Assembly (NCBI GenBank): GCA_017524385.1
Contig: JAFWSS010000177.1
Location: forward strand, 44,932 to 108,931
Length of the DNA: 64,000 nt
Direction: 5' to 3'
DNA from: Prevotella sp.
GTDB taxonomy: Bacteria; Bacteroidota; Bacteroidia; Bacteroidales; Bacteroidaceae
A program made the position numbers and the translations under genes. The notes below the pieces were generated by a model, which made no database searches, had not been told where the DNA came from, and was given only the letters and a program-made list of their open reading frames with translations. Positions within the stretch are counted from its first letter, which is position 1, and every line of letters begins with the position of its first letter. Below, in pieces: positions 1 through 64,000 of this stretch.

Positions 1-102
1 GCTCACCATCACCCCGTGCATCATGCGCGTTTGCGACTGGAATATCAGGCTGAGTTCCTTCTGCAACAGTCGTGCGATGCGGTTTTGTCTTGTCTCTTGC
101 AT
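1..102 (-). CDS. rbfA: Ribosome-binding factor A, N-terminal part (cut by window edge)
   Basis: The minus-strand frame from the ATG at 102 runs off the window and gives 34 residues. They begin MQETRQNRIARLLQKELSLI and continue to a MMHGVMVS segment. This matches the start of RbfA, the small KH-fold protein that binds the 30S subunit and helps 16S rRNA 5'-end maturation. In Bacteroidales the gene commonly sits beside the O-methyltransferase and aroQ genes seen here, which supports the call. Only the first helix and start of the first strand are visible, so the identification rests on a short piece plus gene order. Confidence 0.75.
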   Translation of the reverse strand, partial: MQETRQNRIARLLQKELSLIFQSQTRMMHGVMVS

Positions 103-117
103 ATGTTTTTTCTCTTT

Positions 118-183
118 CTTTTTTATGATTTTTATAGCTTCCATAGTTTCTATAGTCACTATGGTTTCTATAGCTTCTATGGT
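118..183 (-). repeat. 9-bp-period array after the O-methyltransferase stop
   Basis: Read on the minus strand, the segment between the O-methyltransferase stop and rbfA is built of about seven imperfect 9-bp units such as TATAGAAAC, CATAGTGAC and TATGGAAGC. It starts directly at the stop codon. Similar arrays with different unit sequences follow other genes in this window. Confidence 0.7.
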
Positions 184-822
184 CTATTGTTTTCTGATGA
201 TTGTCAGTCCGTCGCGCAGGGGGAGGATGACTTGCTCCACGCGTTGGTCCGCCGACACATGGTCGTTGAAAGCCAGGATGCCCTGGGTCTGGGCGTCGTG
301 TTGATAGGCGGAATCCACCACGTGACCGTCCCATAGCGTGTTGTCGGCGAGGATGAATCCTCCGGGGCGTGTCACTTTGAGCGCCATCTCGTAGGCCTGG
401 ATGTAGGTGCGCTTGTCGCCGTCGAGGAACACCATGTCGAACGTGATGCCCAGTTTGGGTGCCTCGGTGATGGCATCGCCGATGAAGAACGCTATGCGCT
501 CCGCCACGGGCGACTGCTCTATCCACGGCCGTGTGAAGTCTTCCAACTCGTCATCGATTTCGAAGGTGTACACCTTGCCGCCTGCCTCCAGGCCTTCTGC
601 CATGCAGATGGCGCTATAGCCGCTGAAGGTGCCGATTTCAAGGATGTGCCTCGGCCGTATCATCTGCACGAGCATCTTCAGCAGCCTTCCTTGCAGATGG
701 CCGCTGGCCATGCGTCCTGCCAGCAGGTGTATGTTGGTGGCGCGCCACAAGCGGTGCAGGTATTCGCCCTCTGGTTCGATATGGTCGAGGACATAGTCCT
801 CCAGGCGTTGGCTGTCGTTCAT
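184..822 (-). CDS. Class I SAM-dependent O-methyltransferase (catechol/caffeoyl-CoA type)
   Basis: This 212-residue protein is a small soluble O-methyltransferase of the Methyltransf_3 family. The SAM-binding glycine-rich loop LEIGTFSGYSA lies at residues 61-71. The metal-ligand and acceptor-side motifs VFLDGDK and ADNTLWDG follow in the second half, in the usual order. The ATG at 822 is chosen because it overlaps the aroQ stop as ATGA, which implies translational coupling. A longer in-frame version would run into aroQ. The natural acceptor is unknown; family members methylate catechols or tRNA hydroxyuridine. Confidence 0.88.
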   Translation of the reverse strand: MNDSQRLEDYVLDHIEPEGEYLHRLWRATNIHLLAGRMASGHLQGRLLKMLVQMIRPRHILEIGTFSGYSAICMAEGLEAGGKVYTFEIDDELEDFTRPWIEQSPVAERIAFFIGDAITEAPKLGITFDMVFLDGDKRTYIQAYEMALKVTRPGGFILADNTLWDGHVVDSAYQHDAQTQGILAFNDHVSADQRVEQVILPLRDGLTIIRKQ

Positions 823-1244
823 TGCTTCATTGCCATGAGAGCCTCCAATGCCAGACGGTAGGAGTCGAGTCCGAAGCCGCAGATGACACCGGCGCATGCG
901 CTGCTGATCATGGAATGGTGGCGGAACTCCTCGCGCTTGTGCACGTTGGAGATGTGCACCTCCACCACCGGTGTCTTGAGGGCTCGGATGCAGTCGTGCA
1001 GCGCCACGCTGGTGTGCGTGTAGGCACCCGCGTTGAGGATGATGCCGTCGAAGTCGAAGCCCACAGCCTGCATCTTGTCAATCAACTCCCCCTCGATGTT
1101 GCTTTGGTAGTAGTCGATTTCCACATCAGGATACCGTGTGCGCAATAGGGGAAGGTAGGTCTCGAAGGAGTCGCTCCCATAGATGCCTGGTTCGCGCACG
1201 CCCAACAGGTTCAAGTTGGGGCCGTTGACAATTTGTATTCTCAT
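819..1244 (-). CDS. aroQ: 3-dehydroquinate dehydratase, type II
   Basis: This 141-residue protein has the length of type II dehydroquinases, the dodecameric enzymes that dehydrate 3-dehydroquinate in the shikimate pathway. The start carries the diagnostic NGPNLNLLGVREPGIYG segment, which includes the catalytic Tyr. It is followed by NAGAYTHTSVALHD and EVHISNVHKREEFRHHS, the substrate-binding and catalytic-His motifs. The start is the ATG at 1244; the upstream in-frame extension is ignored because it crosses the divergent xerD promoter. It is co-transcribed and translationally coupled with the O-methyltransferase gene. Confidence 0.96.
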   Translation of the reverse strand: MRIQIVNGPNLNLLGVREPGIYGSDSFETYLPLLRTRYPDVEIDYYQSNIEGELIDKMQAVGFDFDGIILNAGAYTHTSVALHDCIRALKTPVVEVHISNVHKREEFRHHSMISSACAGVICGFGLDSYRLALEALMAMKQ

Positions 1245-1261
1245 ATTTCGGGAATTATTGT

Positions 1262-1269
1262 TATCTTTG
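1262..1269 (+). promoter_or_regulatory. Bacteroidetes -7 box for xerD
   Basis: TATCTTTG fits the TAnnTTTG consensus of the Bacteroidetes housekeeping sigma factor. It lies 55 bp before the chosen xerD start. Confidence 0.6.
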
Positions 1270-1324
1270 CACACGTATTGTCTATGCCGCCTTGCTGGAT
1301 GACGGCGCAAAATTACTCAAAAAA

Positions 1325-2236
1325 ATGGAAACCGACAAGAAAAGCGAGACTAATGTTGTGAGGGCATACCGTCGTTACTTGCGCTTGCAACGCAATATGT
1401 CTCCCAATACCCTCGACGCCTATATGCGCGACTTGCAGAAGTTGATGAGTTATCTCCAGGGCGAGGGCATAGCCTTGGAGGATGCCACTCTCGACGACCT
1501 TCGCCATTTCGCTGCCGGGTTGCACGACGTCGGCATAGGTCCGCGCTCACAATGCCGCATCCTCAGTGGTGTGCGCTCCTTCTACCGTTTCCTTGTCATC
1601 GACCGCCGCATAGAGGACGACCCCACCGAACTGCTTGAGTCGCCGCAATTGGGCGACCACTTGCCAGAGGTGCTCTCCACAGCCGAGGTGGACCGCATGG
1701 AGGAGGCCATCGACCTTTCCAAGTGGGAGGGACACCGCAACCGCGCCATCATCGAGGTGTTGTTCAGTTGCGGACTGAGGGTGACGGAACTGGTCACCCT
1801 GCAACTCTCACAGCTCTACCTCGACGAGGGGTATGTGAGGGTGATGGGGAAGGGGAGCAAGGAACGTCTCGTGCCCATCTCGCAACGTGCCATCAACGAG
1901 TTGGCCCTGTGGTTCGACAGCCGTTGCCACATGGACATCAAGCCGGGCGAGGAGGACTATGTCTTCCTCAACCGCCGTGGTGCGCACCTCACGCGCACGA
2001 TGGTGCTCATCATCATCAAGAAGACGGCCGTGGATGCCGGCATCAAGAAAACCGTCAGTCCCCACACCTTGAGGCACTCCTTCGCCACCGCGTTGCTGGA
2101 GGGTGGAGCCGACCTCAGGGCCATCCAGGCCATGCTAGGCCATGAGAGCATCGGCACGACCGAAATCTACACCCACATCGACATGACCACCCTCCGACAG
2201 CAGATTCTCGACCACCATCCGAGGAACATCAGGTGA
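1325..2236 (+). CDS. xerD: Tyrosine site-specific recombinase XerD
   Basis: This 303-residue integrase has an N-terminal SAM-like core-binding domain (about 10-95) and a C-terminal catalytic domain. All catalytic residues are visible: R152 (GLRVTEL), K176 (GKGSKER), H247 and R250 (HTLRHSF), H273 (LGHESIG) and the nucleophile Y282 (EIYTHI). Length and lack of extra domains fit the XerC/D pair that resolves chromosome dimers at dif. The partner assignment to XerD comes from its position beside aroQ, where Bacteroidales usually keep xerD. The first ATG, at 1325, is preferred over an upstream TTG that lies almost at the predicted transcription start. Confidence 0.88.
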   Translation: METDKKSETNVVRAYRRYLRLQRNMSPNTLDAYMRDLQKLMSYLQGEGIALEDATLDDLRHFAAGLHDVGIGPRSQCRILSGVRSFYRFLVIDRRIEDDPTELLESPQLGDHLPEVLSTAEVDRMEEAIDLSKWEGHRNRAIIEVLFSCGLRVTELVTLQLSQLYLDEGYVRVMGKGSKERLVPISQRAINELALWFDSRCHMDIKPGEEDYVFLNRRGAHLTRTMVLIIIKKTAVDAGIKKTVSPHTLRHSFATALLEGGADLRAIQAMLGHESIGTTEIYTHIDMTTLRQQILDHHPRNIR

Positions 2237-2282
2237 GGCATAAATTTTACTTGTTTTTTGCTCAAAAGACCTTTTTTTGCAC

Positions 2283-2290
2283 TACCTTTG
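2283..2290 (+). promoter_or_regulatory. Bacteroidetes -7 box for the DUF2851 gene
   Basis: TACCTTTG sits 27 bp upstream of the ATG at 2317. This separates the gene from xerD and decides its start, since the longer in-frame reading would begin inside xerD and cross the promoter. Confidence 0.65.
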
Positions 2291-2316
2291 CAAGTCAAGA
2301 ACAAACAACCTCTTCA

Positions 2317-3618
2317 ATGGAAGCATTGCTGCATTACTGCTGGAAACACCGGCTGTTCCCCTTGGGAACACTGGAAACCACCGACCACAAGGTGGTGGAG
2401 GTGCTCGACCCCGGACTGCACAACCACCACGCAGGTCCCGACTTCTTCAATGCCAAGGTGAAGTTGGATGGTACGTTGTGGGTGGGCAATGTTGAAATAC
2501 ACGACAAGGCCAGCGACTGGTACGCCCATGGTCACGACCACGATGCTGCTTATGACAACGTGGTGCTCCATGTCTGCGGGGTGGTCGATGCCGTGGTGAC
2601 CACGCACAACGGCCTCGTGCTGCCACAGATGCAGCTGAGCGTCCCCAAGGTGGTGGAGGACAATTACCAACAACTGATCACCACCGACCATTACCCCCCT
2701 TGCTACCAGATCATCCCCAACCTCTCCAGGCTGAAGGTGCATAGTTGGATGAGTGCCTTGCAGACGGAGCGTCTGGAGCAGAAGACTCAAGCCATCCGTC
2801 AGCGGGTGGCACTCTGCGACGGGTCGTGGGAGGATGGCTATTTCGTCACCCTGGCGCGCAATTATGGCTTTGGCGTCAACGGCGATTCTTTCGAGGCATG
2901 GGCGCAGAGCATACCGCTGCACGCCGTGGATCATCACCGCGACGACCTCTTCCAGGTGGAGGCCATTTTCATGGGCCAGGCGGGACTGCTTGACATGGAG
3001 GCGGTGCCCGAACGCTACCGCGAGGCGGCGCTCCAGGAAGGCTATTTCACACGACTAAGCAACGAATACGCCTATCTCAAGCATAAGTTCTCACTCACTC
3101 CCATTCACTACAAGAGGTGGAAATTCCTGAAGATGAGACCGCAGAACTTCCCACACATCCGCATCGCCCAACTGGCGCGGCTTTACCACTCACGCACGGC
3201 AGGCCTGAGCCAGTTGGTGGAATGCCGCACGGTGAAGGAACTCCAGGAGGCTCTCGCCACAGGTGTCACTTCCTATTGGGAGACCCATTACGTCTTTGGC
3301 AGTGAGAGCGCGAAGAATATGAAGCGCTTGTCGGCTGTCTCCCTCAACCTGCTGATGATCAACACCGCCATCCCCATGCTTTTCGCCTACGGGCGATTCA
3401 AGGGTGACGAGCAACTATGCGACAGGGCTTTCGAACTCTTGGAACAACTCAAGGCTGAGGACAACAACATCGTCAGGATGTGGAAGGAATGCAGCCTGCC
3501 TGTGGAGAACGCCGGAGACAGCCAAGCCCTCATCCAACTCAAAAAGGAATACTGCGACAAGAAGGACTGCCTGCGCTGCCGATTCGGGTATGAGTACTTG
3601 AAGAAGATTGAAGATTGA
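2317..3618 (+). CDS. DUF2851 family protein
   Basis: The 433-residue product belongs to DUF2851, a Bacteroidetes family of unknown function. Characteristic is the early segment ending in AGPDFFNAKVKLDGTLWVGN followed by an EIHDKASDW motif, which resembles a nuclease-like beta core. The C-terminus has a Cys-rich DKKDCLRCRFG motif that could bind a metal. There is no signal peptide, so it is probably cytoplasmic. The reading frame ends in KKIED followed by a TGA that lies inside the first units of a GAAGATT array, so the array forms the last codons. No function is proposed. Confidence 0.85.
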   Translation: MEALLHYCWKHRLFPLGTLETTDHKVVEVLDPGLHNHHAGPDFFNAKVKLDGTLWVGNVEIHDKASDWYAHGHDHDAAYDNVVLHVCGVVDAVVTTHNGLVLPQMQLSVPKVVEDNYQQLITTDHYPPCYQIIPNLSRLKVHSWMSALQTERLEQKTQAIRQRVALCDGSWEDGYFVTLARNYGFGVNGDSFEAWAQSIPLHAVDHHRDDLFQVEAIFMGQAGLLDMEAVPERYREAALQEGYFTRLSNEYAYLKHKFSLTPIHYKRWKFLKMRPQNFPHIRIAQLARLYHSRTAGLSQLVECRTVKELQEALATGVTSYWETHYVFGSESAKNMKRLSAVSLNLLMINTAIPMLFAYGRFKGDEQLCDRAFELLEQLKAEDNNIVRMWKECSLPVENAGDSQALIQLKKEYCDKKDCLRCRFGYEYLKKIED

Positions 3619-3676
3619 AAATTGAAAATTGAAGATTGAAAATTGAAGATTGAAGATTGAAAATTGAAAATTGAAG
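3603..3676 (+). repeat. GAAGATT/GAAAATT array spanning the DUF2851 stop codon
   Basis: About ten 7-bp units, GAAGATT or GAAAATT, run head to tail from the last codons of the DUF2851 gene. The first in-frame TGA of the array is the gene's stop codon. Confidence 0.9.
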
Positions 3677-3748
3677 ATGGCAGGTCTTTGGAGTCTCTCT
3701 TGAAGCCTGTGCTTGCTTGGAAGGTCAATAAACACGATAAACCCACTT

Positions 3749-4153
3749 ATGAAATATATCTTTGAGACACAGCTTGAAGTTCGCGACTATGAATGCGACA
3801 TCGAGGGCATTGTCAACAATGCCAACTACTTGCATTATATAGAGCATACGCGTCACCTCTTCCTCAAAAGTCTTGGCGTCAGTTTCGCCGAGATGCACGC
3901 CAAGGGAGTGGATGCCGTCGTGGCTAGGATGAGCATGCAGTTCAAGGTGCCCCTCAGGTGTGATGACATAATGCGGTCGTGCCTCTCTTTGAAAAAAGAA
4001 GGCGTGCGCTATGTGTTCAACCAGGACCTCTACCGAGAGGCGGATGGCAAGTTGGCCTTCCGTGCCAAGGTGGAACTGGTGTGCCTCGTGAATGGCCAAC
4101 TGGCTATGACCAGTCCCTACGACGAGGTGTTCAAGGATGTGCTACAAGAATAA
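3749..4153 (+). CDS. Acyl-CoA thioesterase, YbgC/4HBT hotdog fold
   Basis: A 134-residue single hotdog domain. The signature RDYECDIEGIVNNANYLHYI contains the Asp and the Gly-x-Val-x-Asn-x-x-Tyr pattern of YbgC-like 4-hydroxybenzoyl-CoA thioesterases, which hydrolyse acyl-CoA or acyl-ACP thioesters. The family's catalytic Asp is present in the DIEG motif. The ATG at 3749 (MKYIFETQ) gives the usual family length; an upstream alternative adds 12 unrelated residues. It is followed after 9 bp by dprA and probably heads the thioesterase-dprA-dusB operon. The substrate is unknown. Confidence 0.87.
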   Translation: MKYIFETQLEVRDYECDIEGIVNNANYLHYIEHTRHLFLKSLGVSFAEMHAKGVDAVVARMSMQFKVPLRCDDIMRSCLSLKKEGVRYVFNQDLYREADGKLAFRAKVELVCLVNGQLAMTSPYDEVFKDVLQE

Positions 4154-4162
4154 GACAGGGAA

Positions 4163-5296
4163 ATGGATTACAATGAGACCCTCAACGCGATGACCCTGGC
4201 AAGGCTCAGTTTCTACAACCTTGCCAGCATCATGTTGCTCTACCGGCAGGCGGGCAGCGCGACGGCGGTCATCGAGAACAGCAACAACATACGCGACATC
4301 ATACCCGATGCCTCGCAACGCTTGGTGGAACTGCTGAGCGACTGCCATAAGATGCGTGAACGCGCCGAGGAGGAACTGGAGTTCGACCTTGCCCATGGCA
4401 TCAAACCCTTGGACATTTCCAACCCGGAATACCCACATCGCCTCGCCGAGTGCGACGACGCGCCTCTCGTGCTCTACTACAGAGGCAACACCGACCTCAA
4501 TGCCGCCAGGGTCGTCAACATCGTGGGGACGAGGAAATGCACGCCCTACGGGATGGATCTCATACAAAACTTCGTGGCAAGCATCGCCGCAGCATGCCCT
4601 GGCGTGCTCGTGGTGAGTGGTCTGGCTTACGGTGTCGATATCTGCGCCCACCGACAGGCGATGGAAAGGGGGTTGGACACCGTCGGCGTGCTCGCCCATG
4701 GACTCGACGACCTCTATCCCCACGCGCATAGGGCGACAGCGGTGAAGATGCTCAAGCAAGGCGGGCTCCTCACCGAATTCATGACACGCACGAAAGCCGA
4801 CAAGATCAATTTCGTCCGACGAAACCGCATCGTGGCTGGCATGTCCGACGCTTGCATCCTCGTGGAGAGTGCAGCCCATGGCGGAGGACTCATCACCGCC
4901 GACATCTCCCGCAGTTACAACCGCGAGGTCTTCGCCTTCCCGGGGCGTGTGGGAGACCCCTACTCCGAAGGTTGCAACAACCTCATACGCGACAATGGCG
5001 CCATGTTGCTCACCGATGCCGACGCCTTCTTGAAGGTCATGGGGTGGGAGGGTGACGCTTCGCTCGCCAAGGCACGCAACGAAGGGATAGAGCGCACCTT
5101 CTTCCCACAACTGTCACCCGAGGAGATGAAGGTGGTGAAGGTGCTGTCAGACAAAGGCGACATGCAACTCAACATGCTCGCCATACAGTCAGGCATTCAG
5201 GTCAACCAACTCACTGCCGTGCTCTTCGAACTGGAAATGAAAGGCGTGGTGAGGAACCTTGCCGGAGGGATGTATCACTTGATGCCACAATTCTGA
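4163..5296 (+). CDS. dprA: DNA-processing protein DprA (Smf)
   Basis: This 377-residue protein carries the full DprA layout: an N-terminal helical SAM-like region, a Rossmann-like core (about 110-300) and a C-terminal winged-helix domain. The core motifs are VNIVGTRKCTPYG, VVSGLAYGVDICAH, FVRRNRIVAGMSDACILVES and AFPGRVGD followed by EGCNNLIRDN. DprA loads RecA onto incoming single-stranded DNA during transformation. The gene is intact, which is compatible with natural competence but does not prove it. It is tightly packed between the thioesterase gene (9 bp) and dusB (5 bp). Confidence 0.95.
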   Translation: MDYNETLNAMTLARLSFYNLASIMLLYRQAGSATAVIENSNNIRDIIPDASQRLVELLSDCHKMRERAEEELEFDLAHGIKPLDISNPEYPHRLAECDDAPLVLYYRGNTDLNAARVVNIVGTRKCTPYGMDLIQNFVASIAAACPGVLVVSGLAYGVDICAHRQAMERGLDTVGVLAHGLDDLYPHAHRATAVKMLKQGGLLTEFMTRTKADKINFVRRNRIVAGMSDACILVESAAHGGGLITADISRSYNREVFAFPGRVGDPYSEGCNNLIRDNGAMLLTDADAFLKVMGWEGDASLAKARNEGIERTFFPQLSPEEMKVVKVLSDKGDMQLNMLAIQSGIQVNQLTAVLFELEMKGVVRNLAGGMYHLMPQF

Positions 5297-5301
5297 CTCC
5301 G

Positions 5302-6297
5302 ATGAAAATAGGCAACATCACTTTCGAACCCATGCCCGTCTTCCTCGCACCGATGGAAGATGTGACCGACATAGGCTTCCGCTTGCTCTGCAAACGTTTC
5401 GGAGCATCTATGGTGTATACCGAGTTTGTCAGTGCCGAGGCACTGATAAGGTCGGTGAAATGCTCCATCGACAAACTCGCCATCCGCGACGAGGAGCGCC
5501 CCGTGGGCATACAACTCTACGGCCGTGACGTTGAGGCGATGGTCGAGGCGGCGAAAATTGTGGAACAGGTGCATCCCGACCTCATCGACCTCAACTTCGG
5601 TTGTCCTGTCAAGAAGGTGGCGGGAAAGGGCGCCGGTGCCGGGATGCTGCGCAACATTCCCTTGATGCTTGACATCACTCGAGAGGTGGTGAAGGCCGTC
5701 AACGTGCCGGTGACGGTGAAGACACGTCTGGGATGGGATGCCGGCAGCATCATCATCGGAGACCTCGCGGAGCAGTTGCAGGACTGCGGCATCAGTGCCC
5801 TCACCATACACGGCCGTACGCGGTCGCAGATGTATACCGGCACCGCCGACTGGGAACCCATCGCGGAGGTGAAGCGCAATCCCCGTATGCGCATACCCGT
5901 CATTGGGAATGGCGACATCACGTCGCCGGAGGAGGCGAAACGCGCCTTCGAACAGTATGGCGTGGATGCCGTGATGGTGGGAAGAGCCACCTTCGGCAGA
6001 CCATGGATCTTTCGCGAAATCAGACGTTTCCTTGATGGCCTGGACCCCGACCCGGCGATGGACTTCTCATGGAAACTCGACGTGTTGGAGGAGCAGTTGC
6101 GCATCAATGTGGAGCGCATAGACGAATATCGGGGCATCCTGCACACACGCCGACATCTTGCGGCAAGTCCCATCTTCAAGGGCATTCCCAATTTCCGACC
6201 CACTCGCATCGCCATACTCAGGGCGGAGCGCATGGATGAGTTGATGGCCATCCTCGAGGAATTGAGGAAAAAACCGCCAATATCAATTGAAAATTGA
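5302..6297 (+). CDS. dusB: tRNA-dihydrouridine synthase B
   Basis: A 331-residue flavoenzyme of the Dus family that reduces specific uridines in the tRNA D-loop using FMN and NAD(P)H. The TIM barrel shows the FMN-binding start APMEDVTDIGFR, the catalytic-Cys motif LNFGCPVKKV, the phosphate-side TIHGRTRSQMY, and IGNGDI with VMVGRATFGRPW near the end. The length and the FGRPW motif favour DusB over DusA. The reading frame ends SIEN, with its stop codon inside a GAAAATT/GAAGATT array. Confidence 0.94.
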   Translation: MKIGNITFEPMPVFLAPMEDVTDIGFRLLCKRFGASMVYTEFVSAEALIRSVKCSIDKLAIRDEERPVGIQLYGRDVEAMVEAAKIVEQVHPDLIDLNFGCPVKKVAGKGAGAGMLRNIPLMLDITREVVKAVNVPVTVKTRLGWDAGSIIIGDLAEQLQDCGISALTIHGRTRSQMYTGTADWEPIAEVKRNPRMRIPVIGNGDITSPEEAKRAFEQYGVDAVMVGRATFGRPWIFREIRRFLDGLDPDPAMDFSWKLDVLEEQLRINVERIDEYRGILHTRRHLAASPIFKGIPNFRPTRIAILRAERMDELMAILEELRKKPPISIEN

Positions 6298-6313
6298 AGA
6301 TTGAAGATTGAAG
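6285..6313 (+). repeat. GAAAATT/GAAGATT array spanning the dusB stop codon
   Basis: About four 7-bp units of the family seen at 3603. The dusB TGA at 6295-6297 is one of the unit junctions. Confidence 0.85.
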
Positions 6314-6344
6314 GAGTTATCGACTATACTTCATTTAGAGTAGT

Positions 6345-6361
6345 TATGGAATAATTCCATA
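6345..6361. promoter_or_regulatory. Inverted repeat in the ribF leader region
   Basis: TATGGAATAATTCCATA is an inverted repeat with 8-bp arms around one base, 84 bp before ribF. It could be an operator or a small hairpin. I see no FMN riboswitch architecture here. Confidence 0.3.
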
Positions 6362-6444
6362 TACATCGATGACGATGGTAGGATTAATGTCGATGCCCTC
6401 ATTCACTTTGTTGTTTCTTTAACTTCGAAAAAGACTCTGTTTCA

Positions 6445-7392
6445 ATGAAAAAGATATTTTCCGACAACATCCCTTCCAACTTGTGTGCCTCTGTGGCCAC
6501 GATAGGCTTTTTCGATGGTGTTCATCTCGGGCATCAGCACCTCATCCATCAGGTGGTGGAGGAGGCGAAGGAAAGAGAGATGGAGTCGATGGTTGTCACT
6601 TTCGACCGTCATCCCAGGCAGGTGCTCAGTCCTGATTTCCACCCTCAGTTGCTCACCTCCTATGAGGAGAAGATGGTGAGGTTGGCAAAGACGGGTGTGG
6701 ACAACTGCGTGGTGCTGCGTTTCACACCAGAGATGGCTTCATTGTCTGCAGCCGACTTCATGCGCCATGTGCTGCACGGGCAGTTGGCTGTCAGGAGGCT
6801 GGTTATGGGGTATGACAATCGTTTCGGCAAAGGTTCTGCTGAAGGGTTTGACGACTATGTGCGTCATGGGGCAGCCTTGGGCATGGAGGTGGTGCAAGGT
6901 GCGCCGTTGTCTGTCGATGGCATACGGGTGAGTAGTTCCGCCATACGACAGATGTTGCTTCAAGGCGATGTCGAGACGGCCACCCGATGCTTGGGACATC
7001 AATACACCCTTGTTGGAAGGGTGGTGGAGGGTTACCAACAAGGAAGGCGCTTGGGCTTCCCCACCGCCAACCTGCTCTTGGAAGATGTAGCGAAAATGCT
7101 GCCCGCCCCCGGTGCCTACGTGGCGAGGGTCCGCCTGGAGGGTTCGATGGAGATGAAGCGTGCGGTGACCAACATCGGTATGCGACCCACCTTCCAAGGG
7201 CATGGCATGGCCATCGAGACACATGTCATCAACTACGACGGCGACCTCTATGGCAAACGCATGCTGGTGGCTTTGACCCATCGGTTGCGTGAAGAACGGA
7301 AATTCGAGAGCACTGGTCGCTTGGTGGCGCAGTTGCGTGAGGATGTGCGACGCGCCAACGCCATCTTCGACGAGGAAGGCTTGGAAGATTGA
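6445..7392 (+). CDS. ribF: Bifunctional riboflavin kinase / FAD synthetase
   Basis: The 315-residue RibF converts riboflavin to FMN and FMN to FAD. The N-terminal nucleotidyltransferase half shows ATIGFFDGVHLGHQHLI (the HxGH motif) and VSSSAIRQMLLQGDVETA. The C-terminal riboflavin kinase half begins near GRVVEGYQQGRRLGFPTAN, with the kinase PTAN motif, and ends in a short helical tail. It is a stand-alone gene with no clear TAnnTTTG box. The last codons, LED plus stop, fall on a GAAGATTGA unit and the following DNA is an 80-bp dispersed repeat. Confidence 0.95.
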   Translation: MKKIFSDNIPSNLCASVATIGFFDGVHLGHQHLIHQVVEEAKEREMESMVVTFDRHPRQVLSPDFHPQLLTSYEEKMVRLAKTGVDNCVVLRFTPEMASLSAADFMRHVLHGQLAVRRLVMGYDNRFGKGSAEGFDDYVRHGAALGMEVVQGAPLSVDGIRVSSSAIRQMLLQGDVETATRCLGHQYTLVGRVVEGYQQGRRLGFPTANLLLEDVAKMLPAPGAYVARVRLEGSMEMKRAVTNIGMRPTFQGHGMAIETHVINYDGDLYGKRMLVALTHRLREERKFESTGRLVAQLREDVRRANAIFDEEGLED

Positions 7393-7463
7393 ATTTTTGG
7401 AGCAGCGAGAGTAGAGTCAAGCTTGCTTGAACTCTGCCGAGTCGCGACAAAAATCAGCGAAGT
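7384..7463 (+). repeat. Element A, copy 1 (about 80-bp dispersed repeat)
   Basis: This segment begins with the GAAGATTGA that ends ribF. It contains a hairpin-forming core, AGAGTCAAGCTTGCTTGA plus ACTCT, and then GAGTCGCGACAAAAATC. Two near-identical copies in the opposite orientation follow argB (22351-22528). In all three cases the element lies in sense orientation directly after a gene. Confidence 0.85.
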
Positions 7464-7478
7464 TAAAATTTAAAATAT

Positions 7479-8288
7479 ATGAGAAAGTTTTTTGATGCCA
7501 TCCTTTATTTGATTGTATTCATAGTGATACAATTTTTCATCACTTATGCCGTGTTAGCGGTATGTGCGGTTACTGAAGGTGTTGGCAATGCCGTTCGCTC
7601 GTTGATGAGTGGTGAAGGCCTCACTACCGATCAGACCATCGTGGTGCAAGTGATTTCGGGTATCATCACCCTGGTGCTTTTCTTTTCGTTGAAGTGGTGT
7701 CGCGTGTCGCGTGCCTATCTGCGTTCCAAGCCCTACGGAGTGTTGTTTTGGGCGAGTGTGGCCGTTTTGGGTACGGTCATCCCTTCGGAGGTGTTTGTTG
7801 AACTGGTGCCGCTTCCCGACTTGACAGGCGAGACATTGGGTGCCATCTTGGGCAGCCGATGGGGGTATTTGGTCATATGCATCTTCGCCCCATTGGTGGA
7901 AGAGGTGGTGTTTCGGGGAGCCATATTACGAGTTTTACTGGAAGGGTCGTCGCGCCACTGGGTGCCCATCGCCATCTCCGCCGTGCTGTTCGCCCTGGTT
8001 CATGCCAATCCGGCGCAGATGCCCCATGCCTTTTGCATCGGGTTGCTGCTGGGATGGATGTATTACCGCACAGGGAGTATTATTCCTGGCATCATGCTGC
8101 ATTGGGTGAACAACACTTTGTCGTATGTTGTCTACAACGTCTTCCCTCAATATCAAGATGCGAAGGTGGTAGAACTATTTGGAGGAAACATGCTGAAAGT
8201 GTCTCTCGCCGTCGTCTTTTCGCTTTTCATCTTCGTCCCCGCCGTCTACCAGCTGCATTTGCGTATGAGAAAAGTTGAAGAGGATTGA
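7479..8288 (+). CDS. CPBP family intramembrane glutamic endopeptidase (Abi)
   Basis: A 269-residue polytopic membrane protein with about seven hydrophobic segments. The Abi/CPBP catalytic motifs are present: EEVVFRG (EExxxR) near residue 146, FALVHANPAQMPHAF with the conserved His, and a third motif around HWVNNT. Homologues are site-2-type proteases such as Rce1-like CAAX processing enzymes, or self-immunity proteins for bacteriocins. No bacteriocin gene is visible nearby. It converges on the TerB-like gene of island A across a perfect palindrome. The substrate is unknown. Confidence 0.88.
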   Translation: MRKFFDAILYLIVFIVIQFFITYAVLAVCAVTEGVGNAVRSLMSGEGLTTDQTIVVQVISGIITLVLFFSLKWCRVSRAYLRSKPYGVLFWASVAVLGTVIPSEVFVELVPLPDLTGETLGAILGSRWGYLVICIFAPLVEEVVFRGAILRVLLEGSSRHWVPIAISAVLFALVHANPAQMPHAFCIGLLLGWMYYRTGSIIPGIMLHWVNNTLSYVVYNVFPQYQDAKVVELFGGNMLKVSLAVVFSLFIFVPAVYQLHLRMRKVEED

Positions 8289-8313
8289 AGCAATCTTATC
8301 TCTTTTATATATT

Positions 8314-8345
8314 CAGAGTAGGGACGCTATAGCGTCCCTACTCTG
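8314..8345. terminator. Perfect 32-bp palindrome between convergent genes
   Basis: The left arm CAGAGTAGGGACGCTA is followed directly by its exact reverse complement. It lies between the CPBP gene and the TerB-like gene, which converge. A bidirectional terminator or a REP-like element is likely. There is no long U-tract on either side. Confidence 0.6.
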
Positions 8346-8360
8346 TTGTGAAAGGTGGTT

Positions 8361-8436
8361 CTAGATTTCTAGAAGCCCTAGAAACCCTGGAAGCCCTGGA
8401 AATCCCTAGTAAAACTGGTGTTCTAGGAAAAACTAG
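8361..8436 (-). repeat. 9-bp-period CTAG-type array after the TerB-like gene
   Basis: Read in the sense of the TerB-like gene, the DNA just past its stop consists of about eight 9-bp units such as CCAGGGCTT, CTAGGGCTT and CTAGAAATC. Confidence 0.75.
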
Positions 8437-8439
8437 TTG

Positions 8440-8979
8440 TCATTCCTCTTTTTTCTCTTCAGCCTTCAAGTCTTTTTCATCGATTTTCAATTCTTGCACA
8501 TCGAGGTTCAGGCTGATGTTGGCGAAAGAAGATTCCAATATGAATTCATATTCCTGTTGTGCGATGTCGGGAAGGAAAAAGTCTTCTTTGTCGGGAAATT
8601 CCTTTTCAATCACCTCGTCAGAGATGTCGAAGCAGGCTAGTATACGCTTGAAGAATTTGATTTCTGAATATAGGATTTCGTTGTCCGCCTCTATCATGGC
8701 GATGGCGATTTTCAAGATTTGTATCTCTTCCTCTTTAGTTAGTTCTTCGTTTTGCAATTCCTTCAGGTATGCGTTCAGGAAAGAGATGCCTATGGTGTTG
8801 ATGGAATTGATGTATTCATTGATCAACTTCTCTACCTCCAAGTTTTCAAACAAGGAAGACTTGGTGATATAGTCTTTGATCAACTGTACTTCCTCGTCGG
8901 CGATGTCTCCATCGCATGCCATGCAGCAAAATGCTGTCTTCAAATACAATTCATTGTTCATATTTGTCTGTTTTTTCAT
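8440..8979 (-). CDS. TerB-like protein, last gene of the Hsp70 island
   Basis: A 179-residue, mostly helical acidic protein. The start of the helical core, AFCCMACDGDIADEEVQLI at about residues 16-34, carries the TerB-family signature of an acidic metal-binding loop (DGDIADEE). The rest, to about residue 130, follows the same helical layout. The last 45 residues are a charged extension without a recognised domain. TerB-like domains occur with DnaJ-type membrane chaperones such as DjlA, so its place behind an Hsp70 gene is suggestive. The ATG abuts the stop of the kinase-AAA gene with no gap. Confidence 0.75.
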   Translation of the reverse strand: MKKQTNMNNELYLKTAFCCMACDGDIADEEVQLIKDYITKSSLFENLEVEKLINEYINSINTIGISFLNAYLKELQNEELTKEEEIQILKIAIAMIEADNEILYSEIKFFKRILACFDISDEVIEKEFPDKEDFFLPDIAQQEYEFILESSFANISLNLDVQELKIDEKDLKAEEKKEE

Positions 8980-10818
8980 TTAAAATCCCATTTTTTTAGG
9001 AACCGTGCCGCTGTCATCGTCCGAGGATTCCTCCTCCTTGACTTTGACTTTTTCCTTTTCGATTTTGAATCCAATGGAAGGGAGATGGTCATCTCTCTTC
9101 CCGCCCTCGAATGCATCCCTGATTTTCTCATGTTTCCTGATGATGTCCATGGAAATGGATGGTTTCGAATTAGCGATGACCTCTTCAAGCAGTTCCTGCG
9201 TGATTTTCTCAAGTTTCCGTCTGAAAGCCAATCTTGCTGCATCAAGCACAATCTTCTTGATATCGGCAGAGATGTAATTCTCTGTCAACCTGGCCAGTTT
9301 CTCATAGTCGATGGCACTGTCGCTTTTGCGCTGGGAGAGATTGATTTCGAAGATGGCGGCCCTGGTTTCCGCATCAGGCAGCGGGATGTAATACTTGTAT
9401 TCCAAGCGACCTGCGCGCAGTGCTGCCTCGTCGATTTCTGACGGTTTGTTGGTAGCGCCTATCACAAGAACTTTGTGTTCGCCACAGTTGTTGAGTTGGG
9501 CAAGGAACTCGTTCACTTCGCCTGCCATGCTCACGTTGTCTTGCTTGCTGCGGTCATGGATCATCGCTTCTATCTCATCGAAGAAGAGGATGGTGGGGGC
9601 GTTTTTTCTGGCCTCTTCGAAGATTTCTGCGATTTTGCCTTGCCCGCCATGGATGTAGGGTGAAGCCACATCGGAGCATTTGATGTAAAGATAGTTGAAC
9701 CCTGCCTCTTCAGCGAATTTCTCGGCAAAGAAGGTCTTGCCGCATCCCGGAGGCCCGTAGAAAAGGATGCCGTTGGGGATGGAGAGGCCGAATTCCTGGG
9801 CCTTCACAGGGTCTTGCAACACATCGATGACGTCAAATTGCAACTGTTCCTTGAGCGCTGTCATCCCGGCAACGTCCTTGAAGCCGTTGCCGGTTTTGCG
9901 ACGCAATGGATTGGATGTGTTCGAGTCGCCAACATTGGTGGCTATCCTGCCAATACTAATCTCGCCATTGATGGCTTTGATGAACTCGTCGGCCGTCTGG
10001 AATCTTTGGTTCTTGTCCATAGCCATCGCCTTGGCCATGATGCAGAGCAACTGCTCGTCCAGACCCTTAAGGGCTATGCTTGGTATCCTCAATGGCTGGC
10101 GGCGAGCTTCAAGAATGGCCTCGATCATGGCGTTCCTGTCGTTTTGGTATTTCTTGACATCCGTATAGAATGGGAACATGCCAAAGACGAGACGGAAAAG
10201 CATCACGCCCACGGAGAACAAGTCCGACTGTATGGAATACACTCCGTTGAGGGCTTCCGTTGCCTGACATAAGGGATCCAACCCCTCTTTCATGAACGAA
10301 CTGATGCTTTGGTTTTGGTACCGCGCATAGCCGAAGTCGATGATTTTCGGGACTGGCAGGCCGCTGGACAAGTCGAGCATGACGTTTTGCATCGTTATCT
10401 CGTTGTGGATGATTGGTTTGTCCAATCCATGGAGGAACTTCAGCCCGTTCAGCACGCCAAGTATGATTTGCTTGGCATCATATACGGAGCATCGTTGGTC
10501 TCTTTCAATCTTTTGCGCCACCGTCTCGCCAACGATGTGGTCGAAAACGATGAACGCATAATAATTCCCATTGATTTGCACCTTGCCGGAGTCGTGGTAG
10601 GAGGTGATGTTCACATGGTGTAATTGCTTGGCGATTTCCACCTCGAGCACCTGTCCGTCTTCGGTGAACTGTGTGTGGTGCAGTTTGGAATAGTCAATCA
10701 ACTTGAGGAAATAGTTCTTCCCCTTGCTGTCCTTCACACGATAGGTTTCGGCGTAAGCACCTTCCTTGATGGGAAAGGCAATCACGTAAGAATCAATATG
10801 TTCATTCTTTGCTAACAT
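8980..10818 (-). CDS. Serine/threonine kinase-like domain fused to an AAA ATPase
   Basis: This 612-residue protein joins an N-terminal Hanks-type kinase domain (about 8-285) to a C-terminal AAA+ domain (about 310-560). The kinase has a degenerate glycine loop (IKEGAYAETY), Lys39, Asn145 and DFG at 161-163. The catalytic HRD is replaced by HNE (138-140), so the base would be Glu instead of Asp. The AAA part has Walker A GPPGCGKT (355-362), Walker B LFFDE (411-415), sensor-1 Asn457 and an RAGRLEY arginine-finger region, most like the FtsH/Cdc48 group but without a protease. No membrane segment is seen. It sits between Hsp70 and TerB-like genes and may be a remodelling ATPase with a sensing pseudokinase. 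Confidence 0.9.
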   Translation of the reverse strand: MLAKNEHIDSYVIAFPIKEGAYAETYRVKDSKGKNYFLKLIDYSKLHHTQFTEDGQVLEVEIAKQLHHVNITSYHDSGKVQINGNYYAFIVFDHIVGETVAQKIERDQRCSVYDAKQIILGVLNGLKFLHGLDKPIIHNEITMQNVMLDLSSGLPVPKIIDFGYARYQNQSISSFMKEGLDPLCQATEALNGVYSIQSDLFSVGVMLFRLVFGMFPFYTDVKKYQNDRNAMIEAILEARRQPLRIPSIALKGLDEQLLCIMAKAMAMDKNQRFQTADEFIKAINGEISIGRIATNVGDSNTSNPLRRKTGNGFKDVAGMTALKEQLQFDVIDVLQDPVKAQEFGLSIPNGILFYGPPGCGKTFFAEKFAEEAGFNYLYIKCSDVASPYIHGGQGKIAEIFEEARKNAPTILFFDEIEAMIHDRSKQDNVSMAGEVNEFLAQLNNCGEHKVLVIGATNKPSEIDEAALRAGRLEYKYYIPLPDAETRAAIFEINLSQRKSDSAIDYEKLARLTENYISADIKKIVLDAARLAFRRKLEKITQELLEEVIANSKPSISMDIIRKHEKIRDAFEGGKRDDHLPSIGFKIEKEKVKVKEEESSDDDSGTVPKKMGF

Positions 10819-10868
10819 AGTCTGATATGCTGTTAAGCGATGAAAATGAAGATTCTAGTTTAAGACTA

Positions 10869-13391
10869 TTAGGAAAGGGGAATATCTATTATCTCATCTT
10901 CCATCAATTCGATTACAGAGCAAACGAGAGGATGCAGGGTTTCTCTTGTTGGGTTGTTGTTGACGATTTCCATACATTGGTTTAGTAAGTCGCGGGCGCG
11001 TCCGGCATCTTTCCAACTCACCCTTCCGAAGAAGATGTTATAATATTTGACAAAGTCTATGCATCGAGGTAGCAAGGTGATGTGGACATTCAAAGACTTG
11101 ATTTCGTCCAGTATTTGGTGTCCCATTTGCTCGTCTTGTTTCTTGATGACCATGTCCGTTCTTCGGTGCAGGTCGGCCACTTGGGCATCATATTCGTGCC
11201 CGAAGTCGTTGTTGGCTTTTTCAAGTTTGGCATATTCCATGCGAAGCTCGGTTTCCAAGGTTTCCCATTCGTGCGCTTTCTCCGTCTCTTCCATCTTGAG
11301 GAATGCACGGCGTAAATCAGCCAGGAGGTGCATCTTCCCGTCTTCCGAACCCTTCTCTCCGTCAAAGCGCCTTGAGATGTCTTCCAGCATCGCTTTGGCT
11401 TCTGCTGTCTCGCGGGCTGTCACGCCAGGTGCTTCGTTGAGCGTTTGCAGTTTGCTCTTGGCTTCTTCAAGGCGTTTTTGGAGCTCTCTTTCATTGACAC
11501 CGGCACGTTGATTGACGTCGATTTCCTTCTCTATGGTCTCGCCAATGACGGGGAAGGTCACCTCCACGGTCATCATTTGAGAGCGGTCCACCTTGACGGT
11601 GATGTCGAGGTCGCTGTTTTGGGGTATTAGGGCGGGGATGTCGTCGCCTGTGATGATGATGTTGGTCACATGGTCGTTGTAGATGGCACTCGACCCCTCG
11701 GCGTCGTGCTCGCCTTGGTAGATGGGGATGACGAGCCGGTCTGTTTCCATGCCCGGGCGTAATTGCTTGGGGGTTCTCAGGCCGTTCCTCACGCCGATGG
11801 CCGGGATGGGTTGGTTCTTCTCCAGACCCTTTAGGGGTACGAACACGTTTTTGTCACGCAAGCTGTCACGCACCTCGATACCGATGTTGTAGGGTAGCAC
11901 GGCGCTACCCACGACGATTCCCTGCATGATGTTCACTTCGTTGGGGAAGCATGGCACGGTGTTTCCTTTCTCGTCGTAGGCGACGATGGTGAAGGAGTTG
12001 GCTTTGCCTTCCATCAGTTGGCACTCGATGACGTCGCCGATGTCGTTGATTTCCACTTTTCCACTTGACCATCCCTTGTCGTTTCGTGTCAGTTCCACAA
12101 ACAGATGCGATGGGATGGCACCGGTGCTTTCCTCGGGCAGCAGCCTGATGGATACGAATTCCACTGTTTCCACAGAGCTGGACTCATAGGCCAGTTCCAA
12201 TGCGACGGTGCCTGTGGTGCTGCCAGTGGCCGTGTTCGGGCGTTTGGCTTCCGTGTCGATGCCAGAGGCGAACAATGCCGCTCCCTTGGCCACGGCGGTC
12301 ATGGGGTCGATGCTGGTGTCTACATTTGGTGTGACTTGATTTTTCAGCATGCTTCTGAGGATGGGTGAATAGGTGGGTCCACCCACGAGGATGAGTGAAT
12401 CGAGGTTCCTGCCGCTCAGGTTGTTGCGTGAGAGTAGTTTCTTGCAGATGTCGATGGCCTTTTGGAAGATGGGCTCCACCACCTGTTTCAGTTGCTCCTG
12501 TGTGACAACCATGTCGGTGAGGTCTAGTTCCTCTCCATCGTCGTCGGTTCCCAAGGTGCCGATCAAGTACTCCACGTCGTCGCAAACGGGATTGAACGAC
12601 AGGTAGTTCTTTGCCTTTTCTGCGTATGGTTTCAAGGCATCCCTCAGGATTTGCTTCTTGGTGTCGTCGCCAAGGATGTCGTCGATGCAGAAATTCTCCT
12701 GAAGGAAGGGTATGATGATGCCATCTACCACGGCGTAGTCGAGGTTTTTTCCTCCAAGATAGTTGTCGCCCTCGGTGTCTTTCACTTGCATGATGCCGTC
12801 TTCCACCTTGAGCAGTGCGGCGTCGAAGGTGCCGCCGCCGAAGTCGAAGACAAGCCATATGCCGTCTTTCTTTGCAGAGCTGAGGCCATAGGCCATGGAT
12901 GCGGCGATGGGCTCTTGCAGCAGTTCGCAATGGTCGATGCCCGCCAGTGTGGCTGCTCGCTTGGTAGCGGCAATCTGGTCGGTTTTGAATTTTGCGGGTA
13001 TGGTGATGACGCATGCGCTGATGTTGTCGTCGGAGACGAATGATTTCAAGGCTTTCAAGACCTCTGCCGACAACTCTTCCGATGAGAAGGAGCGCCCCAT
13101 GAAGGGGCTTTCATATTTGGTGTCCAAGCCCATGGTGCGCTTGAATTCCAGGAAGACGTTTGTTTCTCCCTTGTTCCAAGTCTTGGTTGCTTTTGCTTTG
13201 TCGGAACTCATCTTTCGATAAGCACTGTCTCCTGCGGAGATGACTCTCTTTTTCGAGAATGCGATGCATGAGGGGAGCGTGTCTTTGAGGGTGTCGGTCT
13301 TCTTGATGACAGGTTCCCCGTTCTCCATTTTGCAGATGGCGGAATTGGTGGTTCCCAGGTCAATTCCGTACTTCATTTTGATTTGTGCCAT
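10869..13391 (-). CDS. Hsp70-family chaperone, divergent and long
   Basis: At 840 residues this is longer than canonical DnaK (about 640). The ATPase half is intact: phosphate-1 GIDLGTTNS (9-17), FKR with the catalytic Lys84, LLQEPIAASMAYG, phosphate-2 FDFGGGTFD (182-190), GGKNLD and the adenosine motif LILVGGPTYSP (333-343). The beta substrate-binding part is divergent but ordered (KNQPIPAIGVRNG, DLDITVKVDRSQMM). A long helical C-terminal region follows, with charged coiled-coil stretches, instead of the short DnaK lid. It is not the housekeeping dnaK. Context suggests a dedicated Hsp70 working with the two J-like membrane proteins encoded upstream in the same operon. Confidence 0.9.
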   Translation of the reverse strand: MAQIKMKYGIDLGTTNSAICKMENGEPVIKKTDTLKDTLPSCIAFSKKRVISAGDSAYRKMSSDKAKATKTWNKGETNVFLEFKRTMGLDTKYESPFMGRSFSSEELSAEVLKALKSFVSDDNISACVITIPAKFKTDQIAATKRAATLAGIDHCELLQEPIAASMAYGLSSAKKDGIWLVFDFGGGTFDAALLKVEDGIMQVKDTEGDNYLGGKNLDYAVVDGIIIPFLQENFCIDDILGDDTKKQILRDALKPYAEKAKNYLSFNPVCDDVEYLIGTLGTDDDGEELDLTDMVVTQEQLKQVVEPIFQKAIDICKKLLSRNNLSGRNLDSLILVGGPTYSPILRSMLKNQVTPNVDTSIDPMTAVAKGAALFASGIDTEAKRPNTATGSTTGTVALELAYESSSVETVEFVSIRLLPEESTGAIPSHLFVELTRNDKGWSSGKVEINDIGDVIECQLMEGKANSFTIVAYDEKGNTVPCFPNEVNIMQGIVVGSAVLPYNIGIEVRDSLRDKNVFVPLKGLEKNQPIPAIGVRNGLRTPKQLRPGMETDRLVIPIYQGEHDAEGSSAIYNDHVTNIIITGDDIPALIPQNSDLDITVKVDRSQMMTVEVTFPVIGETIEKEIDVNQRAGVNERELQKRLEEAKSKLQTLNEAPGVTARETAEAKAMLEDISRRFDGEKGSEDGKMHLLADLRRAFLKMEETEKAHEWETLETELRMEYAKLEKANNDFGHEYDAQVADLHRRTDMVIKKQDEQMGHQILDEIKSLNVHITLLPRCIDFVKYYNIFFGRVSWKDAGRARDLLNQCMEIVNNNPTRETLHPLVCSVIELMEDEIIDIPLS

Positions 13392-13410
13392 AGGTTTGCG
13401 GTATTATTGA

Positions 13411-14313
13411 TTAATTTTGACTTACTGTGATGTTTGCAGCTTGGATCATTTTTCCTTTATAGTTGATTTGCGGCTTGATGACGGCGGTGATGATCCTTTG
13501 GCCTTCTTCCAGATCCTCGTCTTCAATGAAATTGGCTGTGACCTTCATACCGTCGTTGTAGGGTTTGCCTAGCATTTCCACGATTTCATATCCGTTGGCA
13601 TAAAGGTTGTCTTTCATCTGTTTGATGGACTTGGACAAAGGCTTGTGGCCCTTGACAGATGGGTCCATCCTGAAGAGAGTCATTTCCATGAATGTGATGC
13701 GGTCGGCCAATGTGAGTATGAGTGAGTGGTCTTTCGCAGAGTCTCCTCCAGAGGAAGTGGATGATTTGGATATTTCTTCCAGTGAAGAGGATATTTTCTG
13801 CATCTCGTCCATCTCATGCGAGAATTGGTTGAGGATGTCTTCGTTGATTTTCTCAGCCTTTTCCTTGAGGGCTTCCACGTTGGCGTTGCCCTTGCTGATT
13901 CTCTTGTGCAGGAGGTAGTAGATGAGGCTTCCAAGCAGTGCGAGGATGAGCAGTAGTATTCCTCCTCCGATGGTTTTTGTCTGCACGTCGGACGAGTCGG
14001 CCTTCTTACCCAGTGAGGTGTTGGCCTCATCGATTTTGGTGCCCAGCAGTTCTGCTTTCGACTTGATGGTCTCGGTGTTCGCGTTCACCTTTTCGCTGAG
14101 GGAGTCGATGATGGCCTTTTGCGAGTTGATGGATTTCAGAGCTTCTCCCAGGTCTTTTTGGAGCTGTTCTCTTTCTTCCTTTTCCGTTTTCAGTTGACTT
14201 TCCAGATTGTCAATCCGCTTGTTGGCTTTCGACAATGGGTCGGCGGCATGTGTGAAGGTGGTGCAACACCATAATAATGCCACGAGAAGAATCGATGATG
14301 TTTTCATATTCAT
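13411..14313 (-). CDS. Signal-anchored coiled-coil protein of the Hsp70 operon
   Basis: The 300-residue product has a signal peptide (KTSSILLVALLWCCTTFTHA), then a heptad-rich coiled coil of about 90 residues. One transmembrane helix (GGGILLLILALLGSLIYYLL) follows near residue 120-140. After it comes a charged coiled region and a globular end of about 90 residues. If the signal is cleaved, the coiled coil is periplasmic and the C-terminal half cytoplasmic, facing the Hsp70. I do not recognise the family. The start at 14313 follows the previous stop by 5 bp; a second ATG lies 6 bp later. Confidence 0.75.
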   Translation of the reverse strand: MNMKTSSILLVALLWCCTTFTHAADPLSKANKRIDNLESQLKTEKEEREQLQKDLGEALKSINSQKAIIDSLSEKVNANTETIKSKAELLGTKIDEANTSLGKKADSSDVQTKTIGGGILLLILALLGSLIYYLLHKRISKGNANVEALKEKAEKINEDILNQFSHEMDEMQKISSSLEEISKSSTSSGGDSAKDHSLILTLADRITFMEMTLFRMDPSVKGHKPLSKSIKQMKDNLYANGYEIVEMLGKPYNDGMKVTANFIEDEDLEEGQRIITAVIKPQINYKGKMIQAANITVSQN

Positions 14314-14318
14314 AAGTG

Positions 14319-15830
14319 TTAGCAAGATTTGAGACAGACAATGATGATAAGGAGGATAAGTCCCCAAAGCCACCCGTAATTGTCTTCACCCGAACTGCCC
14401 GAGTAGGCTGTGGAAACATTGGAAGCGGCTCCTCCAACTTGGTTGCGCAAGTTGATGAGCGCGGTGCGGTTGTTCCTATATCTTTCCTTGGAATCGTCGT
14501 CAAGGTCGAAGCCGTCCATGATGAGTGTGGCATCCCACGCCTCATTCAATTTCTCTTTCAATACATATAGGTCGGCGGCACTGGCCATTTGGCTTTCTAT
14601 TTTCTTATGGAGTTTTTCTTGGGCTGCGTTCACCTCTTCTATCACGTTATGCAAGGCATTGTTGACGACGAGAGACGAAATCTTGAGGTAACTGGGGTCA
14701 GAGCCACCCAGTTTTCTCTTGATGGCTTGCAGGTAGGGCTTGGTGTTGTTGAGCAGCGTGACGGCATGGCTGATGAGGTCGGGTTTCTTGCAATAGTCGG
14801 CCAGTTCTTTGTAAATGGCATTCGTTTCTTCTCTCACTATGGCAGGCGGCAAGTCGGCCTTCTTCTTCCTGAGAATGTCGGTGTTCTCCTTGCAACGCTC
14901 CTTCAACAACTTTCCTGCGGCAATGCTCTCGGCATACTCTTGTAGGACCATCGCCTTGTTGATTTTGACCTCCTCGTCTTCTTCATTGCTGTTGTTGTAG
15001 TAGTTGATGCCGCATTGCAGGATCTGCTTGGCCAGGTTGTCTGCCACCATTTGGTATTGCATGTCGCTAGTCCCGAGGATGGAACGTATGGCCTGCAAGT
15101 TGTCTTTCGTGGAATTCATCAGGTCAAGTCCTGCTTGATACACGGCTTCCGGATCCTTGCTCGACACGTTTTTTGCCTGTGCGACGGCAGAGTTGATGGC
15201 AGCGATGGGCTCGTCGATAGATTTCCCTCTCAAGAGGTTGTTGTCCTCGGATGAGCAGCCGTATTGCTCGAACAATTTTTTGAGTTGTCCGATGTTTCGC
15301 TCTTCAAGAAGGGTGTCGATGAAGAGTTGGACAGCCTCTTCTTCCGAGATTTGAAAGGTGCTGCCACAGATGGCTTTCACCAGTTCGTTGCGGTATGTTC
15401 CATTATGCAAGAGTTTGGTCATGCATTTGATGCCTTGGCCGTCGTTGCCGGTGATGAAAGCCAGGACTCCCTGGTTGAGCAGCGATGAACAGTTTTCTTT
15501 CTTGCTGAAAAGATCCTGTGCTTTGGCTGTGTCTCCTTTTTGCAGATAGTCGAGTGCCATTTTGTCGATGGGCGAGACTTTGATAAACCAGAACAATGCG
15601 TACTTGAACTGGTCCATGGGGAGGTTGATGCTGCTGCTTGCTGCATTCAAGCCATCTGCCGTCCTTGTGAGCGAGGGCATCAGGTTGTCAAGGTCCAAAG
15701 GGAATGACACTACTTTGTTTACTTTTAGAAACGCATTCAGCCGACGTGTGTTGGCTACGCGCTCAGCTGTTGGGGCGTTTGAGCAAACTCCCAGGAAACG
15801 GTATGGATTGTTTTGGATGATGTTGAGCAT
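14319..15830 (-). CDS. Tail-anchored protein with a J-domain-like N-terminus and an internal duplication
   Basis: The 503-residue protein begins NNPYRFLGVCSNAPTAERVA, shares its first 85 residues in pattern with the next gene upstream, and ends with a single hydrophobic helix (WGLILLIIIVCL) typical of a tail anchor. NPYRFLGV resembles the first helix of a J domain (YxxLGV), but no HPD tripeptide is present. Residues 229-276 and 355-401 look duplicated, with a shared pattern N-TK-x2-LQAI-x3-LG-x-SD. It has no enzymatic motifs. Neighbouring an Hsp70 gene, it may act as an adaptor that recruits Hsp70 to the membrane, which is inference. Confidence 0.75.
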   Translation of the reverse strand: MLNIIQNNPYRFLGVCSNAPTAERVANTRRLNAFLKVNKVVSFPLDLDNLMPSLTRTADGLNAASSSINLPMDQFKYALFWFIKVSPIDKMALDYLQKGDTAKAQDLFSKKENCSSLLNQGVLAFITGNDGQGIKCMTKLLHNGTYRNELVKAICGSTFQISEEEAVQLFIDTLLEERNIGQLKKLFEQYGCSSEDNNLLRGKSIDEPIAAINSAVAQAKNVSSKDPEAVYQAGLDLMNSTKDNLQAIRSILGTSDMQYQMVADNLAKQILQCGINYYNNSNEEDEEVKINKAMVLQEYAESIAAGKLLKERCKENTDILRKKKADLPPAIVREETNAIYKELADYCKKPDLISHAVTLLNNTKPYLQAIKRKLGGSDPSYLKISSLVVNNALHNVIEEVNAAQEKLHKKIESQMASAADLYVLKEKLNEAWDATLIMDGFDLDDDSKERYRNNRTALINLRNQVGGAASNVSTAYSGSSGEDNYGWLWGLILLIIIVCLKSC

Positions 15831-15852
15831 AGGCGATTGATATTTTTATATG

Positions 15853-16461
15853 TTATTGTTCACTATGTATGATCCCGACGATAATGATTATTGCAAATAA
15901 TGAATAGAAAAAGTATGATATTCCTGCAAAGATGCCAATGGCAATAAGTACAAGGAGAATCAGTATGGCAAAGAAATACTTGAGATGCTCATTGAAGTAA
16001 TCTTGGACTTTTTCCATCATGCGGTCGAACTTCAGGTGCTCCTCTGCCTCTGCGGCATGCTTTGCTTCAGAACCGAAGGAGACGATGTACTTTTGATAGT
16101 CGGATTTCGATTCGCATAGTTCAAAGTTTTTCCTGAAGAATACTTTTGCCTTGCTGAAGTTTCTGTTATAAAGATGACCGAATGCTTCATCGTCGGACGG
16201 GGAGCCTTTGGCATACCAGAAGAGGGCGTATTTCACTCTGTCATTGGTCTGGTTGATTTGGGCTTGCGCGGCATCAATGGCTTCAGCAGTCCTCTTGATG
16301 GTGGGGAGGATGGTGTCGAAGTCAGATAGAAATGAAGGGCTGCGCCCCACTTTGACATATGCCTTTGCCTTTTTCCCATTGGCCACAAAATCCTTGATGG
16401 AAGAATTTGAAAAAACTCCCAATACTCTGAAAGGATTGTTGGAAATGATAGATATAGGCAT
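15853..16461 (-). CDS. Membrane protein with the same J-domain-like N-terminus
   Basis: The 202-residue protein begins MPISIISNNPFRVLGVFSNS. Its first 85 residues align by eye with the next gene: NNPFRVLGV, a KxxAYxKVG block, the FDTILPTIKRTAEAIDAA block and the KYALFWYAK block. Two hydrophobic segments close the protein (about 165-198). The HPD motif of true J domains is absent. It is the first gene of the six-gene island A operon, with a TAnnTTTG box about 70 bp upstream. The ATG at 16461 is used; a TTG two codons upstream is ignored. Confidence 0.75.
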   Translation of the reverse strand: MPISIISNNPFRVLGVFSNSSIKDFVANGKKAKAYVKVGRSPSFLSDFDTILPTIKRTAEAIDAAQAQINQTNDRVKYALFWYAKGSPSDDEAFGHLYNRNFSKAKVFFRKNFELCESKSDYQKYIVSFGSEAKHAAEAEEHLKFDRMMEKVQDYFNEHLKYFFAILILLVLIAIGIFAGISYFFYSLFAIIIIVGIIHSEQ

Positions 16462-16528
16462 TGTCAATATTCGACGTTTGGTGTGTTGTTCAGGTTATTC
16501 CTCCAACTGAGAAAATGAAATATGATTA

Positions 16529-16536
16529 CAAAGTTA
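16529..16536 (-). promoter_or_regulatory. -7 box for the six-gene Hsp70/kinase operon
   Basis: On the minus strand this reads TAACTTTG. It is the only good box between the SprT-like gene and the six genes that follow, so it probably drives the whole operon. Confidence 0.55.
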
Positions 16537-16734
16537 ATGTTTTTCATCGAAAATCCATCATCTTTTCATATTTTTTTCTATTCTGCCCGAAAATTTTTGG
16601 CGTTTTTTGCCCCATTGAGCATTCTTGTTTTTTCAGAACGGCCCCCTTTTGAGTATTCAGATTGATGCAACCGCACAGGCCGAAAAAATCTTTGCAACAA
16701 AAACTCCAAGAATCGGTGTGCACAACACTGAAAA

Positions 16735-17421
16735 TCACCTAGTCCTTTTTATCGACTTCCCGTCGCAGATGAGGGTCTCGGCATCTTTCAGGTGCCCCAT
16801 GACTTCGCTCTCTTCCTGGAAATGCACTTTCAAGGCCGAGGAGTTGGGGAAGCGGTTGAAGAAGATGTCGTTGCTCATGAACAGGCGTATCGATGCCACT
16901 TCTTTTACGGTGGAAACGGCATTGTAATATTTCAGGATGCTGGTGAGGACTCGTGGCAGCACCTTGATACCAGTCTTGCCGTCGTGGAACTTCACCACAG
17001 CCACCACGTGGTAGTGTTGTTTCTTATCGACCAACTGTTCGTTCTGCTCCGCCGTACCCTTGAATCTCACTGCCAGATGCCGCCCGTATTTCTTGTTGAT
17101 GCTGTTCATGATATGGATGAATAGCGGCCCGTGGGTGGAGGCGTCCTCCAACCTGTTCAAGGCAATGTAGTAATGAATCATCTCATGGATGAGTGTGTCC
17201 TCCACCTCGTTTTCGGGCAGATCCACGCGGGTGTTGATGCGGAGCTTGAAGTCGTAGTATTCCGGTTTGCCGTCCCTGCCCATCCGTTGGCGGTAGACGC
17301 ATTTCCCCAAAAACGTCTTGGCATCGGTGAGCACGATAGGAATCTTGGGGAGTTTTCCGTCGAACATCAACTTGTTGAACTCCCCAAACTTCCTCTCCAT
17401 ATAGGGTATCGTGGCAATCAT
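16735..17421 (-). CDS. SprT-like zinc metallopeptidase-family protein
   Basis: A 228-residue protein of the SprT-like family. The zinc motif HEMIH lies at residues 79-83, with a probable third ligand in the following STHGPLF segment, and the preceding strands carry the YYDFKLRIN pattern. SprT-like proteins are related to the SPRTN protease that degrades DNA-protein crosslinks; bacterial members are poorly characterised. The last 90 residues lack the zinc-ribbon Cys residues often found in SprT. It starts 13 bp after the TerB-like gene upstream, so the two form an operon. Confidence 0.82.
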   Translation of the reverse strand: MIATIPYMERKFGEFNKLMFDGKLPKIPIVLTDAKTFLGKCVYRQRMGRDGKPEYYDFKLRINTRVDLPENEVEDTLIHEMIHYYIALNRLEDASTHGPLFIHIMNSINKKYGRHLAVRFKGTAEQNEQLVDKKQHYHVVAVVKFHDGKTGIKVLPRVLTSILKYYNAVSTVKEVASIRLFMSNDIFFNRFPNSSALKVHFQEESEVMGHLKDAETLICDGKSIKRTR

Positions 17422-17434
17422 GGCGGTGAGTATC

Positions 17435-17833
17435 CTATTTTAGGTCGCTTGTGTCTTCGGGGAGATTCAATTTGTCTAAGAGTATGTTGAAGAACAGGCG
17501 TTCGTGGTCAGTCACCTTGCCGTCTACGAGAATCATCTGTGCAATGAATTTTGCAACGTATGCCCGTTGCAAGTCACTCATTTTGCGAATGGTTTCAATC
17601 ACTGTTGTCTCATCCAGCAACTTGGACATCTCACGCTCCTCAACGCTGAGCCCGATGACCTCGACGATTTCCTCTACAAGTTGATGTTCCCGCGGATGTC
17701 TTTCCCCGTCAACCAGCATGGTGGCATATACCACCTGGTAAATACACTCTTTCTCAATAGATGAAAATTGGGAGAGAGCCAATTTGTCTATAGCCGTTAA
17801 ATTCATTTTCTTCATTTTTTTGTTCATCATCAT
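17435..17833 (-). CDS. Short TerB-like protein
   Basis: The 132-residue helical protein carries TerB-like features: ATMLVDGERHPREHQLV near residue 37 and a second acidic loop, ILVDGKVTDHERLF, near residue 106. The spacing of the two DG loops is that of a single TerB domain with its pseudo-twofold helices. It is the first gene of a two-gene unit with the SprT-like peptidase. It gives the region a second TerB-like protein besides that at 8440. Several ATGs stand in a row at the start; the first is used. Confidence 0.72.
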   Translation of the reverse strand: MMMNKKMKKMNLTAIDKLALSQFSSIEKECIYQVVYATMLVDGERHPREHQLVEEIVEVIGLSVEEREMSKLLDETTVIETIRKMSDLQRAYVAKFIAQMILVDGKVTDHERLFFNILLDKLNLPEDTSDLK

Positions 17834-17844
17834 CGATATGTCTG

Positions 17845-17852
17845 CAAAGTTA
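17845..17852 (-). promoter_or_regulatory. -7 box for the TerB-like/SprT-like pair
   Basis: TAACTTTG on the minus strand lies only 12 bp before the ATG at 17833, which suggests a very short leader. Confidence 0.6.
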
Positions 17853-17869
17853 CGCTGTTCTTATCGTAT

Positions 17870-20365
17870 TTAGATATTTGGGGTGTCCCATTTTTTTGTT
17901 TGCTTGCACATCACGTTGGTGGTCTGATTGCCTGCCTTCAGAGTGAATTCGCCTTCTTCAAGCACCCACTTGCCGTCGGCCCCCACGAAAGCCAGGCTCT
18001 TGGCGGGCAGATGGAAGGTGACGGTCTTCATCTCTCCGGGTTGCAGTTCAATCTTGGTGAAGTCGCGCAGACGTTTGTTGTCTGGGACGATGGAAGCGAC
18101 GAGGTCGCTGCTGTAGAGCAGCACAGACTCTTTCCCCGCCTTGTTGCCATTGTTTCGTACGTCGACGCTTACCGTCAGGATGTCGTCGGCGTTGAACGTC
18201 GTCTTGTCCACCCGCAGGTTGCTGTATTCATATGTGGTGTAGCTCATGCCATAGCCAAAAGGCCATTGCAACGACACTTTCGCGTCGTAGTTGTATGCTC
18301 CCGCCATTGTTCCCACCTCTTCGCTCACCTTGTAGTCGTAGGTGTTGAGAGAGTTGATTTCACGTGGGTATGTGTAAGGCATCTTGCCCGAGAAGTTGCT
18401 GTCGCCAGCCAGAAGGTTTGCCAATGCGTCGCCACCGTAATTTCCTGGTATGAAGATGTCGACAACAGCCTCTGCCAGAGGTTCTAAGTCGGCTATCAGT
18501 CGTGGGCGTCCTTCGTTGAGTATGAGCACGACGGGCTTTCCTGTCTTGGCAAGTTCTTTCACCAGGTTTCTCTGGTTTTGTGAAAGCCATAGGTCGTCGA
18601 GGTTGCCAGGTGTTTCCGTATAGGAGTTCTCGCCGATGCATGCGATGATGATGTCTGCTTTCGACGCCGCCTCCACTGCTTTTGATATCTGGGGCTCGTT
18701 TTCGGCGTGGTATGCACCGTTTTCGTTGTAAGTCACTCCTTGTTCAAGGATGATGTTTTCCTTGCCGAATTTGTTGCAGAGGGCTTCATAGATGGTGTTG
18801 TACTTCTCTGCCAGGTCTTCTGCCATCGACCCCTGCCATGTGTAGCTCCATCCTCCATGGAGGCATCGCATCTGGTTGGCGTTGGGTCCGGTAAGCAAGA
18901 TTTTCCTGCCTTTCGTCAACGGCAGGATGTTGCCGTTGTTCTTGAGCAACACTTCCGACTCCTCTGCAGCCAGCAATGCTTTTGCAGCGAACTCATCCGA
19001 GCCGAATTTCTCGTATCCTTTGCCACCGGTATTGGGTTGGTCGAAGAGGTTCAACCTGTATTTCACACGCAATATGCGCCTTACGGCATCGTCGATGCGG
19101 CTCATGGGGACCTTCCCTTCCTCCACGAGTTCTTTCAGCAGTATGCAGAACTCCACGCTGTATGGGTCCATCGACATGTCGATGCCGGCGTTGATGGCTA
19201 TTCTGATGGCGTCTTTCTTGTCTTTCGCCACCTTTTCACGTGAGAAGAGGTTGTTGATGTCTGCCCAGTCTGTCACAAGCATGCCATCCCAATTGAGATC
19301 CTCTTTCAGCCATTTTGTGAGGTATTCGTAACTGGCATGCAATGGCACGCCGTTGACGGAGGCGGAGTTCACCATCATGGTCAGCGTCCCGGCAAGTGCT
19401 GCGGCCTTGAAAGGCTCGAAATATTTCTCACGGAGCAACTGCGGCGAGAGGTATGCCGGTGTCCGGTCCTTGCCGCTCCATGGTGCTCCGTAAGCGAAAT
19501 AGTGTTTCGTGCAGGTGGCCACGTTGTATGGTCCCAGATGGTTGGGGTCTTCGCCTTGGTAGCCTTTGATTTCGGCCTCCACCATGCGGGCGTTGACGAT
19601 GGCGTCCTCGCCGAAACTCTCCCAGATGCGCGACCATCGCGCGTCGCGCCCCAGGTCGACAACGGGGTTGTAAACCCACGGGCAGTTGCCGGCCCTGCTC
19701 TCGTATGCGGTGATTTTTGCTCCGGTGAAGGCAAGTTCGGTGTTGAAGGTGGCGGCGATGTTGATGGGTTGTGGGAAGAGCGTTCCGCCTTGTGTGTATG
19801 TCACTCCATGGTTGTGGTCGAGGCCATAGATGTCGGGGATGCCGATGTGCTTCATCGATTTTTTCTGTATCAGCCCGATCCACTGTTGCCATTGCTCCAC
19901 GGTGGCGGCGCGTGTGCCTGGAGCATTGAGTATCGACCCCACCTTCCATTTCGAGATGATGGTGTCGAGCATTACTTCATTGAGTTTCCACACTCGCCGC
20001 GTGTCGCCCTCATATATGTCGACAGGGTAGTTTCCCAAGCGGTCCAAGATTTGTTGGTCGCTCTGCTTGAGCAGTGCCTCTATCTCTTTTGCGGGGGCGC
20101 CATATTGTTGCAGCACCTGGCGCACCTTTTCGCGGTCGATTTTTGGATTTTCCATGGTCATCTTTCCCATCACGTCGAGGTTCAGCTCAAGCATCTGGCC
20201 GATTTTCTCGTCGAGGGTCATCTTCGCAAGGGTCTTCTCAATTTTTGCTTCCAGCGCCTCATCGCGTGGGATTGCCGGCTTGATGCTTTGGGCTGCCATG
20301 CCGATGGCTGTGCAAGCACCCACCATCATCAGGAGAATTCTTTTTGTCATTTTGTTGGTTTTCAT
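17870..20365 (-). CDS. Secreted glycoside hydrolase family 3 beta-glucosidase
   Basis: The 831-residue enzyme has a signal peptide ending near MAAQS, an N-terminal GH3 TIM-barrel, a GH3 alpha/beta C-domain and an Ig/FnIII-like end domain. Visible GH3 landmarks are [24 protein letters not shown] (the KH-x motif at 287) and the nucleophile Asp366 in [12 protein letters not shown]3 enzymes of this layout cleave terminal beta-glucosides or beta-xylosides in the periplasm. It stands alone with its own promoter, outside any SusCD locus. Exact substrate specificity cannot be read from the sequence. Confidence 0.93.
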
Positions 20366-20390
20366 ATTTCAGGTAAGACTATTTCGGTTA

Positions 20391-20398
20391 CAAATTTA
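20391..20398 (-). promoter_or_regulatory. -7 box for the GH3 gene
   Basis: TAAATTTG on the minus strand lies 26 bp before the GH3 ATG. Confidence 0.5.
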
Positions 20399-20450
20399 GG
20401 GAATTTTCAGGAATTATCTGCCATTAGGGCCAAAGATTTTGATTTTTCTT

Positions 20451-20484
20451 ATAAAAAGCCCACCCTGGCGGAGCAAGGTGGGCT
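20451..20484 (-). terminator. Rho-independent terminator after the decayed gene end
   Basis: On the minus strand AGCCCACC and GGTGGGCT form an 8-bp stem with a 12-base loop, followed by a T-rich run. It lies 33 bp past the stop of the gene remnant at 20517, so the terminator outlived its gene. Confidence 0.75.
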
Positions 20485-20516
20485 GGGATGGATTTTGCAT
20501 TCGGGCAAGTGTTTTC

Positions 20517-20723
20517 TTATTCTGACACCGGACGAACCGGGTGGCCATTGCTGCGGAACATCTCTGTGAATGGTTCCAGGCCGCCATCGTTGTAGAAATA
20601 GAGAATGTCGTTATTGTATCCTTGTGGGTTGGAAGACCAATAGAAGCCTTCGCTACCGGCACTCTGGAGGATGTAGGTCCGGAATCCCGTTGCAGGTAAG
20701 AAGATGGAATCTGAAAAGTCCAT
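20517..20723 (-). pseudogene. C-terminal remnant of a FISUMP-like surface protein
   Basis: The frame encodes about 68 residues ending in the typical finish of Fibrobacter succinogenes major-paralogue (FISUMP) domains: SIFLPATGFR, then EGFYWSSNPQG, and a closing SNGHPVRPV. No start, signal peptide or upstream domain is present. A second frame just upstream (ANGKGVVGVNGLF) looks like the preceding piece, which would imply a frameshift near 20720. The intact terminator follows. This is best read as the tail of a decayed secreted protein gene. Confidence 0.6.
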
Positions 20724-20731
20724 TAACACCA

Positions 20732-20762
20732 ACGACGCCCTTGCCGTTGGCAAAGGCGTCGT
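20732..20762. other. GC-rich hairpin at the upstream edge of the gene remnant
   Basis: ACGACGCC-TTGCC pairs with GGCAA-GGCGTCGT around a 3-base loop with one mismatch. It lies downstream of the anti-sigma gene but has no U-tract. It also overlaps a reading frame of the remnant, so it may be coding sequence rather than a terminator. The 495 bp between the GH3 and anti-sigma genes hold only this hairpin, the remnant, its terminator and the GH3 promoter. Confidence 0.4.
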
Positions 20763-20860
20763 CTCGTTAGTATGTTATGAAAAATTTGAGAGAATGGAAA
20801 CTTCACAGTTTCACTTTTGTTTTACTAAACTGATGTTTATAGAGAAAGCATAGAAATGAT

Positions 20861-21325
20861 TCATTTGATGATGGGGGTTTCGTTGATTTTCATCGAGTCT
20901 CCCCTGATGGTGTCTGCGATGGCTACTGAGACCCCGCTGTTTGGTGGCGTGTATCCACCGTTGACGGCTATCGGCTGCTCTTCCCGTGACTCTATGGCTA
21001 CATGTATGGCGTTGCCGAGTGTGAGTATGATAGCTACGATGGCAGCAGCTTTGAAGAGCGGTCTGAGTCTCTGTGTCATGCTGATTTTCTTGGCCTTCAC
21101 TGGTGGCACTTCCCCGACCATCTCTAGCATGTGCCGGTCAAAGTCCTCTCCCAGTCTGTTGGCCTCCACGTCGGCCTGCTCATAGGTGAACAGGTCTTTG
21201 TAGGGCAGGAGCCTCACGGGTACGCTTTCTTGGCTGAAGAAGGTGCGCAGTATCTGCTCCTCTTCCAATGTTGTCTCGCACAACCAATAGCGTTCCAGTA
21301 GTTGCTCGATGTATTTATAGTCCAT
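20861..21325 (-). CDS. Probable anti-sigma factor (single-span membrane protein)
   Basis: The 154-residue protein has a soluble N-terminal part of about 90 residues, one transmembrane helix (AAAIVAIILTLGNAIHVAI) and a short outer tail of about 45 residues. Its ATG lies 11 bp inside the end of the ECF sigma gene, which is the usual arrangement for a sigma and its membrane anti-sigma partner in Bacteroidetes. The N-terminal helical region (YIEQLLERYWLCETTLEEEQ) fits a sigma-binding domain. No known anti-sigma family signature is clear, so the role rests mainly on context. It lacks the FecR ligand domain. Confidence 0.7.
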   Translation of the reverse strand: MDYKYIEQLLERYWLCETTLEEEQILRTFFSQESVPVRLLPYKDLFTYEQADVEANRLGEDFDRHMLEMVGEVPPVKAKKISMTQRLRPLFKAAAIVAIILTLGNAIHVAIESREEQPIAVNGGYTPPNSGVSVAIADTIRGDSMKINETPIIK

Positions 21326-21827
21326 ATCCCTCTGTTTCTTGATATTTTTTCTTGATGGCTTGTCGTGCCCTGAATATGTTCACTTTCACTTGGTCTTCGC
21401 TGATGTTGAGTATTTGAGCGATTTCCTTGTAAGATTTTCCTTCGAAGTCACGCAGTTGTATGCAGCTGCGTTGCTTTTCAGGTAGAGCGTCCACCATTTG
21501 TTTCACCAGTTGGATGCGGTCTTTTTGGAGCATTAGCTCGTAGGGCGTGCCTCCTTGGTCGGGTGTTTCCAGGTGTAGATTGTCAAGCGACTCGTTTTGG
21601 TTCTGTTTCATCCTCAGCTTGTCTAGAGCGAGGTTTCGGCAGATGGTAAGGCTGAAGGCTTCTATGGATTCTATCTTATCCCACTCGTCGCGTTTGTTCC
21701 ATACCTTGATCAGCGTGTCCTGCACGATGTCTTGTGCTTCTTCGTGTTTGAGGGTGATGCGCAGAGCCAGCCTGTAGAGTATGTCTTTCAGCGGCAGCAC
21801 ATCATTGCGGAAACTGATCTTTTTCAT
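21315..21827 (-). CDS. ECF-type RNA polymerase sigma factor
   Basis: The 170-residue protein has the two ECF domains. Region 2 shows HEEAQDIVQDTLIKVWNKR and the AFSLTICRNLALDKLR helix. Region 4 ends in YKEIAQILNISEDQVKVNIF and RARQAIKKK, a clear helix-turn-helix. It would direct RNA polymerase to a small regulon and is probably held by the membrane protein encoded in overlap. No FecR/TonB receptor genes are adjacent, so its target genes are not evident here. No TAnnTTTG box was found directly upstream. Confidence 0.93.
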   Translation of the reverse strand: MKKISFRNDVLPLKDILYRLALRITLKHEEAQDIVQDTLIKVWNKRDEWDKIESIEAFSLTICRNLALDKLRMKQNQNESLDNLHLETPDQGGTPYELMLQKDRIQLVKQMVDALPEKQRSCIQLRDFEGKSYKEIAQILNISEDQVKVNIFRARQAIKKKYQETEGYGL

Positions 21828-21952
21828 CGTTGTCTATGGTTATGACGTATGGGACGGTGGTGATGTTACACTTATAAGTGGGGAAAACGGTGTTTTAACG
21901 TTTGTTAAGGGTTGGGGCCTTGGTTTGTGGACCATTCAGCGAATATTTTTTC

Positions 21953-21981
21953 CACGCGCTCGGCTCTGCCGCTTGGCTCGT
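21953..21981 (+). repeat. Element B, copy 1
   Basis: CGGCTCTGCCGCTTGGCTCG and flanking CACGCGCT recur at 29324 with one change. Both copies lie in leader regions of minus-strand genes. This copy sits within the 695-bp intergenic stretch before the ECF gene, which otherwise holds only repeats and palindromes. Confidence 0.75.
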
Positions 21982-22059
21982 TTGTGGCAGTGTATGAGAA
22001 ATTTATGGAACATTCTATGTCAACGGTATGTTTTAATGTTATTCGCAGAAAATAATACG

Positions 22060-22084
22060 GGCGGGCACAAGACCCGCCCCTACA
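22060..22084. repeat. REP-like GGGCGGG...CCCGCCC hairpin
   Basis: A 7-bp stem around CACAAGA followed by CTAC. Copies of the same element occur at 37532 and, inverted, at 63860. Confidence 0.8.
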
Positions 22085-22182
22085 GCCGCCCCGCATCCTT
22101 GGCGCAATTTTCAATTTTAGCTTCGCTGATTTTTGAGTCCACTTTAAAAAGTGGACAGGGAGCAAAAGGGCGGTGCACATCT

Positions 22183-22281
22183 CCCCTCCCCTCGCAGGGG
22201 AGGGGTTGGGGTGGGGTGAATAAGTCTTGAAAGACAACAAGTTACAGACCCCACCCCTGCCCCTCCCCTTGAGGGGAGGGG
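22183..22281. repeat. Pair of C/G-rich palindromes
   Basis: Two hairpins with arms CCCCTCCCCT/AGGGGAGGGG (22183-22205) and CCCCTCCCC/GGGGAGGGG (22260-22281) flank a spacer, with inverted GGGGTGGGGT and ACCCCACCCC between them. The whole can fold as one long imperfect palindrome. Confidence 0.75.
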
Positions 22282-22350
22282 ATAACAAACACCGATGTTT
22301 GCACAAACAGGACTTTTTATAGTGGGCTCAATTTTCAATTTTTAATTATA

Positions 22351-22528
22351 GCTTCGCTGATTTTTGTCGCGACTCGGCAGAGTGCAAGCAAGCTTGACTC
22401 TACTCTCGCTGCTCCAAAAATTCAATCTTCAATCTTCGATTTTAGCTTCGCTGATTTTTGTCGCGACTCGGCAGAGTGCAAGCAAGCTTGACTCTGCTCT
22501 CGCTACTCCAAAAATTCAATCTTCAATT
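22351..22528 (-). repeat. Element A, copies 2 and 3 in tandem after argB
   Basis: Two copies of the ribF-distal element, offset by 94 bp, lie head to tail in the sense of argB. Each starts with GAAGATTGAATTTTTGGAG and ends near CAGCGAAGCTAAAAT. Each contains the imperfect hairpin AGAGTCAAGC-TT-GCTTG-ACTCT. Confidence 0.9.
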
Positions 22529-23326
22529 TTCAATTATTTCCGTCCCATGTTTTCCGTCGATGGCGGTGGCGAGAGTGATGATGACACGTGTCACGCCAGC
22601 ACCTACGGCTTGCAGTGCGTTTTCTATCTTTGGCAGCATGCCACCCGAGATGGTGCCGTCGGCCTTGTATCGCTCGAAGTCGTCCTTGGTGATGACTGGT
22701 ATGACGCTGTTGTCATCGTCGGGGTTGGCCAGCACTCCTTTTTTCTCGAAGGAGAAGATGAGTGTGACGTCATAGAAGGGAGCGAGCGCCTTTGCCGTCT
22801 CCGATGCGATGGTGTCGGCGTTGGTGTTGAGCATGTGTCCGTCGCCGTCGTGTGTGAGCGGTGCCATGACCGGCGTGATTCCGTTGTCGATGAGCGAGGC
22901 GAGTGCCTTGCCATCCACCTGTTCCACGTCTCCGACGAATCCGAAGTCTATGCCGTCCTTGACGGGTCGCTTGTGGCTTCTGATGACGTTGATGTCGGCT
23001 CCTGTGAGACCCAGTGCGTTCACGCCGCATGCCTGCAGCCTTGCCACCAGGTTTTTGTTCACCAGTCCTCCATACACCATGGTGACCACTTCGAGCGTCT
23101 GCGCGTCGGTGATGCGCCTGCCGTTCACCATCTTGCTCTCCAGTCCCAGCGCGGCGGCCATCTTGGTGGCCTTCCTGCCCCCTCCGTGCACGAGAACTTT
23201 CTTACCCGGAATGGCGGAGAAATGTTGCAGCAGGAGGTCGAGTTGTGCCTCGTCCTCCACCACGGCGCCTCCCACCTTCACCACGCAGCAGGCTTCGCGC
23301 GTGTTATTCAAGATAGGTGTATCCAT
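22523..23326 (-). CDS. argB: Acetylglutamate kinase
   Basis: The 267-residue amino-acid kinase phosphorylates N-acetylglutamate (or N-acetylornithine-pathway variants such as N-succinylglutamate in Bacteroidetes) in arginine synthesis. Motifs are VVKVGGAVVEDE at the start, VLVHGGGRKATK, the LGLTGADINVI loop and SGGMLPKIENALQAVGAGV near the end. The ATG lies 23 bp inside the end of speA. The frame closes IIEN and its stop is the first TGA of a GAAAATTGAAGATTGA stretch. No other arginine genes are near. The acyl group used cannot be decided from the sequence here. Confidence 0.92.
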   Translation of the reverse strand: MDTPILNNTREACCVVKVGGAVVEDEAQLDLLLQHFSAIPGKKVLVHGGGRKATKMAAALGLESKMVNGRRITDAQTLEVVTMVYGGLVNKNLVARLQACGVNALGLTGADINVIRSHKRPVKDGIDFGFVGDVEQVDGKALASLIDNGITPVMAPLTHDGDGHMLNTNADTIASETAKALAPFYDVTLIFSFEKKGVLANPDDDNSVIPVITKDDFERYKADGTISGGMLPKIENALQAVGAGVTRVIITLATAIDGKHGTEIIEN

Positions 23327-25196
23327 ATAGTCCTGAGCGGTAGTTTGAGAGGAATTCCTTGCCCTCCTCGAGTGAGATTTTCCCTTGTTTCACGCTTTTC
23401 GTCACCCATATCTCTAGTTGGCGCACCAGTTTCTTGGGGTTGTATTGCACGTAAGCCAGCACTTCCTCCACGGTCTCTCCGTCGATGATTTGGTCGATGT
23501 GGTAGGTGTGGTCTTTCACCGAGATGTGCACGGCGTTGGTGTCGCCGAAGAGGTTGTGCATGTCGCCGAGGATTTCCTGGTAAGCCCCCACGAGGAAAAC
23601 TCCGAGGTAGTATTGCTCGTTTTTCTTCAGCGGGTGCACGGGCAGTATGTGTGAGATGTGGCGGTTGGTGACGAAGTTGGCAATCTTCCCGTCGCTGTCG
23701 CATGTGATGTCCTGCAGCGTGGCGCTTCGCGTTGGTCGCTCGTTGAGCCGCTGTATGGGCATGATGGGGAAGAGTTGGTCGATGGCCCATGAGTCGGGTA
23801 GCGACTGGAAGAGCGAGAAGTTGCAGAAGTATTTGTCGGCCAGCAGTTTGTCGAGCACCCTCAGTTCTTCTGGCACGTGTTTGAGGTGCTTGGTGAGGAT
23901 GTTGATTTCATGAGAGACGCTCCAGTACATGCTTTCCACCTCGGCACGTGCCTTGAGGTCGATGATGCCGTGGTTGAAGAGGTCGAGCGCCTCTTCTCTT
24001 ATCTGCTCGGCGTCGTGCCAGTCCTCGAGCATGGTGCGTGGGTTGAGGTTGTCCCAGATGTCGTATAGGTCCTTCACCAGGTGGTGTGCGTCCTCTGCGG
24101 GTTCGAATTCCTCGTCCATTTCCGGCAGCGATGCCGTTTCAAGCACGTCGATGACGAGCACGGAGTGGTGTGCCGAGAGCGACCTTCCGCTTTCGGTGAT
24201 GAGGTTGGGGTGTTGTATGCCGTTTTTGTTGGACGCCTCCACGAAGGTGTAGATGCAGTCGTTGACATATTCTTGTATGGAGTAGTTGACCGAACTCTCG
24301 CTGCTGGGCGAGCGTGTGCCGTCGTAATCAACGCCGAGTCCGCCGCCGCAGTCCACGAAATCGACGTTGTAACCCAACTTGTGCAGTTGCACGTAGAATT
24401 GCGACGCCTCCCTGAGAGCGGCTTGTATTCGTCTGATTTTTGTGATTTGCGAGCCGATGTGGAAATGTATGAGCCTTAGGCAGTCGCGCATGTCTTTTTT
24501 GTCGAGCATCTCCAGAGCCTCGAGCAGTTCGCTGCTGGTGAGTCCGAACTTGCTGGCGTCGCCTCCGCTTTCCTCCCATTTCCCCGAGCCCGATGTTGCG
24601 AGTTTGATGCGAATGCCGAGGTTGGGTTTTACGTTTAGTTTTTTCGCCGCCTTTGCGATGGTTTCCAGTTCGTTGAGTTTCTCCACGACGATGAAGATGC
24701 GTTTACCCATCTTCTGCGCGAGGAGTGCTAGTTCGATGTAGCTTTGGTCCTTGTATCCGTTGCAGATGATGAGGGAGTCGCTTTGGCATTGCACAGCGAT
24801 GACGGCGTGCAGTTCCGGTTTAGAGCCAGCCTCCAGCCCTAGGTTGAATTTCTTGCCATGCGAGATGATTTCCTCCACGACGGGTTGCATCTGGTTGACC
24901 TTGATGGGGTAGATGACGAAGTTCTCTCCCTTGTAGTCATATTCCTCAGCGGCCTTTTTGAAGCAGCTTGCAGTTTTCTCAATGCGGTTGTCGAGGATGT
25001 CGGGGAATCGCAGCAAGACAGGAGGTGTGACATCGCGGAGGGCGAGTTCGTCCATGACCTCACGCAGGTCGATTTGTGTCTCGTCCTTGCATGGCGATAC
25101 ATATACGTTGCCATGGTTGTTGACTCCGAAATAGGAAGTTCCCCATCCGTTGATGTTGTAGAGCTCCTTGGAGTCTTCGATGGTCCATTTTTTCAT
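23304..25196 (-). CDS. speA: Biosynthetic arginine decarboxylase
   Basis: At 630 residues this is a full-length SpeA of the fold-III PLP decarboxylases and makes agmatine for polyamine synthesis. The early NFVIYPIKVNQMQPVV contains the PLP lysine. The glycine stretch DCGGGLGVDYDG binds the PLP phosphate, and LITESGRSLSAHHSVLV and the C-terminal helical domain follow. Overlap with argB couples synthesis of an arginine-pathway kinase with arginine consumption. It starts 22 bp after aroK and belongs to the topA-aroK-speA-argB unit. Confidence 0.95.
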   Translation of the reverse strand: MKKWTIEDSKELYNINGWGTSYFGVNNHGNVYVSPCKDETQIDLREVMDELALRDVTPPVLLRFPDILDNRIEKTASCFKKAAEEYDYKGENFVIYPIKVNQMQPVVEEIISHGKKFNLGLEAGSKPELHAVIAVQCQSDSLIICNGYKDQSYIELALLAQKMGKRIFIVVEKLNELETIAKAAKKLNVKPNLGIRIKLATSGSGKWEESGGDASKFGLTSSELLEALEMLDKKDMRDCLRLIHFHIGSQITKIRRIQAALREASQFYVQLHKLGYNVDFVDCGGGLGVDYDGTRSPSSESSVNYSIQEYVNDCIYTFVEASNKNGIQHPNLITESGRSLSAHHSVLVIDVLETASLPEMDEEFEPAEDAHHLVKDLYDIWDNLNPRTMLEDWHDAEQIREEALDLFNHGIIDLKARAEVESMYWSVSHEINILTKHLKHVPEELRVLDKLLADKYFCNFSLFQSLPDSWAIDQLFPIMPIQRLNERPTRSATLQDITCDSDGKIANFVTNRHISHILPVHPLKKNEQYYLGVFLVGAYQEILGDMHNLFGDTNAVHISVKDHTYHIDQIIDGETVEEVLAYVQYNPKKLVRQLEIWVTKSVKQGKISLEEGKEFLSNYRSGLYGYTYLE

Positions 25197-25218
25197 TGTT
25201 GTGGCGTGTAATGGTGGT

Positions 25219-25746
25219 TCATATGCCTAGCATTTTCCTGATGCTGGCGACGGAGATTTTTATTTTCTCGTAGTTGTCGAGGAGGTTGACGTCCAGAGTG
25301 TGCCGAGCCGTGGTGTAGAAGGGTTCTCGTAGTTTGAGTTGCTCTTTGATGAAGAGTTGCATCTCTTCCGCAGTCTTGTCCTTCAGCAGTGGTCTGACAG
25401 TCTTTCCCATTTTCAGGTGCTTGTATAGCACTTCAGGAGTAGCCTTGAGGTAGATGGTGTCGCCTTGGCGGTTGAGGTATTCCATATTGTCGAAGAAGCA
25501 AGGCGTGCCTCCTCCGCAACTGATGACGACATCCTCGAACTCCGCCACTTCGTGTAGCATGGCTTGCTCTATCTTTCTGAAGTGCTCTTCGCCCCCCTCG
25601 GCGAATATTTGCGGCACGGTCTTTCTCCTTCGGCTTTCGATATACCAGTCGAGGTCGTAGAATGGTATTCCCAGTTCCTTTGCGAGTGCCTTTCCCACAG
25701 TGGTTTTTCCGGCGCCCATGTATCCTATGATGATGATTCTCACCAT
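25219..25746 (-). CDS. aroK: Shikimate kinase
   Basis: The 175-residue P-loop kinase phosphorylates shikimate at O3. Walker A is GYMGAGKTTVGKALA. The shikimate-binding DLDWYIE (DxD) and GEEHFRKIEQ (FR-x-E) motifs follow, with the ISCGGGTPC loop, and the lid Arg region KTVRPLLKD. The ATG comes 4 bp after the topA stop, so the gene depends on the topA transcript. It is 0.97-family typical in length. Confidence 0.95.
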   Translation of the reverse strand: MVRIIIIGYMGAGKTTVGKALAKELGIPFYDLDWYIESRRRKTVPQIFAEGGEEHFRKIEQAMLHEVAEFEDVVISCGGGTPCFFDNMEYLNRQGDTIYLKATPEVLYKHLKMGKTVRPLLKDKTAEEMQLFIKEQLKLREPFYTTARHTLDVNLLDNYEKIKISVASIRKMLGI

Positions 25747-25750
25747 GGGG

Positions 25751-28084
25751 TCATTTCTTCTTGTTTGCGGCGCTGTTCACCAGGTTGATGCACTCCTCGT
25801 AGGTGAGTTTTCCCACCTTGTTCTGCATGGCCTTTGGCATGCGGTAGTTTTTGCCGTCGTAGCAGATGTATGCTCCATACCTTCCGTTCATCACCTCCAT
25901 CTTGGGGTCTTCTTCAAACTTCTGCAGGTGCCTGTTGGCTTCCTGTTGGCGTTTCTCTTCGATGAGTTCGACGGCCTTGTCGATTTGCACGGTGAGCGGG
26001 TCTTCTGTTTTCGGCAGCGACACATATTTCTTGTTGTGCATGATGTATGGGCCGTAGCGTCCTGAGCCGATGACGACGGGTGAGCCTTCGTATTCTCCGA
26101 TGGTGCGTGGCAGTTTGAAGAGTTCGAGAGCCTCTTCCAGGGTGATGGTTTCCATCCCAAGGTTGGCGGGTAGTTGTGAGAAGAGTGGTTTCTCAGTGTC
26201 CTCGGCCGTTCCTATCTGCACGATGGGTCCGAAACGTCCGATTTTCACGAAGACGGGTCGTCCTGTTTTCGGGTCGATGCCCAGTTCGCGTTCTCCTGCC
26301 TTGTGTTCTGCGCGTATGTTCATTGTCTGCTCCACCACGGGGTCGAACTCCTTGTAGAATTTCTTGATCATCGTGCCCCACTTGGCTTTGCCTTCAGCGA
26401 TATGGTCGAACTGCTTCTCCACGTTGGCAGTGAAGCTGTAGTCCATGATGTCGGGGAAGTATTTGAGCAGGAAGTCGTTGACCACGATTCCTATGTCAGA
26501 CGGCAGCAGTTTTCCCTTTTCGTTGCCCACCACTTCCTTCTTGTTGATGGTTTTGATGCGGTCTCCTTGGAGCGTGTCGATGGTGTATGGCCGCTCCATG
26601 CCTTTTTTGTCGCCTTTCTGCACGTATTCCCTTTGCTGTATGGTGCTGATGATGGTGGCGTAGGTGGATGGTCGTCCTATGCCGAGTTCTTCGAGTTTTT
26701 TCACGAGGCTTCCCTCTGTGTATCTTGAGGGTCCCACGGTGAATCGTTCGGTGGCGGTGATGGTGGAGCGCAGCAGTTGGTCGCCTTTTTTCAGCGATGG
26801 CAGGTTGTGGGGGTTGTCAGACAAGGATTTGTCTTCCATCAGTTGGTTGCTCTCTTCGTCGGTTGACTCCCGGTATGCCTTGAGGAATCCGTCGAAGATG
26901 ACTACCTCTCCTGTTGCCACGAAACATTCGTCGAGTCCAGTCGCCTTGATGTTGATGGTGGTTTTCTCTATCTCTGCGTCTGCCATTTGCGATGCGGCGG
27001 TGCGTTTCCAGATGAGGTCGTAGAGGCGTCGTTCCTGTGCGTTTCCATCCACCTCGGTGTTGCTCATGTAGGTGGGTCGTATGGCTTCGTGGGCCTCCTG
27101 TGCACCTTTGGCGTGAGTCTTGTAGTTACGGGGCTTGCTGTATTCCTGTCCGTAGAGTTTTGTGACCTCTTCCTTGCTGTCGTTGATGCAGAGGCTGGAG
27201 AGGTTGACGGAGTCAGTACGCATGTAGGTGATTTGTCCGTTCTCATAGAGGTGTTGCGCCACCATCATGGTTTGTGAGACGGTGAAGCCGAGTTTGCGTG
27301 ACGCCTCTTGTTGCAGGGTGGAGGTGGTGAACGGGGGTGCCGGTGAACGGTGCAGGGGCTTCTTGCTCACTGCCTCCACGGTGAATGTGGCGTCCTTGCA
27401 TTTCTCGAGGAAAGCGAGTGCGTCCTCGTGGGTTTTGAAGCGTGCGGGGTATTCAGCTCTCACCTCTACGGGGTTTTCCACCTTTCCCGCCATTGTGAAG
27501 ACGGCGCTGACGCGGTAGTATGGTTCGCTGACGAAGGCCTGTGTCTCTCGCTCTCGCTCCACGATGAGTCTCACTGCCACGCTTTGTACGCGTCCGGCAG
27601 AGAGTGCGGGTTTCACCTTCCTCCACAGCACGGGTGAGAGTCGGAAGCCAACGAGCCGGTCAAGCACGCGTCGCGCCTGCTGTGCGTTGACCATGTTCAT
27701 GTTGATGTGTCGTGGATGCTCTATGGCCTGCAATATGGCGTTCTTGGTGATTTCGTGGAACACGATGCGGTTGGTTTTCTCCTCGTCGAGGTCGAGCACT
27801 TCGAAGAGGTGCCATGAGATGGCTTCTCCTTCTCGGTCCTCATCGGATGCGAGCCACACCTTCTTTGCTTTCTTCGCATTGCTGCGCAGTTCGCTCACCA
27901 GTTTTTTCTTCTCTTCGGGGATTTCGTAGTCGGGCTCGAGTGTGTCGAGGTCGATGCTGATTTCTTTCTTTTTCAAGTCGCGGATGTGTCCATAACTAGA
28001 CATCACCTTGTAGTCCTTGCCTAGGAATTTTTCTATCGTCTTGACCTTGGCAGGACTCTCTACTATCACTAAATTTTCTTGCAT
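25751..28084 (-). CDS. topA: DNA topoisomerase I
   Basis: The 777-residue type IA topoisomerase relaxes negative supercoils. The TOPRIM domain opens the protein (LVIVESPAKVKTIEKFLG, and SDEDREGEAISWH with its acidic triad). The active-site Tyr lies in ITYMRTDSVNLS. The C-terminal 200 residues contain repeated topoisomerase C-terminal modules of the KIGRFGPIVQIG and GSGRYGPYIMHNKKY type instead of Cys4 zinc fingers, as in many Bacteroidetes. A TAnnTTTG box lies 28 bp upstream. Confidence 0.96.
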   Translation of the reverse strand: MQENLVIVESPAKVKTIEKFLGKDYKVMSSYGHIRDLKKKEISIDLDTLEPDYEIPEEKKKLVSELRSNAKKAKKVWLASDEDREGEAISWHLFEVLDLDEEKTNRIVFHEITKNAILQAIEHPRHINMNMVNAQQARRVLDRLVGFRLSPVLWRKVKPALSAGRVQSVAVRLIVERERETQAFVSEPYYRVSAVFTMAGKVENPVEVRAEYPARFKTHEDALAFLEKCKDATFTVEAVSKKPLHRSPAPPFTTSTLQQEASRKLGFTVSQTMMVAQHLYENGQITYMRTDSVNLSSLCINDSKEEVTKLYGQEYSKPRNYKTHAKGAQEAHEAIRPTYMSNTEVDGNAQERRLYDLIWKRTAASQMADAEIEKTTINIKATGLDECFVATGEVVIFDGFLKAYRESTDEESNQLMEDKSLSDNPHNLPSLKKGDQLLRSTITATERFTVGPSRYTEGSLVKKLEELGIGRPSTYATIISTIQQREYVQKGDKKGMERPYTIDTLQGDRIKTINKKEVVGNEKGKLLPSDIGIVVNDFLLKYFPDIMDYSFTANVEKQFDHIAEGKAKWGTMIKKFYKEFDPVVEQTMNIRAEHKAGERELGIDPKTGRPVFVKIGRFGPIVQIGTAEDTEKPLFSQLPANLGMETITLEEALELFKLPRTIGEYEGSPVVIGSGRYGPYIMHNKKYVSLPKTEDPLTVQIDKAVELIEEKRQQEANRHLQKFEEDPKMEVMNGRYGAYICYDGKNYRMPKAMQNKVGKLTYEECINLVNSAANKKK

Positions 28085-28111
28085 TTTTGTCTTTAGATGT
28101 TATTCGAGCGG

Positions 28112-28119
28112 CAAAAGTA
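28112..28119 (-). promoter_or_regulatory. -7 box for the topA operon
   Basis: TACTTTTG on the minus strand lies 28 bp before the topA ATG. Confidence 0.6.
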
Positions 28120-28184
28120 CGCAAAACTTTATGTATATACCTTATTATATACTAAAAATTTTTGATTTTTTAAGGAATGGCATA

Positions 28185-29228
28185 TTATCTCCCATTGCTT
28201 AAGTTTGTTATCCTTTGCAAAGCTATTTGGGGTGCCATGGTGCCTTTTATCAATGGGTTGATGATTTCAGAACTGGCTTTCACTTTCCTATGGTCAGTCA
28301 ATCCATTATATATTTTTTTGATTTTCTTGATGGTTTCTATTTCTTGTTCGTTCAAAACTTTTTTTGCATCCTTCTCTTTACCTAAACTTGTATCACCAAG
28401 CAAGATTCTTATGGCGTTGCTCCTGGCCGTTCCATTAGCTGACGTAGTTGTTGTAGTGGAAGGTGATGGAGCAGAGCCAGCCAACATTTGCATTTGGCTT
28501 TTTGCATTAGCTGTAGATAATCGACCTGTTCTTAATTGGTTGAGGATTTGGTTGGCCTTGTCTCTTTGGGATATGTTCAATGTATTGTACAATACACTGA
28601 TGGTCTGGACGTCTATTGCTTCTTGCTTCGATAAGGCATTTCGTGCTGCAGTCATATCACCTTGCCCGCTAAGCAGTATGTCGATGGCGGTAGTCCTTGC
28701 CATCTGGGACTCGACTTTGGGAGGGTCCTTCTTCGCATCCGAAGTCTTTGCAACATCTTTCTTGTCTTCTGCTTCTATCGCTTTGGGTTTCTCTTCTTTT
28801 ATTACGGTTTCTTCCTTTATTGGTTTTTCTCCCACTTCCGTGCTCACCTCCATTGGGGGGATGTCTACCTTTTCATCATCATCTATTTCATCCAGGTATT
28901 CTTCTTCATCCACTTCTTCACTCGTTTCTTGGGCAGGTGTTTGGACAACTTTTTCAATGTGATTCTCTTGCCGGGCGAGTGGTTTGTCTGTTTCGGTTTC
29001 CTTGTCTTTCGGCCAGAAGGTGTAGAGCAAGGCCATTGCTATGGCTACTGCCACCGCACCGATGATGATGGCGGCTTTCGTGAAGCCCTTCTTTTTGCCA
29101 TGAGGGGTGTAGAGTGGCTTGGTTTTGGAGTCACTCTTCTCATTAGTCCCTCTGTCTTCATCTGTTTTCCTTATGAGAACTTTCGTCTTGTTGGATGTTC
29201 TTTGTGGGGGAGGTGTTTGTTTGTCCAT
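28185..29228 (-). CDS. Single-span membrane protein with duplicated C-terminal domain (island B)
   Basis: The 347-residue protein has a basic, Ser/Thr-rich cytoplasmic head of about 48 residues and one transmembrane helix (AAIIIGAVAVAIAMALLYTF). An acidic low-complexity stretch (about 75-165) precedes two tandem copies of a 75-residue helical unit. Both units begin AR-(S/T)-x-AI-x-ILL and continue with an LSKQE or LNEQE stretch and a YN-x-L segment. No family is recognised. It is downstream of the kinase-Hsp70 gene but has its own putative promoter, so it may be a membrane output or sensor for the kinases. That role is inferred from position. Confidence 0.7.
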   Translation of the reverse strand: MDKQTPPPQRTSNKTKVLIRKTDEDRGTNEKSDSKTKPLYTPHGKKKGFTKAAIIIGAVAVAIAMALLYTFWPKDKETETDKPLARQENHIEKVVQTPAQETSEEVDEEEYLDEIDDDEKVDIPPMEVSTEVGEKPIKEETVIKEEKPKAIEAEDKKDVAKTSDAKKDPPKVESQMARTTAIDILLSGQGDMTAARNALSKQEAIDVQTISVLYNTLNISQRDKANQILNQLRTGRLSTANAKSQMQMLAGSAPSPSTTTTTSANGTARSNAIRILLGDTSLGKEKDAKKVLNEQEIETIKKIKKIYNGLTDHRKVKASSEIINPLIKGTMAPQIALQRITNLSNGR

Positions 29229-29323
29229 GTCTTGTTTGTCATATTTAGGAGGTTTCTATTGGGAACATCTTAGCTTGTATTATTCATGGAAATGATTCTC
29301 TCCAATAGCAAGACCTTGATTTA

Positions 29324-29353
29324 TCACGCGCCCGGCTCTGCCGCTTGGCTCGT
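29324..29353 (+). repeat. Element B, copy 2
   Basis: CACGCGCCCGGCTCTGCCGC and the following TTGGCTCGT match the copy at 21953 with one change. It lies in the 324-bp gap between the two island B genes, which also holds a -7 box and a short kinase-distal repeat. Confidence 0.75.
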
Positions 29354-29379
29354 CCAAGAATTGTTCATAAATTGTTGCA

Positions 29380-29387
29380 CAAATATA
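29380..29387 (-). promoter_or_regulatory. Putative -7 box for the membrane-protein gene at 28185
   Basis: TATATTTG on the minus strand, about 150 bp before the ATG. The resulting leader would contain element B copy 2. Confidence 0.4.
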
Positions 29388-29479
29388 AGTGGCATAAAAT
29401 TAATGATTAATCATATGATGATTATATGTTTAAGAATCATTTACGATGTTTGATTGGAAATTCGAGTGAATGATGCCGG

Positions 29480-29501
29480 CTAGGGGTAGATGCCTCCGGG
29501 C
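29480..29501. repeat. Short repeat past the kinase-Hsp70 gene
   Basis: CTAGGGGTMGAYGCCTCCGR followed by GC occurs here and at 32396. Both sites lie within 75 bp of the end of an island B kinase gene. Confidence 0.6.
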
Positions 29502-29552
29502 TTTTCAACCTTGAGCGCACGACGATGCTTTCTGTCTTCCCCTGTATGGCGC

Positions 29553-32006
29553 TTATGTGTCATAGTCTCTTTTAAATCCATTAGGAAATAGAGGTCCATA
29601 TAATGTAGGTTCAAGGTTGGCGTCAGTTTTCCCTTTACATGGCTCGAATCGTGAAGGCTTATGATTCATCAACTGCATGGCACTCAACTTCACCTCCTTG
29701 TTTTTTTCCTTGTCAATTAACAACACCCATACGATGGCCTTGTCGTCTATCTTGATGGTCAGTTGGATGTGTTCGGGCTTGTATTTGAAAACATCTTCTA
29801 CATGGATGTGAAATCCTTTGCTATTGATGGTGACCAGTATGTCGTCATCCACATTGTTGATTTGTCCGGTCTTTTTGCAGGGGATGGGAGTGTTGGCTGT
29901 TATCCAGACGACAGGTGCTTCATCTCTTGAACCGAAAGCCATGATGTCGAAGGGGATGGCGGGGAGCAAAAGTTCATCTTCCGCCCATTTCTCGTTCTGC
30001 ATCCTTTCTAAAATCACAGCACCTAACAACAGGTTGTCTGGACGCTCGATAGGAATGCAAGGGGATATGTGCGTTTCTCCGAAACGCATGAAACCAGAGC
30101 GTATGACCTCCATCATGCCCGACTCACATTGTGTCTCGCAAAACATGTCCTCATATTCGTAACAGCATAGTCTCTCCGCATTTTTGCCAAAGGATAGAGG
30201 AAATAGTTGGGGCTCGTGAATGATGCAAAGCTTGGAAAGGTCGAAAATGGCCGGGCTGTTCTTGATCAACATCATGATTTTCAGATAGTCGTCGACAGAC
30301 CTGTAGGTGATGATGTTGTATCCTTTGGACAACTCTTTACGGCAGATGTTGATATAGTTCTCCAGATAGCAGATCGTCGGAGGGCAATCATTGTCGATGA
30401 CAAAGACAGGAAACGGGCTTTTCATCATCCTTTCTGCATCATTCCTGTTTTTGAAATTCTTGAACAGGCGCTCTTCGTGAAAGATCATGCCACGGTGGTA
30501 TATCGTTGTCTTCAGGTCCTGCTGGATGGTGAAAATGGAAAATCCAAATTCTTTCCACTCATAAGGTCTCGGATATGATTCCCTGTTTTCTGCCTGGTCA
30601 AGAATATAGGATATTTGCGGCACTTTCATCAAGTCTTCCACTGCACTCAACAGCAAATCGTGGAGATGGTGATTGGCACGGGGAACCTTCCTTATAAAAC
30701 TGCTGCCATCCTTGTAAGAGAACGTACATGCTACATAGATGTCATCCTCTAGAGCCCACCAAGTTGAACATTCCATTTCCCAATGCTCCTTGCTGAAGAA
30801 CCCGTTGCGTTTTAAAGCTTCGATGGTTGGGGAAGATATGCCACCTGCAATATCTTCGTCAAACAATACGGTCTTTCCTCCTTTCTTTGTCCGCGCCACG
30901 AATGCTGTATTGCAACCCCAGGAATTCAGACAGAACGTGAAAAACAATTGCCCTGGGGCAAGAGGATGATACTCTATTTTGACGGAGTCGGGCATGGGAA
31001 GGGGGTCGGTGACAGGTATGTAAACTGTTTCCAACGTGCCATACTCGGCTTCGCCTATGTATTGCTTATATGAACCGAAATCTTCAACCTTTCTTTTTGT
31101 AGTCTCGGCTTGTGAAAGACATGCATGGTCCATCATCTCCTTGATGGATTGAAAACGCTTCTTCTTCATCGGACACATGGCCTTTTCCACCATCGATGCG
31201 AGGCTGTCGCTGATGCCGGCATCCCGAAACAGATGCTTCGGAAATCCCTCTTCCAAAAGGTCCTCGGCATAGGGGGGCGGAGCGCCGGTAAGCATCTTGA
31301 ACAATGTCGCGCCAAGGGCATAAATGTCAAGCGTGGCGGGGAAAGAGCCGTCCTGCTTGAAATGGGCCTGCTCCAGAGGGGCGTAGCCTGGAGTGCCCGC
31401 GCCGATGGTGGTGCTCGACTCCGGGACTCCGTTTTCATCATACTGTTTAGAGAGCCCAAAGTCAATGAGGATCATGCGACCGTCTTTTTCCCGTATTATA
31501 TTCCTGGGCTTGATGTCCAAATGCAGCATGTTGTGCTCGTGCATGTATTGCAAGGCATTCCCTATGTCGAAGAACGCTTTCATTGTTTCTTGCTCAGAGA
31601 GGTGTCCACGCTGCCTGACATATTCGTCCAGGGTTTCGCCTTCGATGTATTGCATCACATAGTATGTCGTGTTGTTCTCATCAAACACATCCAGCACTTT
31701 CACGATGTTGGCGTGGTCGAGTTTGCTCAGCAATTCCGCCTCTTGATGGAATTTCTTCTTGTAATAGGTGACCAGAGGGCTGTTGGAGGCTTCCACCGTA
31801 TTGCCGTCGGAAGAACGGCTGTTTATTCCTTTCATGAAGAATTCCTTGATGGCTACGGTGACGTTGAGGGGCAACATCCCCAAGCCCCCAACAAGCGACA
31901 CCTTCGTTGTGGCAAGGTAGGTGATGCCGAAACTGCCATAGCCCAGCGTTTGGGTAATCACGTATTTGCCGTTACACAACGTGCTACTTTTTGAGAGTGC
32001 GTTCAT
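29553..32006 (-). CDS. Serine/threonine kinase fused to a degenerate Hsp70-like region
   Basis: The 817-residue protein has a complete Hanks kinase at about 12-300: glycine loop GYGSFG (22-27), Lys54, Glu89, HLD (162-164), Asn169, DFG (182-184) and GTPGYAPLE. The remaining 500 residues read, by hand alignment, as an eroded Hsp70. CLNSWGCNTAFVA (359-371) stands for phosphate-1, CIIHEPQLFPLSFG (594-607) for the INEPTAAALAYG helix, MEVIRSGFMRFGETHIS for the THLGG loop, and NTPIPCKK (705-712) with IQLTIKIDD for the substrate-binding beta domain. The nucleotide glycines are lost and lobe IIB appears deleted. The tail ends EPTLYGP, a motif shared with two neighbours. No membrane segment is seen. 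Confidence 0.85.
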   Translation of the reverse strand: MNALSKSSTLCNGKYVITQTLGYGSFGITYLATTKVSLVGGLGMLPLNVTVAIKEFFMKGINSRSSDGNTVEASNSPLVTYYKKKFHQEAELLSKLDHANIVKVLDVFDENNTTYYVMQYIEGETLDEYVRQRGHLSEQETMKAFFDIGNALQYMHEHNMLHLDIKPRNIIREKDGRMILIDFGLSKQYDENGVPESSTTIGAGTPGYAPLEQAHFKQDGSFPATLDIYALGATLFKMLTGAPPPYAEDLLEEGFPKHLFRDAGISDSLASMVEKAMCPMKKKRFQSIKEMMDHACLSQAETTKRKVEDFGSYKQYIGEAEYGTLETVYIPVTDPLPMPDSVKIEYHPLAPGQLFFTFCLNSWGCNTAFVARTKKGGKTVLFDEDIAGGISSPTIEALKRNGFFSKEHWEMECSTWWALEDDIYVACTFSYKDGSSFIRKVPRANHHLHDLLLSAVEDLMKVPQISYILDQAENRESYPRPYEWKEFGFSIFTIQQDLKTTIYHRGMIFHEERLFKNFKNRNDAERMMKSPFPVFVIDNDCPPTICYLENYINICRKELSKGYNIITYRSVDDYLKIMMLIKNSPAIFDLSKLCIIHEPQLFPLSFGKNAERLCCYEYEDMFCETQCESGMMEVIRSGFMRFGETHISPCIPIERPDNLLLGAVILERMQNEKWAEDELLLPAIPFDIMAFGSRDEAPVVWITANTPIPCKKTGQINNVDDDILVTINSKGFHIHVEDVFKYKPEHIQLTIKIDDKAIVWVLLIDKEKNKEVKLSAMQLMNHKPSRFEPCKGKTDANLEPTLYGPLFPNGFKRDYDT

Positions 32007-32020
32007 GATGGTTTGTTTTA

Positions 32021-32323
32021 TCAGTTTTGGCTATGGTTTGTAGACATAGGGGTTTGCAGGCTGTCTTCTATCGGGGGAGGCCCATACACACAAGATTGGG
32101 ATTTGAAATAACTCCCAAACAGCCATATGAAGGCGCCGACAATCAATATGCCGATGGCGATGATGATGGCAATGACTAAACATGAAAATCTCTTCTTTCG
32201 TTTGATTGGAGGTGGAGGCCCATAAAGAGTCGGCTGGATAGGTGGAGGCCCATAAAGAGTCGGCTGTCTTGATTGTTTCCCAGGTTTGTCTTTGGGTTGT
32301 TGTTTGTTTTCTCTGTCGCTCAT
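32021..32323 (-). CDS. Small membrane protein with YGPPP motifs
   Basis: The 100-residue protein has a charged, proline-rich head with two tandem PTLYGPPP motifs, one transmembrane helix (CLVIAIIIAIGILIVGAFIW) and a short tail with a third copy, CVYGPPPIED. The gene lies 14 bp upstream of the kinase-Hsp70 gene and is surely co-transcribed. The motif recurs at the C-termini of that kinase and of the zinc-ribbon protein at 34826. It may be an adaptor or kinase substrate at the membrane; no known family is recognised. Confidence 0.75.
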   Translation of the reverse strand: MSDRENKQQPKDKPGKQSRQPTLYGPPPIQPTLYGPPPPIKRKKRFSCLVIAIIIAIGILIVGAFIWLFGSYFKSQSCVYGPPPIEDSLQTPMSTNHSQN

Positions 32324-32395
32324 AAAAAAATATATTTTAGTTTAATTTGCAATTATCATGGAAACAATGGAAACCATGGAGCCTCCCGATCACAC

Positions 32396-32417
32396 CTAGG
32401 GGTCGACGCCTCCGAGC
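32396..32417. repeat. Short repeat past the pseudokinase-kinase gene
   Basis: Second copy of the motif at 29480, differing at three positions. It lies 27 bp past the stop of the gene at 32445. Confidence 0.6.
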
Positions 32418-32444
32418 ATCGCAACCTCCGGAAGCCCATGGAGC

Positions 32445-34766
32445 CTATATGTTTGAGAGTGCGTCCAAGAATTCCATCACCGTCTGGTAGCGCAGCCTCT
32501 TCATCGGCTCCATAGCCTTGGCGATGCATTGCGTCAGGGCGTCACCGGCCCCGGCGTTTTTCAATATGTCATCGGGGAAGCCCTCGTTGAGTATTTCCGG
32601 AGCCTCTGGCGGGCGCTTGCCGGTGAGCATCTTGAAAAGTGTGCCGCCGAGGGCATAGACGTCCATTGTCACGGGGAAGCCCTTGCCCTCTTGGTATATG
32701 GCCTGCTCTATGGGTGCGTAGCCTGGGGTGCCGGCACCGACCTTAGTGCTCGTCTCTGGTTTCCCGTCGGCTTTGTACTGCTTGGATAGTCCGAAGTCGA
32801 TTAGCACGGCAGTACCGTCCTCGCGTATCATCACATTGGCAGGTTTGAGGTCGAGGTGGAGCATTCCCTTGTCGTGCATGAAAGCGAGGGCGGAGCCGAT
32901 TTGCTGCGCCACTCTTTTCGCCTCGCCGTATGTGAGGCGCTTCTTTCGACTGATCTGGTCGTCAAGGCTGCCGCCCTTGATGTATTCCATCGCGTAATAG
33001 ACGGTGTTGTTGGCTTCAAAGGCCTCAATCACCTTGATGATGTTGTCGTGCTGGAGCTTGCTCAGGTTCTTCGCCTCACGGATGAATTTCTTCTTGTAGT
33101 TGTCGCAAACGCTGTCCTTGCTGCCGTTGGTGACGCTGGTAACCGTGGTGTCGGTGCGGCCGTTGAAATCGCGCATGAAGAACTCCTTGATGGCCACGGG
33201 GATGTTGGTGTTGATACTCCCAAGGGCACCGGCAATCTGCACGGTGGCCAAGTAGGTGATTCCAAAAGTGCCCTGACCCAACACCTTTTGGATGGTATAG
33301 GTATGGGAGGCTCCTTTCAACACGGTGCCCACGGGCAAGGCATTGGCATTCTCCTCGGCTCCATAAAAGCCAGGGTCGCTGGCCTCCAAAACCTGTACCT
33401 CCACGCTTTCGGCTTCCTCTATCGCTTCCAAAAACTCAGAGACTGTCTGGTAACGGTCTTTTTTCCGACCCATCGCTTTCTTGATGATGGAGATGACTTC
33501 TTCGGAAACACCTTGGTTTTTGAGCTGCTCCAGTTCCTCAAGCTGAATGCGTTCGATAGCTCTCTCCCAACTCATCTTTGGCTCTTTCCCTGTCAACATA
33601 TAAAATAGAGTTGCTCCTAAGGAATAGGTATCGACCGATGGTGTCAACTTCACAGGTTCATGTTCTGGAAAATCATAATAAGGAAAATAAGATTCATTGA
33701 AAGATGGAAGTATTGTATGACCAAGCTCTATGTCACCAAGTGTACCACGTGTAAATCTTCCTGTTCCCATCAATATAGGCATACCGTTGTCTCCGATAAA
33801 GATGTTGTAAGGAGTGATGTCGAGGTGAAATCTATCTTTATCATGCAAAAGTCCAACAGCTTGCCCTATGCTCTTGATGATTTCAAGTGAATTGCTTTCA
33901 GAAAACCGACCTTCTGCTTCTATGATAGATTCAAGATTTCTGTCGTAATAATCTGTAATACAGTAGTATGTGCTATTGTAAGAGTCTACGGATACGTCAT
34001 GGCCTTCGTTATGGACTTCTATAAAATCTATGATCTTGATGAAGCTGGGGTGGTTTATCTTTGAATTTTGATAAGTAATACTATTTTGATAATCGCCCTC
34101 AAAAACCATCATTGTCAGTAAACGATTACTTTTGGTGTTTCTTACCAGATAGAGGTAATCACAATCGATACTAAAATATAATTTTTTATGAAGTTCATTA
34201 GCAAATTCTATGTTGCAAATTTGTTTTTTTATTTCATAAGGTATACTCACAATTTGAAAATCCTTAACGATGGCTCCTATTGACAGGAAGGGCTTGAACT
34301 TTTTGAAAGGAGATGTCTCCTGACAAATTGGACAGGTGATATACTTGTTTTTTAGTTTGGATATGTTCCTTGCCCCCAACATTATGCCACAATGAGGACA
34401 TTTGAATTCTTTTATTTCATCCTTAATCTCATACTCCTTCCCTGTTTGAGGAAGCATGACAACATAGTTCCTAAAAGGAGCATCTTGTTTACATAACGGG
34501 CAAGTGTACGATTCTTTTCTTTTCCAAGAATAATCATAATTCTTGTCGTAAAAATCTTTCTCCATCCTCGAGACTTCGCCACAAGATGGGCATATGATGG
34601 ATAAGTCCTCCTTTTCTGCTGTAGGAGGTAAGATTCTGAAGCCTTTGAAAGAATTTTTCTGATTGCACACCGGGCAGGTTAGATTCTTATCTTCGAGATT
34701 AGAATTGTTCTTTGTCGCTAACACAGCCTCACAACAAGGGCATTTGATTCTTATTAATTCATCCAT
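32445..34766 (-). CDS. Zinc-ribbon protein with tandem pseudokinase and kinase
   Basis: The 773-residue protein opens with three zinc ribbons, each two CPxC knuckles (9/31, 59/89, 123/145). A first kinase fold (about 165-450) keeps HLDITPYN but has MGTG at 333-336 where DFG belongs, and lacks the VAIK lysine, so it is a pseudokinase. A second kinase (about 485-773) is intact: GQGTFG (497-502), Lys527, HLD (637-639), Asn644, DFG (657-659) and GTPGYAPIE. The pseudokinase-kinase order recalls allosteric pairs such as JAK JH2-JH1. The N-terminus is paralogous to the next gene upstream. No membrane segment is seen. Confidence 0.9.
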   Translation of the reverse strand: MDELIRIKCPCCEAVLATKNNSNLEDKNLTCPVCNQKNSFKGFRILPPTAEKEDLSIICPSCGEVSRMEKDFYDKNYDYSWKRKESYTCPLCKQDAPFRNYVVMLPQTGKEYEIKDEIKEFKCPHCGIMLGARNISKLKNKYITCPICQETSPFKKFKPFLSIGAIVKDFQIVSIPYEIKKQICNIEFANELHKKLYFSIDCDYLYLVRNTKSNRLLTMMVFEGDYQNSITYQNSKINHPSFIKIIDFIEVHNEGHDVSVDSYNSTYYCITDYYDRNLESIIEAEGRFSESNSLEIIKSIGQAVGLLHDKDRFHLDITPYNIFIGDNGMPILMGTGRFTRGTLGDIELGHTILPSFNESYFPYYDFPEHEPVKLTPSVDTYSLGATLFYMLTGKEPKMSWERAIERIQLEELEQLKNQGVSEEVISIIKKAMGRKKDRYQTVSEFLEAIEEAESVEVQVLEASDPGFYGAEENANALPVGTVLKGASHTYTIQKVLGQGTFGITYLATVQIAGALGSINTNIPVAIKEFFMRDFNGRTDTTVTSVTNGSKDSVCDNYKKKFIREAKNLSKLQHDNIIKVIEAFEANNTVYYAMEYIKGGSLDDQISRKKRLTYGEAKRVAQQIGSALAFMHDKGMLHLDLKPANVMIREDGTAVLIDFGLSKQYKADGKPETSTKVGAGTPGYAPIEQAIYQEGKGFPVTMDVYALGGTLFKMLTGKRPPEAPEILNEGFPDDILKNAGAGDALTQCIAKAMEPMKRLRYQTVMEFLDALSNI

Positions 34767-34825
34767 AATATCTTATGATTAACTGGCAATGCTTCCAACA
34801 TTCATATTAAGGCAAAAGTCTTGTC

Positions 34826-35773
34826 CTATGTCCATTCGCCATGGTCATTGCTGTCGTTGATAGGTGGCGGGCCGTATGATGTAGGATCATAAGAAAAAGA
34901 TTCTTGCTCTTCAACATATTGGTCTATCATTTTTTTTATTTCAAGAGGTTTTATGTTGAAAGAAGAATACGTGGCGAAACTGTCGTCTGGTGAGACGAAG
35001 TCGGGACCTATGATAAATTTGTCAATCTGAGGTATGAACCGTCTTATATCCTTTTCAAGAATTTCAGTGAACTCAGCATCATTATTACCATCGACATCGA
35101 AGCGGATGTTTCCTTCGAAGTTACCATATTTCAATAGCATTTCATAAACGTTCAAATCCTTGTCATACAATACGATTTCCAAAGTGGCCGGGTGTATGTA
35201 CGCAGTATCAAATTCATAGTAGTAAGGAACTTTCCTTACATATAGATTAAGCAAGTGAGTCAGTTTTTCCAAGAATCTTGGATAATCTACCATTGGTAAT
35301 ATAGATGCTTTTGGTATGATGTTAGGAATGATGCTTTTCGGTGTGATAAATGACCGATATGTGCCTGCAAAAGGAAATGATTCATCGTCTCTATTTTGAG
35401 GTATGAATATGATTTCCACCATTCCCGTCTCAGGAGAGATGGTGATGCCTCTGGTTTCAATATCGTTATATTTATGGAAGGGAGCTCTGTTTCTACACAT
35501 CGGGCAAGTGATGGTTGCCTGTGATAAGCCTGGTCTCATCCTTTCTTCCAACACCGTGTTACAAGCAGGGCATTTGATTTTTATCTTTTCTATGATTTCC
35601 CTTTCTTTCTCCTTTTCTTCTTTTTGAGGAAAGGAGTTGGGGATATATTTGTTGAAAGGATTTTTCTGCTTGCACATCGGGCAAGTGATGCTTTTCTTTT
35701 CGAGACCAGGTTTGTTCTTTGTCGCCAGCACCGATTTACAATTCGGGCATTTGATTTTTATGATTTCATCCAT
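34826..35773 (-). CDS. Double zinc-ribbon protein ending in a YGPPP motif
   Basis: The 315-residue protein starts MDEIIKIKCPNCKSVLATKN, almost the same as the kinase encoded next, and has four CPxC knuckles making two zinc ribbons (to about residue 92). The remainder is an alpha/beta region without a recognised family. It ends in DPTSYGPPPIND and an acidic tail. It is the first gene of island B, 59 bp upstream of the pseudokinase-kinase gene, with a -7 box 113 bp before its start. The shared head and shared tail motif suggest that it interacts with both kinase proteins. Confidence 0.78.
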   Translation of the reverse strand: MDEIIKIKCPNCKSVLATKNKPGLEKKSITCPMCKQKNPFNKYIPNSFPQKEEKEKEREIIEKIKIKCPACNTVLEERMRPGLSQATITCPMCRNRAPFHKYNDIETRGITISPETGMVEIIFIPQNRDDESFPFAGTYRSFITPKSIIPNIIPKASILPMVDYPRFLEKLTHLLNLYVRKVPYYYEFDTAYIHPATLEIVLYDKDLNVYEMLLKYGNFEGNIRFDVDGNNDAEFTEILEKDIRRFIPQIDKFIIGPDFVSPDDSFATYSSFNIKPLEIKKMIDQYVEEQESFSYDPTSYGPPPINDSNDHGEWT

Positions 35774-35885
35774 GGCATTTTATGATTAAATGATTTGTTT
35801 GTTTTTCAATCATTCTGGCTTGATGGTAATTGCTGCGTATGTTCTGGCAGCTGGGGGTTCACCCAAAAGGTCGGCCATCGTTTTG

Positions 35886-35893
35886 CAAAGATA
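35886..35893 (-). promoter_or_regulatory. -7 box for the island B kinase operon
   Basis: TATCTTTG on the minus strand. It is divergent from the box at 35957, about 70 bp apart. The 295-bp intergenic region holds just these two promoters and their leaders. Confidence 0.6.
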
Positions 35894-35956
35894 ATCATTT
35901 TTTTCACATGGGATAGGATAAAAACAAGAAAAATGAAAAATCATCCTTTTTTTCAT

Positions 35957-35964
35957 TATCTTTG
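35957..35964 (+). promoter_or_regulatory. -7 box for the secreted repeat protein
   Basis: TATCTTTG followed by GC, about 105 bp before the ATG at 36069. Confidence 0.6.
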
Positions 35965-36068
35965 CAATGTCCTTTGGACAAGTAGGTGCCTCACTTGCGG
36001 AAGTCGTGGGTGGGACAACCCTTCATCCAAGCAAAGCGGAAAACCAACAATTCTAATATTTTTGAATC

Positions 36069-36527
36069 ATGAGCATGAAAAAACTTTCCATTATTCTTGC
36101 GATGCTGGCAATGGTCGCAACGGTCAGCGCAACAAAAATCTACCGTGGCAACAGCACCTATGTCGGGAATGTGGTCTATACTTGGGACGGCAAGCACCTC
36201 TACCAAGGCAACTCCACCTACGTGGGCAACATCCTTTACACTTGGGACGGCAAGCACCTCTATCAAGGCAACTCCACCTATGTGGGCAACATCCTCTACA
36301 CGTGGGATGGCAAGTGCATCTATCAGGGCAACTCCACCTATGTGGGCAACATCCTCTACACCTGGAACGGCAAAAACATATTTCGCGGCAACTCCACCTA
36401 CGTGGGCAACATCCTCTGCACGTGGGACGGCAAGCATCTTTATCAGGGCAACTCCACCTACGTGGGCAACATCACCTATACCGCCGACGGGCCAATCCCG
36501 CCTGTCATCATCTCACTGCTGTTGTAG
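36069..36527 (+). CDS. Secreted protein made of six 20-residue repeats
   Basis: The 152-residue product has a signal peptide (KKLSIILAMLAMVATVSA). Almost all of the mature protein is six near-identical 20-residue repeats of the form YQGNSTYVGNILYTWDGKHL. The last unit degrades to NITYTADG and a short hydrophobic tail closes the protein. Alternating Tyr/Val/Ile with NG and DG turns suggests a beta-solenoid or beta-propeller-like stack. I do not recognise a named family. The gene is divergent from the kinase operon. Its secretion and modular copies suggest surface or envelope exposure. Confidence 0.75.
   Translation: MSMKKLSIILAMLAMVATVSATKIYRGNSTYVGNVVYTWDGKHLYQGNSTYVGNILYTWDGKHLYQGNSTYVGNILYTWDGKCIYQGNSTYVGNILYTWNGKNIFRGNSTYVGNILCTWDGKHLYQGNSTYVGNITYTADGPIPPVIISLLL
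36138..36497 (+). repeat. Six tandem 60-bp coding repeats
   Basis: The 60-bp unit is conserved at DNA level, including at synonymous sites in long runs such as GCAACTCCACCTAYGTGGGC. This points to recent amplification or gene conversion and to possible copy-number variation. Confidence 0.9.
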
Positions 36528-36646
36528 GCGTGAACCCTGATTCGCAAGTATAAAATATGCTTGACAAGTGAGATGATAAGCATTTTTACAATTTCAACCT
36601 TCAATCTAAAAATTTCAATAATCCTTTTTAAATTACCATTTTTTGT

Positions 36647-36654
36647 TACTTTTG
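36647..36654 (+). promoter_or_regulatory. -7 box in front of the WG-repeat remnant
   Basis: TACTTTTG lies 29 bp before the ATG at 36683. Confidence 0.55.
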
Positions 36655-36682
36655 TATCGTCAAACACAAAAGAATACAGACC

Positions 36683-36894
36683 ATGAGAATATCGCTGTAT
36701 CAACTCATTGACATGTTTGTGACTGGCTCCAATGGCAAGTATGGATTTATTGACAAGTCTCGTAGGTTGGTCATACCTTGTCAATGGAAATGGCTGGCAT
36801 TTTCCACAATGATGATGGCTTGTGCTGGGTGAAAGATGACAATGATAGGTGTGGATTCATTGACAAGTCTGGAGCTAGTCCACCTATAGATTGA
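36683..36894 (+). pseudogene. Frameshifted WG-repeat protein remnant
   Basis: The first frame reads MRISLYQLIDMFVTG and then NGKYGFIDKSRRLVIPCQW, which is a WG (KWG) repeat. The next repeat continues in another frame: HNDDGLCWVKDDNDRCGFID plus KSG. Joining the two needs one frameshift near 36790. The original gene would have carried more repeats. It still has a promoter box upstream and a strong terminator at its end, so a short transcript of about 270 bases may still be made. The 420-bp gap between genes is filled by this unit. Confidence 0.7.
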
Positions 36895-36931
36895 TGGCTT
36901 GGGAAACAACCTTTTGGTTTCCCAAGCCATC
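36893..36931. terminator. Strong hairpin terminator between remnant and convergent gene
   Basis: GATGGCTTGGGAAAC pairs perfectly with GTTTCCCAAGCCATC (15 bp) around a 9-base loop. It sits at the stop of the WG remnant and 18 bp past the stop of the minus-strand gene at 36949, so it probably serves both. Confidence 0.8.
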
Positions 36932-36948
36932 ATCAGTATGATGCCGTT

Positions 36949-37389
36949 TTATGGGTAGGCATAAACCCAACGGGACAAGTAGTCTGGGTTCAAGCCAGTC
37001 CTTGCCACATAAGCAAAGATGTCATGATCCTTGTTGCCTAAAAATTCCGGGTGATTGTCGGCAAATGCGCGAATGGCGTCAGATAGTTTGTCTCTTTGGT
37101 CACAAACCTCAGGCCATTCCATGACAACATTATTGAAATAATCACCAAGTTCCTTTTTTGCTAATGCGAAGTCTTTTCCATTCTCGCTATTGGCATCGAT
37201 TTTGACGTCCTTCAAAAGATTCTCGGCACACTCATAGTAGTGTTCATAGGCCAGGAGCCCGTCTGCTTGTTTGGCGATTTCTTTTTTTGCACTATTGTCA
37301 CCATATGTCTCGTTTCCTGAAGATTGGCCACTCCAGTAAGCTATCCAACTGCAAACAACAATGGCTAAAATAAAAAAATAATTTTTCAT
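36949..37389 (-). CDS. Small N-terminally anchored protein of unknown function
   Basis: The 146-residue protein starts with one hydrophobic segment (YFFILAIVVCSWIAYWSG) that works as a signal anchor. The Cys is not in a good lipobox, so a lipoprotein is less likely. The rest is an acidic helical domain with conserved-looking Trp/Tyr residues (YEHYYECAENLLKD, ending LSRWVYAYP). No family is recognised. It converges on the WG-repeat remnant across a shared terminator. No clear promoter box is seen upstream. Confidence 0.6.
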   Translation of the reverse strand: MKNYFFILAIVVCSWIAYWSGQSSGNETYGDNSAKKEIAKQADGLLAYEHYYECAENLLKDVKIDANSENGKDFALAKKELGDYFNNVVMEWPEVCDQRDKLSDAIRAFADNHPEFLGNKDHDIFAYVARTGLNPDYLSRWVYAYP

Positions 37390-37487
37390 AAAATACTTTT
37401 TTTAATCCAACATAAATTTCTTGCTCTCTAGCCATTTATTACCGAAAAGTCAAAAAGGTAAACTGTCTATGAAAAAAATGATCATGC

Positions 37488-37555
37488 GCGGGCGTTCCCG
37501 CCCGCATCGATAGTAGCGACAATTTGTATTCGGGCGGCACAAGACCCGCCCCTAC
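37488..37555. repeat. REP-like GC-rich hairpins
   Basis: A GCGGGCG-type hairpin is followed by a copy of the GGGCGG-cacaaga-CCCGCCC element. Both lie between the small membrane-protein gene and the acyl-CoA ligase stop. Confidence 0.75.
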
Positions 37556-37558
37556 GAC

Positions 37559-39289
37559 TCAGCCGTTGGCCTGCTTTGCCATCTGTTCCAATGCCCTGTA
37601 GTCGGTCTTTCCCCTTTCCGTTTTTGGGAGTTGCGCAAGGAGCACCACCTCCTGGGGCATCATGTAGGCGGGTAGGTGTTGCCGGCAGGTTTGCAGGATG
37701 CTGTCTTTTAACGATTGCAGTTTTTGGGCGCCATTCTTGATGATGAGATCGCTTGTGGCTTGGCAACGCTGGGAAGCGTCGCCCCCTATGGGTTGCACAA
37801 ACGCCTTCAGGTGTGCAATGTGTTGTTCGTCGGCGACTCCCACCACGCAGCAATCCTCCACTTCGGGCAAAGCCATGATGACTTGTTCGATGCGGTATGG
37901 GGAGATTTTGGTCACCATCCCGTTGTCGTCGCGTGTGAGGATGAGTCGTTTCATCCTCCCGGTGATGAAGAGGATGCCGTCCTCGTCGAGGAATCCCAGG
38001 TCGCCGGTGTGCAGCCATCGCGTGCCGTCCGCATCGGTGTGGATGACCTGCTGCGTGGCCTCAGGGTTGTTGTAGTAACCCGCCATGAGGGTGGGGCCGG
38101 AGAAGCACACCTCACCCTCTTGGCCGTAGGTAAGTTCTTCGCCCGTGTTGGTGTCCACGATTTTGCAGTTGGTCTTCACCAGCGGACTGCCCACGCTGCC
38201 GGGTGGGTTGCGCCACGGCAGGGAGTATGTGGTGGCACAAGTCATCTCCGTCATTCCGGTGCCTTTGATGAGTCCTCCTTTCGCCCCGCAGCGTTTCAGA
38301 AGGCTGTTGACCTTCTTTTCCGTCTTGATGTCCATGTGTTCGCCCCCCGAAGCGAGAAACTTGAGTTGTGAGAGGTCGGCTCGTTCGATGTGGGGGATGT
38401 GCAGGATGGCATTCCAGTAGGTCGGGATGGTGAGGATGTGGTTGACGTGGTATCGTTGGACATACTCCACGAATTTCTCCGGTTGGTAGTGCGGTATGAG
38501 CGCCACTTTGAGGCCATGGGAAAGGTGTCTGAGGATGGTGCTCACCAAGCTGTAGTTGATGAAAGGCGGCAGGGTGGCCAGTAGACATTCCTGGCGTTGG
38601 TAGTCGATGCCCGCCAGCCCTTGGAAAATCTCAGCCTGCAGGTTGAGATTGGTGCATACCACCCCTTTCTGCGTTCCCGTGGTGCCGCTGGTGTGGGAGA
38701 TGAGCGCGAAGTCGTTGGAGGACCTGGCGGGGGGTGGCAAGTGGGTGGTGCTGCCTTGCAGGATGAAGTCCTCCCAAGTCTTCAAGGTCTTTAAGGATTC
38801 GTCGGACTTTGGGGGCGCTCCAGCCACCACGATAGCCTCCACATTGGTGTTTTCGATCACCTGGCTTGCCACGGCAAGGTTTCCTGCAAACATCAGCAAA
38901 ACGCGGCAGTTGGTTTCGTTGAGGTATCGGCAGGTGTCCTCTGCGTTGGCGAGGGGGTGTGTCATGTTGGCGATGGCGCCGATGCGGTTGATGGCATAGA
39001 AAGCCACGACGGCCTCGGGTATGCTTGGCAGGGCCACCGTCACGATGTCGTCGCGGGCGACACCCAGTGCCAGCAATGCCCTCGCGCATTGGTCGATGCG
39101 TTGGAAAAGTTCGCCGTAGGTGATGGCGGCATCGAGGTAGAGGATGGCGGTGTCGGAAGGGTGGTCGTGGTTGTTCTCCACCAGGAATTCATATACCGTG
39201 CTGTCGGGAATGGGAGCATCGATGTCGGTTTTCTGATAGTATTTCAGCCAGGGACGCTCTATGGAAGGCAAGCTCACAGCATGGTTCAT
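37559..39289 (-). CDS. AMP-forming acyl-CoA synthetase (ANL superfamily)
   Basis: The 576-residue ligase activates a carboxylic acid as acyl-adenylate and transfers it to CoA. The ANL motifs are in order: ISHTSGTTGTQKG (phosphate loop), GTGMTEMT, RWLHTGDLGFLDEDG and the C-terminal LPKTERGKTDYRAL with the catalytic Lys. The N-terminal segment resembles medium/long-chain fatty-acyl or aryl-CoA ligases. Its ATG overlaps the stop of the DUF4105 gene as ATGA, so the two are translationally coupled. The acid substrate is not predictable; no menaquinone genes are near to suggest MenE. Confidence 0.88.
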   Translation of the reverse strand: MNHAVSLPSIERPWLKYYQKTDIDAPIPDSTVYEFLVENNHDHPSDTAILYLDAAITYGELFQRIDQCARALLALGVARDDIVTVALPSIPEAVVAFYAINRIGAIANMTHPLANAEDTCRYLNETNCRVLLMFAGNLAVASQVIENTNVEAIVVAGAPPKSDESLKTLKTWEDFILQGSTTHLPPPARSSNDFALISHTSGTTGTQKGVVCTNLNLQAEIFQGLAGIDYQRQECLLATLPPFINYSLVSTILRHLSHGLKVALIPHYQPEKFVEYVQRYHVNHILTIPTYWNAILHIPHIERADLSQLKFLASGGEHMDIKTEKKVNSLLKRCGAKGGLIKGTGMTEMTCATTYSLPWRNPPGSVGSPLVKTNCKIVDTNTGEELTYGQEGEVCFSGPTLMAGYYNNPEATQQVIHTDADGTRWLHTGDLGFLDEDGILFITGRMKRLILTRDDNGMVTKISPYRIEQVIMALPEVEDCCVVGVADEQHIAHLKAFVQPIGGDASQRCQATSDLIIKNGAQKLQSLKDSILQTCRQHLPAYMMPQEVVLLAQLPKTERGKTDYRALEQMAKQANG

Positions 39290-40665
39290 GGCTTCTTGGT
39301 GGCTTTAGGCTGCTGTGCAGGCATCAACCTCGGTTTGAAATGCTTGCTGACGCACCGGGTGAGCAGGGTGGCGAAGATGAGTTGGTGGGGAATTTCCGGG
39401 TTGCCCGTCACCATGGGCAGGAGGGCCATCGTGACGAGGATGACGGCGGCATAGGGAAGCCATACGCGTCGGTGCCAAGGCTTTTTCCTGCCGACAAGCC
39501 ACAGCAGCAGCGGGATGAGATTGAACACCAAGAGCATCCAGTTCCAGAAAGTGCCGAACATCAGTGTGCACGAGGCGTAGAGCAGATAGGCCGAGATGAG
39601 TGCGTGTGCGATGAAGAGGATGGCATCGAGCGCATGCGGCAGCCTTCTCCAGTGCAGGAGCCATTGTGCGGCAGTGGCCAGCAAGGTCAGCAGCAGCAGT
39701 ATGGCGAATACCAGCGTGGGGGTCCATGCCGAAGGTTTGACCTGCAGTTGGTTTTGCAGCAGTGTGCGGGGGGCTTCCGCCAGTGCCGGACGACGGGCGC
39801 CGTCCAGCCCCACGATGTCGGTCTTTGGCAGGAGTTGCGCCCACAACGCAGGATTGATCATGATGTCGATGGGTTGTTGCTCTCGGGCGTAGGCGGTGAG
39901 GAAGGTGATTCCCATGAAGTCGAGCCATGGCGTCTGCCGGTAGATATGTGCGAAGCAGTCGCGTGTGCTGAGGGTGAGTGGCTCCACCTGTGGGAAGTTG
40001 AAGTCTTCCTTTTCCATCACCGTGCTGACACTTCGGAAGATGGTGGAGGTGCAGTTGTTGAATATGAAATCGAAGGGCAGTGTGTAGCCTTTCTTCACTT
40101 GGTTGTCCATCAACCTCCATAGTTCCTGCTTCTCGTGCAAGGTGAGGTTGAGCGTGTATTCCGTCACTCCCCGTTGCTCGTTGCGGTAACGCTCCATATA
40201 GGTCTCGTAGGGCACGGGTTCGTAGGCGGCTCTCATCTGTCCGGCGAGCAGCAGGAGGTTGAAGAGTGGTCCCGGTTCTTCGATGGTGTTGTAGGAATAG
40301 CAATAGTCGAGGTTGTGGACGGGACTTTTCAGCCGTAGTGCGCTGTGCCCCAAGGCATAAAATCCCTCCTCTCCCGGCGATGCGATGAGCAGGCTGACGA
40401 TGGCCAGGTTGCTGCTGTCGGGCAGCAGTTTTTCGCCGGCGTTGTCGGCAGGTGTCGCATTGGTCGTGGATGTTTCGGAGAGAGTTTCCGTGTTGTCCTG
40501 AGCCATGGACACGAAGGGCGTTGCCAGACAGGCAAGTGCCAGGATGATGACTGCCAAACGCAGAGACTGTTTGCGATTATCGGATTGCAAATCCTGATAT
40601 TCAGTGCGGTCGGATTGCAAATTCGCCCGAACGCCCAGATGCAAAGGCTGTTTGCTTTTCATCAT
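39286..40665 (-). CDS. DUF4105 (Lnb-like) periplasmic domain with C-terminal membrane helices
   Basis: The 459-residue protein has a late signal-like helix (RLAVIILALACLATPFVSMA), then a DUF4105 domain and about five transmembrane helices. GHSALRL and NNCTSTIFR provide the His and Cys of this papain-like domain, which is the periplasmic part of lipoprotein N-acyltransferase Lnb. A role in lipoprotein or lipid acyl transfer is thus possible, and the coupled acyl-CoA ligase gene fits lipid chemistry. About 40 residues before the signal helix are encoded by a repeated GGATTGCAAAT sequence and are unusual, so a shorter non-ATG start may be used. Confidence 0.8.
   Translation of the reverse strand: MMKSKQPLHLGVRANLQSDRTEYQDLQSDNRKQSLRLAVIILALACLATPFVSMAQDNTETLSETSTTNATPADNAGEKLLPDSSNLAIVSLLIASPGEEGFYALGHSALRLKSPVHNLDYCYSYNTIEEPGPLFNLLLLAGQMRAAYEPVPYETYMERYRNEQRGVTEYTLNLTLHEKQELWRLMDNQVKKGYTLPFDFIFNNCTSTIFRSVSTVMEKEDFNFPQVEPLTLSTRDCFAHIYRQTPWLDFMGITFLTAYAREQQPIDIMINPALWAQLLPKTDIVGLDGARRPALAEAPRTLLQNQLQVKPSAWTPTLVFAILLLLTLLATAAQWLLHWRRLPHALDAILFIAHALISAYLLYASCTLMFGTFWNWMLLVFNLIPLLLWLVGRKKPWHRRVWLPYAAVILVTMALLPMVTGNPEIPHQLIFATLLTRCVSKHFKPRLMPAQQPKATKKP
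40570..40640. repeat. GGATTGCAAATCC repeat inside the DUF4105 5' coding region
   Basis: CGGATTGCAAATCCTG (40581-40596) and CGGATTGCAAATTCG (40611-40625) are two copies of a palindrome-type unit. They produce the repeated LQSD segments in the predicted N-terminus. Confidence 0.65.
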
Positions 40666-40679
40666 AAGAGAGTCAAGTC

Positions 40680-41312
40680 TTATATGTCGGTATAAAATGC
40701 GAAGTGGTGCTCGTTGAATTGGCATTTTGCCAGTCCGAACCTCACCAGCCTTGCCAGGATGTTCACGGTGCGGTGATGTCCCACGCCGGAGGTGCGCTCC
40801 ACCTGCCGCAGGGTAGTGCCCGGCGGCCCGTCGAGTGCGCGCATCACCTGCCGCTCCTCCTCGCCGATGTTCACCAACAACCCTTTTGCGGCTTGTTCGT
40901 CGCGCCATATGCGCAGGTGCACGGGCGATGCAACGATGTTCTCGTCGGCCACACGGATGTAGGCCTTCCATTTGCCGTCGTCGCCAAGGGCCTTCACGGG
41001 TTTGCGCTTGGCCACCGGCACGGTGGCCACCACGATGGTGCGCCCCTCGGCCACGAAGGTCTCAAAGGTGATGTCGGCGGCGGGGTGGCAGTAGTGGCTG
41101 GCAGCTTCCTGCAACATGTATTTCTCCTCTTCGGACCTGACGCCTGAGAGGTGCCCGTCGTCGCGTACTCCGACAAGCAGGCGTCCGCCATCGGTGTTGG
41201 CGAATGCCGACACCGACTTGGCGAGTTTGCAGGCATCAGTGACTTTGTATTTGAAGTCCTGCTGTTGGTGCTCGCCTTCGTCGATGAGCCGTTGGAGGTA
41301 ATGACGTGGCAT
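40680..41312 (-). CDS. AlbA_2 (Schlafen-type) domain protein with winged-helix tail
   Basis: The 210-residue protein has an N-terminal AlbA_2/DUF294-style ATP-binding-like domain (about 8-120). Typical is the Glu-rich EGEHQQQDFKYKVTDACKLA helix, then AFANTDGGRLLVGVRDDGH and KAYIRVADENI. The C-terminal 60 residues form a helix-turn-helix (TTLRQVERTSGVGHHRTVN). Proteins of this kind are putative transcriptional regulators related to the Schlafen core. It precedes the DUF4105/ligase pair by 14 bp and is probably in the same transcript. The target is unknown. Confidence 0.8.
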   Translation of the reverse strand: MPRHYLQRLIDEGEHQQQDFKYKVTDACKLAKSVSAFANTDGGRLLVGVRDDGHLSGVRSEEEKYMLQEAASHYCHPAADITFETFVAEGRTIVVATVPVAKRKPVKALGDDGKWKAYIRVADENIVASPVHLRIWRDEQAAKGLLVNIGEEERQVMRALDGPPGTTLRQVERTSGVGHHRTVNILARLVRFGLAKCQFNEHHFAFYTDI

Positions 41313-41337
41313 GGTGCTGCTCTCTGTTGTTTTTTTT

Positions 41338-41384
41338 CTAGGGTTTTCCTAGATTTTCTAGATTTTCTAGATTTTCCTATAACT
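41338..41384 (-). repeat. 9-bp-period CTAGAAAAT array after GH35
   Basis: In the sense of the GH35 gene this reads as CTAGAAAAT, CTAGAAAAT, CTAGGAAAA, then CCCTAGAAA. It lies directly between the GH35 stop and the AlbA_2 gene. Confidence 0.75.
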
Positions 41385-41392
41385 TCCTCTTC

Positions 41393-43774
41393 TCAATAGA
41401 GATAAATCTTGAAATCTTTCACGCTGGCAGGTGCTCCCTGCTCTGCACGGGGGAGATATTCGATGGCGGAGATGGTCTGCACCGCACCAAGGTCGATGAC
41501 GAGGAGGTGGGGTAGGGAGGTGCCTTTCTCCGTCTGCCAGAAGGTGGACTCCTGCAGGTCGTAGACCTTGTCGCCTGTGTGGTTGCCGTTCTCCTCTTCC
41601 GATGTGGCGTATTTGGTTGTCCAGGGTTCACGACTTATCCGTTTGCCGTCGGCGCCTTGCAGGTAGAGTTCGGCGATGGCCACTTGGTTCTTGCCATCGT
41701 GCGCAGAGAGACATTCTATGGCGAGGTAGCGGCCTTTCTTCTGCCCGTCAAACTTGATGGTCTGCCAGCCGTTGCCAGCCTTGAAGGCACCTGTCGACAC
41801 CGGTGTGGCGGAGTTGAGGTCGGGCTTGTCGCCGATGTTGTTGTGCTTGTTGCTCTTCTCCAATTGCAACTTGTTCAGTTCGGGTTCCGCCTGTCCCCAG
41901 ACGACGGCCTCGCGGGGACCCGCCACATCGAGCACGATGACCTCGTTCTTGCCCTTCTTCAGCCAGCAGCCAGGCACGTAGAGCGTCTGCTGCGGACCGA
42001 TGCTCCAGATGCGGCCCATGGCATGGCCGTTCACCCACACTTGACCTTTGCCCCATGTCTCGAAATTAAGGAAGGTGTCGCCCACCTTCGAGAGGTTGAA
42101 GTAGCCGCGATAGTAGCCCCGCTTGCTCACCAGGTCGAGGCCGTCACGGTTCCACATCACCTTCCCTCCAAGGCGCACGGCATTGTCTGGTTTGGTGTAG
42201 TCGTTGTTGTGCAAGAATGCTTCTGTGGCTTTCTCGTAGGTGTCGGGCAATGTGATTTTTGTCCATTGTAGTGGTTTCCAAGTGGTCTCGATGCCTGCAA
42301 TCTCCGAAGTGATGGTCACTTCGCTTGTGATGCCCTTGAAATCCTTGATGGCCCTGCCGAAGTTGATGCGCCCCATGGCCTCCACAAGGATTTCCAGTTC
42401 GTCGCCTTGTTTGACCGGCGGCAATGTCAGGCTCTTCTCATTCTTCACGCGGTCGATTTTGCCGATGTACTTGCCATTGACAAACACTTGTGCGAAGTCG
42501 TGGAAGTCGGCGGTGAGCACGCTTGGTTCGCTGATGGCCGGCAGAGTGGTGATATAGCACATGGCACCCCAGCCCATGTCCATTTCCTCAAAAGTCTTCA
42601 GACCACCTTCTTTCGCGATATAGCCGGTGGCGTTGAATATGGATGAGAACTCCTTCAACTCAAATTTTGGCACGGTGATGATGCCCATGGGTGCCTTGGG
42701 CACGGCGGGCATCTTCTTGCCATCGTTGTATTTCTCCATCATCTTGCGCAGTTCCCAGAACTTGGGTGTGGCGAGCCCCCATTCGTTGATGGGTGCGTCG
42801 TAGTCGTAGGAGGTGACGTCGGGTGCGAATCCGGGGCTGTTGGCTCCCGCCCAATGGCCGAAGGATGTGCCGCCATGTGTCATATAGAGTGAGAAACTTA
42901 TGCCTTTGGAGAGCATCTCGTCCATGCCGGCCACCATGTCCTTGGCAGGGCGTGTCTCATGCCGTGCCCCCCATTTGTCGAACCATCCGCTCCAGAATTC
43001 CGAGCACATCTTCGGGGAGTTGGGGCGCAGTTCGCCGAGTCTGCGGAACTGGTCGTCGATGTTGGCGCCGGTGCCGAAGTTCATCGTCCAGACGAGGTCG
43101 TCGAGGCCGTTCTTGGTGAAGTTGCTCGACCAGTCGCATTGGAAGAGTGCCACATCGTTGCCATAGATACCCCTCAGGCAGTCGCGTATTTCCGACACAT
43201 AAGGTTTGTCCTCGCCGTATGAACCATATTCATTCTCCACTTGTATCATGATGATGGGGCCACCATTCTGGATGGTGAGCGGAGCGAGTTGCTCACCCAC
43301 CTTCTGTTCGAAGATTTTCACGCGCTCCATGAAATAGGGGTCTTGCTCGCGCAGCTTGATGTCTTTCTTCTTGAGCAGCCACCAAGGCAGTCCGCCCATC
43401 TCCCACTCGGCACAGACGTATGGGCCGGGCCTGACAATCACATACATGCCGTTTTTCTGAGCCAGACGGCAGAAGGCGGCGACGTCGTTGTTGCCGGTGA
43501 AGTCGAATTGGCCTTCTTGCTGCTCGTGGATGTTCCAAAAGACATAGAGGCACAGCGTGTTCATACCCAAGGCCTTGCACATCTTGATGCGATGCTCCCA
43601 ATAAGGCTGTGGGATGCGGGGGTAGTGCACCTCGGCTGCTTTGATGACAAAGGGTTGCCCATTGAGCAGGAAGGTCTTGTCGCCAATGGCGAACGTCTCT
43701 CTTTTCTGTGCCGTTGCAGCGACGGTGAAGGCCATGAGAAGGGTGGCCGTCAGCAATAGTCTAAGGGTTTTCAT
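41393..43774 (-). CDS. Secreted GH35 beta-galactosidase
   Basis: The 793-residue enzyme has a signal peptide (to about 22) and a GH35 catalytic TIM barrel. The acid/base is Glu182 in VENEYGSYG and the nucleophile Glu259 in KMCSEFWSGWFDKWG; YVFWNIHEQQEGQFDF and RPGPYVCAEWE are also typical. Beta-sandwich domains follow, and the last 130 residues resemble a discoidin (F5/8 type C) carbohydrate-binding module. It would release beta-linked galactose from plant hemicellulose or host glycans. It lies downstream of a secreted esterase gene with a long array between them. Confidence 0.93.
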   Translation of the reverse strand: MKTLRLLLTATLLMAFTVAATAQKRETFAIGDKTFLLNGQPFVIKAAEVHYPRIPQPYWEHRIKMCKALGMNTLCLYVFWNIHEQQEGQFDFTGNNDVAAFCRLAQKNGMYVIVRPGPYVCAEWEMGGLPWWLLKKKDIKLREQDPYFMERVKIFEQKVGEQLAPLTIQNGGPIIMIQVENEYGSYGEDKPYVSEIRDCLRGIYGNDVALFQCDWSSNFTKNGLDDLVWTMNFGTGANIDDQFRRLGELRPNSPKMCSEFWSGWFDKWGARHETRPAKDMVAGMDEMLSKGISFSLYMTHGGTSFGHWAGANSPGFAPDVTSYDYDAPINEWGLATPKFWELRKMMEKYNDGKKMPAVPKAPMGIITVPKFELKEFSSIFNATGYIAKEGGLKTFEEMDMGWGAMCYITTLPAISEPSVLTADFHDFAQVFVNGKYIGKIDRVKNEKSLTLPPVKQGDELEILVEAMGRINFGRAIKDFKGITSEVTITSEIAGIETTWKPLQWTKITLPDTYEKATEAFLHNNDYTKPDNAVRLGGKVMWNRDGLDLVSKRGYYRGYFNLSKVGDTFLNFETWGKGQVWVNGHAMGRIWSIGPQQTLYVPGCWLKKGKNEVIVLDVAGPREAVVWGQAEPELNKLQLEKSNKHNNIGDKPDLNSATPVSTGAFKAGNGWQTIKFDGQKKGRYLAIECLSAHDGKNQVAIAELYLQGADGKRISREPWTTKYATSEEENGNHTGDKVYDLQESTFWQTEKGTSLPHLLVIDLGAVQTISAIEYLPRAEQGAPASVKDFKIYLY

Positions 43775-43792
43775 GGTGGAAATTTTTTGTTT

Positions 43793-43915
43793 TTAGGAGG
43801 GAATAGGAGGTTTTAGGATAATAGGAGATGATAGGAGGTTTTAGGATAATAGGAGATGATAGGAGGTTTTAGGAGAGGCCAGGAGATTCCAGGAATCCTG
43901 GGAAAACCAGCCCCC
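43793..43915 (-). repeat. 9/28-bp-period array between the esterase and GH35 genes
   Basis: On the plus strand a 28-bp unit, AGGAGGTTTTAGGATAATAG plus GAGATGAT, repeats more than twice. It is composed of 9-bp subunits starting TAGG or AGGA. The end near the esterase stop is more degenerate. It lies after the esterase stop. Confidence 0.8.
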
Positions 43916-43923
43916 CGGTTCTC

Positions 43924-44745
43924 CTAGAAACTGTCGAGCCATGCTTTCAGTTCCATGATCATCTCGATGTGGTATTTGAAACTCAGGCGGCTGCCCCATC
44001 CGTGTCCTCCGTCGGGATAGACGTGAAGCGATGCCGGCACGTCGTGGCGGTAAAGTTCCATATAATAATTCGTGCCGTTGGAGGGTTCCACCACGTTGTC
44101 GTCGTCGCTGAGGGCAATCCAGGCACGCGGGGTGGTGCGGGTGACAAGCAAGTCGCTGCTGTAATTTTTCTCCTTCCTCTTCTGGTTGCCCTTTCCCAGG
44201 AAGTTGTCATGAGAGCCTTGGTGGCAGTAGCCTTGCATCATGGTGATGACGGGATAGAAGAGGATTTGGAAGTTGGGCTTGGCGTTTCTTTCTGACAGTG
44301 TGGCCACGATGGAGGCGAGGTGTCCTCCTGCCGAAGACCCCATGATGCCCACCTCGTTGGATTTGATATGCCATTGCATTGCGTTGCGTCTCACCATCTT
44401 GATGGCTTCCTCGGCATCAGAGATGGGCACTTCGGGGTTTCCATTGGGCATGCGGTATTTGAGCACGAAGGCGGAGATGCCCATGTTTTGGAAGAATTTG
44501 GCCCATTCGTGCCCCTCGTGGTCCATGGCGAGCCCAGAGTATCCTCCTCCGGGGCATATGATGATGGCACGCCCTGTTGCCTTCCTGTCAGCGGGTAGGT
44601 ATGCCCATACCTTGGCGGTGTCGTTGACTATACCGCTTCGATTGGGTGCTCCTTTGGGCCAAAGATTGATCACTTGGATTTTCTGGGCCGGAAGTGTGGC
44701 CGCGACAGCCAGCAGGGCTGTCAGCAATAAGATTTTTCTAGTCAT
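43924..44745 (-). CDS. Secreted alpha/beta hydrolase, acetyl-xylan-esterase-like
   Basis: The 273-residue hydrolase has a signal peptide (ILLLTALLAVAATLPAQ). PGGGYSGLAMDHEG forms the oxyanion region, Ser138 lies in GSSAGGH, the acid in ALSDDDNVV (about 214) and His248 in DGGHGWG. The layout is that of lipase/esterase-like enzymes annotated as acetyl xylan esterases in gut Bacteroidetes, which deacetylate hemicellulose. Its promoter box lies about 90 bp upstream. Next to GH35, it supports a glycan-degradation role. Confidence 0.85.
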   Translation of the reverse strand: MTRKILLLTALLAVAATLPAQKIQVINLWPKGAPNRSGIVNDTAKVWAYLPADRKATGRAIIICPGGGYSGLAMDHEGHEWAKFFQNMGISAFVLKYRMPNGNPEVPISDAEEAIKMVRRNAMQWHIKSNEVGIMGSSAGGHLASIVATLSERNAKPNFQILFYPVITMMQGYCHQGSHDNFLGKGNQKRKEKNYSSDLLVTRTTPRAWIALSDDDNVVEPSNGTNYYMELYRHDVPASLHVYPDGGHGWGSRLSFKYHIEMIMELKAWLDSF

Positions 44746-44835
44746 GGTTGCATTCTTTTTTACCTTGCGAGAAAAACAGCATGCACATCTGTCGTGCTTT
44801 CACGCCGTGTGCCTTATCTCCACGCAAATTTTTTG

Positions 44836-44843
44836 CAAAGGTA
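44836..44843 (-). promoter_or_regulatory. -7 box for the esterase gene
   Basis: TACCTTTG on the minus strand, followed by GC, about 90 bp before the ATG. Confidence 0.6.
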
Positions 44844-45145
44844 GTGTTTTTTTTGAAATATCCCAAGTTTGACACTTGCTTTTAAAAATGTCTGACATAC
44901 AGTCAAATAAAGCTACTGGAATGTGCTATGACAAGGAGTGTTTGCACATTTTACTTATATTTAACCATTTTTCGCAAGTCACTTCGGCCATCGACCGATG
45001 TTGGTTACGCCAGGGTGCTGTCCCTTGTTCCAATTCGCTGAAGGGTTTGTGTCATAGGGTGATGTAGAGACGATTTAATCGAGGTGAGCAAAGCATGGAA
45101 AACAAAAAAATCGTTCTTTTGCTTTGTTTTGTATCTGGCTTGCAT

Positions 45146-45153
45146 TATCTTTG
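45146..45153 (+). promoter_or_regulatory. Promoter of the ATP-grasp gene
   Basis: TATCTTTG, with TTTG 19 bp upstream (45123-45126) as the -33 element. This is the best full Bacteroidetes promoter in the window. The ATG lies 31 bp downstream. Confidence 0.7.
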
Positions 45154-45184
45154 CATGCTGGAAATAATATAAACCAAACACCCG

Positions 45185-46327
45185 ATGAGAGACCAAATTA
45201 TCTGCTTAATAGAAAAAACAATTCTTAAAACCGACCGTTTCTTGCACAGAACTTTCAGCAGCAACGACGGCACCGAAGGGCTTTATCCCAACCAAATATT
45301 GCCCAAGGAAGGTGCTTTCTTGCGCTGGAATAACTATTTTTTTGGTCGGAAAGCGTTCCCCCACCTCAAGAATTACATTGATATCGCCATCCGTGAGAAT
45401 ATGCCCGAAAGCATACAGCCAGAAGAGCGGCGGCGATTGGAGAAAGACATGTTGCAGTGCCAATTGGCTTTGGAAATAACACCTTTGGAGTATTTCCTTT
45501 TCGATTTCCCACATTTGTCCTATAGTGAGCGCACCACATATCTGTCTGATGCGGAACGATGGCGCGTGCTCCATGAGATTTTCGGTGAGAAGGTTAGAAG
45601 CGACCACTCCGACAAATGGCGTTTCTACCAGTTGGCGAAACCCTATTTCCATCGTGAGGCTTGCAAGGTGGGACCTGATGCAACCAAGGAGGATTTCATG
45701 GATTTCTTCTCAAGACATCCGCGATTCTTCGTCAAAGAACTCAACGGCTGTTTCGGTAAAAACGCCTATATGCTGGAACCCAAGGACAAGGAGAAAGCAG
45801 AGGCCGTGTACAAGAAACTGTATGAAAATGGTTTATGGATACTGGAGGAACCTATCATACAGTCGAAGGAAATGTCCTCTTGGAATTCCACTTCGGTCAA
45901 CACCGTTCGTGTGGCATCATTTCTCACTCGCGAGGGGGTGCACCACAACGTCATGCCTTTTTTCCGAGCCGGGCGCAAGGGATTCATCGTTGACAACGGC
46001 TTCCGAGGAGGCATTGGCGCGGGTATCGATGTGGAAACAGGAAAAGTCTGCACAGAGGGGTTCGACGAGCATGGGCATCATTATGAGCAGCATCCCGACT
46101 CGGGTGTGCACTATATGGGATGGCAAATGCCCGACTGGGATGCCCTGCTGCGCCTAACCGAGGAGATGCACCGCTCTCTGCCATCCTGTCACCGTTATGT
46201 GGCTTTCGACTTGGCGCACACTGCACAAGGATGGGTCTTGGTGGAAGGCAACTGGGGGCAGATGCTCTACAACCAAAGGGGAGCTCGAAAGGGAGTGAGA
46301 AAGGAATTCCTGGAATACATCAGTTAG
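45185..46327 (+). CDS. Sugar-transfer-associated ATP-grasp protein
   Basis: The 380-residue cytoplasmic protein fits the sugar-transfer-associated ATP-grasp family often found in capsule and exopolysaccharide loci. The ATP-grasp core runs from about residue 150: FVKELNGCFGKNAYML, LWILEEPIIQ, STSVNTVRVASFL, NGFRGGIGAGIDVETG and the metal-binding end VLVEGNWGQML. Members probably ligate an amino acid or other carboxylate to a sugar or carrier. No glycosyltransferases flank it here; the nearest polysaccharide gene is the transferase at 61309. It is monocistronic. Confidence 0.85.
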   Translation: MRDQIICLIEKTILKTDRFLHRTFSSNDGTEGLYPNQILPKEGAFLRWNNYFFGRKAFPHLKNYIDIAIRENMPESIQPEERRRLEKDMLQCQLALEITPLEYFLFDFPHLSYSERTTYLSDAERWRVLHEIFGEKVRSDHSDKWRFYQLAKPYFHREACKVGPDATKEDFMDFFSRHPRFFVKELNGCFGKNAYMLEPKDKEKAEAVYKKLYENGLWILEEPIIQSKEMSSWNSTSVNTVRVASFLTREGVHHNVMPFFRAGRKGFIVDNGFRGGIGAGIDVETGKVCTEGFDEHGHHYEQHPDSGVHYMGWQMPDWDALLRLTEEMHRSLPSCHRYVAFDLAHTAQGWVLVEGNWGQMLYNQRGARKGVRKEFLEYIS

Positions 46328-46372
46328 GCCCCCAGTATTCCTAGGGCTTCTAGTGCCCTTGGAATATCCAGG
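46328..46372 (+). repeat. 9-bp-period CCTAGGGCT-type array after the ATP-grasp gene
   Basis: About five units such as CCTAGGGCT, TCTAGTGCC and CTTGGAATA begin at the stop codon. Confidence 0.65.
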
Positions 46373-46407
46373 CGCCATACCATACAAACTTAAATCAACC
46401 ATCAAAA

Positions 46408-47856
46408 ATGCGAAAAAGAACCTATTGCCTATTTGTAGCCATGTTGGTAGTGGCTTGCGCACAGGCCAAAGTGAGACTTCCACACCTCATAGGAGACAAC
46501 ATGGTGCTTCAGCAGAACACGGAAGCACGGTTATGGGGCTGGGATGAGCCAGGAAAGAACGTCACCGTCAGCGTTTCCTGGAGTACGCAGACCTACAAGG
46601 CCAAGACCGGGAAGGACGGGAAGTGGATGGTCAAGGTGCACACCCCGGTTGCCAGTTACACTCCGTTGTCCATTGCTTTCGACGACGGAGAAACCGTCAT
46701 CATCAATGGCGTGCTCTCAGGAGAAGTCTGGGTGTGTGCCGGGCAGAGCAACATGGAGATGCCGGTGAAAGGTTTCGGCAACTGTCCTGTGGAGGGTTAC
46801 AACGAGGAGGTGTTGCAAGCAAGACGTTACAAGGGCATACACTATGTGAAGGTGCCCAGCGTGATGAGCATGACACCCTTGGAGGATGCCGACTGCGAGT
46901 GGCGCGAGATAGGACCCGAGACGGTGGGTGAAGCATCTGCCACAGGCTATTTTTTCGCACAGGCGCTGAACAGCACCCTCGACGTGCCTGTAGGGCTTGT
47001 GATAGCCAACAAAGGTGGTACGCGCGTGGAAAGCTGGTTGACGAAGGAAAACCTACAGAAGCACACCACGGAACCGCTTGACACCATGGGCATCGTCAAT
47101 GGCCATGAGTGGGACTACCATCGCCAACTGGTGTGGGGAAACGGCACCTTCAACCCCATCCTCAACTACACCGTCAAGGGCATCATCTTCTATCAAGGAT
47201 GCTCCAATGTGGGAGACCCGGGAGACCAATATTCAGAACGCCTGCAACTGCTCGTGCAGCAATGGCGGGAGCAGTTCGCACTTGGTGAGATACCATTCTA
47301 TTTCGTGGAAATAGCACCTTATCACTACGACAATGTGGACGGCGACAACGGGGCAAGGTTGCGCGAGCAACAATACCTCGCTTCAACGAAAATCCCCAAT
47401 AGCGGCCTTGTCTGCACCAACGACCTGGCCTATCCTTATGAGACCACGCAGATACACCCGGCGCAGAAGAAACCAGTGGGTCGGCGACTCGCCTTGCTCG
47501 CCCTCAATCAGACCTACGGCATGGGAAACGTGTGGTGCAAGAGTCCATCGTTCAAAGATATGAAGATAGACGGCAGCACCGTTCACATTCACTTGAAAGA
47601 CGACTATGGGAGCATCAGCAGGTTCGAGGACATCCAAGGCTTCGAGATGGCTGGCGCCGACCGTGTGTTCCATCCGGCAAAGGCTGTCCATTTCTGGCAA
47701 CCAGGGGGTGGCGAGTGGGACGAGACCATCAAAATCACGTGCCCCGAGGTGGAGCATCCGGTGGCCATTCGCTACTGTTTCAAGAATTTCCAGTTGGGCA
47801 ACCTCAAGAACGGCGCCGGACTGCCGTTGTTCCCCTTCCGCACCGACAACTGGTAA
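46408..47856 (+). CDS. Secreted SGNH esterase, sialate O-acetylesterase family
   Basis: The 482-residue protein has a signal peptide (YCLFVAMLVVACAQA) and the sialate-O-acetylesterase layout. An N-terminal beta domain carries MVLQQNTEARLWGW, then the SGNH core has nucleophile Ser114 in CAGQSNMEMPV, IANKGGTRVESW, a YQGCSN block and the Asp-His pair in the region TNDLAYPYETTQIHPAQKK. The block usually written YQGESN has Cys in place of Glu, which is unusual but is not the catalytic triad. It removes acetyl groups from sialic acids or plant polysaccharides. It lies 80 bp after the ATP-grasp gene. Confidence 0.9.
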   Translation: MRKRTYCLFVAMLVVACAQAKVRLPHLIGDNMVLQQNTEARLWGWDEPGKNVTVSVSWSTQTYKAKTGKDGKWMVKVHTPVASYTPLSIAFDDGETVIINGVLSGEVWVCAGQSNMEMPVKGFGNCPVEGYNEEVLQARRYKGIHYVKVPSVMSMTPLEDADCEWREIGPETVGEASATGYFFAQALNSTLDVPVGLVIANKGGTRVESWLTKENLQKHTTEPLDTMGIVNGHEWDYHRQLVWGNGTFNPILNYTVKGIIFYQGCSNVGDPGDQYSERLQLLVQQWREQFALGEIPFYFVEIAPYHYDNVDGDNGARLREQQYLASTKIPNSGLVCTNDLAYPYETTQIHPAQKKPVGRRLALLALNQTYGMGNVWCKSPSFKDMKIDGSTVHIHLKDDYGSISRFEDIQGFEMAGADRVFHPAKAVHFWQPGGGEWDETIKITCPEVEHPVAIRYCFKNFQLGNLKNGAGLPLFPFRTDNW

Positions 47857-47927
47857 GATGATTCCCCCCCTCAAGTCATGGCAAACATCATCAGACAGAA
47901 TGGCAAGAAAAGTAAACATATGTCCCT

Positions 47928-48006
47928 TTAACTCCCCTTTAACTCCCCCTCCCCTATAACTCTTCTTTAACTCCCCTTTAACTCCTCTTTAACTCCCCTT
48001 TACTTC
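47928..48006 (+). repeat. 11-bp-period TTTAACTCCCC array after the esterase
   Basis: About seven units of TTTAACTCCCC or TTTAACTCCTC run up to the Nudix start codon, 72 bp past the esterase stop. Confidence 0.85.
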
Positions 48007-48007
48007 C

Positions 48008-48535
48008 ATGGAACACCCTTTGCGAAAGTTCACGCACTGCCCGGTTTGTGGCAGTGCGTCTTTTACCGACAACGACGAGAAGAGCCGTCGTTGCGCCGAC
48101 TGCTCGTTTGTGTATTACTTGAACCCCAGCAGCGCATACGTGGCCGTCATCGTCGATGAGCAAGGACGTTTGCTCGTGGAGCGACGCGGGCGTGAACCGG
48201 CATTTGGCACGCTCGACCTTCCGGGAGGATTCGCCGACATAGGTGAGACGGCTGAGGAGGGATTGGCGCGAGAAGTATTGGAAGAGACGGGGCTCCGTGT
48301 GGCGAGAGCGGAATATTTGTTCAGCATCCCCAATGAGTACCTCTTTTCTGGTTTTAAGGTTCCCACGCTCGACCTCTTCTTCCGTTGCAAGGTGGACGAC
48401 CCGTCGGCGCTATGTGCAGGTGACGATGCCGCCGAGTGCTTCTGGCTGCCATTATCCGATGTCAATCCTTCCTTTTTTGGCCTTCACTCCATAAGGAAAG
48501 GGGTGGAAAGGCTTCTCAATGCAGCGAGGGGATGA
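48008..48535 (+). CDS. Nudix hydrolase with N-terminal zinc ribbon
   Basis: The 175-residue protein has a four-Cys ribbon (Cys11, 14, 29, 32: CPVCG and CADCS). A full Nudix box spans residues about 73-96 (GGFADIGETAEEGLAREVLE plus ETGL). The ribbon-Nudix order recalls NudC-type NADH pyrophosphatases, but the protein is shorter and lacks their C-terminal SQPWPFPxS signature. It hydrolyses some nucleoside diphosphate linked to X; the exact substrate is open. Its start codon abuts an 11-bp-period array and its end overlaps a perfect terminator hairpin. Confidence 0.9.
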   Translation: MEHPLRKFTHCPVCGSASFTDNDEKSRRCADCSFVYYLNPSSAYVAVIVDEQGRLLVERRGREPAFGTLDLPGGFADIGETAEEGLAREVLEETGLRVARAEYLFSIPNEYLFSGFKVPTLDLFFRCKVDDPSALCAGDDAAECFWLPLSDVNPSFFGLHSIRKGVERLLNAARG

Positions 48536-48556
48536 GTCGTAACTCATCCCCTCGCT
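48523..48556. terminator. Bidirectional hairpin terminator (15-bp perfect stem)
   Basis: AGCGAGGGGATGAGT pairs with ACTCATCCCCTCGCT around the loop CGTA. The left arm includes the last codons and stop of the Nudix gene. It lies between convergent genes. Confidence 0.85.
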
Positions 48557-48582
48557 TGTGAAAACGCAGGCAGAACGCGTTC

Positions 48583-51500
48583 TTATTTCACGTATTTCTT
48601 TCCGTTGATGATGTAAACGCCCTTGGGAAGGCTGTTGAGGATTTCCCTTGCCGAAGCGTCGCTGTTGGCGGCCACCTTCCTTCCGGTGATGGTGTAAACG
48701 CCGGGAAGCGACTGTCGTATGGAGCCCTCATTGTCACCGCCGGCTTCCACGATGTCATGGATGACCGTCTCGGTCCTAGGTTTGATGTAGGAAGCCACAT
48801 GCAGCCTGCTTCCGGATTGGGGCTTCACCATGGAGGTGAAATAAGCCCTGAACGGGTTGACCTCGCTGTCACCTGGCACGTAGCTGAAGTAGTTGCCGCG
48901 GTTTTCCTCGTCAAGCATGTAGATGTTGTGGCCGTATGTGCTTGCCTTGTAATAGGAGCCTTGGAAATCGAAACTTCTTCCGTCGGCCACCACCTTGGAA
49001 CTGAGGAAATGTGTGTCGTCACCACTGAACACCAGGGGTTTGCCCACCAAGCATGCTTCCTCTCCATAAGTGGCTCCAGGCACCGTGATGATGTATGGCA
49101 CGTTGGCACGCATCTCTTCCGCATCCGTGAAGAAGGTGTAGAATCCATCCTCTCCATAGAACTCCCTCATCCAGAACTGTCCGTTGTCATCATCCGACCT
49201 GTTCCATTTGACTTTCACGTGGTCAACGGTGTTGTAAACCTTGTCAACGTCGAAAGGTACGACGATGGTGGTCCAGTTGTTCTCGTTGATTCTTCCCATG
49301 AAGCCTTTCTCGAATGTTCGGGTGTATTCCGCATGGTCGGCGTTGAAATCCATCGGTACATAGCAAGGTATGTTGTCGACAAGCGTGATGTTCTCGGCCA
49401 TGCCGTTCACCACCTGGTTGTGAGCAGAGAGTTCGTCGTATGACTTGGGAACATAGTAGAGTGTGTTGGGGTTGCTGTTTGGCACGATGCTTGAAGGCAA
49501 GTCGATGTCGGGATTGGTCAAGTCGAGTGCCAAGACGTCTTCAGGCACCACCAGTCTTTTCGTTGTCGGCGCTATGGCATACATCTTCCCGTCTTGCTTC
49601 CACATCCTTATGCTGGGACGTGGCACGAAAGACTTGCTATACAGGTGGGCGGTGTTGACCAAATCTGGATCGTTGCTGCTGGATGTCTTGTAATGGAGAT
49701 ATAGTGTGAATTGCTGGTAGTATGCCAGGTCTTTGCATTCAAATTCCATCCACATCGACTTGCCTACCGGGAGGTGTATGAGTGGTTTCTCCGTGCTATA
49801 CCATGTATTTCTCTTTAACAGGAATCGGAAATGGTCATTGTAGTCGTTAGAACCATTGTTGGTGATTTTCGCCCTTATTCTCAACTCGTTGCCATAGAGG
49901 TTTTTCGACGAAGAGTCATAGTTGTCTATGGTGATTGAGTCAAGGTTGAGGCTGTATTTCACCGAACTTTTCACGTTGAATGTCTTTTCGAAAAGGACGT
50001 TTTTGCGCAAGGTGTCTGTGCAAACCAACAGTTTGTGGGTACCTGTTTCCTGAGGAATATAGATGATGTCATAGTCCATGTTGCAACGAGCGGGGATGTT
50101 GATGTTGGCGAAATGCATGGGCATGATGCTGTCCTCATAGACGTAAAGCAAGCGGTTGGCCATGTCCATGGTGTTGTTGGTCAGGTTGAGTTTCAGTTCC
50201 CTTGCCGCTCCTTTGTAGAATGACATCGAGCCATCGGTTTCAAGGGAGTTGTATTGGACAGGAGGCAAAAGTGACAGACTCGCCGTCCCGTTTTCTATAG
50301 ACGCTTTTACAAGACCGTATTTCGATGCACTCCTCACCTTGTCGAAATGCCAAAGACCGTCGCCATTGGAAAGACGGCTGATGGCATAGATGTAGTATTC
50401 TCCATTCCTGACATCGCCCAGGTTGTCGATGGTCCATGTCCTGGTGCTGGTCTCAGAGTTGTCCTTGAGATAGATGCTGTCCTCGCCAAGCACCTTTACT
50501 ATCTTGTTGGTCTGATCCACCAATCCGAGGCCTTCGACGTAAATGCCTGGCACGCCACTGTAGTTGCGTCTGCTGGTGACTACTTTGCCATTGCTCAAAC
50601 TGATGGATGCTAAATCGAGACAGACGTGAGGGCTTTCTTCTTCTACGGCCGTCGAGTTTGTCTTGGGTTCAATGTTGAAGATGCACCACAAGTCTTTGTA
50701 ATAGGCATAAGTCGATGTGTTGTTGTATGGGCTGATGTTGGTGAAACTGTAGAAACCTTGGTTGCATCCGTCCCATCCCCAGTCGATATGGTATTTGCCA
50801 TCCTGGTCGTATCCGTCGAGAGCGAATACGTGGCGAGCCCCACCAATCTTGATGTTGCATCCGGAGACAATCACGGGCATTCCTTTCGACAAGTTGTCAT
50901 AAAAGATGTCTTCCAAGTCGGGCATCAGGTATGATGAGAACCACCTGGTTTCCGTGCAACGATAGCCAAAATTCCTTAATGTCGTGTAAATGTATTTGGT
51001 GGGAGAGTTGCTGTCTTCTTGGAAGTCAGTATACATATATTGCCCCAAATGGTACATGAAACGAGCAATCTCGTCCTCCTCTGCTTGGGAGTATCCTGTA
51101 TCTAAATAATTCGGCAGAATGTTGTCCCAATCGATATCATAGGCCGGCTGGTCTTCCAATTCGATGCCAAGTGTCTCGGTGGTGTATCCCACAGCCTTTG
51201 GTATGGTGGCAGGGTATTTGAAATGACACATGATTTCTGCTACGGTCACGGTGCTGCATGCACAAGACGAGCGTTTCTTCGAACTGTAATACGGGTTCAT
51301 GTTATAGTAAGGCGCATAATGCCCATAAGCATTTTGGAGGAAAGGCTTGATGGGGTTTTTGGTAAGTGTCATAGACCTTCTGGGTGCATCGGTGGTCGTT
51401 GTGAGCTGTCCTGCTTGCTCCCTTGCCCTAAGGTCGAGGGTGGCTTCTTCATAAAAATCGAGAAGAGCCGACAATCCATCGGGCATGTTGTCTAGGTCGA

Positions 51501-51786
51501 TGCTTCCTTTGTCGGAATAACCGAGGATGGGGTAGAGCAAGTTATCGCCAGCCGCGATGACAAACCCCTCTCCGTCGGCAGAGTTGAAAACGTAATAGCA
51601 AGGTGCTTCATTTTCCACACCAGGTCTTGTCCTGTACTGTTGGCTCTCTCTCAATTCCAGATTGAATCCATTTTCCAGAACAAAAGACTGGGCTCTCGAC
51701 AAGGCGGTCTGCTTGTCAATGGGGGCAGCGTAAAGACTTGCCGAAAATGCAAGGAGCAACGCTAGGTTTAAAATCTTTTTTAACAT
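48583..51786 (-). CDS. Secreted C10 (streptopain-like) cysteine peptidase, large
   Basis: The 1067-residue protein has a signal peptide (to about 20), an N-terminal Spi-like inhibitory propeptide (about 25-140) and a C10 peptidase domain. The catalytic Cys177 lies in the SSCACSTVTVAEIM segment and His319 in GARHVFALDGYD, followed by YHIDWGWDG. A second Cys (175) flanks the nucleophile, which differs from SpeB. Several hundred residues of beta-rich modules follow, and the end LPKGVYIINGKKYVK resembles a type-A T9SS sorting signal. It is likely exported to the surface. It is related to SpeB, interpain and periodontain. Confidence 0.9.
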   Translation of the reverse strand: MLKKILNLALLLAFSASLYAAPIDKQTALSRAQSFVLENGFNLELRESQQYRTRPGVENEAPCYYVFNSADGEGFVIAAGDNLLYPILGYSDKGSIDLDNMPDGLSALLDFYEEATLDLRAREQAGQLTTTTDAPRRSMTLTKNPIKPFLQNAYGHYAPYYNMNPYYSSKKRSSCACSTVTVAEIMCHFKYPATIPKAVGYTTETLGIELEDQPAYDIDWDNILPNYLDTGYSQAEEDEIARFMYHLGQYMYTDFQEDSNSPTKYIYTTLRNFGYRCTETRWFSSYLMPDLEDIFYDNLSKGMPVIVSGCNIKIGGARHVFALDGYDQDGKYHIDWGWDGCNQGFYSFTNISPYNNTSTYAYYKDLWCIFNIEPKTNSTAVEEESPHVCLDLASISLSNGKVVTSRRNYSGVPGIYVEGLGLVDQTNKIVKVLGEDSIYLKDNSETSTRTWTIDNLGDVRNGEYYIYAISRLSNGDGLWHFDKVRSASKYGLVKASIENGTASLSLLPPVQYNSLETDGSMSFYKGAARELKLNLTNNTMDMANRLLYVYEDSIMPMHFANINIPARCNMDYDIIYIPQETGTHKLLVCTDTLRKNVLFEKTFNVKSSVKYSLNLDSITIDNYDSSSKNLYGNELRIRAKITNNGSNDYNDHFRFLLKRNTWYSTEKPLIHLPVGKSMWMEFECKDLAYYQQFTLYLHYKTSSSNDPDLVNTAHLYSKSFVPRPSIRMWKQDGKMYAIAPTTKRLVVPEDVLALDLTNPDIDLPSSIVPNSNPNTLYYVPKSYDELSAHNQVVNGMAENITLVDNIPCYVPMDFNADHAEYTRTFEKGFMGRINENNWTTIVVPFDVDKVYNTVDHVKVKWNRSDDDNGQFWMREFYGEDGFYTFFTDAEEMRANVPYIITVPGATYGEEACLVGKPLVFSGDDTHFLSSKVVADGRSFDFQGSYYKASTYGHNIYMLDEENRGNYFSYVPGDSEVNPFRAYFTSMVKPQSGSRLHVASYIKPRTETVIHDIVEAGGDNEGSIRQSLPGVYTITGRKVAANSDASAREILNSLPKGVYIINGKKYVK

Positions 51787-51943
51787 ATTTTGCCTTGGTA
51801 CTGTTTACTTTAACTGAAAGACTGTGATAGTGACCTGTTCCTTTGATATCGTTTTGGTTTGCACCGAATGGCGATAGTGCCTTTTCTTGATGCATAACAA
51901 GCACATAACCACCAATAATGGTGGCATTTTACATAATTCGCTG

Positions 51944-51951
51944 CAAAATTA
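51944..51951 (-). promoter_or_regulatory. Putative -7 box for the C10 peptidase gene
   Basis: TAATTTTG on the minus strand, about 160 bp before the ATG. A TATATTTG box lies 9 bp further upstream as an alternative. The rest of the 365-bp gap is leader and a 9-bp array. Confidence 0.45.
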
Positions 51952-52055
51952 CAAATATATTGAAAATTTACCAAGTGAAAAGATTGTTTTTTGGCTTGTT
52001 GCCATTGACAATTTAAGAAAATAGGGATTATTTAATAAAAGTTAACTATTACGGT

Positions 52056-52142
52056 TCTGGAAACACCAGTATTACAGGAATCCCTGTTTTCCTTGAGTTT
52101 CTGGTCATTCAGGTTTTCCTGGTTTTCCTAGTGCTTCCAGAG
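52056..52142 (-). repeat. 9-bp-period CCAGGAAAA-type array after the epimerase gene
   Basis: In the sense of the epimerase gene the units read CCAGGAAAA, CCTGAATGA, CCAGAAACT, CAAGGAAAA, CAGGGATTC and so on, over about nine units. Confidence 0.7.
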
Positions 52143-52151
52143 TCGCTTTTA

Positions 52152-53174
52152 CTATTGGCGTAAAGACTTTTTCGCGGCCTCCTGGGCTTCGATGACGCGG
52201 TCGCACCATGCATCGAATTCAGGGTCCTCCACCTGTAGCTCAGGATGTGCAAGCAGATAGGAGACACATCGGCGCACTCCTTCGTCGAAGCGGACGGTGG
52301 CGCAGAACCCTGGGACTGCACGCTTCAGTTTCGTGCAGTCGAAAGCCACGCTCACGGCCTTGTCGCCCAACAGGTTGCCCGTGAGGTCGTATTCTTCCGG
52401 GCATACGGCTGCAAGGAACGATGATGAGACATGGTAGGGATGGCATTCCACGCCAAGGGCTTGTGCTACGCACTCGTAAACCTGGTTCCATGTCAGTTGC
52501 TCGTCCGACATGATTTGGAAGGCTTCCCCGATGGCTTTCGGATTGCCCAGCAAGCCGATGAATCCACGGGCGAAATCTTCGTTCCATGTCAAGGTCCATA
52601 ACGAACTGCCATCGCCGTGCACCAATACGGGCTTGCCCTCCATCATCCGTTTCAGCACTTGCCAACTGCCTTTCGGCCCATGGACGCTCACGGGGACTCC
52701 TCGCTCGCAGTAGGTGTGGCTGGGGCGTACGATGGTCACGGGAAAACCGTCCTCGCGATACGCCTTCATCAGCAATTCCTCGCAACTGATCTTGTTGCGT
52801 GAATACTCCCAATAAGGATTGGCAAGCGTGGTGCCTTCGGTGATGACGTGACTGCGGGCGGGTTTGTTGTAGGCGGAAGCCGAACTGATGTATACGTATT
52901 GGCGGGTGCGGCCTGAGAACAGCCGTATGTCGCGTTCCACCTGCGAAGGGACGAAGCCGATGAACTCACAGACGGCGTCGAACGTGGCATCGCCAAGTTG
53001 TTGGAGGACGTTTGCCTCGTCGTTGATGTCCGCGATGACTTGTTTCACATTTCCCGGCACTTCGTCTTTGCGAGTGCCACGGTTAAGCAGCCATAAGTCG
53101 TGGCCGGCGGCTGCCAACTGCCTGGTGATGGCGCTGCTGATGGTGCCGGTGCCACCAATCATCAAAATCCTCAT
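52152..53174 (-). CDS. NAD-dependent epimerase/dehydratase (extended SDR)
   Basis: The 340-residue protein has the Rossmann start RILMIGGTGTISSAI (GxxGxxS pattern slightly altered from GxxGxxG). The SDR catalytic residues are in YISSASAY and YWEYSRNK (YxxxK). It resembles the NAD-dependent epimerases of the isoflavone-reductase/CSP41-type group that act on nucleotide sugars or mRNA. Its ATG overlaps the alcohol dehydrogenase stop as ATGA. It is the last gene of the Gfo/Idh-GH9-barrel-ADH-epimerase operon. The substrate cannot be told. Confidence 0.83.
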   Translation of the reverse strand: MRILMIGGTGTISSAITRQLAAAGHDLWLLNRGTRKDEVPGNVKQVIADINDEANVLQQLGDATFDAVCEFIGFVPSQVERDIRLFSGRTRQYVYISSASAYNKPARSHVITEGTTLANPYWEYSRNKISCEELLMKAYREDGFPVTIVRPSHTYCERGVPVSVHGPKGSWQVLKRMMEGKPVLVHGDGSSLWTLTWNEDFARGFIGLLGNPKAIGEAFQIMSDEQLTWNQVYECVAQALGVECHPYHVSSSFLAAVCPEEYDLTGNLLGDKAVSVAFDCTKLKRAVPGFCATVRFDEGVRRCVSYLLAHPELQVEDPEFDAWCDRVIEAQEAAKKSLRQ

Positions 53175-54355
53175 CCTCGTGCCATTTTATAGATTTTTTC
53201 CATATCTTCTGCATGCAGCACCTTCAAGCAGCCGCAGGTGGCGGTGTTGTCGCGACTGCATTTGCGGGTCATCTCCTTGATTTCGTCGTCGGTGACGTCG
53301 CGGCCTATCAGTTCCTTGATGTTGATGGGCATCCCGATGTCATGGTAGAAACGCTCCATGGCTTCGATGCCTTTCAATGCCGTTCCCTCGGGGTCGGTGA
53401 AGTCGTTGGGGACGTCCATCACGTTGACAGCGAAACGCACGAAACGGCTGAGGTTCTCGTGCATCACATAGCGTGCCCAACTGGGCCAGATGGCGGCAAG
53501 GCCGGCACCGTGGGTCACGTCGAACATTCCGCTCAACTCATGCTCCAGCATGTGGGTGGCCCAGTCGTCGCTGATGCCACAGCCAGTCAACCCGTTGTGT
53601 GCCACGCTGCCACCCCACATGACCTGGGCGCGGTTGCGGTAGTCCTCCGGGTCTTTCAACACGGCGAAGACGGCGGTCTTCATACGGCGCAGCACAGCTT
53701 CTGCCAGGTCGGTGGTGAGGTCCATGTCATCGTCCTTGCTGAAATAACGCTCCATCGTGTGCATCATCATGTCGGTGACGCCTGCCGCTGTCTGGTAAGG
53801 AGGAAGGGTGAAGGTGCGGCGTGGGTTCATGATGGCGAATTTCGGACGTGACATGTCGTTGGAATAGCCGAGTTTGATGTCGCCATCCTCGTTGGTGATG
53901 ACACTCGCCTCACTCATCTCGCTGCCCGCCGCGGGGATGGTCAGCACGGTGGCTACAGGCAGCATCTGCCGAGGCTCTGCCTTGCCAAGGTAAAAGTCCC
54001 ACACGTCGCCTTCATGGCACACGCCGTAGGCGATGGCCTTGGCGGAGTCGATGACGCTTCCGCCACCGACGGCGAGGATGAAGTCCACGCCCTCTTTCCT
54101 GCACAACTCGATGCCTTCATACACCTTCGACAGTCGGGGATTGGGTACGACGCCGCCCAGGGTCACATGGTCGATGCCACCTTCGCTGAGCAGTTTGCAT
54201 ATCTTGTCTAGCAGTCCTGAGCGCACGGCACTCTTTCCGCCGTAGTGTACAAGCACTTTCGTGCCACCGTATTTCTTTATCAGAGAGGCCACTCGCTCCT
54301 CTGAATGTTCTCCAAACACCACTTCAGTTGGTGCGTAATAAACAAAGTCTTTCAT
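53171..54355 (-). CDS. Iron-containing alcohol dehydrogenase (YqhD/BdhA type)
   Basis: The 394-residue enzyme belongs to the group-III Fe-ADH family. The NADP-binding segment is LAVGGGSVIDSAKAIAYG. The metal site follows in the usual order: the Asp/His of AGVTDMMMHTMERYF, ATHMLEHELSGMFDVTHGAG and further His. It matches butanol dehydrogenase/YqhD-like aldehyde reductases. It starts 42 bp after the barrel gene and is coupled to the epimerase gene. Its presence in a glycan operon may reflect reduction of sugar-derived aldehydes. Confidence 0.92.
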   Translation of the reverse strand: MKDFVYYAPTEVVFGEHSEERVASLIKKYGGTKVLVHYGGKSAVRSGLLDKICKLLSEGGIDHVTLGGVVPNPRLSKVYEGIELCRKEGVDFILAVGGGSVIDSAKAIAYGVCHEGDVWDFYLGKAEPRQMLPVATVLTIPAAGSEMSEASVITNEDGDIKLGYSNDMSRPKFAIMNPRRTFTLPPYQTAAGVTDMMMHTMERYFSKDDDMDLTTDLAEAVLRRMKTAVFAVLKDPEDYRNRAQVMWGGSVAHNGLTGCGISDDWATHMLEHELSGMFDVTHGAGLAAIWPSWARYVMHENLSRFVRFAVNVMDVPNDFTDPEGTALKGIEAMERFYHDIGMPINIKELIGRDVTDDEIKEMTRKCSRDNTATCGCLKVLHAEDMEKIYKMARG

Positions 54356-54397
54356 CTTGTATTTTTTAGTTTGGTTATAAATCTTGGTGATTGATGC

Positions 54398-57280
54398 TTA
54401 GCGGTCTCTGTTGCCCCACTTCTTCTCATAGCGTCTTTCCGAGTCCTTCTTGCCGCCGAACATGTTGAGGCGGTAGCGCACATGGAGCATGGCATAGGAG
54501 TTGATGCTGTTGTATTCCGTGTCGCTTCGGCTGGTGGCATTGATCCAGCGCTCGTAGTTGCTCTGCTGCCCAAGGAGGTCGTAGAAGTTAAGGGCGACGG
54601 TGAGGGTCTTGTCCTTGAGGAATGTCTTGGATATCTGTCCGTTCCAGATGAGTTCGTTGGTGTTCATCGACGGGTCGTTGTAGCCCCTTCGGCTGTGCTC
54701 GTGGAGGTTGCTGCTCACTTCGATTTCATAAGGCAGGCGAAGGAGGAACTGGCCGCCATAGTTGAACTGCCAGGTGTCGAGGTCGGCATTGGGTTGCAGC
54801 TTGTTGCGTGAGTGTTGGTAGTTGACGTTGCCGTCAAGAGCCACTTCAAGCCATTGGATGCGATAGCTGGCGGTGAGGCGCTCGTTGAGGTTGATGGAGC
54901 GTGTGGTGTTCTTCCGTGCATCGGCTTGATGCCTTGCCACATAACTCACATAGTTGTTGTAGCGGGCGCGTGTCTCGGTGCCCACGTTCCAGTGGGCGGC
55001 AGAGTCTATGGCGGTGTTGAAGGTGAATCCGCCATCCATGTTCCAGTTGCCGTTGATGTTCTCCGGCCGCGAGAGGCTTCCGCCCGTCTCCGGGTTGTAG
55101 CGCACGAGGTTGGAGATGCTGTTGCGGGTGTGCCGGTAGTTGGCATAGGTCACGATGGAGCGCTTGAGCTTCGAGGTGTAGTTGTTGAAATAGATGTTCA
55201 ACGAATTGGTGAACTGCGGTTTCAGTCCGGGGTTTCCCTGTGTGATGTATAGGGGGTTGGAGTCGTCGGTGATGTCGAGCAGCTGCGTCATCTCCGGCTG
55301 GCGGGTGTCGCCACGGTAGTGCACCCAGAGGTTGCTTTGGTCGTTGAACTTGTAGTGGAAGTCGAAGGTGGGGGTGAAGTTGGTAACGGTGCGCACCGTG
55401 TCCACATAGACGCCACGGTAGTCCTGGATGAAGTTGGAGCGCTGCGGCTGCATGAGGAATCCCAGGTTGTAGTCGTATTTCTCCACCTTGTGTCGCAGTG
55501 TCAAGCGAATGTTGTGGGTGTAGTTCTTGTATTCGGAGAAGCGGCTCAGGTTGCGGTCGAAGAAGTCATCCATATGGTCTTCCACGGGACCAATCCACTT
55601 GTCCCATTCCCGGTAATGCGGTGTGATGCCGGCGAAGATGTTCTCTGGCTGATGGCTGAAATCGTAGGTTTGGCGGTCGCTCTTGTTCTGGTTGTAGCGC
55701 AATTCGTAGTTGGCTTGCAGGTGGGCGCCTTTCCACAGGGGTTCGCTGTAGGTGGCGCTCAGCACGTATCCGCTGTTGTCCGACGGTGTGGTGTTGTAGC
55801 GAGCGGTGTAGTAGGTGGAGTCACGCCCGGCCTGGTCTTTCACGAGGAAGAGGTGCACGTCGTTGTTGGAGACGTTCTTGTTTTGGCTGTCGCCCCCGCT
55901 GAGTTCCGCCCTTAGGGTGATGTTACGTCCGTGCGGGTTCAGACGGCGGTAGAGTTGCAGCATGCCCCAGGCGTTCTTGTTGCGGCCATAGCTCAGGTTG
56001 GCGTTCAGGTTGTGGTTCACCAGATAGGGGTATAGCGGGTTGGCGGGGTCGAGCGAGGCCAATTCTCCCAGAGGGTCTGCGACGTACAGGTATGGGTCGG
56101 CGTTGAAGGTGGCGGCGGCAGAGGTGGTGGTGCCGTCGTTCGACCCGTAACTGCCGTTGGCGCGCAGGAGGATGTTGGTCAGGCTGTCGGGTTTCCATTC
56201 CACACGGAGGTTGCCGTTCCAGTTGTCGCTGCGGGTGAAGTTTTTCGACTCATTGTTGGAGAAGGTGCGCGAGGTCTCGCTGTAGAAGTTCTCGCTGGTG
56301 TTCTTCGTCTGGTTGTCGCCGTTGCGGTGGTTCCAGCGCACGTTGAAGTCGATTTTCAGCTTTTCGCCGTTGTCATAGTTGAAATTGGTGCCCAGCATCT
56401 TGCGGGTGTTCAGGCCACGGCGGTTCCACCATCCGGCATTCTCTTCCTTGTTGTTGAAGTTGCCCAGCACCACGAAGCGGGTGTTGTCGGTGAAACTGCT
56501 GCCCATGCCGCGTGAGGCGTAGCGGTGGTGGGTGCCGGCGCCAAGGTCGAGGTTGGTCATGTAGCCACGGTTCATGCCTTTCTTGATGGTGAAGTCGAGC
56601 ACGGTCTCCTTGTTGCCGTCGTCGATGCCGGTGATGCGGGCCTGGTCGCTCTGCTGGTCATAGAATTTCATGTCCTGGATGATGGAGACGGGCAGGTTCT
56701 TCAATGCCGTCTCTATGTCGCCGAGCATGAATTCCTTGCCGTCGAGCAGGATTTTCTTCACCTCCTTTCCGTTGATGGTGATTTTCCCGTCTTCGTCGAC
56801 TTCCGCTCCGGGGATGCGTTTGATGAGTTCCTCTATGGCGGAGCCTTCCGGCGTTCGGTAGGCGTCGGGGTTGTAAACCAGCGTGTCTTTCCTGACGACG
56901 ACTTGCGGCACACGGCCGGTTACCACGGCTTCTTCAAGCATGATGCTCTCCGGCGACATCAGCAAGGTGCCCAGGTCTTGGCTTTGGTCGCGCCGCAGTG
57001 TCACCTCTTGCTCCAAGGTCTTGTAGGCGACGGATGAGATTCTCAGGCGGTAGGTGCCGTTGGATGGCGCTTCCACGGAGAAATTGCCCTTCATGTCGGT
57101 CAGCGTCCCTCCTACGAATGTGCTGTCCTTGACACGGAACAGTTGCACGGTGGCCAGTTCGATGGGTTCTTTGGCATCCACGTCGGTGAGATGCCCGCTG
57201 ATGGTCAGGTTCTGGCTTGACTGGGCGTTGACGCTGGTGATGGCTGCCAGAAGCAGTATGAGGAGAATGAGACGTCTCAT
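54398..57280 (-). CDS. TonB-dependent-receptor-like outer-membrane beta-barrel protein
   Basis: The 960-residue protein has a signal peptide (LILLILLLAAITSVNA), a carboxypeptidase-regulatory-like domain (about 26-110) and a plug-like segment (EELIKRIPGAEVDEDGKITI). A long beta-barrel rich in aromatic strands completes it, as in the OMP_b-brl_3 family. It differs from SusC proteins: there is no SusD gene and no TonB box can be read with confidence. It starts 13 bp after the GH9 gene, so barrel and cellulase are made together. The transported or secreted ligand is unknown. Confidence 0.88.
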   Translation of the reverse strand: MRRLILLILLLAAITSVNAQSSQNLTISGHLTDVDAKEPIELATVQLFRVKDSTFVGGTLTDMKGNFSVEAPSNGTYRLRISSVAYKTLEQEVTLRRDQSQDLGTLLMSPESIMLEEAVVTGRVPQVVVRKDTLVYNPDAYRTPEGSAIEELIKRIPGAEVDEDGKITINGKEVKKILLDGKEFMLGDIETALKNLPVSIIQDMKFYDQQSDQARITGIDDGNKETVLDFTIKKGMNRGYMTNLDLGAGTHHRYASRGMGSSFTDNTRFVVLGNFNNKEENAGWWNRRGLNTRKMLGTNFNYDNGEKLKIDFNVRWNHRNGDNQTKNTSENFYSETSRTFSNNESKNFTRSDNWNGNLRVEWKPDSLTNILLRANGSYGSNDGTTTSAAATFNADPYLYVADPLGELASLDPANPLYPYLVNHNLNANLSYGRNKNAWGMLQLYRRLNPHGRNITLRAELSGGDSQNKNVSNNDVHLFLVKDQAGRDSTYYTARYNTTPSDNSGYVLSATYSEPLWKGAHLQANYELRYNQNKSDRQTYDFSHQPENIFAGITPHYREWDKWIGPVEDHMDDFFDRNLSRFSEYKNYTHNIRLTLRHKVEKYDYNLGFLMQPQRSNFIQDYRGVYVDTVRTVTNFTPTFDFHYKFNDQSNLWVHYRGDTRQPEMTQLLDITDDSNPLYITQGNPGLKPQFTNSLNIYFNNYTSKLKRSIVTYANYRHTRNSISNLVRYNPETGGSLSRPENINGNWNMDGGFTFNTAIDSAAHWNVGTETRARYNNYVSYVARHQADARKNTTRSINLNERLTASYRIQWLEVALDGNVNYQHSRNKLQPNADLDTWQFNYGGQFLLRLPYEIEVSSNLHEHSRRGYNDPSMNTNELIWNGQISKTFLKDKTLTVALNFYDLLGQQSNYERWINATSRSDTEYNSINSYAMLHVRYRLNMFGGKKDSERRYEKKWGNRDR

Positions 57281-57293
57281 TTCGTGTCGGTGG

Positions 57294-59906
57294 TTATTGT
57301 TTTTGGTTGATGATGCCCCTCAGTGCGGAACTGAAGATGATGTATTGGGTGTTTCCAGCGATGGTGCCTTCGTTCTGTCCCCAGAGGAAGGGCCAATCGT
57401 CGAAATTCTCGAAATGGTCGGGTTGGCGGAAGAGCAGCCCTGGTGCCACGTTGCCGGGGATGAAGGAGAAGTCGGCGCGGTTGTTGCCGTAGAAGACGGC
57501 CTTCGGTCGTGCTGCTCCTACGACGGCCACGAACGAGTAGTTGTGGTAGGGATGGCAGCCATAGAGCCAGTTGGACACGCGGTAGACTTCATCCTTCGGC
57601 ACGATGTCGGGATAGTAGATGTGTGCGAAGCAGACGGTGGTGCCGAAGTTGAGGACGGCGTTGCCGCCGGCCCAGTTGCCCAGTCCGATGGGTACACCGT
57701 AGGGGTTCTGCTCGTCGAAGCGCTTGATATAGGTTTCATATTGCTCCACGTATGGACGCAGGCGTTTCTTGTAGGCTTCATCCATATAGGGTATGGCGTC
57801 GAGGGCCGTCTGCATGTTGTTGGCGACATTGCGGTCAAGGGCGTCCCATATTTGTTTCAGGAAACTGTCAAGATATGTCTTTTCCCTGGTGGCGCCGTAG
57901 AGTTGGAGGTTGGTGGCCATGTTGCCCAGTTGTTGGCGATTCCTGCGGTTTCTGTTGGGGCGTTGCTGGTTGTTGTTGGCATTGTCGTTGCCGTCGAGCC
58001 AACTGTAGTCGTCTTGTGCGGCGTTAGCCTGTTCGGAGCGTTGCTTGACGATGTCGGTGGCCTCCTGCATCAAGCGTTTCGACTGTGTGAGCGCACGCTG
58101 GGCCAGTTGGTCGTTGTAGCCTTCGAGGGCTCGGCTGGCGGCGGCGAACATGGTGGCGGCACGGAAGTCGAGTTGGGGGTTGCGCGTGGTGAAGGCCCAC
58201 ATGTCGTCGGGGGTGCCGCTGCGCTTGCCGTCGGCTGAAACCTCGTAGGGTTTGAGGCTGGGGTCGTAGTGCTTGCCGTCGGTGATGCTGGCGGCGTCGC
58301 CGAGGTGGTGGTAGTTGTCGAGTACGGAATTGGAGAGCGTGGAGGCCATGTGTCCGATTTGTTCGGCTTGTGCCACGAGGTTCAACGTGCCGTGCTCGAT
58401 GAATTGCAGGATGTCGGGCACGCCGTCGGGTCGGTGGAGGTCCACATAGCGTTGTTCCTGACTGACGAACGTCTCGTCGCGCAGAGGTTTGAACAACTCC
58501 CATGTGCGTATGAGGTTCTGCACGACGTTGATGTTGGAGCCTGTTTCGATGTCGAAGTCTCCGGCGTCGAAGAACCCGCCGATGTTCAGACCGGGGATGA
58601 GTTCATAGGGCTTGTATTTCGTGTCGGTGGTGGCTCCTTGCGAGTGGAGGTCGAAATGGTCGCTGGGAGGGGCTTGCAGATAGCCTTCCTTGAAGGGTTC
58701 GCCATGCCACGTGCGGTAGCCTTCGTTCACATACATGTGGTTCATATGGATGGGCACCCACACGTCGGTGGTGGCGTCGGTGATCTTGTCATAGACATGG
58801 TCGTCGATGAGGAAGTCGTTGGTGCGGGTGCCGCCATACTGGATGAAGTAGACGCCGGGCTGCTTCACCTCGGAGAAGTCGAACTTCACGTAATTGTATT
58901 TGTAGTATGCTCCCCACGATTTGATGTCGCCACGAAAGGCTTCCGTTGTAGTGCCGTCGTTGTTGATGCGCATCAGTTTGGCGTTGGCAAGGGGGGTGTC
59001 GGTCTTGTCGAGTTCGATGACGGCCACTTTAGGCTGGTTGGGGATGTAGCCGATTTGTGAGAATCCAATGTTGGGCTGGCGCTTCCAACCTGGGATGGCA
59101 TGGGGTTCCACGAGCCATGTCAACACCTTGCCCGTCTTGCCCTTTGGCAGGACGCTGCGCAGGACGAACCAGCCGTTCTGAGCGAGAATCCTCCCGTCGT
59201 AGAGTTTGAGTTCGGAGTCTTCGCTGCTGATGCGCACCATGCGTTCCGGATCGTCGGTGGCCAATGTGAAGACGTGGCCGCTCTCCATGGGCAGTGGGTC
59301 GATGAAACGCCCCGTGCCGCGGTCGTCGTAGGTCTTGAAGCCCTTGAACTGACGGGGTTTCTCCGTGTTGGGTCGGGTGATGGTCTGGCTGGTGGCGTAG
59401 CGGGGTAGGCGCCCCAGTCGTCCGTCGACGGAGAAGGTCTTCAACCAGTATTGGGATGGGAGGAACTCGATGTTGAAACCTGCCTCTCCGGCAAGGGCGT
59501 CGGGGACGGGCTTGTCGAGCCATACGGCAATCTCCACGGCCTGTCCTTTCGCCGTCACCACGACACGGCTGTCGAAGTCGTAGTCGTCATAGCGCATCGT
59601 CACCTCGATGCAGCCTTTCTCACGGTCCACGGTGCGGTTGGTTGTCTTCGGCACGAGGTCCCATTGCTCAGGGGTGTTGTTGAGCCTGACGGCGCCGCCT
59701 TGCACCGTGCGCACGCCATGGTGGATGATTTCTATGCCGGAGTTCTTCTCGTCGTTGAAACCGCCGTTGAAATTGTTGCTGAACACGAGTACGTTGACTC
59801 CTTGGCGCTCGAAATAGCCAAGGTCGTTCAGGTGCAGGTCGTCGGCGTATATGGACATGGCAGCCAACAGTCCTGCCACGATCATGGTTGTTCTCATCTT
59901 TTTCAT
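57294..59906 (-). CDS. Secreted GH9 glycoside hydrolase with N-terminal Ig-like domain
   Basis: The 870-residue enzyme has a signal peptide, an N-terminal beta region and a CelD_N Ig-like domain (around NIGFSQIGYIPNQPKVAVIE). The GH9 (alpha/alpha)6 domain starts after residue 400. The catalytic base region is GGFFDAGDFD, and the last motif PFLWGQNEGTIAGNTQ carries the likely acid Glu. GH9 enzymes cleave beta-1,4-glucans or act as exo-beta-glucosidases. It lacks a dockerin or CBM. It lies between the Gfo/Idh gene (21 bp) and the outer-membrane barrel gene. Confidence 0.9.
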   Translation of the reverse strand: MKKMRTTMIVAGLLAAMSIYADDLHLNDLGYFERQGVNVLVFSNNFNGGFNDEKNSGIEIIHHGVRTVQGGAVRLNNTPEQWDLVPKTTNRTVDREKGCIEVTMRYDDYDFDSRVVVTAKGQAVEIAVWLDKPVPDALAGEAGFNIEFLPSQYWLKTFSVDGRLGRLPRYATSQTITRPNTEKPRQFKGFKTYDDRGTGRFIDPLPMESGHVFTLATDDPERMVRISSEDSELKLYDGRILAQNGWFVLRSVLPKGKTGKVLTWLVEPHAIPGWKRQPNIGFSQIGYIPNQPKVAVIELDKTDTPLANAKLMRINNDGTTTEAFRGDIKSWGAYYKYNYVKFDFSEVKQPGVYFIQYGGTRTNDFLIDDHVYDKITDATTDVWVPIHMNHMYVNEGYRTWHGEPFKEGYLQAPPSDHFDLHSQGATTDTKYKPYELIPGLNIGGFFDAGDFDIETGSNINVVQNLIRTWELFKPLRDETFVSQEQRYVDLHRPDGVPDILQFIEHGTLNLVAQAEQIGHMASTLSNSVLDNYHHLGDAASITDGKHYDPSLKPYEVSADGKRSGTPDDMWAFTTRNPQLDFRAATMFAAASRALEGYNDQLAQRALTQSKRLMQEATDIVKQRSEQANAAQDDYSWLDGNDNANNNQQRPNRNRRNRQQLGNMATNLQLYGATREKTYLDSFLKQIWDALDRNVANNMQTALDAIPYMDEAYKKRLRPYVEQYETYIKRFDEQNPYGVPIGLGNWAGGNAVLNFGTTVCFAHIYYPDIVPKDEVYRVSNWLYGCHPYHNYSFVAVVGAARPKAVFYGNNRADFSFIPGNVAPGLLFRQPDHFENFDDWPFLWGQNEGTIAGNTQYIIFSSALRGIINQKQ

Positions 59907-59927
59907 TTTTTCAAAACGTTGTTGTTG

Positions 59928-60929
59928 TTAAGACCATTGCACATCATCCATGGGGTAATGCACGCCCCATTTCTGGCGGAAATCGTCCATGAGTTGCATG
60001 ATGTAGAGGGTTTCCTCATGGGGCATTTCGCGGGGTTCGAGCAAACCTTCGATGAGGGCGTCGCGGCAGGCGAGGAACTGGTATTCGTAGCCGGTGATTT
60101 GCCGGGGCACGTGGATGTCCTCCACAAACTCGCGGTCGTGGGTGTTCACCGTGACTTTCTGGGGATTGTTGATGTTGTCGATGATGAGGTTGCCGTCGGT
60201 ACCGGCGATGACGCCGATGTTGTCGCCCACGCAGGCGGCGCTCGACTGCAGGTTGCAGAGCATGCCGTCGGCCAGCACCAGGCTGATGGCGTTGGTGAGG
60301 TCCATGCCGGTGGTGCTCTTCACGCATTGGCTCTCGATGCTGACGATGTCGGAGGGGAAGAACATGCGGACGAAGTTGAGGGCGTAGACGCCGAGGTCGA
60401 GCAGGGCGCCGCCGCAGAGGTCGGGGCGCATGATGCGTGGCTTCTCGCCCATGCTGTAGCCCAATGTGGCGGTGACGAGCCGGGGAGTGCCGATGCGGCC
60501 GCTGGCTATTAGGTCGCGCACCGTCTTGACGACGGGTTGGTAGCGTGTCCAGATGGCCTCGGCAAGGAACAGTCCTCGCTCGCGGGCAAGTTGCACAATG
60601 GCGAGCGACTGTGCATGGTTGGCCATGAAAGCCTTCTCCACCAGGCAGGGCTTGCCGGCGAGAAGGGCGTCGCGGGTTACTTCATAATGGTGGGAATGAG
60701 GGGTGGCGACATATACGAGGTCGACGTCGGGGTCCGTATATATTTCGCCATACGAACCGTATGCTTTTTTCACATTCCATTGCTTGGCGAATGCAGTGGC
60801 TTTTTCCAGTGAGCGTGAGGCAATGGCGTGGCACTCACACGTTTCAAGTCCGTTCAATGTGATGGCAGCCTTCTCGGCAATCCATCCCGCACCAACTATG
60901 CCGATGCGTAATATCTTGTCATTATTCAT
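59928..60929 (-). CDS. Gfo/Idh/MocA family oxidoreductase
   Basis: The 333-residue protein has the N-terminal Rossmann fold with RIGIVGAGWIAEKAA, then VYVATPHSHHYEV and the EKAFMANHAQSLAIV motif with the catalytic Lys. The C-terminal alpha/beta domain carries CGGALLDLGVYALNF. Family members oxidise or isomerise sugars or inositols with NAD(P). It heads the five-gene operon with GH9, the barrel, the alcohol dehydrogenase and the epimerase. A -7 box lies 90 bp upstream. Confidence 0.93.
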   Translation of the reverse strand: MNNDKILRIGIVGAGWIAEKAAITLNGLETCECHAIASRSLEKATAFAKQWNVKKAYGSYGEIYTDPDVDLVYVATPHSHHYEVTRDALLAGKPCLVEKAFMANHAQSLAIVQLARERGLFLAEAIWTRYQPVVKTVRDLIASGRIGTPRLVTATLGYSMGEKPRIMRPDLCGGALLDLGVYALNFVRMFFPSDIVSIESQCVKSTTGMDLTNAISLVLADGMLCNLQSSAACVGDNIGVIAGTDGNLIIDNINNPQKVTVNTHDREFVEDIHVPRQITGYEYQFLACRDALIEGLLEPREMPHEETLYIMQLMDDFRQKWGVHYPMDDVQWS

Positions 60930-61018
60930 AATAGGAAATGGTTTGGGGCTGTAGGCCTCAAATCAAAAAAGGTTGATGATATCATTCTAAAAACTACTAT
61001 TATGACGTTTTTCCATAG

Positions 61019-61026
61019 CAAAAGTA
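61019..61026 (-). promoter_or_regulatory. -7 box for the Gfo/Idh-GH9 operon
   Basis: TACTTTTG on the minus strand, followed by C. The 379-bp gap upstream holds only this box and two arrays. Confidence 0.6.
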
Positions 61027-61083
61027 AAATTTTTTGAAACGTATTTATAGATTGTTAACATCTGGAATACTTTTGCCGGCAAT

Positions 61084-61212
61084 CGGTATGAAAAGGGCCT
61101 TATGGGGGGTATGGGGTTTATGAGGGTATGGGCTTTATGGGCTTTATGGGTTTTATGGGCCTTATGGGCTTTATGGGCTTTATGGGTTTTATGGGTTTTA
61201 TGGGCCTTATCG
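61084..61212 (-). repeat. 9-bp-period CCCATAAAG array
   Basis: Sense with the upstream transferase gene, 9-bp units CCCATAAAG, CCCATAAGG and CCCATAAAA repeat about twelve times, with the clearest part at 61130-61210. It separates the transferase 3' end from the next promoter. Confidence 0.9.
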
Positions 61213-61262
61213 CTAAAAAAGGTGCCTGTATGCTCCGTTCTCCGTAGGTTGTGCCTCTGGCA

Positions 61263-61311
61263 CAACTCAATCTTCAATCTTCAATCTTCAATTTTCAATC
61301 TTCAATCTTCA
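61263..61311 (-). repeat. GAAGATT/GAAAATT array at the transferase stop
   Basis: Seven-bp units on the minus strand begin with the TGA that ends the transferase gene. Confidence 0.9.
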
Positions 61312-62766
61312 ATACGCCTTCTTGTCAGGCACGAAAAGTGTGACGAAAGTGCGAAGGATGATTTTGATGTCAAGCCAGAACGTCCAGTTCTCGATATACC
61401 AGATGTCCTTTTGTATGCGCTCTTCCATTTCCCACACCTCTTTCGTCTCGCCGCGACTGCCGCTCACCTGGGCCCATCCAGTGATGCCGGGGAGGCTGAA
61501 GTGCCTCACCATGTACTTATCGATGATTTCACCATACTCCTTGGTGTGTGCCAGCATGTGAGGACGGGGGCCTACGATGCTCATATCGCCCTTGAGCACG
61601 TTGAAGAACTGCGGGAACTCGTCGATGTTGGTCTTTCGTATGAAGTCACCAAAGGGGAATTTCCTCGGGTCGTCCTTGGTGGCCTGCACCTTGTCGGCGT
61701 CCTTGTTGACGTGCATCGACCTGAATTTGTAACAGGTGAATGTCTTGCCGTTGAATCCTGTGCGTTGCTGCTTGAAGAAGATGGGGCCTGGACTTTGCCT
61801 CTTGATGAGGTAGGCGATGAGGGGGATGAAGGGAAGCATGACCAAGCAGACAACCGCACTCACCACGATGTCGAACGTCCTTTTGATGAACATGTTGAGG
61901 GGATGGGAGAGGGGTTCGTGATGGTTGGTGAACACCATCGTCTCACCCAATTGCTCGGGTTGAAGGTTCAACAGGAAGTTGCCCGACATCCTGGGGACAT
62001 AATAGAAATGTATAAGGTTTTTGTCACAGTATTTGATCAGCCGCATGATTTGCTCGTTCTCGTCGTGGGAGAGGCAGCAGAACAACTCATCGGTGCGGGC
62101 GATGTCGGTCAAGGTGCACGATGGGGGAGTCGCACCCTCTGATGGTTCGAAGCCGATGAGTTGGTTGAGGGTGTCGAGGGTGCCGTGGTGGATGATTTCC
62201 TTGGGGCAATTCTCCATAAGTTCGTTGGCAAAGTAACCCCTGATCTTGTAACCGGTGGAGGAGTCGGAGATGAGGTTGCGATACAGCATGAGCAAGGCGG
62301 GGTCGCTGCCCACGAAGAGCACGCTGCGAGTGTTGCGGCCCGACTGTCTGAAAAACCTGATGAACAGTTTCTCCAACAAGCGAAAGATGAAGATGGCGGT
62401 CAACTCCGCTGCAAGGAAGATGACCATGAACTTGAACATGCGCACACTGCCCCTGCCGCCAAGAAGGCGTAGACAGAAAAACATGATGGTGATATGGACA
62501 AGGCACAGTTTGAGCACGCTTAGGAACACCTCGTCTATTTGTGTCCTACGGCGGTGGATGATGGTGCCTATGCAGAAATGCGCAATGACCATCGCCACGT
62601 TGGCGATGATGAACGTGATGCGTGGCTCCTTGCTGAAATAGAGGGGGTAGACGGTGTCAAGGTACTTCTTGCACAAAAGAAGAAGTACGTTGAGGATGAC
62701 GAAATCGATGATGACGACGCCACCCTTGATCAGTTCGTTACCCATTGAATATTTCTTCGTGTCCAT
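61309..62766 (-). CDS. Undecaprenyl-phosphate sugar phosphotransferase (WbaP/WcaJ type)
   Basis: The 485-residue protein has four N-terminal membrane helices, a central CoA-binding-like domain (SVLFVGSDPALL) and a C-terminal bacterial sugar transferase domain. Motifs are FDIVVSAVVCLVMLPFIPLI, SPGPIFFKQQRTGFNGKTF, MSIVGPRPHM and GITGWAQVSGSRGET. It transfers hexose-1-phosphate to undecaprenyl phosphate, the first step in capsule or exopolysaccharide synthesis. The ATG at 62766 (MDTKKYSMG) is chosen because it is the first start after the promoter with a reasonable leader. No other exopolysaccharide genes are adjacent. Confidence 0.93.
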   Translation of the reverse strand: MDTKKYSMGNELIKGGVVIIDFVILNVLLLLCKKYLDTVYPLYFSKEPRITFIIANVAMVIAHFCIGTIIHRRRTQIDEVFLSVLKLCLVHITIMFFCLRLLGGRGSVRMFKFMVIFLAAELTAIFIFRLLEKLFIRFFRQSGRNTRSVLFVGSDPALLMLYRNLISDSSTGYKIRGYFANELMENCPKEIIHHGTLDTLNQLIGFEPSEGATPPSCTLTDIARTDELFCCLSHDENEQIMRLIKYCDKNLIHFYYVPRMSGNFLLNLQPEQLGETMVFTNHHEPLSHPLNMFIKRTFDIVVSAVVCLVMLPFIPLIAYLIKRQSPGPIFFKQQRTGFNGKTFTCYKFRSMHVNKDADKVQATKDDPRKFPFGDFIRKTNIDEFPQFFNVLKGDMSIVGPRPHMLAHTKEYGEIIDKYMVRHFSLPGITGWAQVSGSRGETKEVWEMEERIQKDIWYIENWTFWLDIKIILRTFVTLFVPDKKAY

Positions 62767-62842
62767 GGTGTGGTGCTGTTTTTTGTGCGGATGGCAGAGC
62801 CATCCCATGGCATCCAATGATTATACATTTCCTTCCAACTTG

Positions 62843-62850
62843 CAAAGGTA
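62843..62850 (-). promoter_or_regulatory. -7 box for the sugar transferase gene
   Basis: TACCTTTG on the minus strand within the duplicated segment, about 77 bp before the ATG at 62766. Confidence 0.65.
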
Positions 62851-62958
62851 GTGCAAGGCGAGCGAAAAGCAAAATAAATAACGAAGTTTTTATTTTCTTT
62901 TCCGAGTCGCCGCCTGTCTTCGCCTTCGGCAGAGATAGTGCAAGGCGAGCGAAAAGCA
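62849..62958 (-). repeat. Direct repeat covering the transferase promoter
   Basis: TAGTGCAAGGCGAGCGAAAA (plus GCAA) occurs at 62849 and again at 62935. The first copy runs into a good -7 box; the second has TATCTCTG, a damaged box. Confidence 0.8.
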
Positions 62959-63306
62959 ACTCCGATGGCATCCATGCCCAACAGAATGTCCAATCCTATG
63001 CCAAGAAGTTGCTTTTCGTCAGAATGGTTTTCGGAAACTTCACCTTCAACAAAAAGAAAACCGTCAAATAATGATGATGATGGTTGAGTAGGGAGTGTTC
63101 ACTGCATTGAATATCAAGATTCGTGATACATAAAAGAGGCGGAGTTTTTTTGAGTCAGTAATTCTTTAATAGGATTACAACTATATTTGCTTTATGTGGA
63201 TTTGCTATCCGCATAAGGATTCTTGGCATTTTTGCTGTACTGAGTCGCCGTGGTTCGCCCCACTGGTCAAGTCCTTTGTGTTGGAAGCCCCACAAGCATC
63301 TCTCAT
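62959..63306. other. Intergenic region with a hairpin and an orphan promoter-like box
   Basis: TATATTTG at 63182-63189 (plus strand) is followed by a hairpin, TTATGTGGAT-TTGCT-ATCCGCATAA (63192-63216). No gene follows on the plus strand. The hairpin has the GGATTTGC-ATCC form of dispersed Bacteroidetes repeats. Nothing else is seen. Confidence 0.45.
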
Positions 63307-63753
63307 CTATTTATACCCCACCCCATAGCAACTATTACAACGGGCCTTGCCCGTGTAGTCGCAACATGAATGGACTCCTGTGCCATTACATTCAGGGCAT
63401 TTGCGGTTGAAATAGCCTTTTCCTTTGCATACGCTACATCTTACACAGCGCTTCAGGTATTGTTGAGACACCCAACCATCTTCCCACAAATTGTAAGTGC
63501 CTGCATAGAAAACATGTCTAAAGCCGTTCCTTACTATACCGTCACTGGCCACAATTTCGCCTTTATCAAGCTGGACGATTCCTTCACTCCCGTAAGCACC
63601 AGAATATTCCACGATGCCGTAATTCTTTCCTGGTCCTTCGCGGACGTTTACGTGAGTACCCGTAGATTTGTAATAAACATATTGCTGGGCACTTGCATTC
63701 ACACAAACAAGCATCATCAGGATGCTTAATAATAGCATTTTTTTCATAGTCAT
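63307..63753 (-). CDS. Secreted SH3-domain protein with DnaJ-type zinc motifs
   Basis: The 148-residue protein has a signal peptide (LLLSILMMLVCVNASAQ), a bacterial SH3 domain (about 27-95; THVNVREGPGKNYGIV) and a Cys-rich end. The latter has CVRCSVCKGKGYF, CPECNGTG and CNSCYGVG, close to the CxxCxGxG units of the DnaJ zinc finger, but no J domain. Export of a DnaJ-like zinc finger is unusual. It may bind peptidoglycan through the SH3 domain and unfolded proteins or zinc through the finger. It is monocistronic with a box at 63778. Confidence 0.8.
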   Translation of the reverse strand: MTMKKMLLLSILMMLVCVNASAQQYVYYKSTGTHVNVREGPGKNYGIVEYSGAYGSEGIVQLDKGEIVASDGIVRNGFRHVFYAGTYNLWEDGWVSQQYLKRCVRCSVCKGKGYFNRKCPECNGTGVHSCCDYTGKARCNSCYGVGYK

Positions 63754-63777
63754 TAAGTTTGGTGATTAATAGTGCGA

Positions 63778-63785
63778 CAAAAATA
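63778..63785 (-). promoter_or_regulatory. -7 box for the SH3/zinc-finger gene
   Basis: TATTTTTG on the minus strand, 25 bp before the ATG. Confidence 0.5.
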
Positions 63786-63859
63786 GGGGATAAATCTCAA
63801 ACAACCAAATTTTTTCGACCTGTAAGGTTGGTCGTCACACCAAGAATTCCCCCGAAGTC

Positions 63860-63994
63860 GTAGGGGCGGGTCTTGTGCCCGCCTGCCGCCAAGAGGTCGG
63901 TGCCAGGTGGTAGAGACGGGATACATCCCGTCTCAGTGCGCACCACCTCATTTGGCGTGGCATTCCGCTGGTGAGACGGGATGTATCCCGTCTC
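63860..63994. repeat. REP-like hairpins at the window end
   Basis: A copy of the GGGGCGGG-tcttgtg-CCCGCC element (63862-63883) is followed by two copies of the GAGACGGGAT...ATCCCGTCTC palindrome (63913-63934 and 63973-63994), differing only in the two-base loop. Confidence 0.85.
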
Positions 63995-64000
63995 TACAAT

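Follow-up and report, generated by a model that had tools for sequence, protein, structure and literature searches.

A bacterial Ser/Thr kinase fused to a lidless, Hsp70-like module without ATP-binding motifs

Kinases with C-terminal sensors and non-canonical Hsp70 proteins

Hanks-type kinases can carry sensor domains at the C-terminus, the PASTA kinases being an example. The protein described here resembles the Hanks-type bacterial Ser/Thr kinases in that a kinase is followed by a further domain. Unlike the members described so far, as judged from a literature search, its tail is an Hsp70-derived peptide-binding domain. No description of a bacterial kinase-Hsp70 fusion was found among the matches listed from the open-licence PMC literature. 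The gene lies on a contig of Prevotella sp., in a stretch of 64,000 nucleotides that was analyzed as a whole and is called the window below.

Ssz1, according to the excerpted text of PMC7083937, is a non-canonical Hsp70 that has an SBD-beta without the SBD-alpha lid and does not hydrolyze ATP; the LP motif of Zuo1 fills its substrate site as an inbuilt pseudo-substrate, and loss of the lid leads to faster peptide exchange. The module of the window protein is lidless as well, and the structures 6sr6 and 7x3k are among its fold matches. However, Ssz1 is a protein of its own, complexed with Zuo1, and its nucleotide-binding domain (NBD) binds ATP (same excerpt, PMC7083937), whereas the NBD of the window protein is at most rudimentary and its partner is a kinase. 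In the case of BiP, the substrate site of one protomer takes up the linker of another, reciprocally to the unfolded-protein load (excerpt of PMC4608358). With DnaK/Hsp70 (PF00012) the window protein shares the last NBD helix, the linker LL, the NTPIPxKK segment and the SBD-beta strands, which align in order, and its predicted fold matches the SBD best; it differs in lacking DxGTT, DLGGG and GGSxR, room for lobe IIB and a lid, and in being fused behind a kinase.

Hsp70-VWA fusions (L120 7132-9192 and L121 3211-5328; PF00012 plus PF00092) likewise join Hsp70 to another domain type, but their Hsp70 part is N-terminal and has an NBD, and they contain no kinase. These genes adjoin other Hsp70-like genes in two genomes of the family. 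The window itself holds, at 8980-13391, an Hsp70-like protein of 840 aa (PF00012, with GIDLGTTNS and DFGGGTFD recognized by eye) adjoining a kinase-AAA protein, and on contig C98 of the same genome (L111 6045-10205) a similar Hsp70-like gene adjoins an ORF that is weakly kinase-like (E 0.055).

Domains of the fusion protein

The fusion gene (29553-32006, minus strand) is an uninterrupted ORF of 817 aa. Residues 1-300 (31107-32006, minus strand) form a Ser/Thr protein kinase domain, which matches PF00069 at E 3.2e-37 (best stretch 71-295) and carries the catalytic motifs VAIKE at residue 51, HLDIKPRN at 162 and DFG at 182. By this match and these motifs the kinase is of Hanks type; the first-pass annotation, which had placed a Ser/Thr kinase up to about residue 300, was correct. 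Kinase relatives are plentiful in the genome (30 ORFs at E<1e-3, the window kinase included, in the stretches fetched from this 6.56%-contaminated genome), and many of them carry tails that we labelled by eye as repeat, FGE-like, FHA-like or membrane tails. The C-terminal 488 residues of the window protein matched no Pfam family at E<=10.

Behind the kinase stands a middle domain, residues 306-475 (30582-31091, minus strand), whose only match among the ORFs compared is L015 of genome G043 (36% identity, E 1.7e-24). The counterpart in L015 also stands behind a kinase, and the module profile (A2) finds no match behind it. The block FCLNSWGCNTAFV (358-370) was considered as an Hsp70 part and rejected, because it sits inside this middle domain, which in L015 follows a kinase without the module. 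A phosphate-1-like reading of residues 359-371 had been part of the first-pass annotation and does not hold; the position equivalent to the phosphate-1 hairpin would be at about 488-512. Comparison of the middle domain with the repeats of L015 and with the neighboring zinc-ribbon-like protein by hhalign was not significant.

The conserved module starts at about residue 485 (profile A2 aligns to 485-784). Its best supported part comprises the last NBD helix LLLGAVI (659-665) and the interdomain linker ELLLPAIP (678-685), together at 29952-30032, and a lidless DnaK-type substrate-binding beta domain, residues 680-777, at 29676-29969, all on the minus strand. Against DnaK, hhalign places helix, linker and SBD-beta in register over 124 aligned columns; the score is 80.8 with DnaK rows versus 58.7 with a mixed Hsp70 set, a drop that template diversity alone may cause. 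The interdomain linker and SBD-beta of the Hsp70/DnaK family are present, with some SBD residues missing and gaps in SBD-beta in all four copies of the module that we found. Copies from two genera have the linker LL in common, as well as the strand core and the IP/LP-x-(K/R)(K/R) segment. NTPIPCKK (705-712) and IQLTIKIDD (747-755) lie within the SBD-beta region, as had been proposed from the sequence at first sight, and profile, PDB-sequence and fold evidence agree on this. In two template-free models the best fold match of SBD-beta is to SBD structures. A few rows named other than Hsp70 score nearly as high (among the matches listed, 8glv_Gs, 6u42_5F, 7sqc_Z0, 7n6g_6K and 3wst_E), some of which we take to be ciliary chains. 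The assignment was upheld by shuffle and reversal controls, a PDB sequence search and leave-one-out tests. Scanned by themselves, three module sequences gave no match to Pfam HSP70; that of the window stayed below its cut-off (no Pfam family at E<=10).

No copy of the module (0/4) has an SBD-alpha lid. In L009, L018 and L050 the ORF stops shortly after SBD-beta; in the window copy it continues for about 40 residues, the longest such extension in any of these ORFs. The absence of the lid had not been observed in the first-pass annotation.

The preceding part of the module, residues 485-650 (30057-30554, minus strand), is a putative eroded remnant of the Hsp70 nucleotide-binding lobe. In both AlphaFold models it begins strand-strand-strand, helix, strand, helix, strand, as in Hsp70, where subdomain IA precedes IIA; the window model adds three further strands at a pLDDT near 30. 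The element order fits an actin-like fold in both models, but the second half has a pLDDT of only about 20-50. Residues E116, L119, L122 and F124 (module numbering) are invariant in 4/4 copies and fit the EPTAAALAYG helix, at whose position a MAFFT alignment also puts E, L and F. The proposed identity of CIIHEPQLFPLSFG with this helix is therefore plausible, although profile tests of the N-half were negative. Shuffled sequences scored as high in 25/200 cases in the profile test, in 6/150 in a restricted local test, in 148/150 in global mode and in 101/150 with a diverse Hsp70 template of 18 rows. Searches of the N-half returned five PDB sequences at E<=10 and two weak Pfam matches, none of them Hsp70 or actin. 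Foldseek alignments of at least 350 columns, gaps included, occurred in 12/50 and 15/50 rows at an rmsd of about 18-26 and exceed the SBD alone in length. The only VIA row covering the N-half, 3c7n_B (171 residues, rmsd 9.4), starts from chain residue 188, which corresponds to lobe II and not to lobe I. Taken together, we judge the evidence suggestive, and an eroded NBD at residues 485-650 rather probable.

The phosphate-1, phosphate-2 and adenosine motifs of Hsp70 have the forms DxGTT, DLGGG and GG[ST][ST]R. All three are absent from the four module copies, hence ATP binding of the Hsp70 type is not expected. The loss of the ATP-site glycines (no DxGTT, DLGGG or GGSxR) and of lobe IIB (about 20 residues remain at its DnaK position) had both been recognized in the first-pass annotation. 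Its broader view, that some 500 residues follow the Hsp70 order, has to be narrowed: solid homology covers the last NBD helix, linker and SBD-beta, and residues 306-475 are a separate domain. Comparison with Hsp70 by profile thus gave hhalign and PDB-sequence matches for helix, linker and SBD-beta, but no Pfam match and a negative N-half, and comparison by AlphaFold matched the SBD fold but the NBD part by element order only, at low pLDDT. Nonetheless, profiles, PDB sequences and fold comparison all support the central proposal of a kinase joined to an Hsp70 part without ATP motifs: they yielded Hsp70 matches and no unrelated fold.

Module copies, kinase phylogeny and gene neighborhood

Four copies of the module were found, in three genomes. 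The protein search of the genome carrying the window (5.05 Mb, 272 contigs, completeness 99.9, contamination 6.56) gave 33 matches which, apart from the window protein, all cover the kinase part with one exception: L009 on contig C174 (669 aa), with 30% identity to residues 476-784 in frame behind another kinase. Given the contamination of this genome, the C174 copy may be from another organism. The third copy, L018, belongs to G367, of a different genus, on a contig that starts inside the kinase; the fourth, L050 (Prevotellaceae RUG13201), is the same DNA as contig 5 of G976, of the window's genus. The window copy is 22-27% identical to the other three.

The survey sets overlap, and the first five each include the window's own genome. 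The window C-terminus matched 2/149 relatives (the second by the middle domain only) and the L009 module 2/301 genomes of the family. Profile A1 matched 112/393 genomes of the order at E<=0.001, the whole module occurring in the window's own genome only. With profile A2, matches were obtained in 14/399 family genomes at E<=1e-7 (over the whole module in two of them, over positions 182-301 only in the other 12) and in 2/378 genus genomes at E<=1e-9. Within the genus of G367, one of 15 genomes matched, namely G367. Intermediates with a kinase and an intact Hsp70 were absent among the matches listed from 161 family genomes (longest frame listed 856 aa) and among the matches in the order (open frames of 288-741 aa apart from the own genome). 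A phage or plasmid origin was considered and rejected: no relative turned up in viral contigs, nor did the L009 module find one in plasmids.

For the kinase tree we used 27 domains, 26 from the window's genome plus L018, leaving out L050 and L015 (incomplete kinases) as well as L109, L110 and window 8980-10818, which are the most distant among the kinases of the window's genome. The three module-bearing kinases occupy separate places, where starred branches force three label changes (5-95% range 3-3), and they form one group in 0% of 200 bootstrap trees. Label shuffles were as low in 500/500 cases, which means no clustering and is expected with three scattered rows. Given these separate positions, the module was probably joined to different kinases, the label-change count alone being unable to separate gains from losses. 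The modules of L009 and L050 are identical at 190/309 residues, and simple pairwise counting gave a dN of 0.246 and a dS of 1.013; this pair is therefore under purifying selection, in both module parts. In L050 (4501-6501) the kinase sequence stops short of the catalytic loop and gives way to PVEIEPEETVVEESQ-like repeats, with the Hsp70-like module kept. That the module outlasts the catalytic loop there points to a function that does not depend entirely on catalysis.

Ahead of the kinase gene, in the same direction, lie genes for a zinc-ribbon-like protein, a double-kinase protein and a 100-aa ORF. The 100-aa ORF (32021-32323, minus strand) ends 14 bases upstream of the kinase start codon and has one hydrophobic span and two PTLYGPPP tags within a 30-base tandem repeat (1.9 copies, 100% matches). 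The double-kinase protein (32445-34766, minus strand; PF00069 in two stretches) has zinc-ribbon-like repeats and a degenerate kinase domain, both recognized by eye, followed by a second kinase domain; the first carries HLDITPYN, and GTG replaces DFG, again by eye. The zinc-ribbon-like CxxC protein (34826-35773, minus strand; zinc-ribbon matches under the curated cut-offs) has a PTSYGPPP tag, and the kinase fusion protein carries a C-terminal PTLYGPL tag (29590-29609, minus strand) found by pattern search of the genome. A PT(L/S)YGP tag is thus common to three ORFs of the cluster (29590-29609, 32214-32263 and 34866-34885). Genome-wide, 4/5 matches of the DNA pattern fall in the cluster, the fifth in a short, unlikely frame, and a control pattern gave 0. 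The tag was not found around the other three module copies. From its likeness to proline-rich Hsp70 ligands, we guess that it may serve as an inbuilt SBD ligand. Further along, at 36175-36473, the window contains an array of five 60-base repeats (86% matches), and both strands have long, overlapping open frames there.

A possible peptide sensor and its alternatives

Established at this locus and its relatives are the kinase motifs, the homology and predicted fold of SBD-beta, the absence of ATP motifs and lid, three separate positions in the kinase tree and selection between two copies. We tentatively favor the reading that a Ser/Thr kinase acquired the peptide-binding half of DnaK as a C-terminal sensor, which would convert peptide exposure into phosphorylation. 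In this sensor, SBD-beta, the linker and the final NBD helix would sit on a reduced base that may derive from an NBD, with neither ATP motifs nor a lid. An SBD-beta deprived of ATP cycle and lid would have low affinity and fast kinetics for hydrophobic or proline-rich segments, like lidless DnaK and Ssz1. At rest, an internal segment could occupy the groove: the EPTLYGPLFP tail at the C-terminus or, comparable to BiP oligomers, the linker ELLLPAIP, supplied by the same protomer or by a second one. Client peptides, once exposed, might then displace this segment and change kinase pairing or activity. In its most specific form, a one-chain unfolded-protein sensor whose ATP-free, lidless SBD-beta controls its own kinase through competition of clients with the linker or PTxYGPPP tag, and whose cassette passed between at least three kinase lineages, the idea is doubtful.

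Alternatively, SBD-beta could be a docking arm rather than a regulator, recruiting substrates or partners for phosphorylation, such as the PTxYGPPP-tagged neighbors, one of which is likely a membrane protein. We consider this unlikely: the concentration of tags in the cluster, including the 100-aa ORF with its hydrophobic span, agrees with it, as does the binding of proline-rich peptides by Hsp70 SBDs (structure titles naming pyrrhocoricin, apidaecin and oncocin; LP motif, excerpt of PMC7083937), but the tag was not found around the other copies and its binding in the groove is putative. We rate as no more probable that the Hsp70-derived domain lost peptide binding and kept the fold alone, in a structural or dimerization role. 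The SBD-beta gaps, the missing lid and ATP motifs in every copy and the low identity of the window copy to the others would fit such a role; the conservation of linker LL, IP/LP segment and strand core in two genera and the purifying selection between L009 and L050 argue against it. Far less probable is that the module interferes with or recruits the DnaK system of the cell, as a decoy for co-chaperones or clients, without sensing for its own kinase; the higher hhalign score with DnaK points this way, with the reservation on template diversity given above, but the module recurs behind kinases. Finally, it is hardly credible that the Hsp70 likeness arose by chance in a beta domain of other origin. 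The missing Pfam HSP70 matches, the unsupported N-half and the few high-scoring rows of other name could be cited for this view, but the sequence controls and searches and both template-free models already contradict it.

If the sensor reading is right in that peptides are bound, chaperone-type recognition would be wired straight to phosphorylation in one polypeptide, with no separate chaperone sensor of the kind that BiP provides for PERK and IRE1. It would also mean that the peptide-binding domain of Hsp70 can be detached from the ATPase and put to new use as a signalling module, and what an SBD is capable of without ATPase and lid would become a directly testable question.
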